Source: Cyanobacteria bacterium CYA (GTDB lineage: Bacteria > Planctomycetota > Phycisphaerae > Phycisphaerales > UBA1924). Taken from it: a stretch of DNA of 64,000 nucleotides. Position 1 is the stretch's first letter. Each line of letters opens with the position of its first letter. Made by a program: the position numbers and the translations under genes. Below the pieces are notes generated by a model. The model was not told the origin of the DNA and ran no database searches. It saw only the letters and a list, made by a program, of their open reading frames with translations. Location of the stretch: positions 62,001 to 126,000 of the forward strand of contig RHKP01000009.1 in NCBI GenBank assembly GCA_008363215.1, read 5' to 3'. Positions 1 through 64,000 of this stretch are shown in pieces.

Positions 1-751
1 TGCCGACCACCAGCGTCACGAGATAGGGCGTGTGGTTCCCACCGGCCTGCTCGTCCTGCGACCAGTGCCACAGGTCGTACCACTTGAGATCATGCTGCCC
101 GTCGAGGTCGACGCTCCTGACCACCTTGCGGTCCTTGCCTACAAGCCGCCCGTTTGACACCACCTGGTAGCCCTGCGGACTGGTCACGATCAACTCGGTC
201 GTGAGCCGGTCGTTGGGAAAATCGTGGCACGGGAACCAGAAACTGTTGCTCTCCGGCTGCCCCTGCGTGTGGATCTGGGCCGCCCGCCCCGGGAACGCCG
301 GGCTCTGCGTCGTCCACATCAGCCCACGCGGCGGGTCCACGATCCGGTAGTGCGTGATCAACTCCACCTGCTCGCCCACCGGCGCCGGCGGAACAAACCT
401 GACCACCAGGGTGCGACCGTCGGCCTCAAAACTCGTCTGGTAGCCCGGCGCCTCCACCGACGCGATCTCCAGCAACTGCGCGTCCAGCGTCAGTTCCGAC
501 AGTTCGTACGCCGTCGGACGCAGGAACAGGTGCTGCACCGCCGACATCTCCGGTGTGTTCATGTCCTCTATTTCCAGTTCCAGCCGCATGTGCTCAAAGT
601 CCGCTTCCAGCGGCGGCGGGAAGTTCAACGTCCCGGCCTGCGTCTCCTGGCGCGGTCGCGGATCCGGCCCGTGCCCGCACCAGCCGTCGGCATGACAGAA
701 AGCGCCGGCCGAGGCGAACAGCCCGAAAAGCACACTCGCGTATGTCGTCAT
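1..751 (-). CDS. M1-family metallopeptidase, N-terminal part (cut by window edge)
   Basis: The first 250 codons of a secreted M1 aminopeptidase-like protein; the 3' end lies outside the window. After a short signal peptide ending near Ala-Gly-Ala-Phe-Cys-His-Ala, the visible part is the beta-rich N-terminal saddle domain. It has the family's PCHDFPNDR stretch and 'YQVVSNGRLV', which match the equivalent segments of the full-length M1 gene just upstream. The catalytic HExxH and GAMEN motifs would lie beyond the edge, so activity cannot be judged. The start ATG (749-751) overlaps the TGA of the upstream gene (748-750), an ATGA junction that implies translational coupling and a two-gene operon of paralogues. 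Confidence 0.85.
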   Translation of the reverse strand, partial: MTTYASVLFGLFASAGAFCHADGWCGHGPDPRPRQETQAGTLNFPPPLEADFEHMRLELEIEDMNTPEMSAVQHLFLRPTAYELSELTLDAQLLEIASVEAPGYQTSFEADGRTLVVRFVPPAPVGEQVELITHYRIVDPPRGLMWTTQSPAFPGRAAQIHTQGQPESNSFWFPCHDFPNDRLTTELIVTSPQGYQVVSNGRLVGKDRKVVRSVDLDGQHDLKWYDLWHWSQDEQAGGNHTPYLVTLVVG

Positions 752-2583
752 TGGTTCGTCCCCGCTGATGATTCGGCCCCGCCCGCGGGCTGGAGGCTCT
801 TGACAATGTTGTACTCGCCCGCCACCGTCATGTTCGGATCGATCCTCACATCCACCGGAGCACGCCCGAGGCGAAAGGCCTGCCGCGCCATCGGGCCTTC
901 GACGTTCACGTACACGTATCGCCCGGAGCCATCGGCGAACTGAACGTAGATCGGCAGCAGGAAGTGGTATGCCGGATTGATCGCGTCGATGCGCTGGGTC
1001 TGCACCACCTCAACGCTCATACTCGATTCGTCCCAAGTGAAGCCCACGTCCAGCCGCGCGATGCCCGGCCTCATGCACCACTGCTCGAAAAACCGCTCAA
1101 GACTGCGACCACTGGCCTCTTCAAGCGCGCGGCGGAAGTCGCCTGTCTCGGCCTGGCCGAAACGCATCCGGTCCAGGTAGCCCCGCGTGCCGGCGAAGAA
1201 CACTTCGTCACCCAGCCCCATCCGAAGCATGTGCAGCACCCACGGACCCTTGGAGTAGGGGTTGTCGACCTTCATGAACGGCTCGTCGGGATTGGCGTAG
1301 AAGTTGGACACCAGCGGTGCCTGCTCGGGTGACGAGCCGAAGTTGCCTCTACGCTGCGCGTCGGCCCACTCCGCCACCGTCGACAGGTAGGCCGAGCGGC
1401 GGGCCGCCGGATCGTCTCCGGCCAGTTCCTCGTTCCACAGCGCCTCGGCGTAACTGGCCCATCCCTCGTTGAGCCAGATGTGCTCCCAGCCTTTGCAGGT
1501 GACCAGATCCCCGAACCACTGGTGCGCCAGTTCGTGCGCCACGATGCTGCGCAGTTCGTCCCGGCTCTGGTAGGCGGCATAGGGGTAGAACGTCGTCGCC
1601 GATGTATTCTCCATCGCGCCGAAGTCAAACCCGCGCGTGATGACCTGGTCGTACTTGTCCCAGGGATACGGCTCGTCGAACAGACGCTCAAAATAGGCGA
1701 TCATCGCCGGCGTCTCGCCGAATGCCTCCCGCACATGCTCGCCGCGACCGATCGGCGCCCACACCCCGATCGGCAGCCCCGGGCGCGCCGAGTCGGCCCC
1801 GCCCAGTTCCACACGCTCAAGAGCCCCGATCACCATCGTCACCAGGTAGTTGACGTGCGGCTGGCTCTGGAGCCAGTGGAATCGCGTCCGACCGCCCGCC
1901 AGACTCTTGCGCTCCACCAACGTGCCGTTGGACACCACCTGGAGGGGGTCGTCGACGGTGACGATCAGTTCGGTCGAGAGCCGCTCATTCGGGAAGTCGT
2001 GGCAGGCGAACCACTTCGAATTATGCTCCGACTGCCCCTGGCTGAAGATCACGGGCAGGCGTTCTGAGTCAGTTTCCCCGTCGGGGTCGCCGAGAGAAAT
2101 GCTCAACCCTTGCCCCTGCGGCAGGAAATTGGTGATGCGGTAGCCGATGGAAACCTCGATCGTCTCCCCCAGTTCGGCCGGGAGATCGAGGCTGATGACC
2201 AGATCCTGCCCGTCGTAGGTAAAGGACAGCCCTTCAAAGCGGCGAAGGCGCGAGCGATCATCCGGCGCACGCCGCACCCCGACGGACCCGATGTCCAGAT
2301 CCACCGCGTCCAGCCGGATTTGCGATCGCGCCCGCCCGATCGGTGTGAGCCGGAGCGTTTCCCTGGCCTCGAACACCGGCGGGTCAAGCGAGACCAGATC
2401 CAGTTCCAGTCGCATGTGCTTGTGGTCAAAGTGGCGCGCGTGCGGCCAGTTCGCAAGCCCACGCCCGGTATCGGGGTCGATCCGCCGAACTGCGGCAAAA
2501 GGCTGGAACGACGGCTGGGCGAACGCGAATCCCCCCTGGACGAGTACCCAGCAGGCGATGAGACAACGGACGTACGCGGTCAT
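748..2583 (-). CDS. Secreted M1-family aminopeptidase
   Basis: A zinc metallopeptidase of about 611 aa related to aminopeptidase N. The chosen start gives a clear signal peptide (MTAYVRCLIACWVLVQGG, cleavage after AFA); a longer open frame upstream has no such signal. The N-terminal saddle domain is followed by the substrate-recognition motif GAMEN near residue 319. The zinc site HELAH near residue 347 has its third ligand, Glu, 18 residues further on in NEGWASY. It probably trims peptides in the periplasm or outside the cell. It is the first gene of a two-gene operon with a paralogue, overlapping it by ATGA. It is divergent from the CTP synthase gene, so the 122-bp spacer 2584-2705 should carry both promoters. 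Exact substrate preference is not predictable. Confidence 0.93.
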   Translation of the reverse strand: MTAYVRCLIACWVLVQGGFAFAQPSFQPFAAVRRIDPDTGRGLANWPHARHFDHKHMRLELDLVSLDPPVFEARETLRLTPIGRARSQIRLDAVDLDIGSVGVRRAPDDRSRLRRFEGLSFTYDGQDLVISLDLPAELGETIEVSIGYRITNFLPQGQGLSISLGDPDGETDSERLPVIFSQGQSEHNSKWFACHDFPNERLSTELIVTVDDPLQVVSNGTLVERKSLAGGRTRFHWLQSQPHVNYLVTMVIGALERVELGGADSARPGLPIGVWAPIGRGEHVREAFGETPAMIAYFERLFDEPYPWDKYDQVITRGFDFGAMENTSATTFYPYAAYQSRDELRSIVAHELAHQWFGDLVTCKGWEHIWLNEGWASYAEALWNEELAGDDPAARRSAYLSTVAEWADAQRRGNFGSSPEQAPLVSNFYANPDEPFMKVDNPYSKGPWVLHMLRMGLGDEVFFAGTRGYLDRMRFGQAETGDFRRALEEASGRSLERFFEQWCMRPGIARLDVGFTWDESSMSVEVVQTQRIDAINPAYHFLLPIYVQFADGSGRYVYVNVEGPMARQAFRLGRAPVDVRIDPNMTVAGEYNIVKSLQPAGGAESSAGTNQ

Positions 2584-2705
2584 GGGGCCCTTTCCGATCG
2601 GGTGCATCGGCAGAGAGGGTACCCGGAGAGAACAAAGCGCGCCTTCGGATGTTTTGTGGACAACCGGCCACTTGGAGCACCGGCTCCGCATTGATACCAT
2701 GGGCC

Positions 2706-4658
2706 ATGCACCGTGCCTCAGATGAGTCCACCGGACCCGGCCCGACCCGGGACCAGTATCGCCCTGCCGGGCGGACGGGCGCCGACGACGTCGACGCCGC
2801 CGACGCCGCCGGTCTGGCCCAGCAGATGCTTGCCGCCGCCGGCGAGTCCAGCCCGTACACCGAGTTCTACTCCCCGGTCCCGGACGGGTACCGGCGCGGG
2901 TTTCACAAGTATGTCGCCGTCTTCGGCACCGTCATGTCCGGGCTGGGCAAGGGGATCTTCGCCTCCAGCGTGGCCAAGGTGCTCAAGGACAAGGGCCTGG
3001 CCGTCGCCCCCATCAAGATGGAGGGCTACCTCAACATCGACTCGGGCACGCTCAATCCCTACCGGCACGGCGAAGTCTTCGTCCTCGAAGACGGCACCGA
3101 GTGCGACATGGACCTGGGCACCTACGAGCGCATGCTCGACCAGAACCTGACCAAGCGCAACTTCGTCACCTCCGGCCGCATCTTCACCGAAATCCTCGAC
3201 CGCGAGCGGCAGGGCGTCTACCTCGGGCGCGACGTCCAGATGATCCCCCACGTCACCGGCGAGGTGAAGCGCAAACTGCGCGAACTGGCGCTGCGCGGCG
3301 ACGGCAATCGCCCCGCTGACGTGGTCTTCGTGGAAGTCGGAGGCACCGTCGGCGACTATGAGAACGGGTTCTACATCGAGGCGCTGCGCGAACTGGCGTT
3401 TGAAGAAGGCCCCGGCTCGTGCTGCTTTGTCGCCCTCACGTACGTCATCGAGCCCGAGTCGCTCGGCGAGCAGAAGTCCAAGGCCGCCCAACTCGGCATC
3501 AAGCGCCTGCTCGAGGCCGGCATTCAGCCTCAACTGATCGCCTGCCGCGCGACGAACCCCGTGCAGGAGAAGGTGCGCGAGAAGATTGCGATGTTCAGCA
3601 ACGTGCCGCTGCGGCGCGTCTTCAGCATGCACGATCGCCCCAGCATCTACACCATTCCAGACGAACTCCGCTCCGAAGGGCTCGATCGCGAGATTCTCTC
3701 CATCCTCGGGCTGCACGACCGCGTTGACACCCGGAGCGAAGACCGCTCCCGCGAAACATGGTCCCGCTTCACCACCAAACTCACCGCCCCGCGCGAGCAT
3801 GCCGTCCGCATCGGCATCACAGGCAAGTATGCACAACTCCGCGACGCCTACGCCTCGATCGACAAGGCCCTGGAGCACTGTTCGGCGCACCTCCAGGTCA
3901 GCATCGAGCAACACTGGATCGAGACCACCGACATCACCCCCAAGAACGTCGACCAGACTCTGCGCGACCTCGACGGCGTCATCGTCCCCGGCGGCTTCGG
4001 CTCACGCGGTGTCGAGGGCAAGATCCAGTGCGTCCGCTACTGCCGGGAAAACGCCATGCCCTACCTGGGCATCTGCCTGGGGTTCCAGGTCGCCGTCATC
4101 GAGTTCGCCCGCAACGTTCTCAGCATGTCCGACGCATCGAGCACCGAGTTCAACCCCGCCTGCGAGTCAGCCGTCATCAGCGAACTGCCCGAGCAGAAGA
4201 AGATCGAAGGCCTCGGCGGGACCATGCGCCTCGGCGCCCAGGCCGTCCAGATCGAGCCCGACACGCTCGCTCAGTTTCTCTTCCAGGGGCGTTCGAGCGT
4301 GACCGAGCGCTTCCGGCACCGCTACGAGGTCGACCCGCACTACATCGAGCGCCTCGAAGCCAAGGGCCTGGTCTTCAGCGGGCGTCACCCCTCGCAGCCG
4401 ATCATGCAGATCGTCGAACTGCGCGACGCGCCGGACGCCGAGGGCATGCCCTGGCATCCCTACTTCATCGGCGCCCAGTTCCACCCCGAACTGACCAGCC
4501 GCCCACTCAAGCCCCAGCCGCTGTTCATGGGGCTCATCGCGGCCGCCATGCGTCGCCGCTTCGAGCCGGACGCCAAGGCCTGGACCGACATCACCCGCCG
4601 CACCGAGATCCGGAGGTGGCTTCGCCAGGCCGTGAACAACGCGGAAGCGAGGGTGTGA
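2706..4658 (+). CDS. pyrG: CTP synthase, divergent form with N-terminal extension
   Basis: Converts UTP to CTP with glutamine as nitrogen donor. The N-terminal amidoligase domain carries the P-loop-like GTVMSGLGKGIFASS and the conserved EVGGTVGD. The C-terminal class I glutaminase domain has its nucleophile in GICLGFQ (Cys near residue 456) and His-Glu in FHPEL. At about 650 aa it is some 100 aa longer than the usual 545, mainly through a roughly 60-residue acidic, Ala-rich extension before the synthetase domain. Several normally invariant stretches differ: KMEGYLNIDSGTLNPYRHGEV replaces the usual [21 protein letters not shown]-type segment. The start ATG at 2706 is a choice; an in-frame codon at 2649 is upstream but would read through the promoter region. 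Confidence 0.92.
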   Translation: MHRASDESTGPGPTRDQYRPAGRTGADDVDAADAAGLAQQMLAAAGESSPYTEFYSPVPDGYRRGFHKYVAVFGTVMSGLGKGIFASSVAKVLKDKGLAVAPIKMEGYLNIDSGTLNPYRHGEVFVLEDGTECDMDLGTYERMLDQNLTKRNFVTSGRIFTEILDRERQGVYLGRDVQMIPHVTGEVKRKLRELALRGDGNRPADVVFVEVGGTVGDYENGFYIEALRELAFEEGPGSCCFVALTYVIEPESLGEQKSKAAQLGIKRLLEAGIQPQLIACRATNPVQEKVREKIAMFSNVPLRRVFSMHDRPSIYTIPDELRSEGLDREILSILGLHDRVDTRSEDRSRETWSRFTTKLTAPREHAVRIGITGKYAQLRDAYASIDKALEHCSAHLQVSIEQHWIETTDITPKNVDQTLRDLDGVIVPGGFGSRGVEGKIQCVRYCRENAMPYLGICLGFQVAVIEFARNVLSMSDASSTEFNPACESAVISELPEQKKIEGLGGTMRLGAQAVQIEPDTLAQFLFQGRSSVTERFRHRYEVDPHYIERLEAKGLVFSGRHPSQPIMQIVELRDAPDAEGMPWHPYFIGAQFHPELTSRPLKPQPLFMGLIAAAMRRRFEPDAKAWTDITRRTEIRRWLRQAVNNAEARV

Positions 4659-4701
4659 GGGATTCGGTGATTGGAACGGACCCCGCGCCTGAGAGGGCCG
4701 A

Positions 4702-5355
4702 TCACCGTTCCAAATCGCTCCTCAGCGTGCGCGCCGCATCCAGCATCAGGCAGGCCGAGAACCGGTCCGGCCTGCCCATGCCCACCATGCACGCGTGCAG
4801 CAGCATCTCCGCGTGCACCCACGCCTCTTCCAGCCCGCACTCTTCGGCGCAAATGGCAAACCCGTGCAGCGCCCACGCATGGGCCGTCGCGTTGTCGGGC
4901 TGGAGTTCTCCCACATGCCAGCGCGTCGCCTCCAGGCACCGCGCCCGCAGGCGCCCGTCGCGCCGGTCGATGGCCAGATCCCACGCCGCATGAAGCGCGC
5001 CCAGTTCGATCTGCGTCCACAACTCGATGCCCTGATCGTCGCGGCGGCGCGTCACCGGGCCCGAGGGTTCGACCGCCGGCAGTTCGTCCTCGCAGAACAG
5101 CGCCCACCACGCTCGCGCGTCCGGCGACTCCCATTCGACACGCTCAGGGTAAACACCCACCAGCCGCCCCACCACCGCCCGGTCGATCACCCGGCGGTGT
5201 CCCAACTCGTCCGAGAAGTTCCTCACCCACGCGCCCGCTTCTTGCGGCAAAAAACCGCCGCGCACCACCGGCGTGCCCTCCAGCACCGGTCCAGCCAGGC
5301 GCTCGAGCAGGTCGCACCATGCGTGTAACCGTGAGTTTGACATCGTTGTCGGCAT
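4702..5355 (-). CDS. Conserved hypothetical protein, about 217 aa, alpha-helical
   Basis: Function not recognised. The product is soluble, rich in Trp, Leu, Ala and Glu, and predicted by eye to be mostly helical; there is no signal peptide, membrane segment or known catalytic motif. Codon usage (high GC at third positions) matches neighbouring housekeeping genes, which supports it being real. Two ATGs four codons apart (5355 and 5343) are possible starts. It converges with pyrG (44-bp gap) and is divergent from the small zinc-ribbon gene, with only 52 bp between the two starts. Confidence 0.7.
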   Translation of the reverse strand: MPTTMSNSRLHAWCDLLERLAGPVLEGTPVVRGGFLPQEAGAWVRNFSDELGHRRVIDRAVVGRLVGVYPERVEWESPDARAWWALFCEDELPAVEPSGPVTRRRDDQGIELWTQIELGALHAAWDLAIDRRDGRLRARCLEATRWHVGELQPDNATAHAWALHGFAICAEECGLEEAWVHAEMLLHACMVGMGRPDRFSACLMLDAARTLRSDLER

Positions 5356-5407
5356 TCAGCGCAAGTTGCTCTTCCCTCACGTGCCCTCCGACGGTAGGCT
5401 AAGCGCC

Positions 5408-5686
5408 ATGCCGCGTACGTTTCGGCGTGCGACCAGAGTTGACCTTGCGCGCAAGAGGTGCCTCCGCTGCGGGTACGATGGCGCCGCCGTGCAGGACGGC
5501 TCCGTCGAGTTTCTCTGCCCTCACTGCGGCCAGGATCTCTACGCCCGTCCGCCGCGCAGTTACCTGGAACTGGAAGGCTTGTGCGGACCCGAACCGCGCC
5601 CGCAGCGCCGCGCCCGCCTGCGGCCTCTGCTCTCCTGGGTGAGCCGACTTTTCGGACGCCCCGGCGCCCGATTCCCAAAGGACTGA
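5408..5686 (+). CDS. Small zinc-ribbon protein
   Basis: A 92-aa basic protein with one four-cysteine zinc ribbon: CLRCGYDG near residues 18-25 and CPHCGQDL near residues 37-44. The C-terminal half is Arg/Pro-rich. Such ribbons bind nucleic acid or act as a structural knob; no enzyme domain is attached. It stands alone, divergent from the unknown gene to its left. The start at 5408 is the first ATG that keeps the ribbon close to the N-terminus; an upstream in-frame ATG would overlap the divergent gene. Confidence 0.65.
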   Translation: MPRTFRRATRVDLARKRCLRCGYDGAAVQDGSVEFLCPHCGQDLYARPPRSYLELEGLCGPEPRPQRRARLRPLLSWVSRLFGRPGARFPKD

Positions 5687-5975
5687 AACCGATCCGCGTT
5701 GATTTCCGGGCGTACCCAGTCGCCGAAAAAGTGTGCGTCTTTGCGGACCAGTCCGGGTCAGGTTCGGTGGAAACTCCCGATGCGGCGGGCGTTTGCAATC
5801 GGTCCCGTGTCCGAAGGCCCGCCAAGGTCGGGCGTCCGACACGCACCGGTTCCGGGCCAGATCGGCATGACGGCTCCCCGTCGCCCCGGCTGTAGCGTCG
5901 CCGGTCGTCCCACGCCGTGCGGTTTCACCAAAGTCACGAGAAAGTCGCGACGATCGTTTCGATTGTGGAGGCTTC

Positions 5976-6389
5976 ATGCAGCCGACCGGCCCACGACTTC
6001 ACCCTGAGAGTTTCGCCTCGGCCGCTCCAGGGCACAGTTCCCATAACGACGCGGTGCACGCGCCGGCGGTTCGTCCGGAGGGACGACAGTTCACCGCCGA
6101 ACTGGATCTGGTCGAGTTCGACGAGCGCGGGCGCGTCACCTCCACCTGGTCGGCCCGGGCCTGCTCGCTCAGCCGTTCCAACCTTGTCGTGCGCTCGCGC
6201 CGGATGATCTACCGGCAGACGCCGATCGGCGTGCTGATTCACCTTATCGACGCGACGCCCGTGCCGCTCTACGCCCGTGCCTACCACTGTGACTATGACG
6301 GCGACGGCATGTACAAGGTTGACCTCGACCTGCTGCCGCTGCCCGATTACGGCCCCGTGGCCGCGTGGCTCAAGAGCATCAAGTCCTGA
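5976..6389 (+). CDS. PilZ-like domain protein
   Basis: A 137-aa protein whose central part reads like a PilZ-type beta-barrel. SLSRSNLVVRSRRMIYRQTP is followed by a hydrophobic strand ending in PVPLYARAYHCDYDGDGMY and a V-D-L-D-L-like last strand. PilZ domains bind cyclic di-GMP through RxxxR and [D/N]xSxxG motifs; the clean canonical motif is not visible here, so the assignment rests on the overall pattern only. A GGAGG sits four bases before the ATG. It is 42 bp upstream of panC and may share its transcript. The 289-bp stretch before it holds no convincing gene. Confidence 0.6.
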   Translation: MQPTGPRLHPESFASAAPGHSSHNDAVHAPAVRPEGRQFTAELDLVEFDERGRVTSTWSARACSLSRSNLVVRSRRMIYRQTPIGVLIHLIDATPVPLYARAYHCDYDGDGMYKVDLDLLPLPDYGPVAAWLKSIKS

Positions 6390-6431
6390 CACTTCGTTGC
6401 TCGGGCACGCCGGGCGGGCAACACTTCCCCC

Positions 6432-7250
<819 letters not shown>

Positions 7251-7279
7251 GCCGGTGCTCGCGCCTATCCTGCTGTTTG

Positions 7280-7328
7280 CACGCCGATCGGCGTGTTCGA
7301 GCGAGACGCACGTCGCCCCGGAGGGGCG
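7280..7328. promoter_or_regulatory. Two adjacent stem-loops between panC and gcvT
   Basis: A perfect 16-bp palindrome, CACGCCGATCGGCGTG (7280-7295), is followed by CGCCCC-GGA-GGGGCG (7314-7328). They lie in the 99-bp spacer between panC and gcvT. Neither is followed by a run of T. They could form a partial terminator or attenuator, or the palindrome could be a protein-binding site. No glycine-riboswitch architecture is visible. Confidence 0.4.
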
Positions 7329-7349
7329 AAGTACCCTGGAGGCCTTGCG

Positions 7350-8474
7350 GTGCATCAGACCCCCCTTCACGACTTTCACGCCAGGCACGGCGCCCACTTC
7401 GTTGAGTTTGCCGGCTGGAACATGCCCATCCGATACGCCGGCATCCAGGAAGAGCACCTCCAGGTACGTCGCTCGGGCGGCATCTTCGATGTCTCGCACA
7501 TGGGTCGCGTCACCATGACCGGGCTGCACGCCAAACGCCTGCTCGAACACGTCTGCTCGCGCCGCATCGGCGACATGGAGGCCGGGCAATGCCGCTACTC
7601 GCTGGTCTGCAACGAGCACGGCGGCATCCACGATGACGTCATCGTCATGCGCCAGGATGAAGACGAGTTCCTCGTTGTCGTCAACGCCTCCAACCGCGAC
7701 AAACTGCTCGGACACTTCGAGCAGGTCCGCGAAAAGAACGGGTGGAAGGTCAAGATCCACGATCAGACGCTCGACACGGCCATGGTCGCCCTGCAAGGCC
7801 CCAAGGTCATGGTCCGCATCGCCAAAGTATCCTCAGAGATCCCCACGCTCAAGCGTTTTCGCTTCACCACCAAGAACCTGCTGGTGATGAAACTGATCGT
7901 CAGCCGCACAGGCTACACCGGCGAGGACGGCGTCGAGGTCATCCTCCCCGCCAAGGCGGTGCCCATGGCCATGAAACTCCTCCTCGCCGACGTCAAGACG
8001 GACGGGCCGGACGCCGAACTGCGTCCCATCGGGCTGGGTGCGCGCGACACGCTGCGTCTCGAAGCCGGCATGCCGCTCTATGGACACGAACTCGGCGAAG
8101 AGATCAATGCCCTCGAAACGGGGCTCGACTTTGCCATCGCGATGGACAAGAGCGTCCAGAAGGACGGGCAGATGTTCCTCGGACAGGAAGCCCTGCTGCG
8201 GACGCAAGACGCCGGCGGCCCGAAACGCAAACTCGTCGGGATCTCCTGCGAAGGGCGCCGCACTCCGCGCCAGCACATGCCCATCAAGATCGGCGACGCA
8301 CCGGTCGGCGAAGTCACCAGCGGATGCCTGAGCCCGATCCTTGACCGCCCCATCGCGATGGGCTTTGTCGCCATCGAGCACGCCGAGCCGGGCGCGAAAG
8401 TCGCCATCGACGCGGGCAAGGCACTGATCGAAGGCCAGATCGTGCCGCTCCCGTTCTACAAGGCCGGGAAGTAG
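7350..8474 (+). CDS. gcvT: Glycine cleavage system aminomethyltransferase (T protein)
   Basis: Transfers the aminomethyl carbon from the lipoyl H protein to tetrahydrofolate, releasing ammonia. Visible family blocks include EFAGWNMPIRY, FDVSHMGR, LVVVNASNRDK, RTGYTGEDGVEV and GLGARDTLRLEAGMPLYGHE. The start is set at a GTG (7350) because TGGAGG lies seven bases upstream and homology begins right after it; an upstream ATG (7293) would add 19 residues and run into the preceding stem-loops. This gives 374 aa, close to the usual 360-370. The gcvH and gcvP genes are not in the window. Confidence 0.94.
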   Translation: MHQTPLHDFHARHGAHFVEFAGWNMPIRYAGIQEEHLQVRRSGGIFDVSHMGRVTMTGLHAKRLLEHVCSRRIGDMEAGQCRYSLVCNEHGGIHDDVIVMRQDEDEFLVVVNASNRDKLLGHFEQVREKNGWKVKIHDQTLDTAMVALQGPKVMVRIAKVSSEIPTLKRFRFTTKNLLVMKLIVSRTGYTGEDGVEVILPAKAVPMAMKLLLADVKTDGPDAELRPIGLGARDTLRLEAGMPLYGHELGEEINALETGLDFAIAMDKSVQKDGQMFLGQEALLRTQDAGGPKRKLVGISCEGRRTPRQHMPIKIGDAPVGEVTSGCLSPILDRPIAMGFVAIEHAEPGAKVAIDAGKALIEGQIVPLPFYKAGK

Positions 8475-8562
8475 CAGGAAGAGACGAAGAGACGACGTGA
8501 AAGGGGCCTGCGCGGGAGCAGGAGCCCTCTACCACCGATCTGCCTCGAGGTCGATGCGTCGG

Positions 8563-8588
8563 CCCGGCACGCTACGCGTAGTGCCGGG
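8563..8588 (+). terminator. Stem-loop downstream of gcvT
   Basis: CCCGGCAC and GTGCCGGG form an eight-base-pair stem around a 10-base loop (8563-8588), about 90 bp after the gcvT stop. No T-run follows, so it is at best a weak intrinsic terminator or an RNA-stabilising hairpin. Confidence 0.4.
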
Positions 8589-8663
8589 TGGGTCGTTCGC
8601 CAGGCACACGCCGTCGGCCGTCGCGCAAAGCACATAGACTGACCGGCCGGGAAACCGGCTGCT

Positions 8664-8750
8664 GGTGCGGTGGCCGAGCGGTTGAAGGCACACGACTTGA
8701 AATCGTGCAGACCCGCAAGGGTCTCGTGGGTTCGAATCCCACCCGTACCG
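8664..8750 (+). tRNA. tRNA-Ser (anticodon UGA)
   Basis: A complete 87-nt class II tRNA. Acceptor stem GGTGCGG (8664-8670) pairs with CCGTACC (8743-8749) with one G-U pair, and the discriminator is G. The anticodon arm is CACGA-CTTGAAA-TCGTG, with anticodon TGA at 8698-8700, reading UCA and other UCN codons. A long variable arm follows, then the T arm GTGGG-TTCGAAT-CCCAC. The 3' CCA is not encoded. Confidence 0.96.
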
Positions 8751-8909
8751 TTCATGTGTGGCACTCGATAATCCCGCCTGAGGCGTCTTGCACACCGTTC
8801 TCTTCGGCCACACCACCAAACAGCGGGGTTGGCACAACCGCCTCCCGAAGTAGGCTGCACTGCGTCGGCAGCGTTGCCGGCCGCGTCACACCCTTCCGGA
8901 GGAATGAAG

Positions 8910-9332
8910 ATGAACTGGACAATCTGGACCCTCGCGTCTCTCGCTCTGGCCACGGGAGTCGCCCACGCCGACGTTTACAACGTCGAACTCGAAGGCATGG
9001 CCTTCATCTACAACGGACAGACGAATACAAACATCGACCTGACCATTCAGACCGGCGACACCGTACGCTGGACGTGGATCTCCGGCTTTCACAACGTCGT
9101 TTCCGGCCTGCCCGGCGATGGTGACGCTGGGGATCTCTTCACTTCCGGCCCGCCCACCGGCACCGTCGGCACGGTGTTCGAACACACCTTTACCGATGTC
9201 GGACTCTTTGACTATCACTGCCAGATCCACGCCTCCCTGGGCATGATTTCACAGGTCAACGTCATCCCATCTCCAGGCTCGCTCGCTCTGCTTGCACCCG
9301 TCGGGCTGTTTGCCAGAGGCCGACGCCGATAG
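8910..9332 (+). CDS. Cupredoxin (plastocyanin-like) with PEP-CTERM-like tail
   Basis: A secreted type I blue-copper protein of about 140 aa. A signal peptide ends at GVAHA; the core has the first His ligand in GFHNVVSG and the loop YHCQIHASLGM, supplying Cys, His and Met ligands (C-x2-H-x4-M). It should carry electrons or store copper in the periplasm. The C-terminus, IPSPGSLALLAP followed by a short hydrophobic stretch and RGRRR, looks like a PEP-CTERM sorting tail recognised by an exosortase. GGAGG at 8898-8902 fits the ATG at 8910 (seven-base spacing) better than the ATG at 8904. A strong hairpin follows the gene. Confidence 0.88.
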   Translation: MNWTIWTLASLALATGVAHADVYNVELEGMAFIYNGQTNTNIDLTIQTGDTVRWTWISGFHNVVSGLPGDGDAGDLFTSGPPTGTVGTVFEHTFTDVGLFDYHCQIHASLGMISQVNVIPSPGSLALLAPVGLFARGRRR

Positions 9333-9355
9333 TCCTCCCCTGCCCTCGGTGGACG

Positions 9356-9392
9356 CCGGCGGCGCGCAAGCAAACCTCGCGTGCCCGCCGGC
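9356..9392 (+). terminator. GC-rich hairpin after the cupredoxin gene
   Basis: GCCGGCGG (9356-9363) pairs perfectly with CCGCCGGC (9385-9392), and inner CGCG bases can extend the stem. It lies 23 bp past the stop codon. There is no T-run; probably a transcription terminator or mRNA 3' stabiliser of the kind common in very GC-rich genomes. Confidence 0.5.
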
Positions 9393-9533
9393 TGCCTCAT
9401 GGACGCGCACCGGCGGAGGGAGTCGGTCCAACAGGCGGACTTGTCCGCATCTTCGAGGCAGCGTGTGCCATCGTGACCTTTCGCCCGGGTGAGCAGGCTG
9501 TCATGGGGCTTTTCGACCGCGTTACACTTGCCC

Positions 9534-10229
9534 ATGCGCTTCACGCTGCTCGCCCTCATTCTGGCCCTGCTGTGCTCGTGCCGCTCGCATCAGGCCGCCG
9601 CGCCGGCGCAGCCCGCCTGGTACGAGAACGAGATCCTGGCCTTCCAGCAGGCCGACGCCGCCCACCCGCCGGCCGCGGGTCAGGTTCTTTGCATCGGCAG
9701 TTCATCGATCCGCATGTGGAGCACACTGGCTGAAGACCTCGCCCCTGCGCCGGTGCTCAACCGCGGCTTCGGCGGCTCGAAGACCGCTGAACTGCTCGCC
9801 GTCTTCGACCGCATCGTCACCCCGTACAACCCCGACGTCATCGTCTACTACTGCGGCGACAACGACCTGGGCACCGACAACACTGATTCGCAGGCAGCCG
9901 CCGACGGCTTCATCGACTTCGACAACCGCGCCCGCTCCCTCTGGCCCGACATCGATGTCTTCTACATCGCGATCAAGCCGAGCATCGCTCGCTGGAACAA
10001 CTGGCCCGCGATGGCCAAGGCGAATGGCCTTGTGCGCGAGTATTGCCGCTCCACGCCGGGCGCTCACTTCCTCGACATTGCTTCGCCGATGCTCACGGCC
10101 CAAGGCCCTGACCCGGCCCTGTTTGTCTCCGACGGGCTGCACCTCAACGAGAAGGGATACCAGGTGTGGACCTCGGTTGTCCGTGAACCGGTGCTGGAAG
10201 CCTGGCATCGGCACGCGACCCGGCCATGA
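9534..10229 (+). CDS. SGNH/GDSL-type hydrolase lipoprotein
   Basis: A 231-aa predicted esterase or acyl hydrolase. The N-terminus MRFTLLALILALLCSC is a lipoprotein-type signal, with Cys as the likely lipidated residue. Catalytic blocks are in order: CIGSSSIRMW (block I Ser), NRGFGGSKT (block II Gly), YYCGDNDLG (block III Asn) and SDGLHLNEKGY (block V Asp-x-x-His). The substrate cannot be told. The ATG at 9534 is chosen over an upstream in-frame one (9489) because the signal peptide begins here. Confidence 0.88.
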   Translation: MRFTLLALILALLCSCRSHQAAAPAQPAWYENEILAFQQADAAHPPAAGQVLCIGSSSIRMWSTLAEDLAPAPVLNRGFGGSKTAELLAVFDRIVTPYNPDVIVYYCGDNDLGTDNTDSQAAADGFIDFDNRARSLWPDIDVFYIAIKPSIARWNNWPAMAKANGLVREYCRSTPGAHFLDIASPMLTAQGPDPALFVSDGLHLNEKGYQVWTSVVREPVLEAWHRHATRP

Positions 10230-10683
10230 CCCTTTGGCCCCAGGCCCCAACCAACTGCTGATTCGATGCCGCCACGAGGAATGGAAGCGCCCGATTCACG
10301 AGGACCCAGCGCCCCTCCGGACCGCGATGTGCAAACGCACCTGGCGACGGCAACCGGCAAGATGAATGGCGCGGCGGGCACCGCGCGCGGCGATTCTTCG
10401 GCCGCAGGCTCGTGGTGGCAGGTCCGTGGCAACCTCGCGTCGGGTGCTGCACGCCCGGCCCGCGCGCGACAGGATTGGTGGCGCCGAAAGACAGCCGGAT
10501 TCGAGTCAAATCGCGATCGTGCGGGGACGCCCGGGAAGTGTCCGTGCTCGGGCGCCTCCCCGGGTCGGAATCGACGGGAACTCCAGCAGGGCAAGGTGGT
10601 TGCGACCCGGGCCTGTATTCGAGGACTCACAAGCGTCCGGCGTCTTACGGCGCGCAAGTTTCAAGTTTCAAGCCGAAAAGGTT
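10230..10683. other. Intergenic stretch without a supported gene
   Basis: 454 bp between the SGNH hydrolase and the 3' end of rtcB. The two genes converge, so terminators are expected, but no clean hairpin with a T-run stands out. A tandem AAGTTTC AAGTTTC lies near the rtcB end. All frames here show Arg/Pro/Ala-rich translations typical of non-coding GC-rich DNA. Confidence 0.5.
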
Positions 10684-12099
10684 TCAGTCCTCCGCCTTCT
10701 CACCTTCAGGCGCCATTTTCACCAATCGCGGGTCGAAGCGAGCGATCGGTGTTACCAGGTCGCTCTGCAGCGACATCACGCGCCGGATGTCCTTGTACAC
10801 GCCGGGGGCCTCGTCGATGCCGGCCGAGAGCAGCGTCACGCCGCGCTCGCGCAGGATGCCTTTGACATGCGACCAGCGAAGGGTGTTTCGGGCGGCCGAG
10901 CGGCTCATCACGCGCCCTGCGCCGTGGCTGGCCGAGTCGATCGAGCCTTCACCTCCGCGGCCTCGGACGACGTAGCACGGATCGACCATCGAGCCGGGGA
11001 TGACGCCCAGAGCCCCCGTGCCTGCCGGCGTGGCGCCCTTGCGATGCACGACGTATTCGTGCGCGCCCTCGCCCAGATCATGGGTCTCGATCCAGGCGAA
11101 GTTGTGATGGTTCTCGACGTCGGCCAGCACGCGGGCGCCCAAGTGCCTGCTGATGCTCCGGTGGATGCACGCGTGATTGGCCGATGCGTACTGCCCCATG
11201 AGATTCATGGCGCGCCAGTACTCCTGTCCGGCCTGCGAATCCAGGTCGAGCCATGCCAGGTGACGCAGTTCCCTGGGGAGGTTCGCACGCAGATCCATCG
11301 CAAGTCGCGAGTAATGATCGCACACGGCCGCACCGACGCCGCGACTGCCGGAGTGACTCAGCAGGGCGAGATAGGTGCCCGGTGTCAACTTCAGTTCATT
11401 GTCGGCATCGCTCTGGTCTATCGTCAGCGTGCCGAACTCAACGAAGTGATTGCCGGAGCCCGACGTACCAAGTTGCGACCAGGCCTTGTCCTTGAAGCGG
11501 GCCGTCACGGGCGAGACCGACCAGTCGGCGTCGAGCACGTCGTGCTGTCGCCGGCTCTTGAACGCGGCCCCGACGCCGAAGGCCGTCTCGCTCTCGATCG
11601 CCCGCGTCAGGCGTTCGCGACCCGCGTCGCTGTCCAGCGTGCCGGGCGGCAGGTCGAAAACGCTGAGTTTGACGCGGCAGGCGATGTCAACGCCGACGGC
11701 GTAAGGAATCACGGCGTGGCGCACCGCGAGCACCCCGCCGATCGGCAGGCCATAGCCGACGTGCGCGTCGGGCATCATGGCCGCAGCAACCGACACGGGC
11801 AATCGCCGCGCATTCTCCATCTGGTCGAGTGACGGCTGGTCGAAGTCTTCACCGACGCGACCCCAGACGCGCAGCGGGGCCCTGGCATCGAGACGATACC
11901 GCCCGCCAGTCCCACATAGTTCGCGTGCCACTTCGCCCAGCACCGCGTCATCACGAAACTGTGCGGGGTCGCGAAGAAGTCGCGGGAGCAGTTCACGCAC
12001 CTGCTCGCGGGAGAGCCCCGCCCGCCCGATGGTTTCAAGCATGAGGCGCGTGGCCGGGCCTCTGGGCAGACCCAGGTTGAGAAGTTCACGCGCTTTCAT
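10684..12099 (-). CDS. rtcB: RtcB-family RNA ligase
   Basis: A 3'-phosphate RNA ligase of 471 aa that joins 2',3'-cyclic phosphate or 3'-phosphate ends to 5'-OH ends using GTP and Mn2+, for tRNA or rRNA repair. Visible motifs: MMPDAHVGYGLPIGG, the metal motif GVDIACR, GSGNHFVEF, SHSGSRG and ASHGAGRVMSR, containing the His that becomes guanylated. The usual bacterial GVDIGCG is GVDIACR here, so it belongs to a divergent RtcB branch; the metal-binding Cys is kept. It follows the guanine deaminase by 12 bp in the same operon. No archease gene or RtcR regulator is nearby. Confidence 0.93.
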   Translation of the reverse strand: MKARELLNLGLPRGPATRLMLETIGRAGLSREQVRELLPRLLRDPAQFRDDAVLGEVARELCGTGGRYRLDARAPLRVWGRVGEDFDQPSLDQMENARRLPVSVAAAMMPDAHVGYGLPIGGVLAVRHAVIPYAVGVDIACRVKLSVFDLPPGTLDSDAGRERLTRAIESETAFGVGAAFKSRRQHDVLDADWSVSPVTARFKDKAWSQLGTSGSGNHFVEFGTLTIDQSDADNELKLTPGTYLALLSHSGSRGVGAAVCDHYSRLAMDLRANLPRELRHLAWLDLDSQAGQEYWRAMNLMGQYASANHACIHRSISRHLGARVLADVENHHNFAWIETHDLGEGAHEYVVHRKGATPAGTGALGVIPGSMVDPCYVVRGRGGEGSIDSASHGAGRVMSRSAARNTLRWSHVKGILRERGVTLLSAGIDEAPGVYKDIRRVMSLQSDLVTPIARFDPRLVKMAPEGEKAED

Positions 12100-12111
12100 G
12101 ATTCGGACATT

Positions 12112-13323
12112 TCACACGCGCCATCGGACATCGTATTCAACCACCCCACCGACGATGGTCTGCTCGATCCAGCGATCGTCCCATGCGTGCAGCAGCCCAC
12201 CCAGCGGGTCCGGGTGTTCGGCGAGCCCCAGCGTCGGGCGCGTCACGACCAGGTCGGCCTCAAAGCCCGGCGCAATGTGCCCGCAGGCATTCCATCCCAG
12301 CGCTTCGGCGTTGCCGCGCGTGATCGCCCGGAAGCACTCGACGCCTGACGGAGCCTCGTGCCCCACCGACCACGCGGTTTCAACCATCGCGCGGGCGACA
12401 CGGACCATGGAGCGATCGGGCCCGCCGGCCACGTCGCTGCCCAGCGCCAGACGCACGCCGCGGACCTGCGCAGCGTCACGATCCATCGCGCCGGCCCGCA
12501 GGAAGCGGTTGGCGGTCGGGCAGTGAGCCAGCACGCTGCCGCGCCGGCGCAGCAGATCACGCTGCGCGTCGTCAAGATAAACGCCGTGCGCGACGATCGT
12601 GCGCGGCGTCAGCAACCCGCACTCGTCGTACACCTGCGCATAAGGACGCCCGCCGAAGAGTGAGGCGACCAGCGCCATCTCCGCCCTCGTCTCGGCCAGG
12701 TGCGTCTGTATGGCCCACCCGCGCGCACGCGCCAGTTCGGCCGCCTGTGTCATCAGTTCCGGTGAGCACGCGACGGCAAAGCGCGGCGTCACCGCCGGCT
12801 CGACGCGCCCGATCGTGGAAAAGCCCGAAAGTGCCTCGATCTGCTCGCTCGCAACGCGGCACAGTTCGGGCGGGGCGTTGCGGTCCATCAGCGAAGGCCC
12901 GAACACGGCTCGCACGTGGCGCGACGCGACCTGCACCATCGCTTCGCGGACGCTCTCGGCATGCACCGTGCCGTAGCCTGCAAAACCCGTCGTGCCGAAC
13001 GAGATCAACTCGTCGGTCGCGCGTTCGGCCATCGCGGCGGCAAACCCGGGGTCGCCCCAGCGCATCTCGGCGGGGAAGATCACGGTGTTGAGCCAGTCGA
13101 GCAGTTCAAGCCCAGCCACCCCGATCGAGTCAAATTGCGGCAGATGCACGTGCGCATCGATGAAGCCCGGGAAGATGCAAGAATCATCGCCGCCCAGGTC
13201 CGCACGCGCGGGAGCCGATCCGAAGCCGACGTCGAGGATCGACCCCCCCTCCACGTGCACCCACCCGGGCACGAGCCCGCGAGGATTGGCATCCGGTTGA
13301 AAGAGCATTCCTGCAATAAGCAC
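12112..13323 (-). CDS. guaD: Guanine deaminase-like amidohydrolase
   Basis: A 403-aa metal-dependent amidohydrolase that probably deaminates guanine to xanthine. The metal motif is PGFIDAHVHLPQFD. Further blocks match guanine deaminases: WLNTVIFPAEMRW, DRNAPPEL, PRFAVACS, QTHLAETRAEM, VAHGVYL, LAHCPTANRFL and LGSDVAGG. It sits eight bases after the M61 peptidase and 12 bases before rtcB. The operon starts with a uridine-kinase-like gene and is divergent from a nucleoside transporter, which supports a role in nucleobase salvage. A closely related deaminase activity (for example on another purine) cannot be excluded. Confidence 0.87.
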   Translation of the reverse strand: MLIAGMLFQPDANPRGLVPGWVHVEGGSILDVGFGSAPARADLGGDDSCIFPGFIDAHVHLPQFDSIGVAGLELLDWLNTVIFPAEMRWGDPGFAAAMAERATDELISFGTTGFAGYGTVHAESVREAMVQVASRHVRAVFGPSLMDRNAPPELCRVASEQIEALSGFSTIGRVEPAVTPRFAVACSPELMTQAAELARARGWAIQTHLAETRAEMALVASLFGGRPYAQVYDECGLLTPRTIVAHGVYLDDAQRDLLRRRGSVLAHCPTANRFLRAGAMDRDAAQVRGVRLALGSDVAGGPDRSMVRVARAMVETAWSVGHEAPSGVECFRAITRGNAEALGWNACGHIAPGFEADLVVTRPTLGLAEHPDPLGGLLHAWDDRWIEQTIVGGVVEYDVRWRV

Positions 13324-13331
13324 GTGCGTCC

Positions 13332-15242
13332 TCAGCCTGCATCTTCGTTCAAGTCACCTTCATCGGATTCAGACTCTTTCGAGCCGCCCGGCCAGGCGCG
13401 ATCCATCCACTTCTCAAAGGCCGCCACCTGCTCGGGCGTCGGCTCGGCCGCCAGGCGCACGCTCCATGTCGCATGAGGCTTCCCTCCGGATTCGAGCGTG
13501 ATGGACATGAGCCGATCGCGGCGGAACAACGTGAGTTCCACCTGTTGTCCCGGTTCGAGGTCGCGTTCGCGCTGCGCAAAACTGCCCGCATCGACCCGGC
13601 GCCCATCCATCGCGATGATCTCGTCATCGGCAATCACGCCGGCCTCGAACGCCGGCCCGTCCTCCAGCACCGAGCGAACCTTTGCGCCGGCCGTGCCCGC
13701 GACGACGTTGAGCCCCAGATAGCCGCGCGTCTCGCGGGGGGGCCGGGCGTCCTCATCGTCCCACTCGTCCATGACCGGCTTCTGATACAGTTCCAGCCCG
13801 ACGGTCGCCAGCGCCTCCTCCAGCGGCAGCGGCTCGGTGCCGCGAATGTGTGCGGCGAACACGGGGCCCATGTCCGTGCCGGCGATCTGCGAGGCAATGC
13901 CCGCCAGATCCTCGGGCGTGTAGCCCGGCCCGCCGAGGGGGAATCTCTTGTACAGGGCCCGCATCACGTCGTCGAGGCTGCGCGCGTTGCCTGTGCGACG
14001 GCGCAGTTCCATGTCGAGCACCAGACTTGCCAGCGCTCCCTTTCCGTAGAAACTCACCGTCGTGTTGTCCCGATCGGGCCCCGGGCGGTTGAACTTGATC
14101 CACGCGTCAAAACTCGAATCCTCGAGGCTCTGTACACGCTCGCCCGGACGCGAACGCAATCGCTCGATCGACGAGCCCAGACGCTTCATGTACTCCGTGA
14201 CGTCGATCAGCCCCACTCGCGCCAGCGTCAGGTTGTCATAGTAACTTGTCGTTCCCTCGGCCACCCACAGCGAACGCGTATAGTTTTCGCTCGCATAGTC
14301 ATAACGATGAATCCCTGCAGGGCGGAATCGCTTGACGTTCCATGTGTGGAAGAACTCGTGGCTGACCAGCCCCAGAAATCCGCGATACGCGTCGGGGGAG
14401 TCGAACGACGTCGGGCGAGTCTGAAGAATGGTCGAGTTGTAATGCTCAGTGCCGCCGCCGATGCCCGGCTGCACGTGCAGCAGAAACACGTACTTCTCAT
14501 ACGGCAGGTCGCCGAAAATCGAGGATTGTTCGCCCACAATGTCGGCAAAGTCGCGGCGCAGCCGCTCGGCGTCCCAGTCTCCCTCGCCCCAGATGGCGAT
14601 CTCATGCGGCACTCCGCGGACCTGAAACTGCACCCGCTGGTGCGTGCCGATCTCCAGAGGGCTGTCCACCAGCATGTCATAGTCCGGAGCGAGCAGCAGT
14701 CCGCCGTCCTCCGCCGGCAACCCGCACGAGACGCGCCAGCCCTCCGGCATGTCGATCTTCAGCGAGACCGGCTCCTCCCGGCGCGGCGGATAGAGCATGA
14801 ACACCGTCGCACCGTTGATGAACGCGTGCGACGCATCGACGTGCCGTGTGCGCAGATTCAGTTCGTTGGCATAGATCTCGTATTCGATGTGCACGTCGGT
14901 GGGCTTGTCCTCCCCGTCGTGGTCCGCAGCACCGGTCCGGATCACCCAGGTCGACTTGTCGGTCTTGATCGTCTCCAGTTCGCGCCCCTCGCTCGTGCGC
15001 GCCACGAACCACCGCACCTCACTGGCCGGGTCAAGGATGACGTAGCGCCCGGGACGCCACGTGGGCATCTGCACCATCACCTCGGGTCCGGTCAGGCCGT
15101 CCATCTCCATCGCGACGCGCAGCGTCTGCGTCTGCGGGCGATCGAGTATCAGCGTGTAGCGCACACCCGGTTCGGCGCCTGCGACCGAGCACACCCAGGC
15201 CAGGCCCGTCAGCATCACCAGGATCATCAGCCGTCGCTGCAT
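13332..15242 (-). CDS. Secreted M61-family peptidase with PDZ domain
   Basis: A 636-aa zinc peptidase of the glycyl-aminopeptidase (M61) family. A signal peptide (MQRRLMILVMLTGLAWVCS, cleaved after VAGA) is followed by a beta-rich N-terminal domain. The catalytic HEFFHTWNVKR (near residue 294) has a downstream zinc-binding Glu in WVAEGTTSYY. A C-terminal PDZ domain (about residues 520-600, GYLGLNVV ... IIAMDGRRVD) probably positions substrates. The start codon lies inside the end of the upstream kinase-like gene (16-bp overlap), which suggests coupling. Confidence 0.93.
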   Translation of the reverse strand: MQRRLMILVMLTGLAWVCSVAGAEPGVRYTLILDRPQTQTLRVAMEMDGLTGPEVMVQMPTWRPGRYVILDPASEVRWFVARTSEGRELETIKTDKSTWVIRTGAADHDGEDKPTDVHIEYEIYANELNLRTRHVDASHAFINGATVFMLYPPRREEPVSLKIDMPEGWRVSCGLPAEDGGLLLAPDYDMLVDSPLEIGTHQRVQFQVRGVPHEIAIWGEGDWDAERLRRDFADIVGEQSSIFGDLPYEKYVFLLHVQPGIGGGTEHYNSTILQTRPTSFDSPDAYRGFLGLVSHEFFHTWNVKRFRPAGIHRYDYASENYTRSLWVAEGTTSYYDNLTLARVGLIDVTEYMKRLGSSIERLRSRPGERVQSLEDSSFDAWIKFNRPGPDRDNTTVSFYGKGALASLVLDMELRRRTGNARSLDDVMRALYKRFPLGGPGYTPEDLAGIASQIAGTDMGPVFAAHIRGTEPLPLEEALATVGLELYQKPVMDEWDDEDARPPRETRGYLGLNVVAGTAGAKVRSVLEDGPAFEAGVIADDEIIAMDGRRVDAGSFAQRERDLEPGQQVELTLFRRDRLMSITLESGGKPHATWSVRLAAEPTPEQVAAFEKWMDRAWPGGSKESESDEGDLNEDAG

Positions 15243-15852
15243 GTGCCCAGTGTACGCCCCCGGGGGTTGAGGACGATCAAGTCGGCGCCGGCTCGATACT
15301 CCGAGTTCGATCGGGCGAAAGTCGGCTCGGCCACCGCGTGGAAATAGGCTCGTGCCCGCTCGACGCCCCACCCGCGCTCTCCTCGGGATTCCATGGCCTC
15401 CCAGCGGGCCCAGCGCTCCTCCGCGGGCGCGTCCACGAACACCGCCACGTCAAGCGCCGGGCGTGCAACGCGTGGATCCCCTCACACACCACCATCGGGC
15501 CGGGCGACAGGCGTCGGACACCGATGCGGCGGTGGGTTTTGAAACACCAGACCGGGGCATCGACCTCCACCCCGGCACGCAGGTCCACCAGATGGGCAAC
15601 CAGCGCGCCCAGATCGGCGTGCCGCGGCTCGTCGCGCTCCTGTTCGGGCACTTCGTCGTAGTTCGGCAAATAGTCGTCCGTCCGCACCACCAGCCCGCCC
15701 AGCAGGTCAGCCAGCGTGCTCTTGCCTGCGCCCGCAGGCCCGCCGATGCCGACAACCCCGCCGGCCCGCCCGGTGCGCTCAAGCACCAACCGCACGATTC
15801 GGCTCGGCGCGTCGGAAAAGTTGATGATGCGCGGATCGGTCCGGTCGCTCAC
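15227..15852 (-). pseudogene. Uridine kinase-like P-loop kinase, broken by a one-base frameshift
   Basis: The N-terminal two thirds carry the P-loop GIGGPAGAGKST, the TDDYLPNYD segment typical of uridine kinases and VVCEGIHALHAR. The rest continues in another frame as VAVFVDAPAEERWARW ... ARSNSEYRAGADLIVLN, which matches the lid and C-terminus of the same family. Reading is restored if one G is added in the G/C run at about 15457-15462. Without the shift the product ends in an unrelated Arg/Pro-rich tail. This may be a real mutation or an assembly error. A GTG at 15852 is taken as start; an ATG at 15885 would overlap the ribosome site of the divergent transporter gene. First gene of the M61-guaD-rtcB operon. 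Confidence 0.75.
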
Positions 15853-15907
15853 GCCAAACCATACGCGATGAGCCTGCGGTACCATGCCCGCTCAGGAGGG
15901 CACCGGC

Positions 15908-17236
15908 GTGGAAGCGGCACGACTGCAGGGTCTCGTCGGCATCGGACTGCTCGTCGGACTGGCATGGCTCATCCGTGAGCGGCGAGGGCGCCTCGACTGG
16001 CCTCTGGTGGGCCTGGGCATCGCGCTGCAGTTCGTACTGGCAATCGTGCTGCTCAAGGTGCCCGGCCCGGCCCACGCTCTGGGTCTGTTTTCCAAGGGCG
16101 TGGCAGGTGTGATTTCAAAAGCCGACGCCGGCATCGCCTTCGTCTTCAGCCGTGAACTCGTGACGGTGCAGGGGGACTGGGGCTACATCTTCGCGGTGCG
16201 CGTGCTCCCGATCATCATCTTCTTCGCGGCGCTCATGAGCGTGCTCTACTACCTGGGCGTGATGCAGCGGGTGGTGGCGGCCCTGGCCTGGCTCCTGCGC
16301 CGTTCGCTGGGCGTGACCGGAGCCGAGGCCCTGGCCATGGCCAGCAATGTCTTCGTCGGACAGACTGAGGCGCCGCTGTGCATCCGACCGCTGCTCGAGA
16401 AGATGACGCGCGCCCAGATCATGACCCTCATGGTCGGCGGGTTCGCCACGATCGCCGGAAGCGTGCTGGCCGCATACGTCGCATTCCTCGCACCAGGGCA
16501 ACTCGACGCCGCAGGCAGGTTGCCCCAGGCCGTGCTCGACCAGCGGGCGGTCTGGATCAAGCACCTCATCACTGCCAGCGTGATGTCGGCGCCGGCCGCA
16601 TTCATCATGGCACGCATCCTCGTGGCCGAAGTTGACACCCCCCCCGACGAACATGTCAGCGCGATCGCACAGGCGGAAAAGCCGGCCAACGTCTTCGACG
16701 CGGCCGCCATCGGCGCCACCGACGGACTCCGCCTGGCGCTCAACGTCGGCGCCATGCTGATCGCATTCGTCGCGCTGCTCGCGCTGGTCTCGTGGCCGAT
16801 TGAAGCGCTCGGTGAGCACTTTGACCCGCTCCATCGCTGGCTGGAGTCACGCGGTATCGAACATCTCAACCTCCAGGTGATCTTCGGCTGGGTCTTTGCC
16901 CCGCTTGCCTGGACCATCGGAGTGCCGTGGGAAGAATGCGGATTCTTCGGCGGCCTGCTCGGGCAGAAGATCGTCCTCACCGAGTTCTTCGCCTACGTCG
17001 ATCTGGCCGCCGACATGAACAGCGCCGTGCCCCGACTGTCCCAGCGTTCGGCCACGATCGCCGCATACGCCCTGTGCGGTTTCGCCAACTTTGCCTCTAT
17101 CGGCATCCAGATCGGCGGGCTGAGTGCGCTGGCCCCCGGCAAACGCAAGGAGTTCACCCAGTTGGCGCTGCGCGCGATGGTCGGCGGCGCTTTCGCATCC
17201 TGGATGACGGCCGCCATCGCGGGAATCGTCCTATGA
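15908..17236 (+). CDS. nupC: Concentrative nucleoside transporter (CNT/NupC family)
   Basis: An inner-membrane cation-coupled importer of nucleosides, about 442 aa with many hydrophobic helices. Family hallmarks: the gate region VFVGQTEAPLCIRP, followed by MTLMVGGFATIAGSVLAAYV, then late motifs GLLGQKIVLTEFFAYVDL and ALCGFANFASIGIQIGG. The GTG at 15908 is chosen because AGGAGG (15894-15899) lies about eight bases before it; an ATG at 15884 would overlap the divergent kinase start. It overlaps the next gene by ATGA. Confidence 0.93.
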   Translation: MEAARLQGLVGIGLLVGLAWLIRERRGRLDWPLVGLGIALQFVLAIVLLKVPGPAHALGLFSKGVAGVISKADAGIAFVFSRELVTVQGDWGYIFAVRVLPIIIFFAALMSVLYYLGVMQRVVAALAWLLRRSLGVTGAEALAMASNVFVGQTEAPLCIRPLLEKMTRAQIMTLMVGGFATIAGSVLAAYVAFLAPGQLDAAGRLPQAVLDQRAVWIKHLITASVMSAPAAFIMARILVAEVDTPPDEHVSAIAQAEKPANVFDAAAIGATDGLRLALNVGAMLIAFVALLALVSWPIEALGEHFDPLHRWLESRGIEHLNLQVIFGWVFAPLAWTIGVPWEECGFFGGLLGQKIVLTEFFAYVDLAADMNSAVPRLSQRSATIAAYALCGFANFASIGIQIGGLSALAPGKRKEFTQLALRAMVGGAFASWMTAAIAGIVL

Positions 17237-18867
17237 CGGCGCGGCGATGCCGAGTTTCGCCGGCTCCTTGCCTGCACTGGGAAGGCAAGCACGACCCGAG
17301 CCCGCCCCGCGTGTGCGCACGTCGCGAACTGCTCAAGTTCGAGGCACACACGCCGGCCGGAATGCTGATTCGCGCCGACGCACGTGACGCGGCCGCACAC
17401 CTGCTCGAGTCCCTCGAATCCCGCGTGAACCTGATCTACCTCGATCCGCCGTTTCTCGTCGGGAGTGATTTTCTCGCGACGGTCCCGGGCCCGGCCCGCG
17501 AAGACGCCAGGTGCTTTGCGTTCAGCGACCGCTGGCCCGGTCAGGGCGCCTATCTCAACCTGATGCGCGACGTGCTGGTCCTCTCTCACCGCATGCTGTG
17601 CGACGACGGCGTCATCTACGTGCACGTCGACCAGCGCGCCTCACACTGGATCCGCTGTATCATGCAGGAGATCTTCGGAGTTTCTCGCGACCGCGGCGTC
17701 ATCGCCTGGCACATGGGCAACGGCGTCAAGGCCCGCAGGCAGTGGGGCTGCGCTCACAACGACATCCTCTGCTTTTCCAAGGGTCAACACTTCCGCCTGC
17801 GCTCCGATCGTGCGGCCCTGCGTGAGCCCTTTGCCGAAGGCAGCGTCAAGACCCACTTTCGCAGCGTCGACGAATACGGCCGACGCTACCGCCTGCGTCA
17901 GATCAACGGACGCGACTACCGCTACTACGCCGACGAAGGCCGCGCCGTCGGCTCGGTCTGGACCGACTGTCCGTCCATGAGCGCCCGCTCCCCGATCCTC
18001 GATCAATCCACCGGCTACCCCACGCAGAAGCCGGAGAGACTGCTCGAACGCATCATCCAGGCCTCCAGCGACCCCGGCGATCTGGTCGTCGACCTCTTTT
18101 GCGGCAGCGGCACCACGCCCGCAGTCGCGCAGCGCCTGGGACGGCGCTGGATCGCCGGCGACGCCGGCCGCCTGGCGGTGGAAACGACGCTCGCTCGCCT
18201 GCTCGCCCTGGAAATACCGCCCGGCGTCGAAGTGATCGACCTTGCCTGCCACGACCCGGATTCGCTGTTGCGCCTGACTCGCCTCCTGCAACTGCAGCAC
18301 ATCGAAACCGAGCCCCGCCTCGTGCGGGGCCGCCTCGATCGCCATCGTGTGCTGGTGACCAACCAGCCCGGGAAGGCCGAATCGCCCGATTGCGACTGGG
18401 CTTTCCTGATCGATTCCACCAGCGCGCCGATCACCGATCCCCCCGCCTCACATGCCAGAGTCTGGCGCTGCCACCCGGAAAGCCCATCGAGCGCCTCGCT
18501 CGGACCCGTCGTGTTCGCGTCCGACTTCGCGCTCGACGCACGCCTGGATGCCGACGGTCGCCTGCAATGGTCCATCTGTGCACAGCACCTGCGCCAGAAC
18601 CGCGATGGGCAACTGGAGGCCGCCGACGTCAAGCCCGATTCGGTCGTCTCGTGGGCGCTCCTTGCCGGTGGGCGTCTTTTCGCGGCCGGGCGCGGTCGCC
18701 CGCCGGAACGAATCGATCCCGAGTGGCGCTGCGCCGACTCGGGCTCAGCCCTCACTTTGCGCGTGGTCGATGCCTATGGATTCGACGGCCTGTGTGCCGT
18801 CGAGCACGATCGCCCGCACGTCAGCGTGCCCTCCCGGCGCACGCGCCCTTCGCGGAGAGCCCTATGA
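17233..18867 (+). CDS. Site-specific DNA methyltransferase (adenine, Mod-like), orphan
   Basis: A 544-aa S-adenosylmethionine-dependent DNA methyltransferase. The catalytic motif IYLDPPF precedes the SAM-binding motif VDLFCGSGTT, the order seen in beta-class N6-adenine enzymes such as type III Mod. The GYPTQKPERLLERII segment between them is also typical. A C-terminal extension of about 170 aa has no recognised domain. No restriction subunit is adjacent, so it may be a regulatory or housekeeping methylase, or one that protects against an enzyme encoded elsewhere. Its ATG overlaps the nupC stop and its own TGA overlaps the next ATG, so it is translationally embedded in this operon. Confidence 0.85.
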   Translation: MTARRCRVSPAPCLHWEGKHDPSPPRVCARRELLKFEAHTPAGMLIRADARDAAAHLLESLESRVNLIYLDPPFLVGSDFLATVPGPAREDARCFAFSDRWPGQGAYLNLMRDVLVLSHRMLCDDGVIYVHVDQRASHWIRCIMQEIFGVSRDRGVIAWHMGNGVKARRQWGCAHNDILCFSKGQHFRLRSDRAALREPFAEGSVKTHFRSVDEYGRRYRLRQINGRDYRYYADEGRAVGSVWTDCPSMSARSPILDQSTGYPTQKPERLLERIIQASSDPGDLVVDLFCGSGTTPAVAQRLGRRWIAGDAGRLAVETTLARLLALEIPPGVEVIDLACHDPDSLLRLTRLLQLQHIETEPRLVRGRLDRHRVLVTNQPGKAESPDCDWAFLIDSTSAPITDPPASHARVWRCHPESPSSASLGPVVFASDFALDARLDADGRLQWSICAQHLRQNRDGQLEAADVKPDSVVSWALLAGGRLFAAGRGRPPERIDPEWRCADSGSALTLRVVDAYGFDGLCAVEHDRPHVSVPSRRTRPSRRAL

Positions 18868-19667
18868 CCCATTCGCTCTTTGCCCGCAGATCGCTGGTTG
18901 GAATGGTGCATGTCGGGGCTCTGCCCGGCACGCCCCGCGGCTGCGAGGACCTCGACTCCATCACCACGCGCGCCTGCGACGAGGCGCGCCTGCTCGAAGA
19001 TGCCGGGTTTGACGCCGTCATCATCGAGAACATGCACGACCGCCCCTACCTTCACGGGGACAAGATGGGCCCGGAAGTCGTCGCCGGCATGACGCTCATC
19101 AGCGCCAAGGTTGCCGAAGCCATCGACATTCCCTTCGGTGTGCAGATCTTGAGCGGCGGGAACCGACACGCCCTGGCCGTGGCGCACGCCGCCGGCGGAC
19201 GGTTCATCCGCTGTGAGAACTTCGTGTTCAGCCACGTGGCCGACGAAGGCCTGCTGCCCGAAGCCGAGGCGGGCGCACTCTTGCGCTACCGGCGCCACAT
19301 CGGCGCCGAGCACGTGGCCATCTGCTGTGACGTGAAGAAAAAGCATGCCTCGCACGCCATCACCGCCGACCTCTCGCTTGCCGACTGCATCGAGGCGGCC
19401 GAGTTCTTCGGTGCCGACGCGGTGATCATCACCGGCACGGCCACGGGCAAGCCCACCTCAGTCGACGACGTCGCCACAGCGCGCCGCAGCACGCGCCTGC
19501 CGGTAATGGTCGGCAGCGGCGTCACCCCCGAAACGGTCGCGCCGCTGTTCGAGCACGCAGACGCGCTGGTTGTCGGCTCCTACCTCAAACGCGACGGATT
19601 GTGGAGCAACGCCCTGGACCCCCACCGCTGTGAGGCGATCGTCAACGCCGCCGCCGCCGCCCGTTGA
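18864..19667 (+). CDS. BtpA/SgcQ-family TIM-barrel protein
   Basis: A 267-aa protein of the BtpA family, first named for photosystem I biogenesis in cyanobacteria and related to SgcQ. Recognisable parts: LVGMVHVGALPGTP at the N-terminus, DAVIIENMHDRPY, GVQILSGGNRHALAVA, FIRCENFVFSHVADEG, CCDVKKKHASH, VIITGTATGKPT and PVMVGSGVTPETV, a phosphate-binding-like barrel end. Non-photosynthetic bacteria keep it near sugar or nucleoside genes, so an enzymatic role on a phosphorylated sugar is plausible but unproven. ATGA overlap with the methyltransferase gene. Confidence 0.88.
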   Translation: MTHSLFARRSLVGMVHVGALPGTPRGCEDLDSITTRACDEARLLEDAGFDAVIIENMHDRPYLHGDKMGPEVVAGMTLISAKVAEAIDIPFGVQILSGGNRHALAVAHAAGGRFIRCENFVFSHVADEGLLPEAEAGALLRYRRHIGAEHVAICCDVKKKHASHAITADLSLADCIEAAEFFGADAVIITGTATGKPTSVDDVATARRSTRLPVMVGSGVTPETVAPLFEHADALVVGSYLKRDGLWSNALDPHRCEAIVNAAAAAR

Positions 19668-19673
19668 GCCGAT

Positions 19674-21044
19674 TCACGGGCACCCGGCGCTGAATAGGGA
19701 CAGGAACGCGGCCACGTCAAAGAAGTCAAACGCGCCCTCGCCCGTCAGATCCGCATCGGGATCCTGCGCCGAGAAATCTGCCAGGAAGCCCGCTACGTCG
19801 AAGAAGTCGAGCGCATCGTCCCCGTTCCAGTCGGCCTGACATTCGTCCGGCGGCACCAGTGCCGGCATGAAGTCGATGACCACCGGGCGGTGGTCCGAAG
19901 CCAGCCCGCTGCACGCCAGCGGCTGCGTCGGAAAGTTGCGCACCGGCAGCGGCAGTTGCGCCGCCGTCATGCCCGAGCCGCTCGAACGGAAGATGAACTG
20001 CTGACGCACCGGCCACACACTGTCCTGGAAAACCAGATAATCCAGTTTGTTGGTGCTGCTGCTGCCGAACGTGCCCGTCTCGCCGCTGATCGGCTGCGTG
20101 GCCGTGTCCCACGTCGAATCGCTGCGGTCCCGGTCCGTGCCGTCGGTCCCGCCCATGAGATTGGCGCGGGCGAACCACTCGGCCGGGCCCTTGCGCCCGT
20201 TGGTCGCCTCGTTCTCGTTCAGATCGCCGCCCCAGATCACCGGAGTGTACGGGTCGAGCAGCGAAGGCGCCGTCGAGGGGAACGCGATCTTGGCGTTCGG
20301 ATCGGCCGCTCCCATGCCCGCACCGTTGAAGAAGTAGTCGATGAAGTACGCGATGTTCCTGGCCGCAGTCAGGCGCTCGGCCAGGTCGCTGCTCTCGCTG
20401 CCCGACCGCAGGTGGCATGTGCCGACGACCAGATCGCCCAGATACGTTTCGTCAGGAAGGTTGATCTCCGCGTGCATGAAGTCTCGGATGCCGCCGTTTC
20501 CGCCGGTCTGATAGGCGTCGGGCAGCAGCACGAAGTTGGAGAACGTCGAAAGCCCGTCGCCGTTGATGTCGCCCATCGGGAACCGAGACAGGATCACGTT
20601 GCGGTTGAACCCGTCGGTGATGTTCGACACGAACACGTAGGGCAGGTCATAGTCCGGCGCATGCAGTTGCACGTACGACGTGACCGGCACGTTGCCCCGG
20701 AACGGATCATTGCCCCCGTGAAGAAACAGCTCGATGGCCGTCGTCAGTTCACCGACGCTGTCGGCGCCGCTGCCGGTGCCGTTGCCGCTCTGGTCGCCGG
20801 CCTCCTGAAGCAGCAGCACATCCGGTCGCAGCGCCGCCACGATATGCACCAGCGCGTTCCAGTCGTTGAAGCCGGCCGTTTTCGTCGTCGAAGTCGAGAC
20901 GATGCCGTCCTGGATGTTCCACGTCATCACGCGGATGTCCGTGCCCTCCTGCTTGCCCCACAGTCCGTTGGCAGGATCCCACTGAGCCCGGGCCGACAGG
21001 GCGCACCCGCACAGCACCAGCAGCCAAGCAACGGACTTGAGCAT
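19674..21044 (-). CDS. Secreted endonuclease/exonuclease/phosphatase-fold protein with dockerin-like tail
   Basis: A 456-aa exported protein. A signal peptide (MLKSVAWLLVLCGC, cleaved after SARA) is followed by an EEP fold with all key blocks: MTWNIQDG, LLLQEAGDQ, VVGTCHLRSG, IWGGDLNENE and LASDHRPVVIDF. It is therefore a metal-dependent phosphodiesterase or nuclease acting outside the cytoplasm. The last 55 residues (bases 19677-19841) are a two-repeat dockerin-like module: a Cys, then DWNGDDALDFFDVAGFL, then DLTGEGAFDFFDVAAFL, ending Gly-Cys-Pro. Its stop lies six bases from that of the convergent btpA-family gene. Confidence 0.92.
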   Translation of the reverse strand: MLKSVAWLLVLCGCALSARAQWDPANGLWGKQEGTDIRVMTWNIQDGIVSTSTTKTAGFNDWNALVHIVAALRPDVLLLQEAGDQSGNGTGSGADSVGELTTAIELFLHGGNDPFRGNVPVTSYVQLHAPDYDLPYVFVSNITDGFNRNVILSRFPMGDINGDGLSTFSNFVLLPDAYQTGGNGGIRDFMHAEINLPDETYLGDLVVGTCHLRSGSESSDLAERLTAARNIAYFIDYFFNGAGMGAADPNAKIAFPSTAPSLLDPYTPVIWGGDLNENEATNGRKGPAEWFARANLMGGTDGTDRDRSDSTWDTATQPISGETGTFGSSSTNKLDYLVFQDSVWPVRQQFIFRSSGSGMTAAQLPLPVRNFPTQPLACSGLASDHRPVVIDFMPALVPPDECQADWNGDDALDFFDVAGFLADFSAQDPDADLTGEGAFDFFDVAAFLSLFSAGCP

Positions 21045-21143
21045 CGTCGATTCTCCGTCGAGAAGTGTGCTTCCAGCGAAAGGCCGCCCGCGCCTCTCGA
21101 CACGGGCGGCCGGATGGACTGATCACTCAAGCAGGCACACCCG

Positions 21144-23246
21144 TCACGGGCAGCCGGCCGAGAACGCCTGCAGGAACACCTGCACGTCGAAGAAGTTGAA
21201 CTGCCCGTCGGCGACGAGGTCGGCGATCGGGTTATGCGCCGAGAAGGCCTGCAGGAACGCCTGCACGTCGAAGAAGTTCAGCACCCCGTACGGCTCGGCG
21301 AAGTCGGCGTCGTTGCAAGGCTGCGGGCCGGCGTCGATCATCGACCCGATGAACAGCAGCGCGTTGTATTCCTCGTCCACCCCGCCGCCGTTGTCATACG
21401 TCCCGTCGCCGTCGACGTCATAGGCGATGCTCGCCTGAAGCACGAAACCGCCGCTGGTTCGCGGATCTTCGTTGCTCAGGTCGTCCAGCGGGACATTGTT
21501 CCACGTGTGGCTGGCCCCGTTGCCGCTGAACACCGTGGCCGAGTCGATCGAGTTGCTGTCTGCGATGGAAAGGAACTGGATCTGGTAGTTGAGCCCCGAG
21601 TTGGGCCCGGCAAAGACCGAACCGAGTTCGAGCACCAGTTCCAGCCGGTAACTGAAGGTCGCCTCGTCATACACCGCCCGGAACAGCGCGTTGTCAAAGT
21701 CGCTGCCACCACCCGGCAGACGGTTGAACAGTTCCACCGCCGACAGGAACCACACGTTTCCGGCCGCGTCGATCACCGGGCTGGACATCGAAGGGCCCAG
21801 CGGCATGCCGCCCGTGACGTTGAACAACGGCGTCAGCACGCCGATCACGGCACCCGAACCGTCGAACACTTCCTTGCCGCTGTTGCCCGACAGGAACGCC
21901 TGGTCGATGTACGCAGCCATCGTCCACTGCGTCTCACCCGTCCCCGGGTTGCGACGGGCCACCAGGATCTGCGTCGAAAAGTCGTCGTTCAGCCCGTTCT
22001 CGTGCATCGTCGCCGCGATCAGGCCCATGCCGTTGCGATCACGACCCAGCGCCACCTGCCCGTTGCCGCCGCGCGCCGCCGTCTGGCTCGCGTACTGGCG
22101 GAACTCGGCGCTGGCGGTGTAGTTGAGCACGAACCCGTCCGAGTTATCCGTCACGCTCGCCGGCACCGTCACAACCGCCTTGTCGATCACGTCGCCGGCG
22201 GCGTTCACGCTGAACACATCGAACGAGGTCGTGTTTCCGCCTGTCTGCGCCAGAATACCGAACGTCGTCACGCCCGTCCCGAGCACCTGCGATGTCGTCG
22301 AGCCCAGCCCGCCGCGGTGATTCGTCACGCCCGCTCCGAGGTGCGTGCTGTCAGCCGTCAGCGGCGACGTCGCCCCGCGGACGTACTGGTTGTTGAAGTT
22401 GGTCGCAGCCTGAACCGCGCTGCCCGCCGCACTCTGCGGGATGTGGTTGGGCGTGTTGTGTGTCACGGACGAGCCGGTCAGGAGCGCCGTCGTGGCGTCC
22501 AGCCCCGCCGGGTTGCCGATGATCTGATTCAGCACGTTGCCGCGCGACAGCAGGCTCGTGCGGTACAGGTTGTTGCCCGTGACGCTCGGAAGCCCCGGGC
22601 TGCCCACGATGTTGAACGCGTCGGCCCGGTAGTGCAGATTCCCGTCGGCGTCTACCGAGCCGAAGCCCAACTGCGATGAGTCGCCTGTCGTGTCATTGGT
22701 CGTGTTCACCGCGCCGACAACGCGGGTCACGTACAGGCGGCTGCTGTCCGCCGGGCTGTAGTTCACCACCGCCCCGATAAGCCCGTTGTAGTTGAACCCG
22801 CCCGTGCTGGTGGCAAACTCGGCCATCGCCGCAGCAAACTGGTTGCTGCTGCCCGCAGGCGCATTCACCGTGCCCGTCGTCGCGTTGTTCTGCGGATTCA
22901 CGCCCTGCCCCGGAGCATTCTCCCACGCCTTGTACTGTGTCGAGGCGTACGGCACTCCGCTTAGCATGTCCTTCGACAGGTACTGGGCGCTCACCATCGA
23001 TCCGGCGAACACGCTTGAAGCCTTCGAACTCTTGATCAGCGGCGCGATGCCGAACTCGTTGCCCCACGAAGTCTGGAACGCCGTCAGATCCACCACGTAC
23101 GACACCCGCTGCGACTGGCTCGCCCACGGGGACAACGCATCCCCCGGCAGCGACGTCCCCAGATTGCTCACGCTGTCCTGCGCATACGCCGAACCCGCCA
23201 GCCCCACAAGGGCCACGACTCCCATGTACATGCCACGGCGATTCAT
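21144..23246 (-). CDS. Secreted protein of unknown function with dockerin-like tail, 700 aa
   Basis: A signal peptide (MNRRGMYMGVVALVGLAG, cleaved after AYA) is followed by about 620 residues rich in Gly, Asn, Ser and Thr, with no enzyme motif. The composition and periodic hydrophobic strands suggest a beta-propeller or beta-sandwich surface protein. The C-terminal 57 residues (bases 21147-21317) are the dockerin-like module: Cys, VLNFFDVQAFLQAFS, DGQFNFFDVQVFLQAFS, Gly-Cys-Pro. Start chosen at the signal peptide, with AGGAG 12 bases upstream. A DVDGDGTYDNGGG loop just before the tail looks like an extra calcium-binding repeat. Confidence 0.85.
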   Translation of the reverse strand: MNRRGMYMGVVALVGLAGSAYAQDSVSNLGTSLPGDALSPWASQSQRVSYVVDLTAFQTSWGNEFGIAPLIKSSKASSVFAGSMVSAQYLSKDMLSGVPYASTQYKAWENAPGQGVNPQNNATTGTVNAPAGSSNQFAAAMAEFATSTGGFNYNGLIGAVVNYSPADSSRLYVTRVVGAVNTTNDTTGDSSQLGFGSVDADGNLHYRADAFNIVGSPGLPSVTGNNLYRTSLLSRGNVLNQIIGNPAGLDATTALLTGSSVTHNTPNHIPQSAAGSAVQAATNFNNQYVRGATSPLTADSTHLGAGVTNHRGGLGSTTSQVLGTGVTTFGILAQTGGNTTSFDVFSVNAAGDVIDKAVVTVPASVTDNSDGFVLNYTASAEFRQYASQTAARGGNGQVALGRDRNGMGLIAATMHENGLNDDFSTQILVARRNPGTGETQWTMAAYIDQAFLSGNSGKEVFDGSGAVIGVLTPLFNVTGGMPLGPSMSSPVIDAAGNVWFLSAVELFNRLPGGGSDFDNALFRAVYDEATFSYRLELVLELGSVFAGPNSGLNYQIQFLSIADSNSIDSATVFSGNGASHTWNNVPLDDLSNEDPRTSGGFVLQASIAYDVDGDGTYDNGGGVDEEYNALLFIGSMIDAGPQPCNDADFAEPYGVLNFFDVQAFLQAFSAHNPIADLVADGQFNFFDVQVFLQAFSAGCP

Positions 23247-23620
23247 CACGTTCTGTTCTCCTCGACTGGTGAGGGCCCCGATCGGAGCCGACAGGATGGG
23301 CGATGTGTCGCCCACACGGCACTGATTCCGTCTGCACGATGACCAGAAGTTTCTCGGACCGGGCTCCTCCGCTCCCTGGCCGCTCCGAGACCGACTTCCT
23401 GCCACCAGTGTAGTCCCTCACCTCACGCCGGCAATTGCGTGTTCCTCGCTTTGCTTCGTCTTTCCTCGTCTCATAGCGCAAATCTCACACGCCCCGACGT
23501 CCGAAATCGTGCCCGCCCCCCGAGCAGGCCCTGATCGCCGCCGGTTCTCGGCACACCCGGTCAAACAATCCACACGATCTGTCCATCCCACGCTTTCGGT
23601 ACGACGCGACTCCCGGTACG
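23247..23620. other. Divergent intergenic region
   Basis: 374 bp between two divergent secreted-protein genes, so it should hold both promoters. A hairpin, GGGCGA-TGTG-TCGCCC (23298-23313), lies in the leader of the minus-strand gene. No gene or clear promoter consensus is seen. Confidence 0.45.
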
Positions 23621-26566
23621 ATGCCCCTTCGTTTCGGCGATGGGGACTCTACGTTGGCCTACAGACGCCTTTCATCCCTGGCTCTGGCTGTGCTCTCGCT
23701 CTCCGCGACGGCGCAGCCGCCTTCTGTGGTCTTCAACGGACATTCGATCACGCTCCATCTTGCCCAGTTTGACTCAAACTCACCTGTCACCCTCATCCAC
23801 CTCGATCGGGCACTCAGCGACGACGTGCGCCGGGAACTGGTCGAGGCCGGCGTCCAACTCGGTCCCCACCTGGGGAACCGGGTCTTCGTCGCCCGCCGAG
23901 CGAACGGCCATCGAACCCGGCCTCAGTGCATCGACGCGGAAGCACCCTTTCCCCCCGACCTCAGGGTGGACACCGGCCTGCTTGCCTCGGCCGATGCCGC
24001 GCCCCAAACGCTCGTGCCCGTCAACCTCTTCGCCTGGGACGACGCCCCGGACACCCTGGCGCGCCTGCTGGCCCATGCAACGGCCTGTGGCGCGACCCTG
24101 CCCGGCCCGATGACCACCAGCCGTCGCGTGCTGGTGTATGCTCCCCCCTCGCGCCTGCGCGACCTGGCCCTCTGCCCTGACATCCTCTGGATCGACGCCT
24201 GGTCGGCTCCTCAGCCGGACATGAACGTCGCCCGTTCGATGGGCGGCGCCGACACGCTTGAGTCCGTCGCCGGGCTCACCGGACAGGGCGTGCGCGGCGA
24301 AGTCCTGGACGGGGCTCTGCTCACTACCCACGCCGACCTTGTCCACCGTCCGCCGCTCATGCACACGCCTAACGGCTCCGACCCCGCGCACGGAACGCCG
24401 GTCTTCGGCATCCTCTTCGGCTCCGGGGCCACCAGCGCGCCTTCGCGCGGCATCATCCCCGGTGCCCAGGGCATCTTCGCGTCGTACAACTTCCTGACCG
24501 ATCGGGCGGCCCACACGCAATCGCTGCTCGAACCGCCCTACCGCGCCGTCTTCCAGAGCAACAGTTGGGGCGCCGAGCGCTCGCGCCTGTACACCAGCGT
24601 CTCGGCTGAACTCGACCAGATCACCTTTGACCACGACATCCTCATCTTCCAGTCACAGAGCAATGCCGGCAACCAGGACTCACGCCCGGAAGCATGGGCC
24701 AAGAACGTCGTCTCCGTCGGCGGCGTCGTACACGGCAACACCGCCACGCTGATCGACGACGCATGGATGCAACAGGCCAGTTGCGGGCCCGCCATCGACG
24801 GGCGCATCAAGCCTGATCTCGCCCACATCTACGAGGACGTCTGGACCATTGCCTCAACGAGCGACACGGCCCACGAAAACTTCTGGGGCACCAGCGCCGC
24901 CACGCCGATCACCGCCGCCTGCGGCGCCCTGGCCGTCCAGATGTACGCCAATGGGCTCTTCGGCAACTCCACCTCCGGCGGCGACGTGTTCGACGAGCGC
25001 CCCCACGCGGCGACCACCAAGGCCTTGCTCATCAACAGCGCACGCCAGTGGAACTTCAACTCCCCGGCCGACGACCTCAGCCGCTTCCGCCAGGGCTGGG
25101 GGTACGCCAGCGTCGCGCGGCTGTACGACCTCCGCCAGCGCACTCTGATCGTCGATCAGACCGACCTGTTGGCCCCGCTCGACACTCGCGTCTACGTCGC
25201 CGAGGTCGAGTTGATGCAGGACGTGCTGCAAGTCACGCTCGTCTACCCGGACCCGCCGGCGATGCCCGGCTCGCTCGTTCACCTCGCCAACGACCTTTCG
25301 CTGCGCGTCACCTCGCCCGAAGGCATCGTCTACCTGGGCAACGTCGGACTGCTCGACGCGTCGTTCTCCCAGCCCGGCGGCCAATTCGACCGCCAGAACA
25401 CCGTCGAACAGGTCATCGTGCCCAAGCCCTTGCCGGGGCGGTGGACCATCGAAGTCGTCGCCGGCGACTTTACCGCCGACGGCTTCCCCGACACGCCTCA
25501 GCTCGACGCCACGTACGCCCTTGTCGCCTCCGGTGTCGTTCCAAACGCTGCCTCGCTGCAAGTCAGCGCGCCCGAAGGCATCCCCCAGCGCCGCACACCC
25601 TATTCCCCCACCCCGCTCGCCTTCCGCGTCGACACCTCCGCCCAGCCCGTGCAGCAGGTCAGCCTCGCGTGGCGCACCAGCGACGGACACTCCGGCCAAC
25701 TCTCTCCGCTCTCCATCGACGACACGCTCTACTCCTTCAGCCTCCCGGGAAGCGTCTGCGGAGTGTCCACCGAAATCGCGCTGCGCGTCGAACAGTCCGA
25801 CGGGCAAGTCACATGGTGGCCCCAGGCCTGGCCCGCCTCCGGCTTCATCATCGAATCCGGCGTTGAGCACATTCTCTCCACGCAGACATTCACCGGCAGC
25901 AGCGGCTGGACCGCCACCACCACCCCGGGCCTTGTCGGAGGCGCCTGGAACTTCGGTGCACCACTCGGCGGCGGCATCCGCGGCGACCCCCCCACCGACG
26001 CCGACACCTCCGGAAAGGCCTGGCTCACCAATCGCGCCGCCGGCGACACCGACGTCGACGGCGGCTCGGCCATCCTCACCTCCGCCCGAATCGACCTTGC
26101 TGGCATCCCTGATCCACTCATCACTTTCGCCTACTGGCTTTCATGCGATGACGCCGGGCAGCCCGGCGAAGACATGCTGCACGTCGAGATCTCCTCCGAC
26201 GACGGCGCGACCTGGCTGCCCGCAGCGACGCTTCGCTCAGGTTTCGCATGGCGCGATCACACCATTGATCTCACCACCCTCCTCGGACCGGCCGACAGCG
26301 TTCGCCTCCGCTTCACCATCGCCGACGAACCCAACGACTCCATCACTGAGGCCGGTGTCGACTTCGTCCGCATCCTCAGCCGATCCTGCGAACTGTCCTG
26401 CCCCGGCGACGTCAACGCCGACGGCGTCGTGGACTTCTTCGACGTGCAGTGGTTCCTCAACGCCTTCACCACACGCGACCTGACGGCCGACCTCAACGCC
26501 GACGGGCAGTTCAACTTCTTCGACGTCCAGGTCTTCCTCAACTTCTTCACCAGCGCCTGCCAGTGA
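23621..26566 (+). CDS. Secreted S8 (subtilisin-family) serine peptidase with dockerin-like tail
   Basis: An exported protease of about 981 aa. The N-terminal signal is LAYRRLSSLALAVLSL ending ATA; a propeptide-like region follows. The S8 triad is readable: Asp in EVLDGALLTTHADL (near 229), His in DPAHGTPVFGILFG (near 260) and Ser in WGTSAATPITAACG (near 424). Next come a beta-sandwich P-domain-like region (about 500-650), a further region ending in DDGATWLPAA, and the dockerin-like module (bases 26399-26563): GDVNADGVVDFFDVQWFL, DLNADGQFNFFDVQVFL, final Ala-Cys-Gln. ATG 23621 gives a long N-region; an in-frame TTG at 23654 after GGGGA is an alternative start. Confidence 0.9.
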   Translation: MPLRFGDGDSTLAYRRLSSLALAVLSLSATAQPPSVVFNGHSITLHLAQFDSNSPVTLIHLDRALSDDVRRELVEAGVQLGPHLGNRVFVARRANGHRTRPQCIDAEAPFPPDLRVDTGLLASADAAPQTLVPVNLFAWDDAPDTLARLLAHATACGATLPGPMTTSRRVLVYAPPSRLRDLALCPDILWIDAWSAPQPDMNVARSMGGADTLESVAGLTGQGVRGEVLDGALLTTHADLVHRPPLMHTPNGSDPAHGTPVFGILFGSGATSAPSRGIIPGAQGIFASYNFLTDRAAHTQSLLEPPYRAVFQSNSWGAERSRLYTSVSAELDQITFDHDILIFQSQSNAGNQDSRPEAWAKNVVSVGGVVHGNTATLIDDAWMQQASCGPAIDGRIKPDLAHIYEDVWTIASTSDTAHENFWGTSAATPITAACGALAVQMYANGLFGNSTSGGDVFDERPHAATTKALLINSARQWNFNSPADDLSRFRQGWGYASVARLYDLRQRTLIVDQTDLLAPLDTRVYVAEVELMQDVLQVTLVYPDPPAMPGSLVHLANDLSLRVTSPEGIVYLGNVGLLDASFSQPGGQFDRQNTVEQVIVPKPLPGRWTIEVVAGDFTADGFPDTPQLDATYALVASGVVPNAASLQVSAPEGIPQRRTPYSPTPLAFRVDTSAQPVQQVSLAWRTSDGHSGQLSPLSIDDTLYSFSLPGSVCGVSTEIALRVEQSDGQVTWWPQAWPASGFIIESGVEHILSTQTFTGSSGWTATTTPGLVGGAWNFGAPLGGGIRGDPPTDADTSGKAWLTNRAAGDTDVDGGSAILTSARIDLAGIPDPLITFAYWLSCDDAGQPGEDMLHVEISSDDGATWLPAATLRSGFAWRDHTIDLTTLLGPADSVRLRFTIADEPNDSITEAGVDFVRILSRSCELSCPGDVNADGVVDFFDVQWFLNAFTTRDLTADLNADGQFNFFDVQVFLNFFTSACQ

Positions 26567-26781
26567 GTCATGCCTCGGACGGAAATCCTCCACGCGCCGC
26601 GGCAAGGGCCCAAGCACAAGGCCGCCTCTTCCACGCTCCGCAGCACGGAGAGTGCAGCGCGGCGGCATGCGCCCACGCCGACCCGCTTTCCCGAATCATG
26701 CACCCGGCCGGGTCGCCCCGTCCGCAAACCGGTCCATCCAGCCCCCCAACCTCCAAATCGCGCAATCTCCTACCCTCCCCC

Positions 26782-27432
26782 ATGCTCGTCGACTCGACAA
26801 TCGCGTCGATCAAGCCCCTGCCCAGGCGACCCCACTGGGTGCGCCTGACCCTTTCCGATCGCTCCACGCTCAACCTCCACGAATCCCGTTGCGTCGATCT
26901 GATCCTCCGCCCCGGCCGCACGCTCGACTCGGCCGCTCTGACAGCCGTCCGCGACGCTGCCGCCGTTGACGCACTCAAGCACCGCGCCCTGCGTCTGCTT
27001 GCGCGTCGCGCCCACTCGCGCCTCCAGGTCCGCGACAAACTTGCCCCGCACGCCGCCGAAGAACGCCACCTCCTTGCCGCCCTCGATGAACTCGAGCACG
27101 CAGGTCTGATCGACGACCGGGCCTTCGCCTCGCTCCTGTTGGCCTCCGAAGCCTCTCGCGGCCCCGCCCGCGCCCACATCGCCCGCGCCAAACTCCAGCG
27201 CGCCGGCCTCGACCCTGCCGCCATCGACGCCGCCGACCCGCACCCTGCCGACCCCCTCACCGAAGCCCGCGCCCTGGTGCGTCAGCGACTCCGTCCTGCC
27301 GATCGCGAACGCCCCCTCAAGGCCGCCGCACGCCTGTATCGCCTCCTCGCCTCGCGCGGCTTCGATGAAGACACCGCCCGCTCGGCCGTCGAGTCTGTGC
27401 TGGGTACCATCGAGCATGACCATTCCGACTGA
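26782..27432 (+). CDS. recX: RecX-family regulatory protein
   Basis: A modulator of RecA filament extension, 216 aa. The three-helix repeats typical of RecX are visible: ALKHRALRLLARRAHSRLQV, then LDELEHAGLIDDRAFASLL, then a third repeat ending YRLLASRGFDEDTARSAVE. The start is the ATG at 26782; the 215 bp before it hold no gene. No recA is near. The next gene starts 17 bp before this stop. Confidence 0.85.
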   Translation: MLVDSTIASIKPLPRRPHWVRLTLSDRSTLNLHESRCVDLILRPGRTLDSAALTAVRDAAAVDALKHRALRLLARRAHSRLQVRDKLAPHAAEERHLLAALDELEHAGLIDDRAFASLLLASEASRGPARAHIARAKLQRAGLDPAAIDAADPHPADPLTEARALVRQRLRPADRERPLKAAARLYRLLASRGFDEDTARSAVESVLGTIEHDHSD

Positions 27433-27970
27433 AGCCCGCCTCTGGCTCGCACTGTTGCTCGTGCTCCCCCTCTCCGCCTGTTACAACCGCTCGCTGGCCG
27501 ACCGCAACACGATCGCCCGCACCGGCCAAATCGCCACCCTCACCGGCAACCCTGCGCCCGACGTGCCCACACAAGTCGCGCCCAGCGTCCACTCTCTCTC
27601 CCGCCTCGAATGGCAGCCCATCGACGTGATAGTCCCCGTCGACGGCACCGTACATGGACCGCAGCGCCGCATCGACCTGCGCTATCTCAGCACCGGACCT
27701 CGCCACCGCTTCCTCTTTCCAACCGTTGACTCGGCGCTCGATCTCTCCGCCGACCGCCGGGGCCGCCGCATCGAAGCCGCCGCCGCTCCCTTCGTCGGAC
27801 TGCTCAACGTCTTCACGATGCCGATCAACCTCTTCCGCGATCCGCCCGGTTCATACATGAGCCCATCAAAGGCCATGCTCTACAAGCGATCGCGCCCGGG
27901 CGCCACTCTGGCCGGGGTCATCCCCCAACTCGACCCTGCGCCCGCCCAGGCCCCACCGCTCGACCCCTGA
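27416..27970 (+). CDS. Predicted lipoprotein of unknown function
   Basis: A 184-aa protein with a lipoprotein signal (LWLALLLVLPLSAC, lipobox LSAC). The mature part has two weakly hydrophobic segments and no known motif; the middle reads like a small periplasmic domain (QPIDVIVPVDGTVHGPQ) and the C-terminus is Pro/Ala-rich. Its start lies within the end of recX (17-bp overlap), so the two are probably co-translated. Function not recognised. Confidence 0.7.
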   Translation: MTIPTEARLWLALLLVLPLSACYNRSLADRNTIARTGQIATLTGNPAPDVPTQVAPSVHSLSRLEWQPIDVIVPVDGTVHGPQRRIDLRYLSTGPRHRFLFPTVDSALDLSADRRGRRIEAAAAPFVGLLNVFTMPINLFRDPPGSYMSPSKAMLYKRSRPGATLAGVIPQLDPAPAQAPPLDP

Positions 27971-28063
27971 ATCCTCCCTTTCGGGAGAGGTCTCTTGCGC
28001 AGCGAGACGGAAGGGGTGCCTTGCGTCGCTCCGTCGCTGTCTCCCAACGCACTACCCTTCTTC

Positions 28064-28390
28064 ATGCTCCACTTCCTCCGCCGCGCACCAAACCCCTATG
28101 AAATCTCCGCCGCCGACCTCCAGACTCGCCTCAGGCAGGGTCCGCCCGTCCATGTCATCGACTGTCGCGAGTCAGCCGAACTCTCCCGACCCGGCATAAC
28201 TCCCAGCGAGCATCTTCCCCTGGGCCGGTTTCCCGCCAGCGTCGAGACACTGCGCACCCGCGCCGCTCAGGCCGACCTCATCATCGTCTGCGCGCATGGC
28301 CAGCGCTCCCTCCACGCTGCCCGATTCCTCCGCAACGAGGGCATCGCCAACGTCTGGTCACTGGCCGGCGGACTCAAATCATGGCGCTAG
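28064..28390 (+). CDS. Single-domain rhodanese-like protein
   Basis: A 108-aa sulfurtransferase domain. HVIDCRESAEL is the CH2A-like N-terminal motif, and the active-site loop IIVCAHGQRS carries the catalytic Cys that takes up a persulfide. The end, NVWSLAGGLKSW, is also standard. It would move sulfane sulfur between thiols in the cytoplasm. It stands alone between a lipoprotein gene and the convergent HPF-like gene (19-bp gap). Confidence 0.9.
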   Translation: MLHFLRRAPNPYEISAADLQTRLRQGPPVHVIDCRESAELSRPGITPSEHLPLGRFPASVETLRTRAAQADLIIVCAHGQRSLHAARFLRNEGIANVWSLAGGLKSWR

Positions 28391-28409
28391 GTGCCGCGCA
28401 GCAGCATCT

Positions 28410-28724
28410 TCACCGCGCGTTCAACTTCTCGAAGTGCTTTTTCACCGCCCGTCCCAGTTTGTCGGCCGCCGCCGTTACCACCGCGTGATAGTCCGCGCCT
28501 TCCTGCTCAACGGCGATTGGGTCCGCGTGGGCCGGACGAGCCTCCATCAGGCACCGCTTGTCGTTCGGGCCGGCCTTCTTCCCGCTGTTCAGGTCGCGGA
28601 CATGCACTTCCACGCGCGTCACGCGCGCCGAAAGGTGACCGATCGCATGTTGCACGGAGGACTCGATGTGCGAACTGAGGGCGTCGCTGTGCGCCAGCCC
28701 GGCGTAGTTGATGCGTATCTGCAT
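28410..28724 (-). CDS. Ribosome hibernation factor (HPF/RaiA family), short form
   Basis: A 104-aa protein starting MQIRINYAGLAHSDAL, with the beta-alpha-beta-beta-alpha pattern of HPF/YfiA: ESSVQHAIGHLSARVTRVEVHVRDLN and a C-terminal helix with KLGRAVKKHFEKL. Such proteins bind the 30S decoding centre and keep ribosomes inactive or dimerised in stationary phase. It lacks the C-terminal dimerisation domain of long HPF. GGAGG lies five bases before the ATG. Confidence 0.82.
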   Translation of the reverse strand: MQIRINYAGLAHSDALSSHIESSVQHAIGHLSARVTRVEVHVRDLNSGKKAGPNDKRCLMEARPAHADPIAVEQEGADYHAVVTAAADKLGRAVKKHFEKLNAR

Positions 28725-28869
28725 GTTCGCCTCCTCGCCAGATACTACGGGCACCCCCGCCCAATGTTCGATCGGGGCCCGGGCCGGTTCCGGGCTGGTC
28801 ACCCCTCCGCATCCCCGGCAGGTCGGCTCCCCAGGCCGACGCCTCGCCGGGCCCGGTGGGCCTTGCAAC

Positions 28870-29931
28870 TCACGTATCCGAGCACCCCGCGCTGAACAGC
28901 GACAGGTACACCTGCACATCGAAGAAGTTGAACTGTCCATCCGCCACCAGGTCGGCCGCCGCATCGTGCGCTGAAAAGTCGCCCAGGAATCCCTGCACGT
29001 CAAAGAAGTTCAGGTTGCCGTCACCGTTCCAGTCGGCCGCGCACGTCACGTTCACCCCCGTCGCCGTGAGGCTCGCCCCCAGCGTCGTCGCGATCGTCAG
29101 CGAGTCGGCCGACAGCGTCAGCACCACCCCCGCCGTCGCGCTGCCAAGCGTCGGCAACTCCAGCGGCAGCCCGGGGAGTTCCAGCGCCGGATCGATCGGA
29201 AGCACCTGCTCACTGGCCTGCTCCTCCACCACCAGCGAGATCTGCGCCGTCGATTCATCGACGATCACCAACTGCCCCGTCAACGGGAACACCGCCGGGA
29301 AAGGCCCGATCTCCTGCACCACCGGATCTCCCCCGATCGGCGTCAGTTCCACCACCAACGTCACCGCCGCCGGCGCCGCCACCGCAAGGTCAAACACGTT
29401 CGGATCCGCCGTCGGCGTGAGCACCCCCACACCCGGATCGGTCTGCTCGACCGCCGCGCCCGTGATCGCACCCAATTGCCCCAGCGGCAGCGTGATCGGA
29501 ACCCCGCCCGGATAAATGAAACTCGGGCTGACCGTGTGGAACGTCTGATACAGCAGCGCCACCGCCAGTTCGGCCGCCAACTCCTCCCCGCCCAGCAGGT
29601 CCAGCGACAACCCCGACACCGTCACCGTCCCCGCACCCACGTCGGCCGACAGCACGAACGTCCCCGTCGGCGTCGCCTCTCCGCCCGACTCGAGCAGGAA
29701 ATCGGCCGATGCCGGAATCGCGTTGTTCCCCGACCCCCCGAACAATCCGGCCCGCGTCTGCGTCCCTTCCGGATTCGTGTCTACGTCATAGTCACCGATC
29801 AAACTCCCGGCCGTGGTGATCGTCGTCGCACCCTCAATCGTGGCGCTCCCCGACGTGACCGTGAACTCGAACTGCTGAGCCAGAGCGACTGGCGCACCGG
29901 CCGCCAGAACAAGCAAAAACGCACGCACCAT
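28870..29931 (-). CDS. Secreted protein with dockerin-like tail, 353 aa
   Basis: A signal peptide (MVRAFLLVLAAGAPVALA) is followed by about 275 residues of alternating hydrophobic and Thr/Gly/Pro-rich stretches that look like beta-sandwich strands; no catalytic motif is seen. The last 57 residues (bases 28873-29043) form the dockerin-like pair: Cys, DWNGDGNLNFFDVQGFL, DLVADGQFNFFDVQVYL, then Gly-Cys-Ser-Asp-Thr, three residues past the Cys. GGAG lies seven bases before the ATG. Probably an extracellular structural or binding protein. Confidence 0.85.
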   Translation of the reverse strand: MVRAFLLVLAAGAPVALAQQFEFTVTSGSATIEGATTITTAGSLIGDYDVDTNPEGTQTRAGLFGGSGNNAIPASADFLLESGGEATPTGTFVLSADVGAGTVTVSGLSLDLLGGEELAAELAVALLYQTFHTVSPSFIYPGGVPITLPLGQLGAITGAAVEQTDPGVGVLTPTADPNVFDLAVAAPAAVTLVVELTPIGGDPVVQEIGPFPAVFPLTGQLVIVDESTAQISLVVEEQASEQVLPIDPALELPGLPLELPTLGSATAGVVLTLSADSLTIATTLGASLTATGVNVTCAADWNGDGNLNFFDVQGFLGDFSAHDAAADLVADGQFNFFDVQVYLSLFSAGCSDT

Positions 29932-30423
29932 GGGGGGTCTCCTCTCTTGGAGCGATTGTAGTGGAACTGCCAGGCAGGATGAAGCCGGAAACCACCCGGA
30001 TCGAGCGCGCAGGCCCGCTCGTACACATTTCCTGGGGTGATCGCCATCGTTGTCCCCGCCTGCCTGGCGCGTTTCGGGACCCAGACGCCGAGCCTGAGCC
30101 CTCAGACTCCCGGTCCGGTTCGGGTCGGGGATGCCCAGTCCGAGCCCCTGAAGCCTCGGCCTGCCAGTCGAACACCTCTTGAGTGCCCCCGCCACACCCC
30201 CGATCACCGGAACTCGCCCCGGACTTTCGGACTACATCCGTTTGCCCCCGGGGAGAGCGGGGCTGGCCAAGCCGGGCGGAGGGGGCCCCTCTGACGCACC
30301 CCGGGCGCTTGAACCTGCCCGGGCTCCCTCCCCCGACTCCCCATTTCGCCGCTCACGCCTGTCCGGCTCTTCGCCCCCTAGACTTCCCACCCGGGTTTCG
30401 GGGCAGCGGAGGCGGTGTGCGCT
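29932..30423. other. Divergent intergenic region without a supported gene
   Basis: 492 bp between a minus-strand secreted-protein gene and a plus-strand TPR protein gene. Very GC-rich, with runs of C on the plus strand in the right half. Both promoters must be here, but no consensus boxes are clear. Translations in all frames are Pro/Arg-rich and unconvincing. Confidence 0.45.
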
Positions 30424-31338
30424 ATGGACGAGCGGATCAAGGGCATAAAGGAAGGGGCCGGCCGCGAGGAATCGCGGATCAATGAGGACCTTCTTGAGAT
30501 TCTGCAAAAGTGGAGCACGCCGGCCCTGATGGTGCTCGCCGCCATCGCCGTCGCCTACTGGGGCTGGAACAAGTACAAGCAGATGCAGATCACCAAGGTC
30601 AACCAGGCGACCAGCGCCTACACCTCTGCCACCGTCGGCGGCCCGGCCAATCCCGACACGCTCGCCAACATCGCCAACGAGTTTGCCGGCGTCCGCTCTT
30701 TCGGGCTGCTGGCCAAACTGGATCTGGCCGACGTGTATCTCCTGGCCGTGCAGCGCGGTCTGGCGCCGGGCGTGGAATACACGCCGGACGCTCAACTGGC
30801 CCCGGGCGACGTGCTCGATGATGCGGGGCGCACGATGTATCTGGAGCGCGCAGGAAAACTCTATCGCGAGGTGGCCGACGCAACCGGATCGGCCCCGGGC
30901 AAGGAGCCCCTGGCGATCGAGGCGCTGTTCGGACTGGCTGCCGTGGCCGAGACCAGCGGCGACGTCGACGGCGCACGCTCTCACCTGGACCGTGCCAAAG
31001 CACTGTGCGACAAGGTGAACTACGAGGCGTTGGCGATCGTGGCCGAGAATCGCATCCATGCGCTGGGCGCCGGCGCCGCGCCGACGCTGTTTGCGGCCGA
31101 CGCGTTGCCGCCGTTGCCTGAACCCGAGCCGATCCTCCCGCCCGAGCCGGAAACCCCCACGGGCGTTGAGGTCTTGCCTGATACCGGCCAGGTCGCACCT
31201 TCGAACGGCGACCAGACCGCGCCTGCGCAACCCGAAACGGCGCCCGAAACCACCGCGCCTGAAACCACGCCTCCCACGGGCGACCAGGGCGGGCAGACGG
31301 GCCAGACTTCCGAAGATTCCGGCGGCCAAGGCCTCTGA
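30424..31338 (+). CDS. Membrane-anchored TPR-like protein
   Basis: A 304-aa protein. A charged 30-residue cytoplasmic N-terminus, one membrane helix (ALMVLAAIAVAYWGW) and a helical TPR-like region resemble the YfgM/ancillary SecYEG-translocon-protein layout. The C-terminal 70 residues are a Pro/Glu/Thr-rich low-complexity tail (repeats of PETAPETT). It probably scaffolds or chaperones in the periplasm. The pseudouridine synthase gene starts eight bases downstream, so they are co-transcribed. Confidence 0.7.
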   Translation: MDERIKGIKEGAGREESRINEDLLEILQKWSTPALMVLAAIAVAYWGWNKYKQMQITKVNQATSAYTSATVGGPANPDTLANIANEFAGVRSFGLLAKLDLADVYLLAVQRGLAPGVEYTPDAQLAPGDVLDDAGRTMYLERAGKLYREVADATGSAPGKEPLAIEALFGLAAVAETSGDVDGARSHLDRAKALCDKVNYEALAIVAENRIHALGAGAAPTLFAADALPPLPEPEPILPPEPETPTGVEVLPDTGQVAPSNGDQTAPAQPETAPETTAPETTPPTGDQGGQTGQTSEDSGGQGL

Positions 31339-31345
31339 GCCGCGC

Positions 31346-32659
31346 ATGGGCGACGCCGAACAAGATCGCCCGCATCCTTCCGACCGCCTGATTCTGCCGG
31401 GAGGCAAGGTCGACCCGGACGCGCTGCGCGAGTGGTACGAACGTGCCTCGGCCGAAGGCAGCGACGAAGAACAACTCGGGACGGTGCGCTTTGAGTTGCA
31501 GCGCGACGTCGGGTCGCGCCTTGATCGTTATCTGACCAGTCGCGTGACGTTCATGAGCCGCACGCAGTTGCAGCACCTGATCGACGAAGGCGGGGTGACG
31601 GTCAACGGACGCCCGGGCAAGGCCTCGACCAGGTTGCGACTGAACGACGTGGTGGAGGTCGTGATCCCACCGCCGCCTTCGACGGAGATTCAGCCCGAGC
31701 AGATGCCGCTGGACGTGATGTTTGAGGACGATCACCTGATCGTCCTGAACAAGCGGGCCGACGTGATCGTGCATCCGGCGAGGTCGGAGAACTCGGGCAC
31801 TCTGATCAACGCGCTGGCGTGGCACTTTCAGAATGTGTCCGGCGGGACGCTGTCGGGCGTGGGACGCGAGTTTGCCCGCCCCGGAGTGGTGCATCGCCTG
31901 GACCGCAACACGACCGGGTGCATCGTGTTCGCCAAGAGCGACGAAGCGCACTGGAAACTCGGGCGACAGTTCGAACTGCGCTCGGTGGACAAGCGATACC
32001 TGGCGCTGGTGCACGGGCGGGTGGAGCCCGAGGGGCAGGTGATCGACCTGCCCATCGGCCCGCACCCCTCGCGCGAAAAGGGGTATCGCGAGAAGTACGT
32101 CGTGCGGCACGATGATCTCGGCAAGCCGAGCGTGACGATCGTGCGGGTGCGGGAGCGGTACGAAGAGAGCGGCCAAGCGGCAGAGAGGCACGGAGACGGG
32201 GAAGAGCGCGGGGAGTCGACTGAAGAGTCAGGAACTCCGGGGATGAAAGGACGCCCGCCGCAGGGGTGGGGCGAGAAATCCGGCGCGACTTTGCCGCTCT
32301 GCCACGCTGCCACTTCGCCGCTTCCTGCATTCACCCTCGTCGAACTGGAGTTGAAGACCGGGCGGACGCATCAGATCCGCGTGCACCTCTCGCACAGCGG
32401 GTGGGCGATCGTCGGCGATGACATGTACGGCGGACGGGCATTGATGGATACGTGCGGCCGGACGCTGATCGCGCGGCAGGCGCTTCATGCGGCGCTGTTG
32501 AGTTTCGAGCACCCGATCAGCGGAAAGCCGATGACGTTTGTCGCGCCCCCGCCGGCCGATTTCCGGGCCTCGATCGAGCATCTGCGTTCGCGCGGATGCG
32601 TGCCGGTGCATGTGCAGGGCACCGTGCCGATGAAGCGACTCGGACTCGAGACGACGTGA
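31346..32659 (+). CDS. RluA-family 23S rRNA pseudouridine synthase with in-frame insertion
   Basis: A 437-aa protein that isomerises uridine to pseudouridine in RNA. An N-terminal S4 RNA-binding domain (SRLDRYLTSRVTFMSRTQL ... GGVTVNG) precedes the catalytic domain, with the active-site Asp in VVHRLDRNTTG and the late motif LKTGRTHQIRVHLSH. Between VRVRERY and FTLVELEL, which are normally contiguous, 55 residues of Gly/Glu/Ser-rich sequence are inserted (bases 32162-32326). Their ends form an inverted repeat at DNA level. The insertion keeps frame and leaves all catalytic motifs, so the enzyme may still work. Which uridine it modifies (RluD- or RluC-like) is not determined. Confidence 0.9.
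   Translation: MGDAEQDRPHPSDRLILPGGKVDPDALREWYERASAEGSDEEQLGTVRFELQRDVGSRLDRYLTSRVTFMSRTQLQHLIDEGGVTVNGRPGKASTRLRLNDVVEVVIPPPPSTEIQPEQMPLDVMFEDDHLIVLNKRADVIVHPARSENSGTLINALAWHFQNVSGGTLSGVGREFARPGVVHRLDRNTTGCIVFAKSDEAHWKLGRQFELRSVDKRYLALVHGRVEPEGQVIDLPIGPHPSREKGYREKYVVRHDDLGKPSVTIVRVRERYEESGQAAERHGDGEERGESTEESGTPGMKGRPPQGWGEKSGATLPLCHAATSPLPAFTLVELELKTGRTHQIRVHLSHSGWAIVGDDMYGGRALMDTCGRTLIARQALHAALLSFEHPISGKPMTFVAPPPADFRASIEHLRSRGCVPVHVQGTVPMKRLGLETT
32168..32322. repeat. Palindromic element inserted inside the pseudouridine synthase gene
   Basis: Left arm 32168-32190 (AGCGGCCAAGCGGCAGAGAG plus GCA) and right arm 32300-32322 are inverted copies, 18 of 23 bases pairing when one is reverse-complemented. 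The enclosed DNA is translated in frame. Element boundaries inferred from protein alignment are 32162-32326, 165 bp or 55 codons. Confidence 0.6.
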
Positions 32660-33019
32660 AACGGGGAGTGTCTGCACCACAGTGCCTTCGCACGTGTTCA
32701 AGGGCCTGCAGTTGATCTGCTATTGTCGGCTTCTCTTTGGAAGATGCCCGACAAGACCGACCAGGCACATTTCTGCCACGAGGGGAGCGTCGCGCGAAGC
32801 GAATCATGCCGATCATCTCCGTCCGGCAGGCGTTCCAGCCGACCGAGAATCGCCCGTCTCCAGATACACCTGCGGGCAGGATTTGACGGGGACGCCGGCA
32901 TCACCCGGCGTTTTCAATCTGAAATCGCCCTTGATCGCTCACAAAGTTCCGGCACCCTCGGACACTCCAGGTTCAATTTGCAACCGCATCGCCAATCCAC
33001 CTGCGCCGGATCAATACAC
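32660..33019. other. Convergent intergenic region
   Basis: 360 bp between the pseudouridine synthase and the convergent M24-like gene. Apart from one terminator-like hairpin at 32892-32914, no gene or repeat is supported. Confidence 0.5.
32892..32914 (+). terminator. Intrinsic terminator candidate
   Basis: ACGCCGG (32892-32898) pairs with CCGGCGT (32905-32911) around a six-base loop, and TTTT runs from 32911. The orientation suits transcription coming from the pseudouridine synthase gene 230 bp upstream. Confidence 0.5.
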
Positions 33020-34030
33020 TCACATCACCAGAATGTCGGCGTGCCCGTTCGTGGTCGGCCAGTCGCGCATGGACGTGAGCACCTGCCCCGACGAGAGGAT
33101 GGTGTCCTCGCACTTGGTGCCGGTCACGCTGGGGTTCCAGCCGACGAGTTGATCGGGCTGGACGGTGCGAGTCTCGGTCGGCGTAGCAACGAAATCGCGC
33201 GCGGCGTAGCCCATCGGCCCGCCCTGGTGGTGCCGCTTCCACTCGTCGGCGTACCCGTGCGCTGCGTAGGTGTCAATGCCCCGTTGCAGAATGTCGCACC
33301 AGCGGGCGCCGGGCCGGGTCGCCTCGTGCAGGGTAGCGTCGACCTGCTGGCAGGCGATGTGTCGGCGCTTCAGGTCGTCGGCCAGCGGACCGAAGTGCAC
33401 CAGGCGCGTGATGCTGACGATCAGTCCGTGCCGCTGCGCGCAGATAGCCGCCATCACCGTCCGGTTGATCTTGTGATACGTCGGAATCGGGTGCCGGTAT
33501 GCAGGCAGCCGCTGGTCGGCGGCCACGAGCATCACGGGCGTGAAGATGCCGTGCATGCGCAGATCGCCGACGATGCGGGCCGCCAGTTGGTGCTCGGTCA
33601 TGCCCGGACGCACGTCGTGCATCGCCTGCTGCATGATGTCTGCGCAGTCGCGACCCAGCGTGCGCACCGCGTCCAGTTCGGGAACTGAGAGCGAGGCCCG
33701 CAGCGACTGGCAGAAATCCGCGTTCTCGTCGGACAGCCAGCCCTCGGGCACAGGCGGCGCGGGCGCGAACCAGTCGCGGACTTCGTAGTTCAGGCTGTCG
33801 CCACCTTCCAACTCCTCCACGCGCAGTCGCGGCGCCTCGATCGTATCGGTGACGACGGTGCAGTCCGTCGGCGTCACGTGCAGCCGGCAGATAGCGAAGG
33901 GCGACGCACCGTCGACGTGCGTGTCGGCCCCGGTCAGCCACGCAATGTTGGCCCGGCGCGTGATGACCGCGCCCTCGCGCTCGGTGCGGGTGAGATGGTC
34001 TCGGAGTCGGGCGAGGTTGTTCCAGTGCAT
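33020..34030 (-). CDS. M24-fold (creatinase/aminopeptidase P-like) protein lacking metal-binding Asp residues
   Basis: A 336-aa protein with the pita-bread fold layout: an N-terminal creatinase-like domain (about residues 1-150) and a C-terminal domain beginning LDAVRTLGRDCADIMQQAM. In true M24 peptidases two Asp metal ligands occur in a DxG...SDxTR region; the matching segment here is MAAICAQRHGLIVSITRLVH, without either Asp. The later His (RHHQGGPMGY) and a Glu (TKCEDTIL) remain. It may be a pseudo-enzyme or catalyse a metal-free reaction. The start at 34030 is where homology to the fold begins. Confidence 0.8.
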   Translation of the reverse strand: MHWNNLARLRDHLTRTEREGAVITRRANIAWLTGADTHVDGASPFAICRLHVTPTDCTVVTDTIEAPRLRVEELEGGDSLNYEVRDWFAPAPPVPEGWLSDENADFCQSLRASLSVPELDAVRTLGRDCADIMQQAMHDVRPGMTEHQLAARIVGDLRMHGIFTPVMLVAADQRLPAYRHPIPTYHKINRTVMAAICAQRHGLIVSITRLVHFGPLADDLKRRHIACQQVDATLHEATRPGARWCDILQRGIDTYAAHGYADEWKRHHQGGPMGYAARDFVATPTETRTVQPDQLVGWNPSVTGTKCEDTILSSGQVLTSMRDWPTTNGHADILVM

Positions 34031-34109
34031 GAAGGAATCGTAGATGTGGGGCGCGGCCCTCGCACCGGCAGTGTCGGCCTTTGGGCGCTGCCGCCGTCGG
34101 ACCTGAGCC

Positions 34110-34352
34110 TCACGGACACCCGCGTGCAGACTCCTCGAGGAACAGCACGACATCCGCGTATTCCCACACCGCGTTCATGTCCAGGTCCGTGGCCCGGTGC
34201 TGCTGCGCAAAGAGATGCAGGAACGCCTGTACGTCGCAAGTCCGGAGTTGCATTGGCGGCTCAGCCGTCGCGACGTACGCGTATGACCCCTCGAACGTGA
34301 TGTCAGACCCGGCCGCAAGAAGCACGCTCGGAGCGGCGAGGCAAGTGTTCAT
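34110..34352 (-). CDS. Mini-protein ending in a degenerate dockerin-like module
   Basis: An 80-aa open frame whose last 42 residues (CDVQAFLHLFAQQHRATDLD followed by MNAVWEYADVVLFLEESARGCP) align with the dockerin-like tail of the larger secreted proteins, including the DVQ..L..F helix and the final Gly-Cys-Pro. The FF before DVQ is lost in repeat one, and repeat two has EYADVVLFL. It may be the remnant of a larger secreted protein or a free dockerin. The first 30 residues show only a weak hydrophobic stretch (CLAAPSVLLAAGS) and no good signal peptide. Confidence 0.55.
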   Translation of the reverse strand: MNTCLAAPSVLLAAGSDITFEGSYAYVATAEPPMQLRTCDVQAFLHLFAQQHRATDLDMNAVWEYADVVLFLEESARGCP

Positions 34353-34424
34353 GTCGGCTCTCTTCAACTGTGCGCGAAGAGATACCCGCCGCACCCCGCC
34401 GGGTTTACGGAAAATCGAGCCGAT

Positions 34425-35354
34425 CTAGTCCAGCAGCGACCTGAAGATTCCGCGCAGCGTCTGCGTTTCCATTGTGCTCTTCTCGGCCCAGATGTTGACG
34501 TTCGCCCGCTTGACGATGCTCTCCGACAGATTGTCGAGGATCAGTTCAGCCGGGTGCGTCCGCGAGTGCGTCCCGATCACCAGCAGATCCAGTTGCGACT
34601 CCTCGGCGAACTTCGGCAGCACCTCGATCGGCCTGCCCAGGCGCGTCTGGATCTCCACCTTCGGCGGAGACGCCAGCGCTGCCGAAGCGCGGCGCACCTG
34701 CTCGCCGGCGATCCTCGCGTGCACCTCAGCCAGTTTGGCGCTCGCCTGTTCGTAGGTGGACACCATGTGGTACCCGGCGGGCACCTCGTACGCCTGGATC
34801 ATCGGAATCGACGCCAGCCCGAATCGCCTGCCAAGGTCCAGCCCACGCTCCAATTCCAGGTTCAGGTTGTCCTCGCACGCGCTGGCGACACCGATCTTCT
34901 GGATCGGCCCGCGAAACTCGGGCTGTACGACCAGCACGCTCGTGGGGTTCTTGCGCACCACCCGGTCGGCCACGGCCCCCAGGATGCCCCGCTTGAGTCC
35001 ACCGCGCCCGTAGCGCCCGATGACGAGCAGATCCGTGTCGAGCCTTATCCCCAGCCGAATGATCTCCACGTCCGGCTGCCCTTTGACCACATGCAACTGG
35101 GCAAACCCCCGGATGTCCTGAGAGGAGGCGAACTTCTCCAGTTCCTCCTCCGCCTGCGCCACGTGCTTGGCCGCCAGACCCGGAATGGCCTGCTCGGCCG
35201 CGGGCGAAATGGGGCTGATGACGTGAACCGCGTGGAGCTCGGCGACGAGTTGCTCGCTCAGCCAGCGGGCCAGAAGAACCGCCCCCACGGACTCTCCGGT
35301 CAGCCCGGTGCCCACGAGAATGCGACGGATGGGTTTGATGTGAGAGTCGGGCAT
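34425..35354 (-). CDS. Tandem universal stress protein (UspA) domain protein
   Basis: A 309-aa protein with two Usp domains. The first (about 8-145) starts IRRILVGTGLTGES and keeps the nucleotide-binding Gly motif in IGRYGRGGLKRGILGAVADR. The second (about 150-290) starts KIGVASACEDN and has IGTHSRTHPAELILDNLSES without the Gly-rich loop, so only the first is expected to bind ATP. GGGAG lies six bases before the ATG. Divergent from lepA. Likely a stress or energy-state sensor; partner unknown. Confidence 0.9.
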   Translation of the reverse strand: MPDSHIKPIRRILVGTGLTGESVGAVLLARWLSEQLVAELHAVHVISPISPAAEQAIPGLAAKHVAQAEEELEKFASSQDIRGFAQLHVVKGQPDVEIIRLGIRLDTDLLVIGRYGRGGLKRGILGAVADRVVRKNPTSVLVVQPEFRGPIQKIGVASACEDNLNLELERGLDLGRRFGLASIPMIQAYEVPAGYHMVSTYEQASAKLAEVHARIAGEQVRRASAALASPPKVEIQTRLGRPIEVLPKFAEESQLDLLVIGTHSRTHPAELILDNLSESIVKRANVNIWAEKSTMETQTLRGIFRSLLD

Positions 35355-35472
35355 GAAAGTCTCCCGGGGTGGTCGCTTGTGGAGCATACCCTGCCCGGGG
35401 CTTCGAGTGCGCCCGAGAGGGGGTGCGCGGCTTCAACCGTATCATTGGGGGACGGGCACCAGAGCCTTGCGC

Positions 35473-37305
35473 ATGACCGACAAGAAACCACACATCCGTA
35501 ACTTCTCCATCATTGCCCACATCGACCACGGGAAAAGCACCCTGGCCGATCGCCTGCTCCAGGCCACCCACGCCGTCTCCGACCGCGAGGCCAAGGAACA
35601 GATCCTCGATTCGATGGACCTCGAACGCGAACGCGGCATCACGATCAAGGCCTCGGCCGTCACGGTGATCCACCACCACAACGGCGAGGCGTACATGCTC
35701 AACTTCATCGACACCCCGGGTCACGTCGACTTCGGGTACGAAGTCTCGCGCGCCCTCAAGGCCTGCGAAGGCGCGCTCCTCGTCGTCGACGCTTCCCAGG
35801 GCGTCGAGGCCCAGACTGTCGTCAATGCCTACCTGGCCGTCGAGCAGAACCTCGAGATGATCCCGGTCCTCAACAAGATCGACCTGCCCGGCGCCCGCCC
35901 CGATGAGGTCGCGATGGAAGTCGAGCAGGTTCTCGGTCTGCCCGCTGAAGATTGCATCCCCGTCTCCGCCAAGACCGGATTCGGCATCCCCGAACTGCTC
36001 AAAGCCGTCTGCGAACGCCTGCCCCCGCCCCGCCAGACGGACGCCGAGCACCTTCGCGCGCTCATCTTCGACGCCGTCTACGACGACTATCGCGGCGTCG
36101 TTCTCTACTGCCGCGTGTTCGACGGACAATTGTCCCTCGGCGACAAGATCCGCATGATGGGCATGGGCCGAACCTTCATCGTTACCGAACTGGGCAAGTA
36201 CACGCCCAAGCAGGTCAAGGTCAGCCAAGTCGGGCCCGGCGAAACCTGCTACGTCGTCGCGCAGATCAAGACCCTCGGCGATGTACGCATCGGCGACACC
36301 GTCACCCTCGACAACAACCCGGCCGCCGAACCGCTCGAAGGCTACAAGCCCCCCCACCAGATGGTCTTCTGCGACTTCTACCCCGCCACCAACACCGAGA
36401 AAAAGGGCGGCTCTTTCGAGGAAATGCGCGACGCCATCGAAAAGCTCTCGCTCAACGATGCTTCCTTCACCTTCCAGGCCGTCCACTCCGAGGCCCTCGG
36501 CTTCGGCTTCCGCTGCGGCTTCCTCGGGCTTCTCCACATGGACATCATCCAGGAACGCCTCGAACGCGAGTTCGACCTTGAACTGGTCCAGACCGCCCCC
36601 ACCGTCAGTTACCAGATCGTCATTCGCGGCAAGGGCGGCGAACTCATTGACAAGGAAGTCCACAACCCCGCCGACCTGCCCGACATGGGACAGGTCATGG
36701 AGATCCGCGAGCCCATCTGCAAGGTCGAAATCATGCTCCCGAAGGAATACATCGGCGACGTCATGAAACTCTGCCTCGATCGCCGCGGCGTCTACAAGAG
36801 CCAGATGTTCGTCTCCGACACCCGCGAGATGCTCACCTTCGAAATCCCCCTGGCCGAACTGATCTACGACTTCTACGACAAACTCAAGGGCATGACCAGC
36901 GGATACGGCACCATGGACTACGAGGTCGTCCGCTTCCAGAAGGACAACCTCGTCAAGGTCGACATCCTCATCAACGGCGACCCCGTCGAGGCACTCAGCC
37001 TCATCACCCACCGCGAAAAAGCCGAGGGTCGCGGCCGCCTCCTGCTCACCAAACTCCGCAAACAGATCGACCGCCACCAGTTCGAAATCCCCCTTCAGGC
37101 GGCCATCGGCGGCAAGGTCATCGCCCGCGAAACCATCAAGGCCTACCGCAAGGACGTGACGGCCAAGTGCTACGGCGGCGACGTGACGCGCAAGCGGAAA
37201 CTCCTGGAAAAGCAGAAAAAGGGCAAAGAGCGCATGAAGTCGATCGGCTCGGTCAACATCCCCCAGGAAGCCTTCATGGCGGTGCTGGATGTGGGAGAGG
37301 GCTGA
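35473..37305 (+). CDS. lepA: Elongation factor 4 (LepA), translational GTPase
   Basis: A 610-aa ribosome-dependent GTPase that acts on stalled or assembling ribosomes. G1 is AHIDHGKST, G3 DTPGHVDFGYE, G4 NKIDLPGA and G5 SAKTG. The EF4-specific C-terminal domain (ends GKERMKSIGSVNIPQEAF) is intact. Length and order fit E. coli LepA (599 aa). The ATG at 35473 begins the conserved MTDKKPHIRNFSIIAH. The spacer to the divergent usp gene is 118 bp. Confidence 0.98.
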   Translation: MTDKKPHIRNFSIIAHIDHGKSTLADRLLQATHAVSDREAKEQILDSMDLERERGITIKASAVTVIHHHNGEAYMLNFIDTPGHVDFGYEVSRALKACEGALLVVDASQGVEAQTVVNAYLAVEQNLEMIPVLNKIDLPGARPDEVAMEVEQVLGLPAEDCIPVSAKTGFGIPELLKAVCERLPPPRQTDAEHLRALIFDAVYDDYRGVVLYCRVFDGQLSLGDKIRMMGMGRTFIVTELGKYTPKQVKVSQVGPGETCYVVAQIKTLGDVRIGDTVTLDNNPAAEPLEGYKPPHQMVFCDFYPATNTEKKGGSFEEMRDAIEKLSLNDASFTFQAVHSEALGFGFRCGFLGLLHMDIIQERLEREFDLELVQTAPTVSYQIVIRGKGGELIDKEVHNPADLPDMGQVMEIREPICKVEIMLPKEYIGDVMKLCLDRRGVYKSQMFVSDTREMLTFEIPLAELIYDFYDKLKGMTSGYGTMDYEVVRFQKDNLVKVDILINGDPVEALSLITHREKAEGRGRLLLTKLRKQIDRHQFEIPLQAAIGGKVIARETIKAYRKDVTAKCYGGDVTRKRKLLEKQKKGKERMKSIGSVNIPQEAFMAVLDVGEG

Positions 37306-37317
37306 GACATACTGACA

Positions 37318-38279
37318 ATGGACACTCCCCCTCTATTTATAATCGGCGCAGGTGCTTCGGCAGGCTATAATCTGCCACTAGGATTTGATCTAGTCAAAAA
37401 GATCGTTCGGAATCTTGGGCGTGTCAAGTGGCCCCCTAACACAACTGGTTTTGGGGACAGGTTGCACGAAGCGAACTATGAAAGTTCGATGCGAGATCTT
37501 GCGCTCCGGGCACAGGAGAGTCGATCTCTAACTATAGATGCATTTCTCCGGCATGCTCACAACCGCAATGATCTTCTAAATGCCATAGCAAACGTGATTT
37601 GGGAAGCAGAAGATGAAGTATTACGGTATGCTCCAAACACAACCGATGACTGGATTGCATGGATCTACCATAATCGTTTGAAGCGCGAGCCCGCCCAGTT
37701 TCCCAAAACAGGTTCGCTATCTTTTTGTTCAATTACGATCGACTTCCGCAAGCGATACCGGCCGTGATGATGTGCAATCTCTTCAGCGAGCCGATTGATC
37801 GATGTCTGCAGGCAGGGAGAATGGAAACGGCAGATGGCATTCCTCGATTTACTCATGTTCACGGCAGTATTAGTCCTCCCCTCAGCGCTCGCCCGGGCAG
37901 CAACAAAGAAGATGCCCGACCACTTCGATCCTGGTATGGAGGTAGAGAAACCACCCTCGACTGCACGGATCTATGCACGATGTTCGACAGGGACCATGTT
38001 GAGGCGGTTCGGAAACAACTTGCCTCGCTAATTGATTGGGCGCAACGCGTTGTCTTCTTAGGAATTGGATATCACCAAGAGATGCTGGACCTATTGAACA
38101 TCAAGGGCGGTACTGGAAATCAGGCTTGGTTGCGGCAAAAGGTCTTCGTTGGAGGTACGGCAGTGAAGTTGGATCGTGGCACATTAGGTCGGCTCTCGAC
38201 TTGGGCTGGCGGCCGTTTTGTTGTCGGCGATGCCGACGAACACTGCACAGCATTCCTTGCGCGACACTTGTCGGAATGA
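37318..38279 (+). pseudogene. SIR2-like domain protein interrupted by a frameshift
   Basis: Two frames together make a single-domain SIR2-like protein of about 320 aa. Frame one has the NAD-binding start FIIGAGASAGYNLPLG and SRSLTIDAFL. Frame two has FNYDRLP, THVHGSI and VVFLGIGYHQEMLDLL. These are the landmarks of SIR2-like proteins found in antiphage systems, where they deplete NAD+. Adding one A in the AAAA at 37705-37708 would join the frames as PKNRFAIFLFNYD. The DNA is visibly richer in A and T than all neighbours, with codons (ATA, TTA, AGA) rare elsewhere in the window, so it was probably acquired horizontally. It starts 12 bp after lepA. Either broken, a sequencing error or, less likely, frameshift-expressed. 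Confidence 0.75.
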
Positions 38280-38379
38280 GGGGGGCAGCGGAGTGGCTCC
38301 GAAGACTCTCTCGGCGGGTGGCATGCTCACGCCGTCACCGGCGCGAGCGTGGCGTTGACTGCTACTCTTCACCGAAACC

Positions 38380-38970
38380 ATGTCCCCCGAACCTCCCAGC
38401 ATTGTCATCCTCGCCGGCCCCAATGGCGCGGGCAAGTCCACGGCCGCTCCATTCCTGATCCGCGACACACTCGGCATCTCCGAGTTCGTCAACGCCGACG
38501 TCATCGCACAGGGACTGAGCGGCTTCGCACCCGAGCGATCCGCGATCGCGGCCGGCCGAATCATGCTCGAGCGACTGCGGTCGCTCGTTGGAGAACGCCA
38601 GACGTTCGCGTTCGAGACGACTCTGGCGACACGATCATTCGTGCCGTGGCTCGAGGCGGCACGAATCGATGGCTATCGCGTCTGCTTGCTTTTCCTACAT
38701 CTGGATTCGCCGCAACGCGCGATTGATCGGGTCAAACACCGAGTTCGCTCGGGCGGACACGATGTTTCCCCCGAAGTGATCGTGCGGCGGTACCATCGGG
38801 GCTTGAACAACTTCTTCTGCCTGTACCGCTCGATTTGTGATGAATGGCTCGTGTACGATAACTCGGGCGCAGCGCCGCTCCCGATCGCATCGGGCGGCAG
38901 GTATAAGTCCACGGAGATCGTCGATGGGACAGTCTGGGAAGCAGTCCGCAAAGCACACGAAAGCCCGTGA
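38380..38970 (+). CDS. Zeta-toxin-like P-loop kinase
   Basis: A 196-aa P-loop protein of the zeta toxin / 'predicted ABC-type ATPase' group. Walker A is LAGPNGAGKST; further blocks are FVNADVIAQGL (the zeta-type Asp-x-Ile), QTFAFETTLAT and VIVRRYHRGLNNFF. Zeta toxins phosphorylate UDP-N-acetylglucosamine; related chromosomal proteins may act on other small molecules. A 55-codon gene overlaps its 3' end by 47 bp and could be its antidote. It lies 100 bp downstream of the SIR2-like gene. Confidence 0.85.
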   Translation: MSPEPPSIVILAGPNGAGKSTAAPFLIRDTLGISEFVNADVIAQGLSGFAPERSAIAAGRIMLERLRSLVGERQTFAFETTLATRSFVPWLEAARIDGYRVCLLFLHLDSPQRAIDRVKHRVRSGGHDVSPEVIVRRYHRGLNNFFCLYRSICDEWLVYDNSGAAPLPIASGGRYKSTEIVDGTVWEAVRKAHESP

Positions 38971-39091
38971 CGAACTCAACGCGCATGTCTGGCGGACCTT
39001 TCAGGATCCCGCACGGATCCAGCGCGCTCTGGAGAAGGCGGCCGAATCGGCACGCGCCGAGCGCGATGCCCAAACGCGCCCGATAAAGTGA
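38924..39091 (+). CDS. Small protein overlapping the zeta-toxin-like gene
   Basis: A 55-aa, highly charged, helical protein (MGQSGKQSAKHTKARDELNA at the start; then ERDAQTRPIK at the end). Its ATG lies inside the end of the kinase gene, in another frame, and it continues 121 bp beyond. Size, charge and overlap fit a partner or antitoxin, although zeta antitoxins usually precede the toxin. No homologue is recognised. Confidence 0.55.
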   Translation: MGQSGKQSAKHTKARDELNAHVWRTFQDPARIQRALEKAAESARAERDAQTRPIK

Positions 39092-39412
39092 CCGCCTCCG
39101 GTACTCCCCTCCCGATGCCCGAGATCGGGCTCCGCATGCCAGCCCTCGATCTTTTGCCTTCCTCTCACCCGCGCGCGCACATTCGCGCCCCTGCGCCCCA
39201 ACCTTCTTGCACCCTACGCAGTGGCACGCATCATGGACTTCCATGATCGCTCCACCCCACACCATCGACGCCTGCCTCAACGAGCCCGAAGGACCAGCGA
39301 GGGAGCACGCCCCGGACGCCTGAGAAGTGCGAGTCTTCGAGCACCTCTCCGGGCTTCCCGCCCCACCCCCCATTCCGACCCCACTTCGTCCGTCCGTCTC
39401 TCCGCTCTCGAT
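39092..39412. other. Intergenic region at the right edge of the accessory island
   Basis: 321 bp without a supported gene, between the small toxin-partner gene and the convergent tag gene. It contains one copy of a 27-bp repeat (39280-39306), listed separately. Confidence 0.5.
39280..39306 (+). repeat. 27-bp repeat copy (ACGAGCCCGAAG...CGAGGGAGC)
   Basis: Matches 51334-51360 at 24 of 27 positions: ACGAGCCCGAAG, six variable bases, CGAGGGAGC. It is intergenic. From memory, a very similar sequence is a common dispersed repeat in planctomycete genomes; not checked. Confidence 0.55.
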
Positions 39413-39979
39413 CTACCGTTCCCCCCGCCACGCACAATCTGCCGTGTGGTCGTTCACCATCCCCACCGCCTGCATGAAGGCGTAGCAGATCGTGCTTCCG
39501 ACGAAGCGGAAGCCTCGCTTCTTGAGGTCTTTCGACATCGCATCCGACTCGGGCGTCTTGGCCGGTACCTCGCGCATCGACTTCCACGCGTTCACACGCG
39601 GCCGCCGCTCGCCCGTCGGATCGACAAACCGCCACACGTACGCGTCAAACGAGCCGAACTCGCGCTGCACCTTCAGAAACGCCTTCGCGTTGCCCACGGC
39701 CGACTCGACTTTCAGCCGATTCCGCACAATGCCGGGGTCCAGCAACAACTTCTCGATCTTCGCGCTGCGATACCGCGCGACCGTCGCCGGGTCAAACCCC
39801 TCAAAGACTTCCCGATACCGCTCGCGCTTCTTGAGAATCGTGTCCCAACTCAGCCCGGCCTGCGCACCCTCCAGCACGAGAAACTCAAACAGCACGCGAT
39901 CGTCATGCACCGGGCGACCCCACTCTTCGTCGTGGTATCGAATCGCCAGTTCGTTGCGAGCCCAGGCGCAGCGGTTCAT
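39413..39979 (-). CDS. tag: DNA-3-methyladenine glycosylase I
   Basis: A 188-aa base-excision repair enzyme that removes 3-methyladenine. Hallmarks: CAWARNELAIRYHDEEWG at the N-terminus (Cys and His zinc ligands), FLVLEGAQAGLSWDTIL and the C-terminal VNDHTADCAW (remaining His and Cys ligands). The start at 39979 (MNRCAW) matches family N-termini. Length is normal. Stand-alone gene convergent with the accessory island. Confidence 0.95.
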   Translation of the reverse strand: MNRCAWARNELAIRYHDEEWGRPVHDDRVLFEFLVLEGAQAGLSWDTILKKRERYREVFEGFDPATVARYRSAKIEKLLLDPGIVRNRLKVESAVGNAKAFLKVQREFGSFDAYVWRFVDPTGERRPRVNAWKSMREVPAKTPESDAMSKDLKKRGFRFVGSTICYAFMQAVGMVNDHTADCAWRGER

Positions 39980-40242
39980 AGGTGGATTGTAATGCCGTTT
40001 CGATCCGTCACTCCTGCATGCATGCACACCGGCCCGGCTGCGCGGCATTCGGCGCCGGTGAGAACACGGACGTCACCACAGCAGGAATCCGGGAAATGCC
40101 GCGGCGGTGCCCGTCAATCAAAGCCGCGACCAACGAACGAAGGAGAGTGGACGAGTTGATCCCCGGCAACCTGCGGCGGCACGGTCAGAATCGGGAAAGC
40201 AGGCTCTCCGTCGGATCAGAGCACCGACCCACCCCAGGTTCC

Positions 40243-40908
40243 TCACCGCGGCTGTGCGCTGTTGACCAGTTCCATCCACTGCTCGCGCACGTTGTTGATC
40301 GTGCTGGTCGGACCGGTGAACTTGATGAACACGCTCATCCGCGGGCCGGGCAGGATCGCCGCGAGCATGGTGTGGTCGGGCTTTTCGATCGCCTGTCCGG
40401 TCATGGAGCCGTCAAAGTAGGTGCCGGTGATTTCGACCAGGGTGACCGCGACGCCGTTGACCTGGGTTTCTTCGATGCGCGGCTCGGGGGCCCCGCCTTG
40501 CGGTGCGCTGAACTGGCCGGCCCAGCGGGCGATGTTGGCGTCGACGGATCCGCCGGCCATGCTGAAGGCAGCCACCGCGTCCTGCACGTGCAATTCGGCC
40601 GCACGCATGTTGTTGGCGGGCGGGACGGACTGCCAGCCTTCAGGGACCGTGAAGACGTAAGGCCCGGTCTCGACGGTGCCGCCATCACCGGACAGCGCGT
40701 CGGCGATCGCACCGGTCTGGGCGTCGCGGTTGGCGATCTGCCCGGCCAGGTCACGAGCCGTACCCGCCGAGCGACCGACGAGGGACTGCGGCTCATCGGC
40801 CAGTTTGATCCCCTGGTTGGTCGAAGAGGTGTCCGATTCGTCGCAGCCGATGACGATCAGCGCCCCGGTCGCGGCCACGATGGTCAGCGTGTGATGGATG
40901 CGGTTCAT
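40243..40908 (-). CDS. Predicted lipoprotein of unknown function
   Basis: A 221-aa protein with a lipoprotein signal (HTLTIVAATGALIVIGC). The mature part contains YVFTVPEGWQSVPPANNMR followed by alternating strands and ends with a segment on INNVREQWMELVNS. This reads like the single-domain lipoproteins that planctomycetes carry in large numbers. No enzyme motif. Divergent from the PAAR gene (137-bp spacer). Confidence 0.75.
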   Translation of the reverse strand: MNRIHHTLTIVAATGALIVIGCDESDTSSTNQGIKLADEPQSLVGRSAGTARDLAGQIANRDAQTGAIADALSGDGGTVETGPYVFTVPEGWQSVPPANNMRAAELHVQDAVAAFSMAGGSVDANIARWAGQFSAPQGGAPEPRIEETQVNGVAVTLVEITGTYFDGSMTGQAIEKPDHTMLAAILPGPRMSVFIKFTGPTSTINNVREQWMELVNSAQPR

Positions 40909-41045
40909 ACCCAGAGCGTATGTCCCCCACGTCGACCGCACGATGGTCCCCGCTGTGACATCCACAGGACCCGCACATCCCGAAAACCGCTAGCTCGCGT
41001 GAGTAAATCGGGTATGCTCTCGCTTCGGTCACCGGGAGATTCTGC

Positions 41046-41339
41046 ATGACCATGCCGGCAGCACGCGTTGGTGACACTTCGATGACCGGGGATGCGGTGA
41101 CCGGGCCCGGAGCGCCCACCGTGTTGATCGGCAACATGCCCGCGTCGGTCGTGGGCGACGTGGTGAGCGGAGCGGCCTGCGTGGGCGCGGTGGTGATGGG
41201 TAGCGCTACGGTACTCATCATGGGTCGACCGGCATCCAAGATGGGTTCGAGCGTGGCGGGCGCCAACCCGGCCAGCGGAGCGCCGGTTTCCACCACGCTG
41301 GGAATCCCCTGCTGTCCAACAGTGCTGATCGGGGGCTGA
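41046..41339 (+). CDS. PAAR-domain protein
   Basis: A 97-aa protein made up of PAAR-like repeats: PAARVGDTSMTGDAV at the start, then VLIGNMPASVVGDVV and ATVLIMGRPASKMGS, and PCCPTVLIGG at the end. PAAR proteins cap the spike of contractile injection machines (type VI secretion or extracellular contractile systems) and can carry effectors; this one has no effector domain. GGGAG lies seven bases before the ATG. No tube, sheath, baseplate or VgrG gene is nearby. Confidence 0.85.
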   Translation: MTMPAARVGDTSMTGDAVTGPGAPTVLIGNMPASVVGDVVSGAACVGAVVMGSATVLIMGRPASKMGSSVAGANPASGAPVSTTLGIPCCPTVLIGG

Positions 41340-41434
41340 TCGACTTGCGTTTGAGTCGTGGCGCAGGTGCCCCGTCGCGTATGTGCGACGAGCGGAGATC
41401 GACGCGCCGGAGTCGTCGCACCGAGCGGGTCGGT

Positions 41435-41659
41435 TCACGCCGACGACGGCGCGTATTCGCGGACGATCTGCTCTTCGACGGCCTCGACGACGCCGGCACG
41501 CTGATCGGGCGGGACGAGCATCAGCGCGGCGAGCCAGCGGCGGGCCAGTTCCGGCCCGGTGGGGCGCAGAAGTTCAACCAGCATCCGGACGTGGTCGTTG
41601 GGCAACAGCCTCGGCGATCCGGCGTGTGCGTTCGGCGTGGACGATTCCGGGTTGCTCAT
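41435..41659 (-). CDS. Small protein overlapping the XRE regulator gene
   Basis: A 74-aa acidic helical protein (NDHVRMLVELLRPTGPELAR; then LAALMLVPPDQRAG). Its 5' end overlaps the last 86 bp of the XRE-regulator gene in another frame; GGGAG lies just upstream of the ATG. It probably works with the regulator. Homology not recognised. Confidence 0.6.
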   Translation of the reverse strand: MSNPESSTPNAHAGSPRLLPNDHVRMLVELLRPTGPELARRWLAALMLVPPDQRAGVVEAVEEQIVREYAPSSA

Positions 41660-42101
41660 CGCTCCCAGAGGTTATCGCCTCCGGGCGGTCGGTGTTGGGC
41701 CCGTCCGGAGACCGCGACGTGCCGCCTGCGTCCTCCGACTTGGCCCGTGTTCCGCGCACGAGCGTCTCGAGGGTCTGGCAGTAGGTCTCCAGCCGGTCGA
41801 CCCGATCGACCAGCACGCTGATGGTGCCGGCCATCGCGGCGTGCAGTTCAGTGGGGTTGGCTTCGCGCAGGGCGGCAGCGCGGACATCTTCGACGCGCGT
41901 CGGGCCCCGCCCGGTGAGCAACCAGTCGGCGTTGATGCCCAGGGCCCGACACAGGGCGGCGAGGAACTCGACGCTGGGCGACTGCCCCTGCAGGTATCGC
42001 CGGACGGTTTCAGGGTGGGTCTCGGTGAGATCACCGATGGCGCGATAGGTCTTTCCCGAGGCCACAGAAGTGAGTCTCTCGTGCAAACTGGCGGCGCTCA
42101 T
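41574..42101 (-). CDS. XRE-family helix-turn-helix regulator
   Basis: A 175-aa DNA-binding protein. The HTH (about residues 15-55) reads GKTYRAIGDLTETHPETVRR, then YLQGQSPSVEFLAALCRALG and INADWLLTGRGP, the classic lambda/Cro-like pattern. The C-terminal half has a helix (ISVLVDRVDRLETYCQTLETL) that could mediate dimerisation, then a disordered tail. The start is at 42101; an upstream in-frame start would run through the promoter. Likely autoregulated; see the promoter and palindrome entries. Confidence 0.83.
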   Translation of the reverse strand: MSAASLHERLTSVASGKTYRAIGDLTETHPETVRRYLQGQSPSVEFLAALCRALGINADWLLTGRGPTRVEDVRAAALREANPTELHAAMAGTISVLVDRVDRLETYCQTLETLVRGTRAKSEDAGGTSRSPDGPNTDRPEAITSGSDEQPGIVHAERTRRIAEAVAQRPRPDAG

Positions 42102-42107
42102 GGAGAA

Positions 42108-42113
42108 ACTATA
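42108..42113 (-). promoter_or_regulatory. Possible -10 box of the XRE gene
   Basis: On the minus strand TATAGT is followed by six bases and then the ATG at 42101. Transcription would start at or next to the start codon, suggesting a leaderless mRNA. The -35 region is weak. Confidence 0.3.
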
Positions 42114-42242
42114 CCAGGTTGTTTGCCCAGTGTGAGGCGGACGTTGGAGCCACGTTGGGCGTGTTTTGGGCCCGGACCACAACTTTGTGGGCAAGCGAAT
42201 GGGGGCTTGTGGGGAGCACTCGCCAGTCAACCGATGGATTCA

Positions 42243-42256
42243 CACAGAATTGTGTG
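42243..42256. promoter_or_regulatory. 14-bp palindrome, possible operator
   Basis: CACAGAATTGTGTG: arms CACA and TGTG around a central AATT, with G on both sides. It lies about 140 bp upstream of the XRE start in an otherwise GC-rich spacer. A regulator site is only a guess. Confidence 0.3.
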
Positions 42257-42478
42257 CAACGGGAGCAAAGAAAATCTGAGGCGTTGCTCCAAATTCGGCC
42301 ATTTGCGGTGCACCGAACGCCGGACTGCTCCCTCCCGGAGGCCGTGCACGGGGATCCCGTGGCGCACGGAAGCAGGCCTTCAACCTGGACTCCTCCCTGA
42401 CGGTCCGACCCTGTTGATGCCCGCGGGCCGGACGCCCGTATCGCCGAGGCCCGCGCCGCCGCGGTGCATGGGCATGGA

Positions 42479-43576
42479 TCACAGGGCCGCAAGCCGCTCG
42501 GCGGTTTGTTGTTCGATCAGGGCGGCAAACAGCGGGCCGAGGTCAGCGCGGTCGATCACCTGGGTCTTGCTGAACTTCTCGTCGATGCGTTCATCGCTGA
42601 CGATGTTGTCCTGGTAGCGGTACGTGCGGATCTTCTCACTGCGTTGTCCGGTGCCGATCTGCCCCTTGCGTTCGGCGGCGCGCTGCGCCTCGGCACGCTG
42701 GCGCTCGATCTCGTACACGCGGGCAGCCAGCAGCCGCCGGGCCTTCTCGCGATTCTGGGCCTGGCTCTTGGTTTCCTGCATGCGCACTTCGACGCCGGTG
42801 AGCGTGTGGACGAGGTGTACGGCCGTGGCGACCTTGTTGACGTTCTGCCCGCCGGGGCCTTGCGAGGTGGTAACGTGCTCGACCACGTCTTTAGCCCAGT
42901 CGATGTGGACCTGGACCTCGGTAGGCTCGGGAAGGACGGCCACGGTGCAGGTGCTGGTGTGGATGCGTCCCTGGGTCTCGGTCGCAGGGACGCGCTTGAC
43001 CGAGTGGACACCCGCCTCAAAGGCCAGTTCCTGCCAGACACCTTCGCCGCGGAGGTTGATCGCCGCGTAGCGGATGCCCCCGACGGAAGGATCGGCGATG
43101 ATCTCCATGTCCTCGAAGGTCCATGATTTCGCCGCGGCATAGCGGCGATAGACATCGAGCAGGTCGCGTGCCCACAGCCCGGCCTCGTCGCCGCCGGTGC
43201 CGGCGCGAACTTCGAGGATCACTGAGCCGACCTGGCGATCGTCAGAAGAGACGAGGGCGCTCTTGACCGCGTCGATGGTGTGCCCGGCGCGGGCCTCGAC
43301 AGCGGGCAGTTCGTCGCGGGCCAGGGCGACCAGGTCGGCGTCTTCATCGGAGGCGATGGTCCGGCGGAGGTCTTCGGCCTCGGCGAGTAGTTTGCAGTAT
43401 TGCTGGTAGCCGTCGATCACCGGCGCCAGGGCGGCCCGGCGGATGGACAGGTCGCGGACCTGCCGGTGGTCGGCAAGTACGGCCGGATCTTCAAGCCGCT
43501 GTCCCAACTCGGCGTACTGCTGTGACAGAGCGTCGAGTTTTTCCCGTACTCTGTCAGTGAGAACACCCTCGGGCAT
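42479..43576 (-). CDS. prfA: Peptide chain release factor 1
   Basis: A 365-aa class I release factor that reads UAA and UAG. The anticodon-like PAT tripeptide lies in KRVPATETQGRIHTS, and the peptidyl-tRNA hydrolysis motif is SQGPGGQNVNKV. The PAT (not SPF) marks RF1 rather than RF2. Length is normal. No prmC gene is adjacent; it is divergent from the ABC operon. Confidence 0.96.
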   Translation of the reverse strand: MPEGVLTDRVREKLDALSQQYAELGQRLEDPAVLADHRQVRDLSIRRAALAPVIDGYQQYCKLLAEAEDLRRTIASDEDADLVALARDELPAVEARAGHTIDAVKSALVSSDDRQVGSVILEVRAGTGGDEAGLWARDLLDVYRRYAAAKSWTFEDMEIIADPSVGGIRYAAINLRGEGVWQELAFEAGVHSVKRVPATETQGRIHTSTCTVAVLPEPTEVQVHIDWAKDVVEHVTTSQGPGGQNVNKVATAVHLVHTLTGVEVRMQETKSQAQNREKARRLLAARVYEIERQRAEAQRAAERKGQIGTGQRSEKIRTYRYQDNIVSDERIDEKFSKTQVIDRADLGPLFAALIEQQTAERLAAL

Positions 43577-43642
43577 GACGCTACGGTATCACTCTCGCCC
43601 GCGGGGCGGAAAGCCTCCGGGGGCCAAGGGCAGGAGACCGGC

Positions 43643-44638
43643 GTGCAGCATGCGATCGAACTGGACGGGGTGCGAAAGGCCTTTGGCGGGAACGTGGCGG
43701 TCGCGCAGATGGATCTGGCGGTCCCCACGGGCGGGGTGTACGGGTTCATCGGGCCCAACGGGGCGGGCAAGAGCACGACGATCCGCATGATTATGGGGAT
43801 TCTGTTTCCCGACGAGGGGACGGTGGGCGTGCTGGGGCGGCGCAACGCCGTGGAAGCCCGGCAAAAAGTCGGGTATCTGCCTGAGGAGCGAGGCGTCTAC
43901 CGCAAGATGAAGGTCGGGGCGTTTCTTCGCTATGTCGGGCGGCTCAAGGGCATGGGCACGGGCGACCTGGAGCGCCAGATCCGTGCGTGGCTCGGGCGCG
44001 TCGACCTGGGCGAGACCATCCACAAGAAGTGTGAGGAACTGAGCAAGGGCATGCAGCAGAAGGTGCAGTTCATAGCAGCGGTCATCAACCGCCCGGAACT
44101 GCTGATCCTCGACGAGCCGTTCAGCGGGCTGGACCCGGTGAACATGCGACTGCTGCGCGACCTGATCCGCGAACAGCACAGCGAGGGGCGGACGATCATC
44201 TTCTCGACGCACGTGATGGCGCAGGCCGAGCAGGTCTGCGAGCACATCGTGATGATCGACCGCGGGCAAAAGGTGCTGGACGACTCGCTGGCGTCGATCC
44301 GGGCGCAGCACGATCCGCGGACGATCGTTTTTGAGCCATTTGACCCGAAGGCCGACCTGAGCGTGCTGTCCGGCGTGCCGGGAGTGCGCCACGTGGCCCA
44401 GCCGCAGGCGGGTGCGATGCGGGAAATTTCGCTGCGCGAGGAGGCGAACGCAGGCGAGGTGATGCGCCTGCTGGCCGGGGCGGTGGTGCCGTCGCGGCTG
44501 GAACTGCGGAGGCCCTCGCTCGAGGACGTGTTCATCCGGATCGTGTCGGGCAAGGACGACCTGCGGACGCCGGAGCAGGAGGAGCGCCTGCGTGCGGCCG
44601 TGCGGGAGAACGGGGCGGGCAGGGAGGTGGGCGCGTGA
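43643..44638 (+). CDS. ABC transporter ATP-binding protein
   Basis: A 331-aa ATPase. Walker A FIGPNGAGKSTT, Q-loop in VGYLPEERGVY, signature LSKGMQQKV, Walker B LLILDEPFSGLDP, His switch FSTHVMAQAEQ. A C-terminal domain of about 100 aa follows, as in NatA-like exporters. The GTG at 43643 is preceded by AGGAG at six bases. It overlaps the permease gene by GTGA, so the two form one exporter, probably of the Na+/drug type (NatAB-like); the cargo is unknown. Confidence 0.93.
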   Translation: MQHAIELDGVRKAFGGNVAVAQMDLAVPTGGVYGFIGPNGAGKSTTIRMIMGILFPDEGTVGVLGRRNAVEARQKVGYLPEERGVYRKMKVGAFLRYVGRLKGMGTGDLERQIRAWLGRVDLGETIHKKCEELSKGMQQKVQFIAAVINRPELLILDEPFSGLDPVNMRLLRDLIREQHSEGRTIIFSTHVMAQAEQVCEHIVMIDRGQKVLDDSLASIRAQHDPRTIVFEPFDPKADLSVLSGVPGVRHVAQPQAGAMREISLREEANAGEVMRLLAGAVVPSRLELRRPSLEDVFIRIVSGKDDLRTPEQEERLRAAVRENGAGREVGA

Positions 44639-46038
44639 ACCGGGTTTTTCACATTGCGCTGCGGGAGTTCAAGTCGACGGCGCTGACCAAGGGCTTCATC
44701 ATCGGCGGCATCGTGGTGCCGCTGGTGCTGCTGCTGGTGATTTCGCTGGTGATGCCGAAGTTGATGAACGAGAAGGTGCCGGTGGTGAAGGGCACGGTGG
44801 CGGTGATCGACCAGACGGGGGTGCTGACGCCGGCGATCGAGCAGCGCTTTGCGCCCGAGGCGGTGGAGGCGTGGCAGAAGCGGCGGCAGGGGCAGGTGGT
44901 GGCCGAGGCGGCCCAGGCGGCCCGGGACACGCAGGGGGTTGAAGGGGCGATCAATGCCGGGCGGGTGGTGCAGGGCGCGGCGGAGATTCGCGCGGACCTG
45001 AGCGTGGAGATGCTGGCGCCGCTGACGGATGAGAAAAACCTGGCAATCGCCAAGCAGCCGCTGGGCGAAGGGACGAACCTGGAGGACGGCGGGCGCATGG
45101 CGCTGGTGGTGATCGACGCGGACGCGATCGAAGCGGCCCCCGGAGCCAGCAAGTTCGGCGGGTTTCAGATCTTCACGCGGCAGAAACTGGATGACCGCGT
45201 GATCGACCTGGTTCGTGATCAGGTGCGTGAGGCGATCCGCGCGACGCGCATCGAGGCCGCAGGCATGAACACGGAGCGGCTCGAGGCCCTGATGAACGTG
45301 TCGCAGAGCGACACACAGGAGATCGGACCCGGCGGCGTCGAGCGCAAGTCGCTGGGCGAGTGGAACATCATCTTCCAGTTCGCGTTCATGCTGCTGATGA
45401 TGATGTCGGTGTTCATCAGCGGGCAGTACCTGCTGACAACGACGATCGAAGAGAAGTCCAGCCGCGTGGTGGAACTGCTGCTGGCATCAACCTCGTCGAT
45501 GAGTTTGATGGCCGGCAAGATTTTCGGGCAGATGTGTGTGGGGTTGTTCCTCGTGCTGGTGTACGGGTCGCTGGGGTTCGCGGGGATGTTCCTCATGGAG
45601 AGGGCCGGGCTCGTCAGCCCGATGATGATCGTGTGGTTCTTCTGCTTCTACTTCATCGCGTACACAACCGTTGCGTCGCTCATGGCGGCGATCGGATCGG
45701 CGGTGAATGACCTGCGCGAGGCGCAGTCGCTGATGACGCCGGTGATGATCATCGTGATGATCCCGTACCTGCTGTGGCTGCCGATCGCACGCGATCCGAA
45801 CGGCGTGTTCGCGACGGTGTCGAGTTTCGTGCCCGGGGTCAGCCCGTTCGTGATGATGGTGCGGCTGAGTTCGACGACACAGCCCCCTGTGTGGCAGGTG
45901 CTCGCGGCGATCGGCATCGGGCTCGTGTCGGCCTACGGATGCGTCTGGCTGGCGGCCAAGATCTTCCGCGTCGGACTTCTCCAGTTCGGCAAGGCGCCCA
46001 ACTACGCGACCATGTGGCGCTGGATCAGGATGGCCTGA
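44635..46038 (+). CDS. ABC-2 type transporter permease (NatB-like)
   Basis: A 467-aa permease. One N-terminal membrane helix (GGIVVPLVLLLVISLVM), a periplasmic domain of about 200 residues, then five to six membrane helices (from about residue 245: FQFAFMLLMMMSVFISG onward). TTIEEKSSRVVELLLAS is the family hallmark after the second helix. Works with the preceding ATPase. GTG start inside the GTGA overlap; the next gene overlaps by one base (TGATG). Confidence 0.93.
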   Translation: MNRVFHIALREFKSTALTKGFIIGGIVVPLVLLLVISLVMPKLMNEKVPVVKGTVAVIDQTGVLTPAIEQRFAPEAVEAWQKRRQGQVVAEAAQAARDTQGVEGAINAGRVVQGAAEIRADLSVEMLAPLTDEKNLAIAKQPLGEGTNLEDGGRMALVVIDADAIEAAPGASKFGGFQIFTRQKLDDRVIDLVRDQVREAIRATRIEAAGMNTERLEALMNVSQSDTQEIGPGGVERKSLGEWNIIFQFAFMLLMMMSVFISGQYLLTTTIEEKSSRVVELLLASTSSMSLMAGKIFGQMCVGLFLVLVYGSLGFAGMFLMERAGLVSPMMIVWFFCFYFIAYTTVASLMAAIGSAVNDLREAQSLMTPVMIIVMIPYLLWLPIARDPNGVFATVSSFVPGVSPFVMMVRLSSTTQPPVWQVLAAIGIGLVSAYGCVWLAAKIFRVGLLQFGKAPNYATMWRWIRMA

Positions 46039-46799
46039 TGGACCGGCACGACCTCTACGAACTGTGCGTCCAGTCGCCGTTGCATCTGGTGCCGCTGCTG
46101 CGGGCGATTCACGGGCAGGAACCGGCGGTGCTGGGCGAGGACTTCTCCGGCACGGCCGCGCTGTCCTGCCGATGGGTGCAGGACGTGCCGGAGGGCAGCG
46201 CGATCGCGGTGGACCTGGATGCCGCAACACTCGCGCGGCACGGGCAGCACGCGCGGATCACGCGGCTGGCGACGGATGTGCGCACGGCTGCGGGCGCGGT
46301 CGACGTGCTGTTCGCCGGCAACTTCTCCATCGGCTACATGCACACGCGGGCCGAACTGGTCGCCTACCTGCGGCACGCGCGATCGCGGTTGCGCCCGGGC
46401 GGGATGTTCGTGTGCGATACCTATGGCGGCGAGAGTTCCTTCCTGACCGGACACGTGCATCGGCATCACAACCTGCCCGACGGGCGGCGCGTGCGCTACA
46501 CGTGGGAGCAGCGCTACGCCGATCCGCTGACGGGCATGGTCACCGACGTGCTGCACTTCCGCATTGAAAAGGGCGGAGTGATTGAAGAAGAGTGGCCCGA
46601 CGCGTTCGTGTACGAGTGGCGGCTGTGGGCGGTGCCGGAACTGCGCGACGCGATGGTCGAGGCCGGGTTCGGGCAGACCGATGTGTTTCAGAAACTGCCT
46701 GACGCCGAAGATGAAGAAGGAAACATCTACGTCGAAGCGGTGCGCGATCCGGAGGAACTGGACGATAGTTTCATCGTTCTGGTGGCCGCCCGCGTGTGA
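46038..46799 (+). CDS. SAM-dependent methyltransferase, class I
   Basis: A 253-aa methyltransferase. The degraded motif I is LGEDFSGTAALSCRW and motif II is AIAVDLDAATLARH; VDVLFAGNFSIGYMH and RLRPGGMFVCDTYGG follow. The substrate cannot be told. It is the third gene of the ABC operon (TGATG overlap), so it may modify the exported compound or be a passenger. Confidence 0.82.
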   Translation: MDRHDLYELCVQSPLHLVPLLRAIHGQEPAVLGEDFSGTAALSCRWVQDVPEGSAIAVDLDAATLARHGQHARITRLATDVRTAAGAVDVLFAGNFSIGYMHTRAELVAYLRHARSRLRPGGMFVCDTYGGESSFLTGHVHRHHNLPDGRRVRYTWEQRYADPLTGMVTDVLHFRIEKGGVIEEEWPDAFVYEWRLWAVPELRDAMVEAGFGQTDVFQKLPDAEDEEGNIYVEAVRDPEELDDSFIVLVAARV

Positions 46800-47096
46800 T
46801 GGTGTATACTCGCTGCGGATGACGCGCACGCCCATTGCCAACTGATCGGTCCGTGCCGGCTGGAAATTCCAGTCGCATGACGCTTCGCTGGTTGTAGACC
46901 GGCGCAGCGGGTGATGTCTCGCGCGGACCCGACGTCGTCTACCGCACTTCCAGTCGAACTGAGTCCAAGCCGACGCTCGAATTCGATTTCGACTTCGACG
47001 CACGGTTGCCTTCAAACCCCTCCCCCAAGGTCGGGGCTCGTTGAAGCATCTGCCTTGGCGGCTCCGTACCAACGGGGACTTGTGGTCAGGTACCCC
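46800..47096 (+). promoter_or_regulatory. Structured leader region of the RNHCP gene
   Basis: 297 bp. A good -10 box TATACT (46805-46810) is followed by a tiny open frame MTRTPIAN (46819-46845), a palindrome CTGGAA-A-TTCCAG (46860-46872), and a second tiny frame MTLRWL. A larger fold-back follows, in which CTTCAA (47010-47015) pairs with TTGAAG (47041-47046) around a C-rich/G-rich inner stem. The layout suggests attenuation or another RNA-based control of the RNHCP gene; it is inference. Confidence 0.4.
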
Positions 47097-47465
47097 ATGT
47101 CCCAGAAATCGCGTCACGCGCCCGTGCACGGATGTTTCTCGTGTGTCCATTGTCGCTGCGAAGTGCCGCAGCAGTCGTTTGGCACGAGGCACCGCAATCA
47201 CTGCCCGATATGCCTGTGGTCACGGCACGTTGACGACGAGCCGGGCGACCGGCGCGCGCCGTGCCGCTCGGAGATGGAGCCGGTCGGTATCGAGGTGCGC
47301 CGCGACGGCGAGTGGGCGATCATCCATCGCTGCACGGGCTGCGGGCTGTTGCGAACCAATCGCATTGCGGGGGATGACAGCGAGCGTGCGTTATTGGCGC
47401 TGGCATTGCGGCCTTTGGCGCGGCCTGCGTTTCCGCTGGACCTGTTTGAGACGAATGGCCATTGA
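47097..47465 (+). CDS. RNHCP-domain protein
   Basis: A 122-aa protein defined by the RNHCPICLWSRHVDD motif followed by a conserved C and M/EPVGIEV segment. Four Cys pairs (CVHC, CPIC, C...C, CTGC) suggest two zinc-binding sites. The RNHCP family is widespread but uncharacterised. The ATG at 47097 starts just before CFSCVHC. Confidence 0.88.
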   Translation: MSQKSRHAPVHGCFSCVHCRCEVPQQSFGTRHRNHCPICLWSRHVDDEPGDRRAPCRSEMEPVGIEVRRDGEWAIIHRCTGCGLLRTNRIAGDDSERALLALALRPLARPAFPLDLFETNGH

Positions 47466-47596
47466 CTCGCTGGTCATGGCGCGGCGCCGTACGTGTGTGA
47501 GTTATCAGCCCTCGTCCGGGTCGGTGCGCCAGCGGCCGTCCCGCCCGAAGTGATGCCCGAAACCGAGTTCATCACCCTCTTGCCGCTCGAAGGTTG

Positions 47597-48520
47597 CTAC
47601 TCAACCAGAGGTTCTCCCGAGACGGCGGTCAGCGCCCGGTACAGGCCTGCGAGGCGTCTGGTGACCGGACCCTGAGTTCCGTCGCCGATGGGGCGGCCGT
47701 CAATCTTGCTCACCCAGGCCAGTTCACCCATGGTGCCGGTGGTAAAGCACTCACGGGCGCGGTAGACCTCGGTCATGGAGAGGTCGCGGACATCGTGGGC
47801 GATGCCGTGGGCACGACAGAGTTCGAGCACGGCCGCTCGGGTGAGTCCCTCCGGGCAGGCGACCAGGCGGCTGGTCAGCAGCACCGGCTCGCCCTCGCCT
47901 GAAACGATGAAGACGTGCGTGGCGTTGGTCTCGGCGAGGAAGCCTTGTTTGTCGAGCATGATGGCGTCGTCGGCCCCGGCGTTGTTGGCCTCGATCTTCG
48001 CCAGGATCGACTGGATGAGATTGCAGTGGTGAATCTTCGGATCAAGGCAGTCGGGCGGGAAGCGGCGGACGCTCGACGTGATCAGACTCAGCCCGTGCTC
48101 CCCCATCGCGGTGTCGTAAACCGGGGCCTTGTGCTCGGCCAGCACAATCAGCGTCGGGCCCGACTGGTTGAGACGCGGGTCCATGCCGCTGGTGATCTTG
48201 ACCCCGCGGGTGAGAGTGAGGCGGATGTGAACTCCGTCGCGCATCTGGTTGGCTTCGAGCGTGCGGCGAATCTGCTCGGTGATTTCCGCGTGGCTCGGAA
48301 TGTGCTGGAAGGCCAGCGCCAGGGCGCTGGAGCGCAGGCGGTCCAGGTGCTCGGTGAGTCTGAAGATGCGCCCGTTGTACAGGCGCAGGCCCTCCCACAC
48401 GGCGTCGCCACCCTGCACGGCCGAGTCGAACGGACTGATGCCCGCCTGGTCGCGGTGGATGAGCGTGCCGTTGATGTTGACGAAGAGGTTGCGGTTCTTT
48501 TCGTTGAAAGTCTGGAGCAT
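47597..48520 (-). CDS. Class IV PLP-dependent aminotransferase (branched-chain or D-amino acid type)
   Basis: A 307-aa fold-type IV aminotransferase. Landmarks: GGDAVWEGLRLYNG, DRLRSSALAL, RFPPDCLDPKIHHCN (region of the PLP lysine), DAIMLDKQGFLAETNATHVF and RARECFTTGTMGEL. It exchanges amino groups between branched-chain or D-amino acids and 2-oxo acids; the exact substrate is open. It is last in an operon with the sulfotransferase-like gene and the M19 dipeptidase (81-bp gap). GGGAG lies nine bases before the ATG. Confidence 0.9.
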   Translation of the reverse strand: MLQTFNEKNRNLFVNINGTLIHRDQAGISPFDSAVQGGDAVWEGLRLYNGRIFRLTEHLDRLRSSALALAFQHIPSHAEITEQIRRTLEANQMRDGVHIRLTLTRGVKITSGMDPRLNQSGPTLIVLAEHKAPVYDTAMGEHGLSLITSSVRRFPPDCLDPKIHHCNLIQSILAKIEANNAGADDAIMLDKQGFLAETNATHVFIVSGEGEPVLLTSRLVACPEGLTRAAVLELCRAHGIAHDVRDLSMTEVYRARECFTTGTMGELAWVSKIDGRPIGDGTQGPVTRRLAGLYRALTAVSGEPLVE

Positions 48521-48601
48521 GAAGTCTGGCTCCCAATTCGCTGGTCCTGACGAGCCCTGACCGTGAGGGAGAGGCCTGAACTCTCGCGACAGAACCCCCT
48601 C

Positions 48602-49360
48602 TTACGGTCGGGGATCGTTCGATGCTGCGGATGCGGTGATCTTGTGTTCGGCCATGAGGCAGTACAGACGCTGACACTCTTCAAGCACGCCGGCAAGTCG
48701 CTCAGGCACGCGCTCGTGCTTCGATTTGTAGGGGCCGAACCCGGTGCTCTTGTACACGCTGTCGTACCAATGCGGGCCCCAGAGCCCGTCGGTGTCGCGC
48801 GGGCCTGGTTTCCATGCAAGCATGGCCGGGTCGAAGGGCACGCCGACGCGCCGGCAGACGGCCGAGAGCATGGCCGGCGGGTTTTCGAGCACGTCGCGCG
48901 CGTCGATCACGGGCGGGGCCTGCCCGGTGCGGGCGCGGATCCACTCCCACAGTTCGACCTGCTGCGGAAGCCCGAGATCGGTCGGCGTCGGATTCGGAAT
49001 GACCTTGATGAAACTGGTAATCATCTCCACCGGATCGCGGATCAGGAACACGTTGCGCAGTTCCAGGATCCACTTGCGCCCGACTTCCGGCGTGAGATGG
49101 TGGTTCATGTGCTTCTGGTACCACACCGTCTTCCCGCGCGGGATCGGGCCGGTCAGCGAGCGCGTCACCAATTGCCAGTCCCACTCGTGGTTCTGGATGA
49201 TCTCCTCCCGGGCCGGGTGGTCGGCCCCGGTGAACTTGAGATAGTGGGCGTACAGCGGCTCATCGGATACAAAGCAGTCCGAGCGACTCTCCCACGAGCG
49301 CATCAGTGCGGTCGAGATATTCCGCGGCCCGGACCACATGCCGACCCGCACACCGCTCAT
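48602..49360 (-). CDS. Sulfotransferase-like P-loop protein
   Basis: A 252-aa protein with the PAPS-binding-like start GMWSGPRNISTALMRSWESR and the second motif NVFLIRDPVEMITSF. In plants the same domain is fused in front of a class IV aminotransferase domain; here the two are separate adjacent genes. This points to a shared pathway, possibly not sulfation of a standard acceptor. It overlaps the M19 gene by ATGA. Confidence 0.78.
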   Translation of the reverse strand: MSGVRVGMWSGPRNISTALMRSWESRSDCFVSDEPLYAHYLKFTGADHPAREEIIQNHEWDWQLVTRSLTGPIPRGKTVWYQKHMNHHLTPEVGRKWILELRNVFLIRDPVEMITSFIKVIPNPTPTDLGLPQQVELWEWIRARTGQAPPVIDARDVLENPPAMLSAVCRRVGVPFDPAMLAWKPGPRDTDGLWGPHWYDSVYKSTGFGPYKSKHERVPERLAGVLEECQRLYCLMAEHKITASAASNDPRP

Positions 49361-50415
49361 GACAGCCCCCAGAACCGCGACCAGTTGCCCCAGGCAAAGC
49401 CTTCGATTTCGGCGTCGCTCCAGCCGCGATTGCGGAGTTCCTCACCCAGTTTCTCGAAGTCGCGCGGGCGGTCAATCCCGCGGGGCAGGTCGTGCCCGGT
49501 GATGCCGCCGTCCATGTCCGAGCCCATGCCCACGCCGCGACGGTGGCCCATGATCTCGCAGACATGCTCCACGTGGTTGATCGCGTCGGCGACGCTCGGG
49601 CGGTCGTTGGGGTCTTTGCGATCAAGCCCCGTGCGGATGAAGTTGCGGACGAGGTTGAGCCCGATGACGCCGCCGCGACGCCCGATCTCGCGAATGGTCT
49701 CATCGGCCAGGTGGCGTTCGTTGTCCGGTTCGAGCAGGGCGCGGGAGTTGGAGTGGCTTGCGATGACGGCCGCATGGGTCATGGAGAGCAACTGCTCGGT
49801 CGATTTCTGCGAGAGGTGGGAGAGGTCATGCACGACGCCGAGTTCGTCGATGCGGGGGACCAGTTGTTTGCCCAGTTGGGTCAGACCGTGTCCGGGCGTG
49901 CCATTGCCGCCGGCGTAGCGGGAGTGGTGCCACCAGGCCATGCCGATGGCGACCACGCCGCCCTCGACCCAGGTGACCAGTTGCTCGGGCGCCTCGATGG
50001 GGTCGGCGCATTCCATGAGGACGCCGAGGAGGATGGGCCCGTGTTCGTCGGAGGAGACCGCGCCGGCGTTCTGCCCGCGCGGGCCCATGAGCCGGATCAG
50101 CCCGGCGTCGCGCCAGGCGTGGTAGAGTTTGAGTTGGCGCATGCCGGCCACCCAGGCTCCCCGCGCGTCGCCCTGGGCGTAGGCGAACGAGCCGGTTTCC
50201 GCATCGGGGGCCTTGGGATCCTGGATCGCCTCGGTGAAAATCGTGCCCAGGCAGGCACGCACCCCGCCGGCACGCAGAGAGGGCAGCGTGATGGTCGCCG
50301 GTTGATGCCGACCACGTGATTCCTCGGGCTCCACGTGCATGTCGCGCCCGCACTCGGCCAGGTACGCCAGGTCAAGGTGTGCATCAAACCACTGCATGGT
50401 CGATGGTAGACTCAT
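49357..50415 (-). CDS. Membrane dipeptidase-family (M19) hydrolase
   Basis: A 352-aa zinc hydrolase of the renal dipeptidase family. The start FDAHLDLAYLA carries the His-x-Asp metal pair; other ligands are in VVHDLSHLSQKS, ASHSNSRAL and GSDMDGG. It cleaves dipeptides, often with a D-residue or dehydro-residue. No signal peptide is visible, so it is cytoplasmic. First gene of the operon with the sulfotransferase-like and aminotransferase genes. Confidence 0.9.
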   Translation of the reverse strand: MSLPSTMQWFDAHLDLAYLAECGRDMHVEPEESRGRHQPATITLPSLRAGGVRACLGTIFTEAIQDPKAPDAETGSFAYAQGDARGAWVAGMRQLKLYHAWRDAGLIRLMGPRGQNAGAVSSDEHGPILLGVLMECADPIEAPEQLVTWVEGGVVAIGMAWWHHSRYAGGNGTPGHGLTQLGKQLVPRIDELGVVHDLSHLSQKSTEQLLSMTHAAVIASHSNSRALLEPDNERHLADETIREIGRRGGVIGLNLVRNFIRTGLDRKDPNDRPSVADAINHVEHVCEIMGHRRGVGMGSDMDGGITGHDLPRGIDRPRDFEKLGEELRNRGWSDAEIEGFAWGNWSRFWGLS

Positions 50416-50524
50416 GCGGCGCGAGTCCGAACCGTAGAATCCGGCCGCTCCGGTTCCGAAGAACGAAAGGGCGGGTCGGTACGCTCGGTCGCCCCGGGGG
50501 AACGACTGTCACGGAGACCGAAGT

Positions 50525-51274
50525 ATGCTCGAACGAATCTCACCTCACCTGATGAGTACCCACCGTCGCGGCGGCCTGATTCAGGGATGCCTGATCGTGC
50601 TGAGTGTGATCCTGCTGTTGGCGATCATCGGCGGAGTCGTCGTTTTCATGTATGGGAGGCAGTGGATCGCCAACGGTACGGCCGCCGGCATGCGGGCGCT
50701 CATCCAGGAGAGCGATCTGCCCGCATCGGAGAAGCCGGAGATCAACGCGATCATCGACGAGGTGCGCGACGACTTCAAGGCCGGAAACATCACGTTGGAG
50801 GAAATCGGGACCATCTTCGCGGACTTTGGGAGCAGTTCGGTGCTGGCGACCGGCGCTGCGCTGCAGTTCCAGGCCCTGTATGTGGCGCCCTCCAAACTCA
50901 GCGACGAAGAGAAGGCCGCCGCGGGCATCACCTTTGACCGGCTCGCGCAGGCGATCTCCGAGGGCAAGGTGAAGTGGGAGAATCTGGACGAGGTTCTCAA
51001 GCCGATTGCGTACGACACCGGCAACAACAACATCGAGTTTCAGAAGCCCGAAGCCGTCAGCGACGACGAGTTGCGCACGGTGATCGGGCAGGCGCAGGCG
51101 GCCGCGGACGCGGCGGGTGTGCCGGCCGAAGTCGTCAAGATCGATCTGTCGGACGAGTTCCGGCACTATATCGAAGGGAAACTGGGCCGCCCGCTGGGCA
51201 CGCCGCCGGGGACCACTCCTGCCTTGCCGGAGCCGCAAGAGGAGCCGGCGCCTGACGCGCAGCCCGAGCCGTAA
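50525..51274 (+). CDS. Membrane-anchored protein of unknown function
   Basis: A 249-aa protein with one membrane helix near the N-terminus (LIVLSVILLLAIIGGVVVF) and a helical extracytoplasmic domain with acidic, Ala-rich repeats. The C-terminus is Pro/Glu-rich. No known domain. GGAGA lies eight bases before the ATG. Divergent from the M19 dipeptidase operon. Confidence 0.7.
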   Translation: MLERISPHLMSTHRRGGLIQGCLIVLSVILLLAIIGGVVVFMYGRQWIANGTAAGMRALIQESDLPASEKPEINAIIDEVRDDFKAGNITLEEIGTIFADFGSSSVLATGAALQFQALYVAPSKLSDEEKAAAGITFDRLAQAISEGKVKWENLDEVLKPIAYDTGNNNIEFQKPEAVSDDELRTVIGQAQAAADAAGVPAEVVKIDLSDEFRHYIEGKLGRPLGTPPGTTPALPEPQEEPAPDAQPEP

Positions 51275-51317
51275 GGAAAGGCACGCCGGCACAAAGAGAA
51301 GTGACGAAGAAGATCGT

Positions 51318-51360
51318 ACGAGCCCGACGCCGTACGAGCCCGAAGCGCCGGCGAGGGAGC
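51318..51360 (+). repeat. 27-bp repeat (one full copy, one truncated)
   Basis: A truncated copy ACGAGCCCGA (51318-51327) is followed by a full copy ACGAGCCCGAAGCGCCGGCG plus AGGGAGC (51334-51360). The full copy matches 39280-39306 at 24 of 27 bases. Located in the 176-bp spacer between two convergent genes. Confidence 0.6.
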
Positions 51361-51450
51361 CATCGCGCGATGCCCCTTTGTTCTCTCGACGGCGTTCCAG
51401 GCTTGTTTCCGGTTCTCCCGAGTGTGCCTGTCTCCGTAGCCTGTGCCTTC

Positions 51451-52983
51451 TTACGGCTTGAGCGGCGGGCGCTTGCGCTCCCAACGCTGGCGCAGGCGGA
51501 CGCTGTCGAGCCCGATCAGGTAGCCCTTCGAGTTCGGGTTGATACCCACGCATTGAAGCGAGAGCGTGTGCTGGCCGGGGGCGATGGGCGCGTCGCCGAA
51601 ACGATGCTGGATCACTTCGATCTCCGGGCTGAACGCGTCGATGGGCTCGCCGATGGGCTGGGCGTCGAGCGCGACCTGGTAGATGCCGAAGTCATACGAA
51701 TGTGTGATCGGCACGACGAGGGCGCGCGGGCGATCGTCGGGGACGGTGAAGGTGACGGTCAGCGTCGATCCGACAGCCTCGGCGCGGAACAGGATCTGCC
51801 CCTGCCCGGTCCACGGACCGCCGGGCTGCAGTTGCGCCCGGCCCCCCACCATCGCGGCGCCATCAAGCAGCGTCGCACCTTCGATGATCGCGTCGATCGC
51901 CGGGAGTTTTCGCTCGGCCGCGCCCGGCAGCATCGTGAATCGCTTCGGCTGCCCGCGCTGGTACCAGAAGGCGACGCTGGCGAAGTCGTCCTCGCGTTCG
52001 ACGTGCCCTTCGACGTTGCCGGTGGTGGTTTCGTCGGCCGACATCCAGCCGTTGTGCTCAATCTCGAAGCGCAGACTCGTGCGGAAGCGCACGGGGTCGT
52101 CGATGTGCCAGCGGTACATAGTGCCGGAGTCGCCGAGTTCGGCCAGCCACCCGTCGCAGCGGGAGACGCCGAAGTAGGGGAACGTTTCCTGCTCCATGCC
52201 CCAGGCGTTGAGGAAGTAGTCTTCGGTACCGGTGCCCCACATGCTCGGCGTGGACTGGCCGTCGATGTAGAACTTGTCGTCGCCCTCACCAAACCACTGC
52301 GGGCTGCGCGAGCGGACGGACAGGACGGTGCCGATGTAGTGCCCGCCGCCCTCGGGGGCCTCGATGTCGGCGACGAGATAGTCATGCCCGAGTTGGGTGG
52401 GGAACTCCTGGCGGTACTGGGCGCAGAAGTAGGCCGTGTCCGGCGGCAGTGACACTTCCCGCGTGTAGTCGATCTGGTAGTACAGCGCGGTGAGCACGCG
52501 CTGGCTCTCATTGGTCAGCGTGATCTTCGCGGACTTGAAAAAGGGCATGGGCCAGAAGCAGTTGTACGAGTCGCCCCCCTGAACCTGCACGGGGATAGAG
52601 CGGACGGCCGCCCGTCGCCCGAAACCGGCGGCGAAGAAGTCGCCCAGCGGCGCTTCGACGGCGGGGCTTTCCGAGCCGTCCCAGTACATGCGGAGGACGA
52701 TTTCGTCAGGCGAGGCGCAGCCGTTCGCGGCGATCCAACTTGCGCCCGAGTCCGGGAAGGTGAACCAGATGTGACGGATGACACCGGGGCCTTCGAGTTC
52801 GGCGAGGGTATAGGTTTCGCCGGGCTGGACCCGGCGGTTGTCCCAGTTGGCCCAGGCCTCGGGGTGGTTGGAGCCGACGCGCGCCGAGACCGCGTCGCGG
52901 GGACGAGTCAGGGCGTCCAGAGACTGGGCGAGCGATGACGAGGCGAACGAAACCAGCACGAGCAACAACGTGACGAACCTCAT
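51451..52983 (-). CDS. Secreted GH172 (DUF2961) family glycoside hydrolase-like protein
   Basis: A 510-aa exported protein. A signal peptide (MRFVTLLLVLVSFASSS, cleaved after LA) is followed by the two jelly-roll domains of DUF2961: GPGVIRHIWFTFPDSG and DGSESPAVEAPLGDFF early, then STPSMWGTGTEDYFLNAWG, the family's most conserved block, which contains a likely catalytic Glu. GH172 members act on fructofuranosides and arabinofuranosides. A C-terminal beta-sandwich adds about 120 residues. Confidence 0.9.
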   Translation of the reverse strand: MRFVTLLLVLVSFASSSLAQSLDALTRPRDAVSARVGSNHPEAWANWDNRRVQPGETYTLAELEGPGVIRHIWFTFPDSGASWIAANGCASPDEIVLRMYWDGSESPAVEAPLGDFFAAGFGRRAAVRSIPVQVQGGDSYNCFWPMPFFKSAKITLTNESQRVLTALYYQIDYTREVSLPPDTAYFCAQYRQEFPTQLGHDYLVADIEAPEGGGHYIGTVLSVRSRSPQWFGEGDDKFYIDGQSTPSMWGTGTEDYFLNAWGMEQETFPYFGVSRCDGWLAELGDSGTMYRWHIDDPVRFRTSLRFEIEHNGWMSADETTTGNVEGHVEREDDFASVAFWYQRGQPKRFTMLPGAAERKLPAIDAIIEGATLLDGAAMVGGRAQLQPGGPWTGQGQILFRAEAVGSTLTVTFTVPDDRPRALVVPITHSYDFGIYQVALDAQPIGEPIDAFSPEIEVIQHRFGDAPIAPGQHTLSLQCVGINPNSKGYLIGLDSVRLRQRWERKRPPLKP

Positions 52984-53079
52984 GGGCAACCCTCCCGCGC
53001 GCAGCATCTTGAATTGCACCTCGAATCCCGAACCGGCCCGGCACGGACCGACTCGCGGCTCGCAGTTGAAACCGCGCGC

Positions 53080-53742
<663 letters not shown>

Positions 53743-53878
53743 GGCGTTCTCCGTGCAGAGAGTGTACACGGGGGCATGGGTTCGCGCGGCGGTACGCACA
53801 CTGCCAATACGCATTCAGCGAGCCGCGACGGCGAAGGTGCATCCGGCAACGCTCGGCACGCCGAACGCTCCAACCCCT

Positions 53879-54556
53879 CTACGCGCCGACCAGCCCGACC
53901 AACTCCGCCAGCGAGTGGACGGTAAGATCGGGCCGCGCGTCGCCCGCGCCGGAGGCGCTGCGCCCGCGGTCCACCCAGACGGTGCGAAATCCGATCCGCC
54001 GTGCCGGCTCGATGTCGTGAAACCGGCTCTCGGCCACGTGCAGCACCTCGTGCGCCTCAAGCCCCAGCCGCCGCAGCCCCTCGCGAAAGTGTGCCTCGCC
54101 GGGCTTGTAACTTCGCACCTGCGAAGCCGTCACCACCACCTCGAACGGCCGCCCGAGTTTGCCGAGAATCGGCTCAAACATCTCGTCATCGATGTTCGAC
54201 AGCACGCCCAGGCGGAAGCCGGACCGCAGACGGGCGAGTGATTCGACCGTGTCGGGGAAGGGCTCCCACGTCGAGAGCGAACGTGACAGCGCATCAGCGT
54301 CGGCGGCCGGCCCGAACATGCGCCGCGTCACCTCGCCGAGGACGCCGCGATAGGACAGGTACGGACCGGCCTCAACCGCCCGCTCTTGGCGCCCATACCG
54401 CTCCAGCAGGTCGGACTCGCTTGTGCCCGGCGCATACTGCGACGCGAGCGGGCGCAGGGCCGCGAGAAGGCCGCTGGACCAGTCGATGAGTGTGCCAAAG
54501 CAGTCAAAGGTGCAGGCCTTGATGGCGCCCGGCTTGATGGCGTGTGCGTCATGCAT
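53879..54556 (-). CDS. HAD-superfamily hydrolase, haloacid dehalogenase type II-like
   Basis: A 225-aa hydrolase. Motif I ACTFDCFGTLIDW (nucleophile Asp), motif II VLSNIDDE, motif III Lys in VRSYKPGEAHF and motif IV in VAESRFHDIEPARR. The layout fits the L-2-haloacid dehalogenase subgroup. It could equally be a phosphatase. MHDAHAIKPG is the chosen start. Confidence 0.85.
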   Translation of the reverse strand: MHDAHAIKPGAIKACTFDCFGTLIDWSSGLLAALRPLASQYAPGTSESDLLERYGRQERAVEAGPYLSYRGVLGEVTRRMFGPAADADALSRSLSTWEPFPDTVESLARLRSGFRLGVLSNIDDEMFEPILGKLGRPFEVVVTASQVRSYKPGEAHFREGLRRLGLEAHEVLHVAESRFHDIEPARRIGFRTVWVDRGRSASGAGDARPDLTVHSLAELVGLVGA

Positions 54557-54863
54557 GGCGAATGCTACCCACTGACAAATCTCGCTTGCACGACGGGGAT
54601 AGAGGCCCTTGCACCCCGGCGTTGCACACTGTTTCAAGAAGTTGAAGGCGGAGAACAGATCACGCATTCCGCCGCAAGGCCTGCTGATTGCCCTGTCTCT
54701 GCCTCTCTTCCGAACTCTCAGGTGAGCAACGGCTCCCTCCATAACCCCGGCGAGGGTTCGGATCTCGTCTACGGTGACTTCCGAATTCCCCTGTGCGTCT
54801 TTGCGTTTTCCGTGGCGAAAGCCCCGAGTTCTGTGCCCGACCGAGCCGGGCTACGCTCTTGCC
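54557..54863. other. Divergent intergenic region
   Basis: 307 bp between two divergent HAD hydrolase genes. Slightly less GC-rich than the genes. No supported gene; promoters for both sides are expected but not clear. Confidence 0.45.
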
Positions 54864-55751
54864 GTGGCGCTCCACTACGACATCCTCGCGCTCGATCTCG
54901 ACGGCACGCTGCTCGGGCCGGACGGCACAGTGTCTGAGGTCAATCGGCAGGCGGTCCACCGGGCGCGGGAGGCCGGGCTGTCGATCTTTCCGTGCACGGG
55001 GCGCGGGCTGGTGGAGTGTCGGCACATCCTCAACCACATCGGGCACGTCGGGCCGGTGGCCGTGGCGGGCGGGGCCATGATCGCCGACGTTGCCAGCGGA
55101 AAGACGCTGCACCGCTTTGCCATGAGCCCGGCGACGGTCGCGCACGCGGTCGAGGCCTTTCACGAAGAGGGCAACGCGGCGCTGGTGCTCAAGGACCGGT
55201 TCGCGGCGGGCTTTGACTATCTCGTGGTGACCGGGCCGGACAACCACGCGATCGACCCGGTGTCGGTGTGGTGGTTCGAGGCGCTGAAGGTGGAGTTGAA
55301 GTTTGTCGGCTCGATCGAAGAGGACACGCACCCCGAGTACACCATCCGCACCAGCATCGTGGCCGACTCGCGCCGCTCGGTGCCGCTCATGCGGCGTCTG
55401 CGCAGGCACTTCGGGTCAAACGCCCTGCTGCACTCGTTCCCGGCGGTGATCAGCAGCGACCTCCAGAACGCAGGGGGGCGCGAGGTCCACGTGCTCGAGG
55501 TGTTTGACGCGCGGGCGCACAAGTGGTCGGCCGTGGAGTGGTTCGCCGAGCAGAACGCCCTGTTCAACCCGCGCGTCTGCGCCATGGGAGACCACGTCAA
55601 CGACGTAACCATGCTGCGCGAGGCGGCGCTGGGGATCGCGATGGGCAACGCGGCCCCGGAGGCGCGAGCGGTGGCCGACGTCGTCACCAAGTCGAACTCC
55701 GAGGACGGCGTGGCCCACGCCATCGACATGATCCTCTCCGGAGCATGGTGA
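54864..55751 (+). CDS. HAD-superfamily IIB (Cof-type) hydrolase
   Basis: A 295-aa phosphatase-like protein. Motif I ILALDLDGTLLGPDG, motif II FPCTGRGLV, motif III in ARAHKWSAVEW (Lys) and motif IV CAMGDHVNDVTMLREA. The large cap (about residues 90-210) marks the Cof/IIB group, acting on sugar phosphates or nucleotides. The start is a GTG just before the conserved ALHYDILALDLD. It overlaps rsmA by seven bases. Confidence 0.85.
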   Translation: MALHYDILALDLDGTLLGPDGTVSEVNRQAVHRAREAGLSIFPCTGRGLVECRHILNHIGHVGPVAVAGGAMIADVASGKTLHRFAMSPATVAHAVEAFHEEGNAALVLKDRFAAGFDYLVVTGPDNHAIDPVSVWWFEALKVELKFVGSIEEDTHPEYTIRTSIVADSRRSVPLMRRLRRHFGSNALLHSFPAVISSDLQNAGGREVHVLEVFDARAHKWSAVEWFAEQNALFNPRVCAMGDHVNDVTMLREAALGIAMGNAAPEARAVADVVTKSNSEDGVAHAIDMILSGAW

Positions 55752-56575
55752 GCGTGCAGACTCTCGCGCAGATTCGGGCATTGCTCGATGACCGGGGCCT
55801 GAGCCCGAAGAAGTCGCTCGGGCAGAACTTCCTGATCGACCACAACCTGATCCGGCGGCTGGTCGATGCGGCAGAGGTGCGGCAGGACAGCCTGGTGCTC
55901 GAGGTCGGGCCGGGCACCGGGACGCTGACAGAGGAACTGCTCGACCGCGGGTGTCGCGTGGTCGCGTGCGAACTGGACGACCACCTGTGCGACCTGCTGC
56001 TCGACCGCTTGACCGGGCGCACCGGCTTCACGCTGGTGCGGGGCGACTGTCTTGGCTCGAAGCGCTCGCTGTCGCCCGCCCTGGCCGAAGAACTCGCCGA
56101 CCAGCCCTTTCAACTCATCGCCAACCTGCCGTACGGAGCCGGCACCCCCCTGCTGCTGGTCCTGCTGACGCGCTTCCCGCAGTGCCGTGCGATGCATGTG
56201 ACCATCCAGCGCGAGGTGGCCGACCGGATCATGGCTGCCCCGGGAAGCGAGGAGTACGGCTCGATCAGCGTGGTCGCCCGCGCGGCGGCCGAAGTCAAGC
56301 GCCTGGCCACGCTGCCGCCTGCATGCTTCTGGCCCCGTCCGAAGGTGGACAGCGCCATGATCGCGCTCGTCCGTCGGCCACGGGCTCTGACCGACGATCT
56401 GGTGGGTTTGGCCGACGTGGTTCAACGGCTGTTCACCCAGCGTCGCAAACAGATCGCCCCGGCTTCCCGGACGCTGGGGATCCCGCTCCCGCCCGACCTG
56501 GAGCCCACGCGGCGTGTCTGCGAGATGTCACCCGACGAGTTCGTGAAAGTGGCCGCCGCGGTCGATAAGGTGTAG
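55745..56575 (+). CDS. rsmA: 16S rRNA dimethyladenosine transferase
   Basis: A 276-aa enzyme that dimethylates two adjacent adenines near the 3' end of 16S rRNA. Motifs: KKSLGQNFLIDHNL, LEVGPGTGTLTEELL (SAM), ACELDDHLC and IANLPYGAGTPLLL (target loop, usually NLPYNIS). FWPRPKVDSAMIAL completes the family pattern. NLPYGAG replaces NLPYNIS, an uncommon target-loop variant. Confidence 0.94.
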   Translation: MVSVQTLAQIRALLDDRGLSPKKSLGQNFLIDHNLIRRLVDAAEVRQDSLVLEVGPGTGTLTEELLDRGCRVVACELDDHLCDLLLDRLTGRTGFTLVRGDCLGSKRSLSPALAEELADQPFQLIANLPYGAGTPLLLVLLTRFPQCRAMHVTIQREVADRIMAAPGSEEYGSISVVARAAAEVKRLATLPPACFWPRPKVDSAMIALVRRPRALTDDLVGLADVVQRLFTQRRKQIAPASRTLGIPLPPDLEPTRRVCEMSPDEFVKVAAAVDKV

Positions 56576-56599
56576 TCACGAGTCGAGGAACCCGTTGCG

Positions 56600-57601
56600 T
56601 TGAAGCACCCACGCGCCAGTGACTGCCTGTCCGCCGACCCCCAGGCCCTGGCCACTGAACTGGCCCCGGTCGTACGTGACGCCTGCCGGGGCCGACTCGG
56701 GGCAATTCAGTGGTTCCGCTCGACTTGGCAGAAAGGCGGCGCCGCCACGGGAATGAGCACCTGGACCTTCGACGACGGGAAATCGATGGACGTCCTGGTC
56801 AAACTGCCCGTGGGGTACACCGAGCACTTCTGGTCCACCCGCCTGGGATCGTGGACCCCCGAGTCAGATCACCTGTGCGCCAGCACGCCGCGGATCGTGG
56901 CTGCAGGCGACAAACTGGGCAACTACGACCTGGCCTGGCTGGTGATCGAACGCCTCCGGGGCGGCACGCTTGGCAGTGACCTGGCGATGGAGCAGGTTAC
57001 CGCCCTGCTCGAGGCGGCCTGTGAGTTCCATCGCCGAGCCTCGGACATCAAGCCCGTGACCGAAGCCGACCGTCCTGAGCCCCCCGATTGGGTGAAACTG
57101 CTGGACCGTGCCCGCGAAGCCGTCCGCGATAACCACATCGAGCATGAGCAGCGCTGGGCCGAAGGGCTGCGCAAGGTGCATCGGGGGCTGGGGGATCTGA
57201 TCGACCGGTGGCGGCGTCGCCCGATCTGCACGTGGTGCCACGGGGACCTGCACCCGGGCAATGCCATGCACCGCGGTCCCGAACGCGGGCAGGGTGCGGT
57301 GGTTCTGATCGACCTGGCGCTGGTGCACGCGGGGCATTGGGTCGAGGATGCCGTCTACCTGGAACGCCAATACTGGGGGCACGAGCAGATGTTGCACGGA
57401 GTCAAGCCGGTGTCGGCGATGGCGCGGATACGGCGGCAGCATGGCCTCAAAACAGGGGATGAATATACCGAACTTGCCAATATCCGGCGTTTGATGATGG
57501 CGTCGTGCGCCCCCGCGTTCCTGGGGCGCGAGGGGAACCCTCTGTACCTGGAAACGGCGTTGCGACTGGTCGAAACGCTGGGTCACCAGGTGCTCCGCTA
57601 G
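56600..57601 (+). CDS. Aminoglycoside phosphotransferase-family kinase
   Basis: A 333-aa APH-fold small-molecule kinase. The catalytic loop is CTWCHGDLHPGNAMH and the Mg site is in VVLIDLALVHAGHW. The N-lobe (STWTFDDGKSMDVLVKLPVG) carries the nucleotide Lys. Substrate unknown; not evidence for drug resistance. The start is a TTG with GAGGA nine bases upstream. It lies 24 bp after rsmA. Confidence 0.8.
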   Translation: MKHPRASDCLSADPQALATELAPVVRDACRGRLGAIQWFRSTWQKGGAATGMSTWTFDDGKSMDVLVKLPVGYTEHFWSTRLGSWTPESDHLCASTPRIVAAGDKLGNYDLAWLVIERLRGGTLGSDLAMEQVTALLEAACEFHRRASDIKPVTEADRPEPPDWVKLLDRAREAVRDNHIEHEQRWAEGLRKVHRGLGDLIDRWRRRPICTWCHGDLHPGNAMHRGPERGQGAVVLIDLALVHAGHWVEDAVYLERQYWGHEQMLHGVKPVSAMARIRRQHGLKTGDEYTELANIRRLMMASCAPAFLGREGNPLYLETALRLVETLGHQVLR

Positions 57602-57713
57602 GCCGTAGGATGGGCTATGCTGTGAACCGTCGCCCCCGGGGGCGGCGGGAGCAGTTCTGTCTCCAAGGTTCGTCGCGTAACTGGGGCACCCATCTTTGAG
57701 GAAGGAAGCAGCC

Positions 57714-57887
57714 GTGGACCGACTCGATCAGCTTCAGCAGGCAATCGAAGCCATCCGCGAGGACTACAACAAGGCCAAGGGTGGCAACAAGGCGGCGGGC
57801 ACGCGGGTGCGCAAGGCCATGCAGGACGTGAAGAACCTGGCACAGGAAATCAGGCAGGAGATGCTCGAAGTGCGCACGGACGAGTGA
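57714..57887 (+). CDS. Histone H1-like (Hc1-type) small protein
   Basis: A 57-aa helical protein: DRLDQLQQAIEAIREDYNKA followed by GGNKAAGTRVRKAMQDVKNL. The GNKAAGTR-R-RKAMQD core is that of the short chromatin-associated 'histone H1' proteins of planctomycetes, chlamydiae and Bacteroidetes. The start is a GTG preceded by GAGGAAGGA. Probably binds DNA and compacts the nucleoid. Six bases separate it from fabZ. Confidence 0.8.
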   Translation: MDRLDQLQQAIEAIREDYNKAKGGNKAAGTRVRKAMQDVKNLAQEIRQEMLEVRTDE

Positions 57888-57893
57888 GCGGTC

Positions 57894-58451
57894 ATGTCGG
57901 TCTCCCAGAAGCGACCATCTTCCGGATCACCGGGTCTGTCCGAGTCGGACGGGCTGCGTGCCAAACTGCTCTTTGCGATCGAGGGGATCGACCTCAGCGC
58001 GTGTGTGGCCGACGCCGAAGCGATCGCGAAGATCAATCCCCATCGACATGAGATGGCATTGATTGACCGCATGGTCTGGCACAACGCCGGGTATACGCAG
58101 GGGATCGGGCTCAAGCACGTCCGCCACGACGAGTTCTGGGTGCGCGGGCATTTTCCGGGCAAGCCGTTGTATCCCGGGGTTCTGATGGTCGAGTCGGCGG
58201 CGCAGGTCGCCTGTTTCCTCTACAACTCGCGCCACCCGCGTCCGCAACTGGCGGTGTTCATGCGTCTGGACGACACCGCCTTCCGCCGGGCCGTCGAGCC
58301 GGGCGACGATCTCTACATCCTCTGCAAGGAAGAGAAGTACAGCCTGCGCCGCTTCGTCACCGCCGCCCAGGGTATCGTCGGCGGGCAAATTGCCTTCGAG
58401 ACGCGCATCACGGGCATGTCGATCGCCCCGGGCGAAGTCGGCGAGAAGTAA
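57894..58451 (+). CDS. fabZ: 3-hydroxyacyl-ACP dehydratase FabZ-like protein
   Basis: A 185-aa hot-dog-fold enzyme. The catalytic His is in INPHRHEMALIDR and the second motif is GHFPGKPLYPGVLMVESAAQV with its acidic residue. It dehydrates 3-hydroxyacyl-ACP in fatty acid synthesis. About 35 residues longer than typical FabZ at the N-terminus. It abuts the convergent metalloprotease gene with no gap. Confidence 0.92.
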   Translation: MSVSQKRPSSGSPGLSESDGLRAKLLFAIEGIDLSACVADAEAIAKINPHRHEMALIDRMVWHNAGYTQGIGLKHVRHDEFWVRGHFPGKPLYPGVLMVESAAQVACFLYNSRHPRPQLAVFMRLDDTAFRRAVEPGDDLYILCKEEKYSLRRFVTAAQGIVGGQIAFETRITGMSIAPGEVGEK

Positions 58452-61400
58452 TCACTCGCATCCGTCGCTGAACAGGTTCAGATACAACTGCACGTCGAAG
58501 AAATCAACCGAGCCGTCGGCGTTCAGATCGGCCTCGGGCAACTCGGCCGAAAAGGCGTTGAGGTACAACTGGAGGTCGAAGAAATCGACCGAGCCGTCGG
58601 CGTTGAGATCGGGCGGGCAGCCCAGATCGAGCACGTCGGGTGTGACTCCCACGTCGTCGAGGAACCACACGCCGTTGCCGCGGTCCCACGCGAAGATCAC
58701 CCGAAACGCCGCGTGCAGGGCGTCGAAGGGCAACTCGACCTGCCAGGGACGGAAACTCGTCGAGCCGGCCTGGCTGGTCAGGATCGTCGCCAGCGGTCGC
58801 TGCGCGCCGGTCTGATCGATGTAGTACACCGCCAGTTGATCGTCTGCCGTGCCGCCGGCGTGCTGCACCCACGCGTGCAGGTGTTGGGGTGCTGCGGCGT
58901 TTTCGAGACGCATCGGCAGCGACTGGGCGTAGTCGGCCAGCCCGATGCGCATCGATGCGGCCCCGCTCGGCTCGCCTGTCGCCCCGGTGCTTGCGCCGGC
59001 CGAACTTCCCGGCCAGTTGCGCAGCCCCAGTTCAAGCGCACTCTCAAAGTCGTCGCTCCACGGGGTGAACAGTTCGGTCTTTTCGCCGATGAAGATGTCG
59101 TCGAGGAACCAGTCGTCGTCGGCATCCGGACTGAGCACGCTCAGCCGCACCCGCGAACCGGAATTCGTCTCCGCGGGCAGGTCAAGGGTGTACCAGGCGA
59201 ACGGAGTGCGCGACAAGGTGTCGGAGATGAACGTGCGCAGGTTGTGCGGCGTGCCGCCGGGATCCACCAGGTCGACCATGAGCGACTTGCCCGGCTCTAC
59301 CCCGTTGTGCTGGAGGAAGAAACTCACGCTGGGACGATCGCCGACAAAGGTCGAGTCGCCGAAGGGCGGCGTCTGGAGCGATTCGTCCCGGTCGAGATTG
59401 AGCACGTAGGGCGCACTGGGCGGGTTGACGGCCCCGGAGTTGATCACCGGCGAGCCTGCCAGCGGCTGCCAGAGCCAGGGATCAAGCCGCGTGGAGAGGA
59501 AGCGTTCAAACACCGGCCCGTCGAGTTCATCCATGAGGCGCACGCGGAAGTCATCGATGAACCAGTCGTCGCCGCCGTCGACGCCATCGACCATCAGTCG
59601 CACGCGCATCGCGGCATGGAGTGCATTCTGCCCAAGCAGCATGTTGACGGCGCCGTAGGTGGTGCGCAGGTCCGAGGTCGAGGTGAACGTCGCGGCGCGC
59701 CGCCACGTGCCGCCTGCGTCGGAGTAGTCAACGTACAGGTGCTTGCCCGCCTCGACGCCGTTGTGCTGGAGGTAGAACGTCACCACCGGGCTGTCGCCGG
59801 ACGCCGACGACATGTTGATCGGCTGGGTGGTCGCGTGCTCGGCGAAGTCGAGGTTGAGAACATAGGGCGGGCTGGGCGGGTTGATCGCCCCGGAGTTGAT
59901 GGTGACCGAGTCGGCTTCGCCCCAGATCAACCCCGAAATCACGGTGCTGGGGAAGGTATCAATCACCGGCGGACTCGGCGCCGGTTCGATGTCGACCGAC
60001 AGATCATCCACAAACCAGTCGTCGCTGCCGTCGGCGCCATCAACGCGCAGACGGAGCCGTGCCTGGGCGTGCCGCGCTGCTGCGGGGAGCGCGATCTCGA
60101 CGCGGCCGAACGTGGTGCGGGTCGTGGTGTTTGAACGAACAGACCAGGCGTTCACCCACGCGCCCGACGCATTGAGGTAGTCCAGGTACAGGCGCTTGCC
60201 GGACTCGACCCCGTTGCTCTGCACCCACATGCGAGCGACCAGCACCTGGCTCTGCGCATCGACGCCGGCGTGGAACGGGCGAGTGGTCAGCGTGTCAGCC
60301 CAGTCAAGGTTGAGCACGCTCGTCCCGGAGGGATTGCCAAGCGCGCCCTGGTTGATCACGCCGCCATCGAGCGGGAACCACAGCGTCGGGTCGAATACTT
60401 CCTCCACATCATCGAACTCGTCGAAGAACGGGGGCGCAAAGACCTCCGCCCGCTCGATCCGCACATCATCGACAAACCAGTCGTCGGCGCTCTCGTTGCT
60501 CGTGGCACGCCAGCGGATGGAAAGGGCATCGCTCTCGGCCGCCTGCGGCAGCGGGATGCGCACCGTGCGAAAGAGACTGCGCTCGGTCGTCGGCGCCTCG
60601 TGGCTCCACAGCATCTGCAACGCACCGCCCGCGTTGCGATACAGCACTTCAAGGGGCTCGGAACTCTCAACGCCGCTGGACTGCACGGCAAACTCGATCC
60701 AGACGTCCTGGTTGGAAGCCGTGTCGGCCCGCAGCGCCATCGTCTCGATGAAATCGGCGTTGTCAAGGTTGAGAACGTAGGGCGCCGAGGGCGGCGTTGG
60801 GGAGCCCTGGTTGATCACCGCGCCCGATCGCTGCTCCCAGATCAACTGGTCGATGACCGTGCCGGAGAATGCGTCAATGATCGGCAGCGAAGGCAGGTCG
60901 GCCACTTCGACGCGGAAGTCGTCGAGGTACCAGCCGTCGTCGAATCCGTTGCCGTTGCTGACCAGCGCGATGCTCGACTGGCGCCCGAGCGCCCCGGGCG
61001 GCAGACGCAGGCGCACCAACGGGAAGTCCTGGGAGTTGGAGGTGGCGCTGGCGATGGAGATGAGCGATTGCAGCGCGCCTCCGTCGGGACGATACAGCAC
61101 CGAGATCGTCTCCCCCGCGTCGACGCCATAGGTGTTCAGCCAGAAACTCACCGTCACCGGGCGGTCGAACGGGCCGACCAGATCGATGGGCCAGGTCTCC
61201 AGCCCCGAGGTCTGGTGAAGCAGCGCAACCCACGGCGGGCTGGGCTCGCCCACGGCGCTGTTGGTGATCAACGCGTTGTCGATCACGCCCCAGCGCGTCG
61301 CGTCGTAACTGTTCACGGGAAAGGTGTCCACCACCGGCAGCGGCAGAGGCTGGCGGTCGCCCACGTCATAGCAGTCGCCCGACTGTGCAAAGTCCGAGAT

Positions 61401-62504
61401 CTCATTGATCGCCGACGGGCCGAAGTTGGGCAACCCGACCCCGCCGCACCCGTTGAGCGTCGGACACATGATGTGGCAGTCTTCACCTGCGCAGTGCGTG
61501 GCCGAGAAGTTGTGCCCGATTTCGTGGGCCGTCAGCGCGATGCGGTTGTTGAGATTCAGCGAATAGCGCGTTTCGCTGAGCCCATAGGAGTAGTTGGGAC
61601 TCGTGCACACCACGCCCAGGTATGCCAGCCCGATGGTGCTTCCGTCCAGTTCGCGCCCGGTGAACAGGTGCGCCAGGTCTCGCACGACCGAACCCTGGTT
61701 GGCGTTCCACCAGGTTCGGAACTGGTCGAGCAGCGTGCCGGCGTCGTTGGAGGTGTACGGATCCTCGCCTTGGCTCGTGCTCACCAGCACGCCGCCGAGG
61801 TTGAGCGAAACGCTCACGTCACGCTCGTAGATCACCGAGACCGCGTGCATGACCATCTCGACGTCGGCCACGGTGTCGTCGACGTCGCTGCCGGTGCGCC
61901 CGAACAGTGCAAAGTCGGCATGGGCTTGCACGTCGGCGACGAGAAACTGCCCGCGCGGTACGCCCGTCGAACGCAGCGCTCGACCGATCGACCCCGTGGA
62001 TAGGCCTCCGGGGCACCATCCGTCGGTGGGCAGCAGATCCTCGGCCGGCATGACCACATGCAGCGAGCGATCGACCGGCGCGAGCAGGTTCAGCGGCTGA
62101 ATGACCCAGCACCCCGCCTCCGTGGCCACGATCGCGTGCAGCCCTGACTCGAGCAGCGAGCCGACGATGCTGCCTTCGATCCCTTGGACCTGCCCGCGGA
62201 AAGTCCTCGGCGGCGGCGGCGGATACTCGACCAACGCGCCCGTCCCGTCGACGATCATCACGCGAAAGTCACCGGCCCGAATCGAGTGCGGCTGGAGATG
62301 CAGCACGCACGGGATTCCACCCAGATCGACGGGAACGGCAAACTCACCCGCCATAACCGGGGGTATCGCCAACGACTGGATCGAGTACGCTCCGGCCGAA
62401 AACCCCGAGACAATGGCAGCATGAACCTCGGGCGGCAGTGTCAGTTGGCCCCCGTTTGGTTGCAATCCCAGGCCCAGCATCAGGATGGCGGCCGCTTCCA
62501 GCAT
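58452..62504 (-). CDS. Secreted zinc metalloprotease with six repeated modules and dockerin-like tail, 1350 aa
   Basis: After a signal region (MLEAAAILMLGLGLQ) comes a 430-residue reprolysin-like (M12B-type) domain with the zinc motif HEIGHNFSATHC near residue 325. Then six related beta-sandwich modules of about 140 aa follow. Each starts with [V/I][I/V]DTF-like residues, has PSPPYVLNLD in the middle and ends DDWFVDDF-like, resembling choice-of-anchor or MAM-type adhesion modules. The last 55 residues (bases 58455-58619) form the dockerin-like pair DLNADGSVDFFDLQLYL and DLNADGSVDFFDVQLYL, ending Gly-Cys-Glu. Probably a large cell-surface or secreted protease. GGAG lies ten bases before the ATG. 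Confidence 0.92.
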   Translation of the reverse strand: MLEAAAILMLGLGLQPNGGQLTLPPEVHAAIVSGFSAGAYSIQSLAIPPVMAGEFAVPVDLGGIPCVLHLQPHSIRAGDFRVMIVDGTGALVEYPPPPPRTFRGQVQGIEGSIVGSLLESGLHAIVATEAGCWVIQPLNLLAPVDRSLHVVMPAEDLLPTDGWCPGGLSTGSIGRALRSTGVPRGQFLVADVQAHADFALFGRTGSDVDDTVADVEMVMHAVSVIYERDVSVSLNLGGVLVSTSQGEDPYTSNDAGTLLDQFRTWWNANQGSVVRDLAHLFTGRELDGSTIGLAYLGVVCTSPNYSYGLSETRYSLNLNNRIALTAHEIGHNFSATHCAGEDCHIMCPTLNGCGGVGLPNFGPSAINEISDFAQSGDCYDVGDRQPLPLPVVDTFPVNSYDATRWGVIDNALITNSAVGEPSPPWVALLHQTSGLETWPIDLVGPFDRPVTVSFWLNTYGVDAGETISVLYRPDGGALQSLISIASATSNSQDFPLVRLRLPPGALGRQSSIALVSNGNGFDDGWYLDDFRVEVADLPSLPIIDAFSGTVIDQLIWEQRSGAVINQGSPTPPSAPYVLNLDNADFIETMALRADTASNQDVWIEFAVQSSGVESSEPLEVLYRNAGGALQMLWSHEAPTTERSLFRTVRIPLPQAAESDALSIRWRATSNESADDWFVDDVRIERAEVFAPPFFDEFDDVEEVFDPTLWFPLDGGVINQGALGNPSGTSVLNLDWADTLTTRPFHAGVDAQSQVLVARMWVQSNGVESGKRLYLDYLNASGAWVNAWSVRSNTTTRTTFGRVEIALPAAARHAQARLRLRVDGADGSDDWFVDDLSVDIEPAPSPPVIDTFPSTVISGLIWGEADSVTINSGAINPPSPPYVLNLDFAEHATTQPINMSSASGDSPVVTFYLQHNGVEAGKHLYVDYSDAGGTWRRAATFTSTSDLRTTYGAVNMLLGQNALHAAMRVRLMVDGVDGGDDWFIDDFRVRLMDELDGPVFERFLSTRLDPWLWQPLAGSPVINSGAVNPPSAPYVLNLDRDESLQTPPFGDSTFVGDRPSVSFFLQHNGVEPGKSLMVDLVDPGGTPHNLRTFISDTLSRTPFAWYTLDLPAETNSGSRVRLSVLSPDADDDWFLDDIFIGEKTELFTPWSDDFESALELGLRNWPGSSAGASTGATGEPSGAASMRIGLADYAQSLPMRLENAAAPQHLHAWVQHAGGTADDQLAVYYIDQTGAQRPLATILTSQAGSTSFRPWQVELPFDALHAAFRVIFAWDRGNGVWFLDDVGVTPDVLDLGCPPDLNADGSVDFFDLQLYLNAFSAELPEADLNADGSVDFFDVQLYLNLFSDGCE

Positions 62505-62648
62505 CTTGGTGTCTCTCCAGGCTGATCGGTGGTACGGAAGCACGGGTCCACTCGTTGCACAAGTCACAGCCGTCCCCCAGCCTATCAGGGTGTTCGGGGG
62601 CCGAGAAGCCCGTCGGAGGAACCCGCCCGGACCGACTATGCTGTCCGC

Positions 62649-63656
62649 ATGAGAAGATGGGCAGCCATCGGGTGGTGCGTTCTTGCGACAGGGACGGGCG
62701 GACTGGCGTTCGGCCAGGCCGAGGAGTTCTCGCTCGAGGGTCAGGGCTGGACCGGAGAGCAGGTGGAGGGGGGCGACGCGGTGCTGAGCGAGGCGCGGCG
62801 TCTGCTGGCGTCCGACCGGCCCGGCGAGGCGCTGAAAATCCTCAACCAGTGGATGACCCTCCACAAGTACACCGACAACCCCGACCTGCCGCAGGGCTAC
62901 CTGCTGCGAGGCGACGCCAAACTGGCGCTCAAGGATGAGTACGAGGCGCTGTACGACTACGAGGCGATCATCAAGCAGTTCTACGGCGCTCCGGAGTTCC
63001 CCAAGGCCGTCGAGCGCGAGTATGAAATCGCCAAGATGTACCTCGGCGGAATGAACCGTCGGTGGTTCGGCTTGCGCATCCAGGGCGCCACGTCACTGGG
63101 CGAGGAGTTGATGATTCGCGTGCAGGAGCGCATGCCGGGCAGCCAGTTGGCCGAGATGGCCGCGCTGGATCTGGGAGATTACTACTACGGCAAACGCGAC
63201 ATGCGGATGGCGGCCGACATGTACGGCATTTTCGTCGCCAACTTTCCGGAGAGCCAGAACCGGCGCTACGCGGCGCTGCGTGAGATTTTCGCGAACATCG
63301 CCTCGTATAAAGGCCCGCGCTACGACCAGAGCGGGCTGACCGAAGCCGGCGTACTGATCGAGGATTTTCAGTCGCGGTATCCCGCAGAGGCCGAGCAGGC
63401 CGGAGTGACCGTGCAGTTGGAGACCTGGGTTGACGAGTCGTCGGGCGATCACCTGCTCGACACGGCCCGGTGGTATCTCAAGCAGGGCGATGAGGAATCG
63501 GCTCGCTACACGCTGCGACGTCTGGTCCGGGCGCGTCCGACGAGCGCGGCGGCGGCCGAGGCAGTGAAGATCCTCGAACAGCGTGGTCTGCTCGACAAGG
63601 CCGAACAGGTCGAACGGACGGGCGAGGAAAAGGTAGAGTCTGATGCGACGCCTTGA
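62649..63656 (+). CDS. BamD-like tetratricopeptide protein
   Basis: A 335-aa exported protein. A signal peptide (MRRWAAIGWCVLATGTGGLA) is followed by TPR-like helical repeats: LSEARRLLASDRPGEALKIL, then GYLLRGDAKLALKDEYEALY, and LDLGDYYYGKRDMRMAADMY. The pattern resembles BamD/YfiO, which helps insert beta-barrels in the outer membrane, but no lipobox Cys is seen. It overlaps the lptE-like gene by 14 bp, which fits a shared envelope role. Confidence 0.75.
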   Translation: MRRWAAIGWCVLATGTGGLAFGQAEEFSLEGQGWTGEQVEGGDAVLSEARRLLASDRPGEALKILNQWMTLHKYTDNPDLPQGYLLRGDAKLALKDEYEALYDYEAIIKQFYGAPEFPKAVEREYEIAKMYLGGMNRRWFGLRIQGATSLGEELMIRVQERMPGSQLAEMAALDLGDYYYGKRDMRMAADMYGIFVANFPESQNRRYAALREIFANIASYKGPRYDQSGLTEAGVLIEDFQSRYPAEAEQAGVTVQLETWVDESSGDHLLDTARWYLKQGDEESARYTLRRLVRARPTSAAAAEAVKILEQRGLLDKAEQVERTGEEKVESDATP

Positions 63657-64000
63657 GCCGGCGCTGGGGGTTCTGGTTTTCGCTGCGGGGATGCTCGCCT
63701 GTTCGGGGTGCGCGTCGGACCCCTCGCGCGGATATGCCTGGGGCTCGACCTATTCGGGCAACGTGCAGTCGATTTCGGTGCCGATCTTCAAGAACCAGAC
63801 GCACGCGACGGGCATCGAGACACAACTGACCGAGGCGATCGTCAAGCAGATCCAGCGATCGACGCCGTGGGTCGTGACGGTCGGTCGATCAGCCGACACG
63901 ACGCTGCAAGGGACGATCACGGACGTGGAGTTTGACCGGCTGTCGGTGACGCGTGGCTCGGGCCTGGTGCAGGAGCAGGCGGTGCGGGTGGAGATCCGCT
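63643..64000 (+). CDS. LptE-like lipoprotein (cut by window edge)
   Basis: The first 119 residues of a lipoprotein. The signal MRRLEPALGVLVFAAGMLAC has a nearby Cys as lipidation site. Then YSGNVQSISVPIFKNQTHAT, VKQIQRSTPWVV and ADTTLQGTITDVEFDRLSV match the planctomycete LptE-like / 'LPS assembly lipoprotein' pattern. LptE works with LptD to place lipopolysaccharide in the outer leaflet. The 3' end lies outside the window. Confidence 0.8.
   Translation, partial: MRRLEPALGVLVFAAGMLACSGCASDPSRGYAWGSTYSGNVQSISVPIFKNQTHATGIETQLTEAIVKQIQRSTPWVVTVGRSADTTLQGTITDVEFDRLSVTRGSGLVQEQAVRVEIR

Follow-up and report, generated by a model that had tools for sequence, protein, structure and literature searches.

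What could a sulfotransferase-like protein and an aminotransferase-like protein, encoded side by side, be accomplishing together? This question is raised by three consecutive open reading frames on the minus strand of the window (the whole stretch of 64,000 nucleotides that was analyzed), which encode an M19-type dipeptidase, a sulfotransferase-like protein (ST) and a class IV aminotransferase-like protein (AT). In databases AT goes under the name of a (branched-chain) aminotransferase, but the whole family lacks the residue on which PLP catalysis is defined, while the remaining pocket is strongly constrained. A strict partnership with ST in two phyla, together with gene fusions, shows where the chemistry of AT should be sought, and, since one family member already has a solved structure, the question is directly testable.

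The locus and its upstream dipeptidase gene

An earlier note, made from the letters alone, had described three genes in a row with a translationally coupled dipeptidase in front, and this layout is confirmed by the reading frames, Pfam matches and coordinates:

49357-50415, minus strand: M19-type (renal-dipeptidase-like) ORF, 352 aa; Peptidase_M19, 190 bits over residues 6-349
48602-49360, minus strand: sulfotransferase-like ORF (ST), 252 aa; PF19798 Sulfotransfer_5, 156 bits
47597-48520, minus strand: class IV aminotransferase-like ORF (AT), fold-type IV, without the PLP lysine, 307 aa; Aminotran_4, 140 bits
49307-49336, minus strand: putative 5'-phosphosulfate-binding-type loop WSGPRNISTA, ST residues 9-18; from conserved columns and general sulfotransferase motifs
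49013-49039, minus strand: putative 3'-phosphate-binding-type motif RDPVEMITS, ST residues 108-116; from conserved columns, aligning with RHPYSVIES of the CurM ST domain
48029-48031, minus strand: codon of AT His164, at the Schiff-base lysine position (E. coli IlvE K160); from alignment to IlvE and to L001

All three Pfam matches exceed their cut-offs (for ST, 156 bits vs. 23.2). The M19 and ST frames overlap in an ATGA at 49357-49360, through which M19 is translationally coupled to ST, and 81 bases separate ST from AT. The three genes are under purifying selection within the genus, with dN/dS values of approximately 0.07-0.19 against two other genomes (the M19 value against the second of these being computed over 216 residues, at a contig end).

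The dipeptidase product shows no obvious signal peptide, and its PDB relatives include 3neh and 3lu2; read by eye, the translation contains DAHLD, DLSH, ASHS and GSDMDG, which are candidate M19 metal-ligand motifs. The notion that this gene forms part of the conserved unit did not hold up. An M19 gene flanks the ST-AT pair in 2 of 80 named loci, those of the window's genus and of Arenimonas (L049), and the Arenimonas protein is only about 25% identical to that of the window, with a signal-peptide-like N-terminus. Module membership of the dipeptidase was therefore rejected outside the window's genus; the gene is a local, genus-specific addition ahead of the ST-AT module.

A conserved sulfotransferase and its partner

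As judged from its model and its conserved columns, ST has the sulfotransferase fold and PAPS motifs. The AF2 model (pLDDT 93.8) retrieved sulfotransferases in the top rows of both Foldseek and VIA-align (Z 14-15), among them TPST-1 (Z 14.7) and the ST domains of CurM and olefin synthase (Z 14.2). Across 68 aligned rows, W9, P12, R13, S16 and A18 of the loop are invariant and S10, G11, N14 and T17 nearly invariant; in the second motif R108 and P110 are invariant and S116 nearly so, the Arg and the Ser aligning with the CurM ST domain. The presumed roles of the loop and of RDPVEMITS in 5'-phosphosulfate and 3'-phosphate binding were assigned from sulfotransferase motifs. The CurM (4GBM) and olefin synthase (4GOX) domains, which belong to polyketide synthases and work on substrates tethered to a carrier, were the sole PDB sequences found by an ST profile (E up to 0.01) and are 15-19% identical to the window protein. 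PF19798 sulfotransferases of natural-product clusters (on a Dolichospermum plasmid and on Streptomyces plasmids) share 28-36% identity with ST; among those whose surroundings were read, two neighbor adenylyl-sulfate kinase (cysC), one also sulfate adenylyltransferase (cysD). A literature search on PF19798 turned up one general review. Unlike the window ST, PF19798 members in PKS or NRPS clusters have no annotated AT neighbor.

An APS kinase is encoded in the window's genome and strongly matched in 42 of the 44 ST genomes tested (weakly in G001, not at all in G283). It is also present in most of 20 ST-free genomes tested (none in G129 and G144, a weak match in G008); with APS kinase near-universal, ST-free genomes included, PAPS availability was discarded as a discriminating test. 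Close to the pair itself, a tblastn search of 80 loci (1.2 Mb) with E. coli CysC, CysN, CysD and CysQ yielded one partial CysN-like match (L086), several kilobases off.

ST and AT constitute a conserved two-gene module across many bacteria. Among 294 Planctomycetota genomes, AT is found in 41, every one of them within the 42 that carry ST (a set from which the weak ST matches of G021, G149 and G194, E 8.4e-4 to 5e-6, were excluded), and in the 42nd ST-bearing genome AT is broken at a contig end (Fisher p ~1.6e-49 for co-occurrence). Among 299 Pseudomonadota genomes, AT accompanies ST in 22 of 22 carriers (Fisher p ~2e-30), and it occurs without ST in three genomes, so that the lysine-less protein can act without this ST partner. 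Carriers that grow in the laboratory include Pseudoxanthomonas yeongjuensis and Arenimonas daejeonensis. The two genes are adjacent in most loci, co-occur unlinked in 8 of the 42 planctomycete and 6 of the 22 pseudomonad genomes, and are fused in six genomes of one planctomycete genus, with ST N-terminal to AT; the fusion of locus L117 is 539 residues long. The survey of the pair across bacteria that the earlier note had called for thus upholds its claim that both genes belong to one pathway. Setting aside ST, AT and their antisense shadows, clustering of the reading frames (crude calls) of 80 named loci gave no cluster beyond 6 of 80 that might represent a third conserved gene, and the phage records and viral contigs searched yielded no relatives.

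An aminotransferase fold without its lysine

The AF2 model of AT (pLDDT 91.3) superposes well on 5e25 (Z 38.3), 7z79 (Z 37.8) and 9j32 (Z within 37.8-38.3). Despite this fold-type IV fold, AT is, on the evidence of its residues, not a normal class IV aminotransferase. His164 aligns with K160 of IlvE and with the corresponding lysine of L001, the genome's own lysine-bearing BCAT-like protein. In 108 distinct ST partners (4 of 120 ATs were excluded from this count as partial matches) the Schiff-base lysine site is occupied by His in 89, Asn in 19 and Lys in none, and the lysine is likewise missing from all 25 strong AT matches in Pseudomonadota; IlvE, L001, L002 and lysine-type relatives from the same searches retain it. 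A lysine two residues upstream was considered as a substitute and rejected, as the position varies (82 Lys, 14 Arg, 11 Asn, 3 Thr, 1 Gln and 1 His in the alignment of 116).

The rest of the pocket is well kept. The phosphate-binding residues R60, G220, T222 and T258 (IlvE numbering) are retained in 56 of 56 ATs and E194 in 46 of 46 members of the His clade; in the Asn clade the pyridine-nitrogen Glu is replaced by Thr (10 of 10). A signature of K108, K131, H98 and E129, absent from IlvE and L001, is found in at least 111 of 116 aligned ATs, a set that includes three lysine-bearing controls (K108 in 111, K131 in 112). Mean column identity is 64% for AT vs. 53% for ST. AT falls under the cut-off of all 20 NCBIfam transaminase families, the best score being 247 bits vs. 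the 363 required (PRK08320.1).

The archaeal branched-chain aminotransferases 5E25, 5CM0 and 5MQZ are of fold-type IV, 37-39% identical to AT and have the phosphate-binding residues in common with it; however, they and E. coli IlvE retain the Schiff-base lysine that AT is without, and IlvE is devoid of K108, K131, H98 and E129. The nearest solved sequence relative is the Variovorax paradoxus "aminotransferase-like protein" 7Z79 (40% identity, rmsd 1.7 over 297-298 residues), in which the lysine site is Asn rather than the His of the window AT, and of which 9J32 is the N174K mutant; it has the K108 and K131 positions in common with the AT family. With the fold kept, the lysine replaced and K108/K131 in common, the window AT fits, by alignment, a 7Z79-type lysine-less group. 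Our search of the open-access literature found no paper on 7Z79, the Variovorax protein or N174K.

Possible roles of the pair and the plant connection

The reading that we favor, with a confidence somewhat short of even, is that a PAPS sulfotransferase and a lysine-free but still catalytic B6-pocket protein serve one shared pathway. ST would use PAPS as its donor and a small, soluble acceptor. AT would retain the phosphate pocket of a B6 coenzyme, with no lysine for an internal aldimine, and would hold PLP or PMP non-covalently; given the loss of the lysine, it most likely operates without a classical transaminase cycle. Its His (Asn in the second clade), together with the family-specific charged residues, may then act on the substrate of ST, either before or after sulfation. 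Since the two clades differ at this site, and the Asn clade also exchanges Glu for Thr, they possibly have no common chemistry.

Alternatively, AT might be non-enzymatic, a binding, scaffold or sensor partner of ST in whose former cofactor pocket the acceptor, PAP(S) or some effector would sit. We regard this as rather unlikely, even though the catalytic lysine is gone from all 108 distinct partners, the Asn clade is also without the Glu, and the obligate partnership with ST extends to fusions; the strong conservation of the pocket residues, the novel near-invariant set of charged residues, the three genomes carrying AT without ST and the genomes in which the two genes are unlinked all argue for something other than a passive partner.

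In CurM and olefin synthase, sulfation readies a leaving group for elimination. By analogy, one may imagine an ancient and widespread two-enzyme pathway, fused in plants, in which ST would convert a hydroxyl into a sulfate leaving group and the lysine-free fold IV AT, with PLP or PMP and with His or Asn in place of Lys, would carry out elimination or amino transfer; we consider this unlikely. The comparison in logic is with ColD and E1, fold I PMP enzymes that have His for Lys. If true, such a two-enzyme reading would establish a lysine-free class of B6 enzymes within fold IV.

Less credit still is due to a relocated Schiff-base lysine, by which K108 or K131 would anchor PLP from a different side of the pocket in a PLP enzyme of altered reaction. 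The near-constancy of both lysines in the AT alignment, their absence from IlvE and L001 and their aligned counterparts in 7z79 speak for it, but it has no known precedent in this fold, and the residue two upstream of the site is variable (Lys in 82 of 116); we deem it improbable. That AT is an ordinary class IV aminotransferase which adds or removes an amino group, with the dipeptidase supplying it and ST sulfating its product, as the earlier note had it, agrees with the fold, the overall likeness to archaeal BCATs and the retained Arg and Thr phosphate ligands, but is contradicted by His or Asn at the lysine site in every partner examined (the lysine being kept by IlvE, L001, L002 and lysine-type relatives), by scores under every NCBIfam transaminase cut-off and by a dipeptidase that is not conserved beside the pair, and we give it very little weight.

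The earlier note had also linked the pair to plants, where the "branched-chain-amino-acid aminotransferase-like" fusions presumably carry ST and then AT in one chain, with His at the lysine site. We built one tree from 65 of the 124 ST rows and one from 64 of the 113 AT rows, in each case taking a set list and adding 32 rows at random. Both halves of a provisional, unverified plant sequence, which does not come from a database record, grouped with the bacterial fusions, in the clade of L034, L035 and L117-L123 (SH-aLRT 95 for ST and for AT alike), and the window pair fell in the sister clade to the one with the bacterial fusions and the provisional plant halves. As a lead, based on this provisional plant sequence, this suggests that the plant fusion shares the bacterial family. 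If the plant proteins do belong, as the provisional sequence suggests, a plant gene family carries the wrong name, and bacteria and plants have a sulfated metabolite that awaits discovery. Our literature search found no paper on the plant fusion, on At3g05190/At5g27410, on a BCAT-like plus sulfotransferase protein, or on cysteinolic acid with both enzymes. The bacterial fusions place ST first, which is the order that the earlier note gave for the plant proteins.

Three genes of the window and their surroundings

The three minus-strand genes that the earlier note presented as an operon are present as described, and two of them, the sulfotransferase-like gene (ST) and the neighboring class IV aminotransferase-like gene (AT), are the main subject of this analysis.

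Features of the region (window coordinates, strand, description)
46911-47465, plus: RNHCP-domain protein (PF12647, 123 bits), directly downstream of AT on the opposite strand
47597-48520, minus: AT (Pfam Aminotran_4, well above cut-off)
48602-49360, minus: ST (Pfam Sulfotransfer_5, PF19798, well above cut-off)
49357-50415, minus: M19 dipeptidase (Pfam Peptidase_M19, well above cut-off)
51451-53019, minus: DUF2961 protein (268 bits; signal-peptide-like start), of a Pfam family without assigned function
53080-53814, minus: 3-oxoacid CoA-transferase subunit B (TIGR02428, 328 bits), a same-strand neighbor that ends ~60 bases upstream of the DUF2961 gene

The dipeptidase and ST genes overlap by ATGA. 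An NCBIfam search gave zero matches for either of these two, and AT matched 20 transaminase-type models with scores under the cut-off of all 20. Comparison with the genus's other two genomes indicates purifying selection on all three genes (dN ~0.06–0.18 vs. dS ~0.6–1.2). ST occurs in each of the three genomes of the genus, preceded by the dipeptidase and followed by AT. The dipeptidase, which according to the earlier note may release the pathway's amino acid substrate, is judged a local addition.

Pairing and fusion of ST and AT

The proposal that ST and AT serve one pathway is strongly supported by their co-occurrence in two phyla and by gene fusions. ST was matched in 45 of 294 Planctomycetota genomes (210 genera), or 42 after exclusion of three weak matches (E 8.4e-4 to 5e-6), and all 41 genomes with AT (E up to 1e-60, same 294) fall within these 42 (Fisher p ~1.6e-49, uncorrected for shared ancestry); in the remaining one (G119, locus L010) AT is truncated by the contig end. 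By coordinates, the 42 pairs comprise 29 adjacent ones (≤250 bases), 2 fusions, 3 with 0.9–3.1 kb between the genes and 8 in which the genes are far from each other or unlinked; such co-occurrence without linkage favors a functional need over mere neighborhood. In the small planctomycete genomes of one family (f60, loci L124–L133) the unlinked ST has diverged (36–43% identity to the window), whereas AT is still ~65% identical.

A second sample of 299 Pseudomonadota genomes yielded ST in 22 and a lysine-less AT in 25, with 22/22 of the former among the latter; ST lies inside the 1.5 kb flank in 16 of the 22 and outside it in 6. No ST was found, profile search included, in the AT carriers G527, G552 and G585. 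A broader ST profile scan (one genome per species) was evaluated for the best 80 of 586 loci, which cover Planctomycetota, Acidobacteriota, Verrucomicrobiota, Gemmatimonadota, Chloroflexota, Pseudomonadota, Actinomycetota and others. AT is present at 74 of these 80, in the order ST-AT at 53 (gap ≤250 bases in 49), AT-ST at 19 and convergent at 2. Among the other six, an AT was found at another place in the genome for four: of His type (named, as is the Asn type, by the residue at the Schiff-base lysine site) for L038 and L054, and of Asn type for L104 and L107; searches of the L098 and L101 genomes for a lysine-less AT returned lysine-type relatives only, both loci lying at contig ends in small bins. 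An Asn-type AT (32% identical) directly precedes ST at L103, in a bin of Euryarchaeota archaeon UBA169, and from this one bin the pair may be present in Archaea as well.

At two loci (L117, L118) a single reading frame encodes ST and AT, with both Pfam domains within one 539-residue stretch of the fusion. Among 154 genomes of the class to which these loci belong, full-length stop-free fusions were found in six, all of genus g199, the remaining full-length matches having an internal stop; one more g199 genome (78% complete) had no match in the fusion search. ST comes first, the order that the earlier note gave for plants. A provisional plant ST-AT fusion sequence that does not come from a database record aligns along its ST and AT halves alike, most closely with the clade that comprises the bacterial fusions and their relatives (AT half ~59–64% vs. 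54% to the window; ST half ~40–44% vs. 35%), and has His at the lysine site. Both trees place its halves in this same clade (10 ST and 9 AT rows, plant row counted; SH-aLRT 95 each), on a long branch for ST. Judged by this provisional sequence, the placement would agree with the plant-fusion idea of the earlier note, and the window's pair would belong to the sister clade.

The missing Schiff-base lysine of AT

Alignment with E. coli IlvE and with L001, the genome's own lysine-bearing BCAT-like protein, puts His164 of AT at the Schiff-base lysine site. Among 56 chosen partners this residue is His in 46/46 of one type and Asn in 10/10 of the other, and across 113 AT loci (4 partial ATs excluded) the 108 distinct sequences have His in 89 cases, Asn in 19 and Lys in none. 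The label of aminotransferase adopted in the earlier note is thus probably wrong in function. Pseudomonadota have Asn in 25/25 strong AT matches and Lys in five weaker relatives; the lysine is kept in the controls IlvE, L001 and L002 (displaced in the alignment of L002). The AT model (pLDDT 91.3) matches archaeal BCATs and the structures 7Z79 and 9J32 at Z 37–38. The Variovorax paradoxus "aminotransferase-like protein" 7Z79 has Asn at the site, and its "mutant N174K", 9J32, has Lys, which together with these titles shows that the missing lysine has already been met by others in one member.

Equivalents of IlvE R60, G220, T222 and T258, the ligands of the PLP phosphate, are kept in 56/56 partners, and the pyridine-nitrogen Glu is retained by the His type (46/46) and replaced by Thr in ATs with Asn at the site (10/10). 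From this strong conservation around the site we infer that AT may catalyze without the lysine, and His replacing the PLP lysine has precedents in fold I (ColD and E1). An AT that has lost the lysine and acts as a non-catalytic partner of ST is a less likely reading beside such conservation. K108, K131, H98 and E129 are common to both types and absent in IlvE and L001. A Schiff-base lysine relocated within AT is less likely still. In the AT tree both types group apart from lysine-bearing outgroups; as the branches are long and the support is no more than 84, a single lysine loss behind both is likely rather than demonstrated.

Proposed sulfate donor and reactions

Structural matches of the ST model (pLDDT 93.8) are sulfotransferases, e.g., TPST-1 (Z 14.7) and, at Z 14.2, the domains from CurM and from olefin synthase, the latter two being all that the sequence profile reaches at E up to 0.01. 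For sulfation as an activating step there is a precedent in CurM and olefin synthases. In the pathway that we favor, ST would sulfate a small molecule with PAPS, and the lysine-less AT would perform an unusual step on the same molecule. PAPS as donor is supported by the adenylyl-sulfate kinase genes adjoining plasmid-borne distant PF19798 members, in one Streptomyces also by a sulfate adenylyltransferase gene; neither gene was seen in a second Streptomyces stretch. The window's genome encodes an APS kinase.

Among these distant members, the sulfotransferase of a plasmid from a Dolichospermum MAG, classed as conjugative (L138, CP070234.1 114992-135747), is accompanied by genes for an adenylyl-sulfate kinase, a MATE exporter, a 2OG oxygenase and amidohydrolases, a set resembling that for cylindrospermopsin. 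Those of two Streptomyces plasmids (L139, L140) lie within NRPS clusters, the L140 gene adjoining cysD, GTP-binding protein, cysC and penicillin acylase genes.
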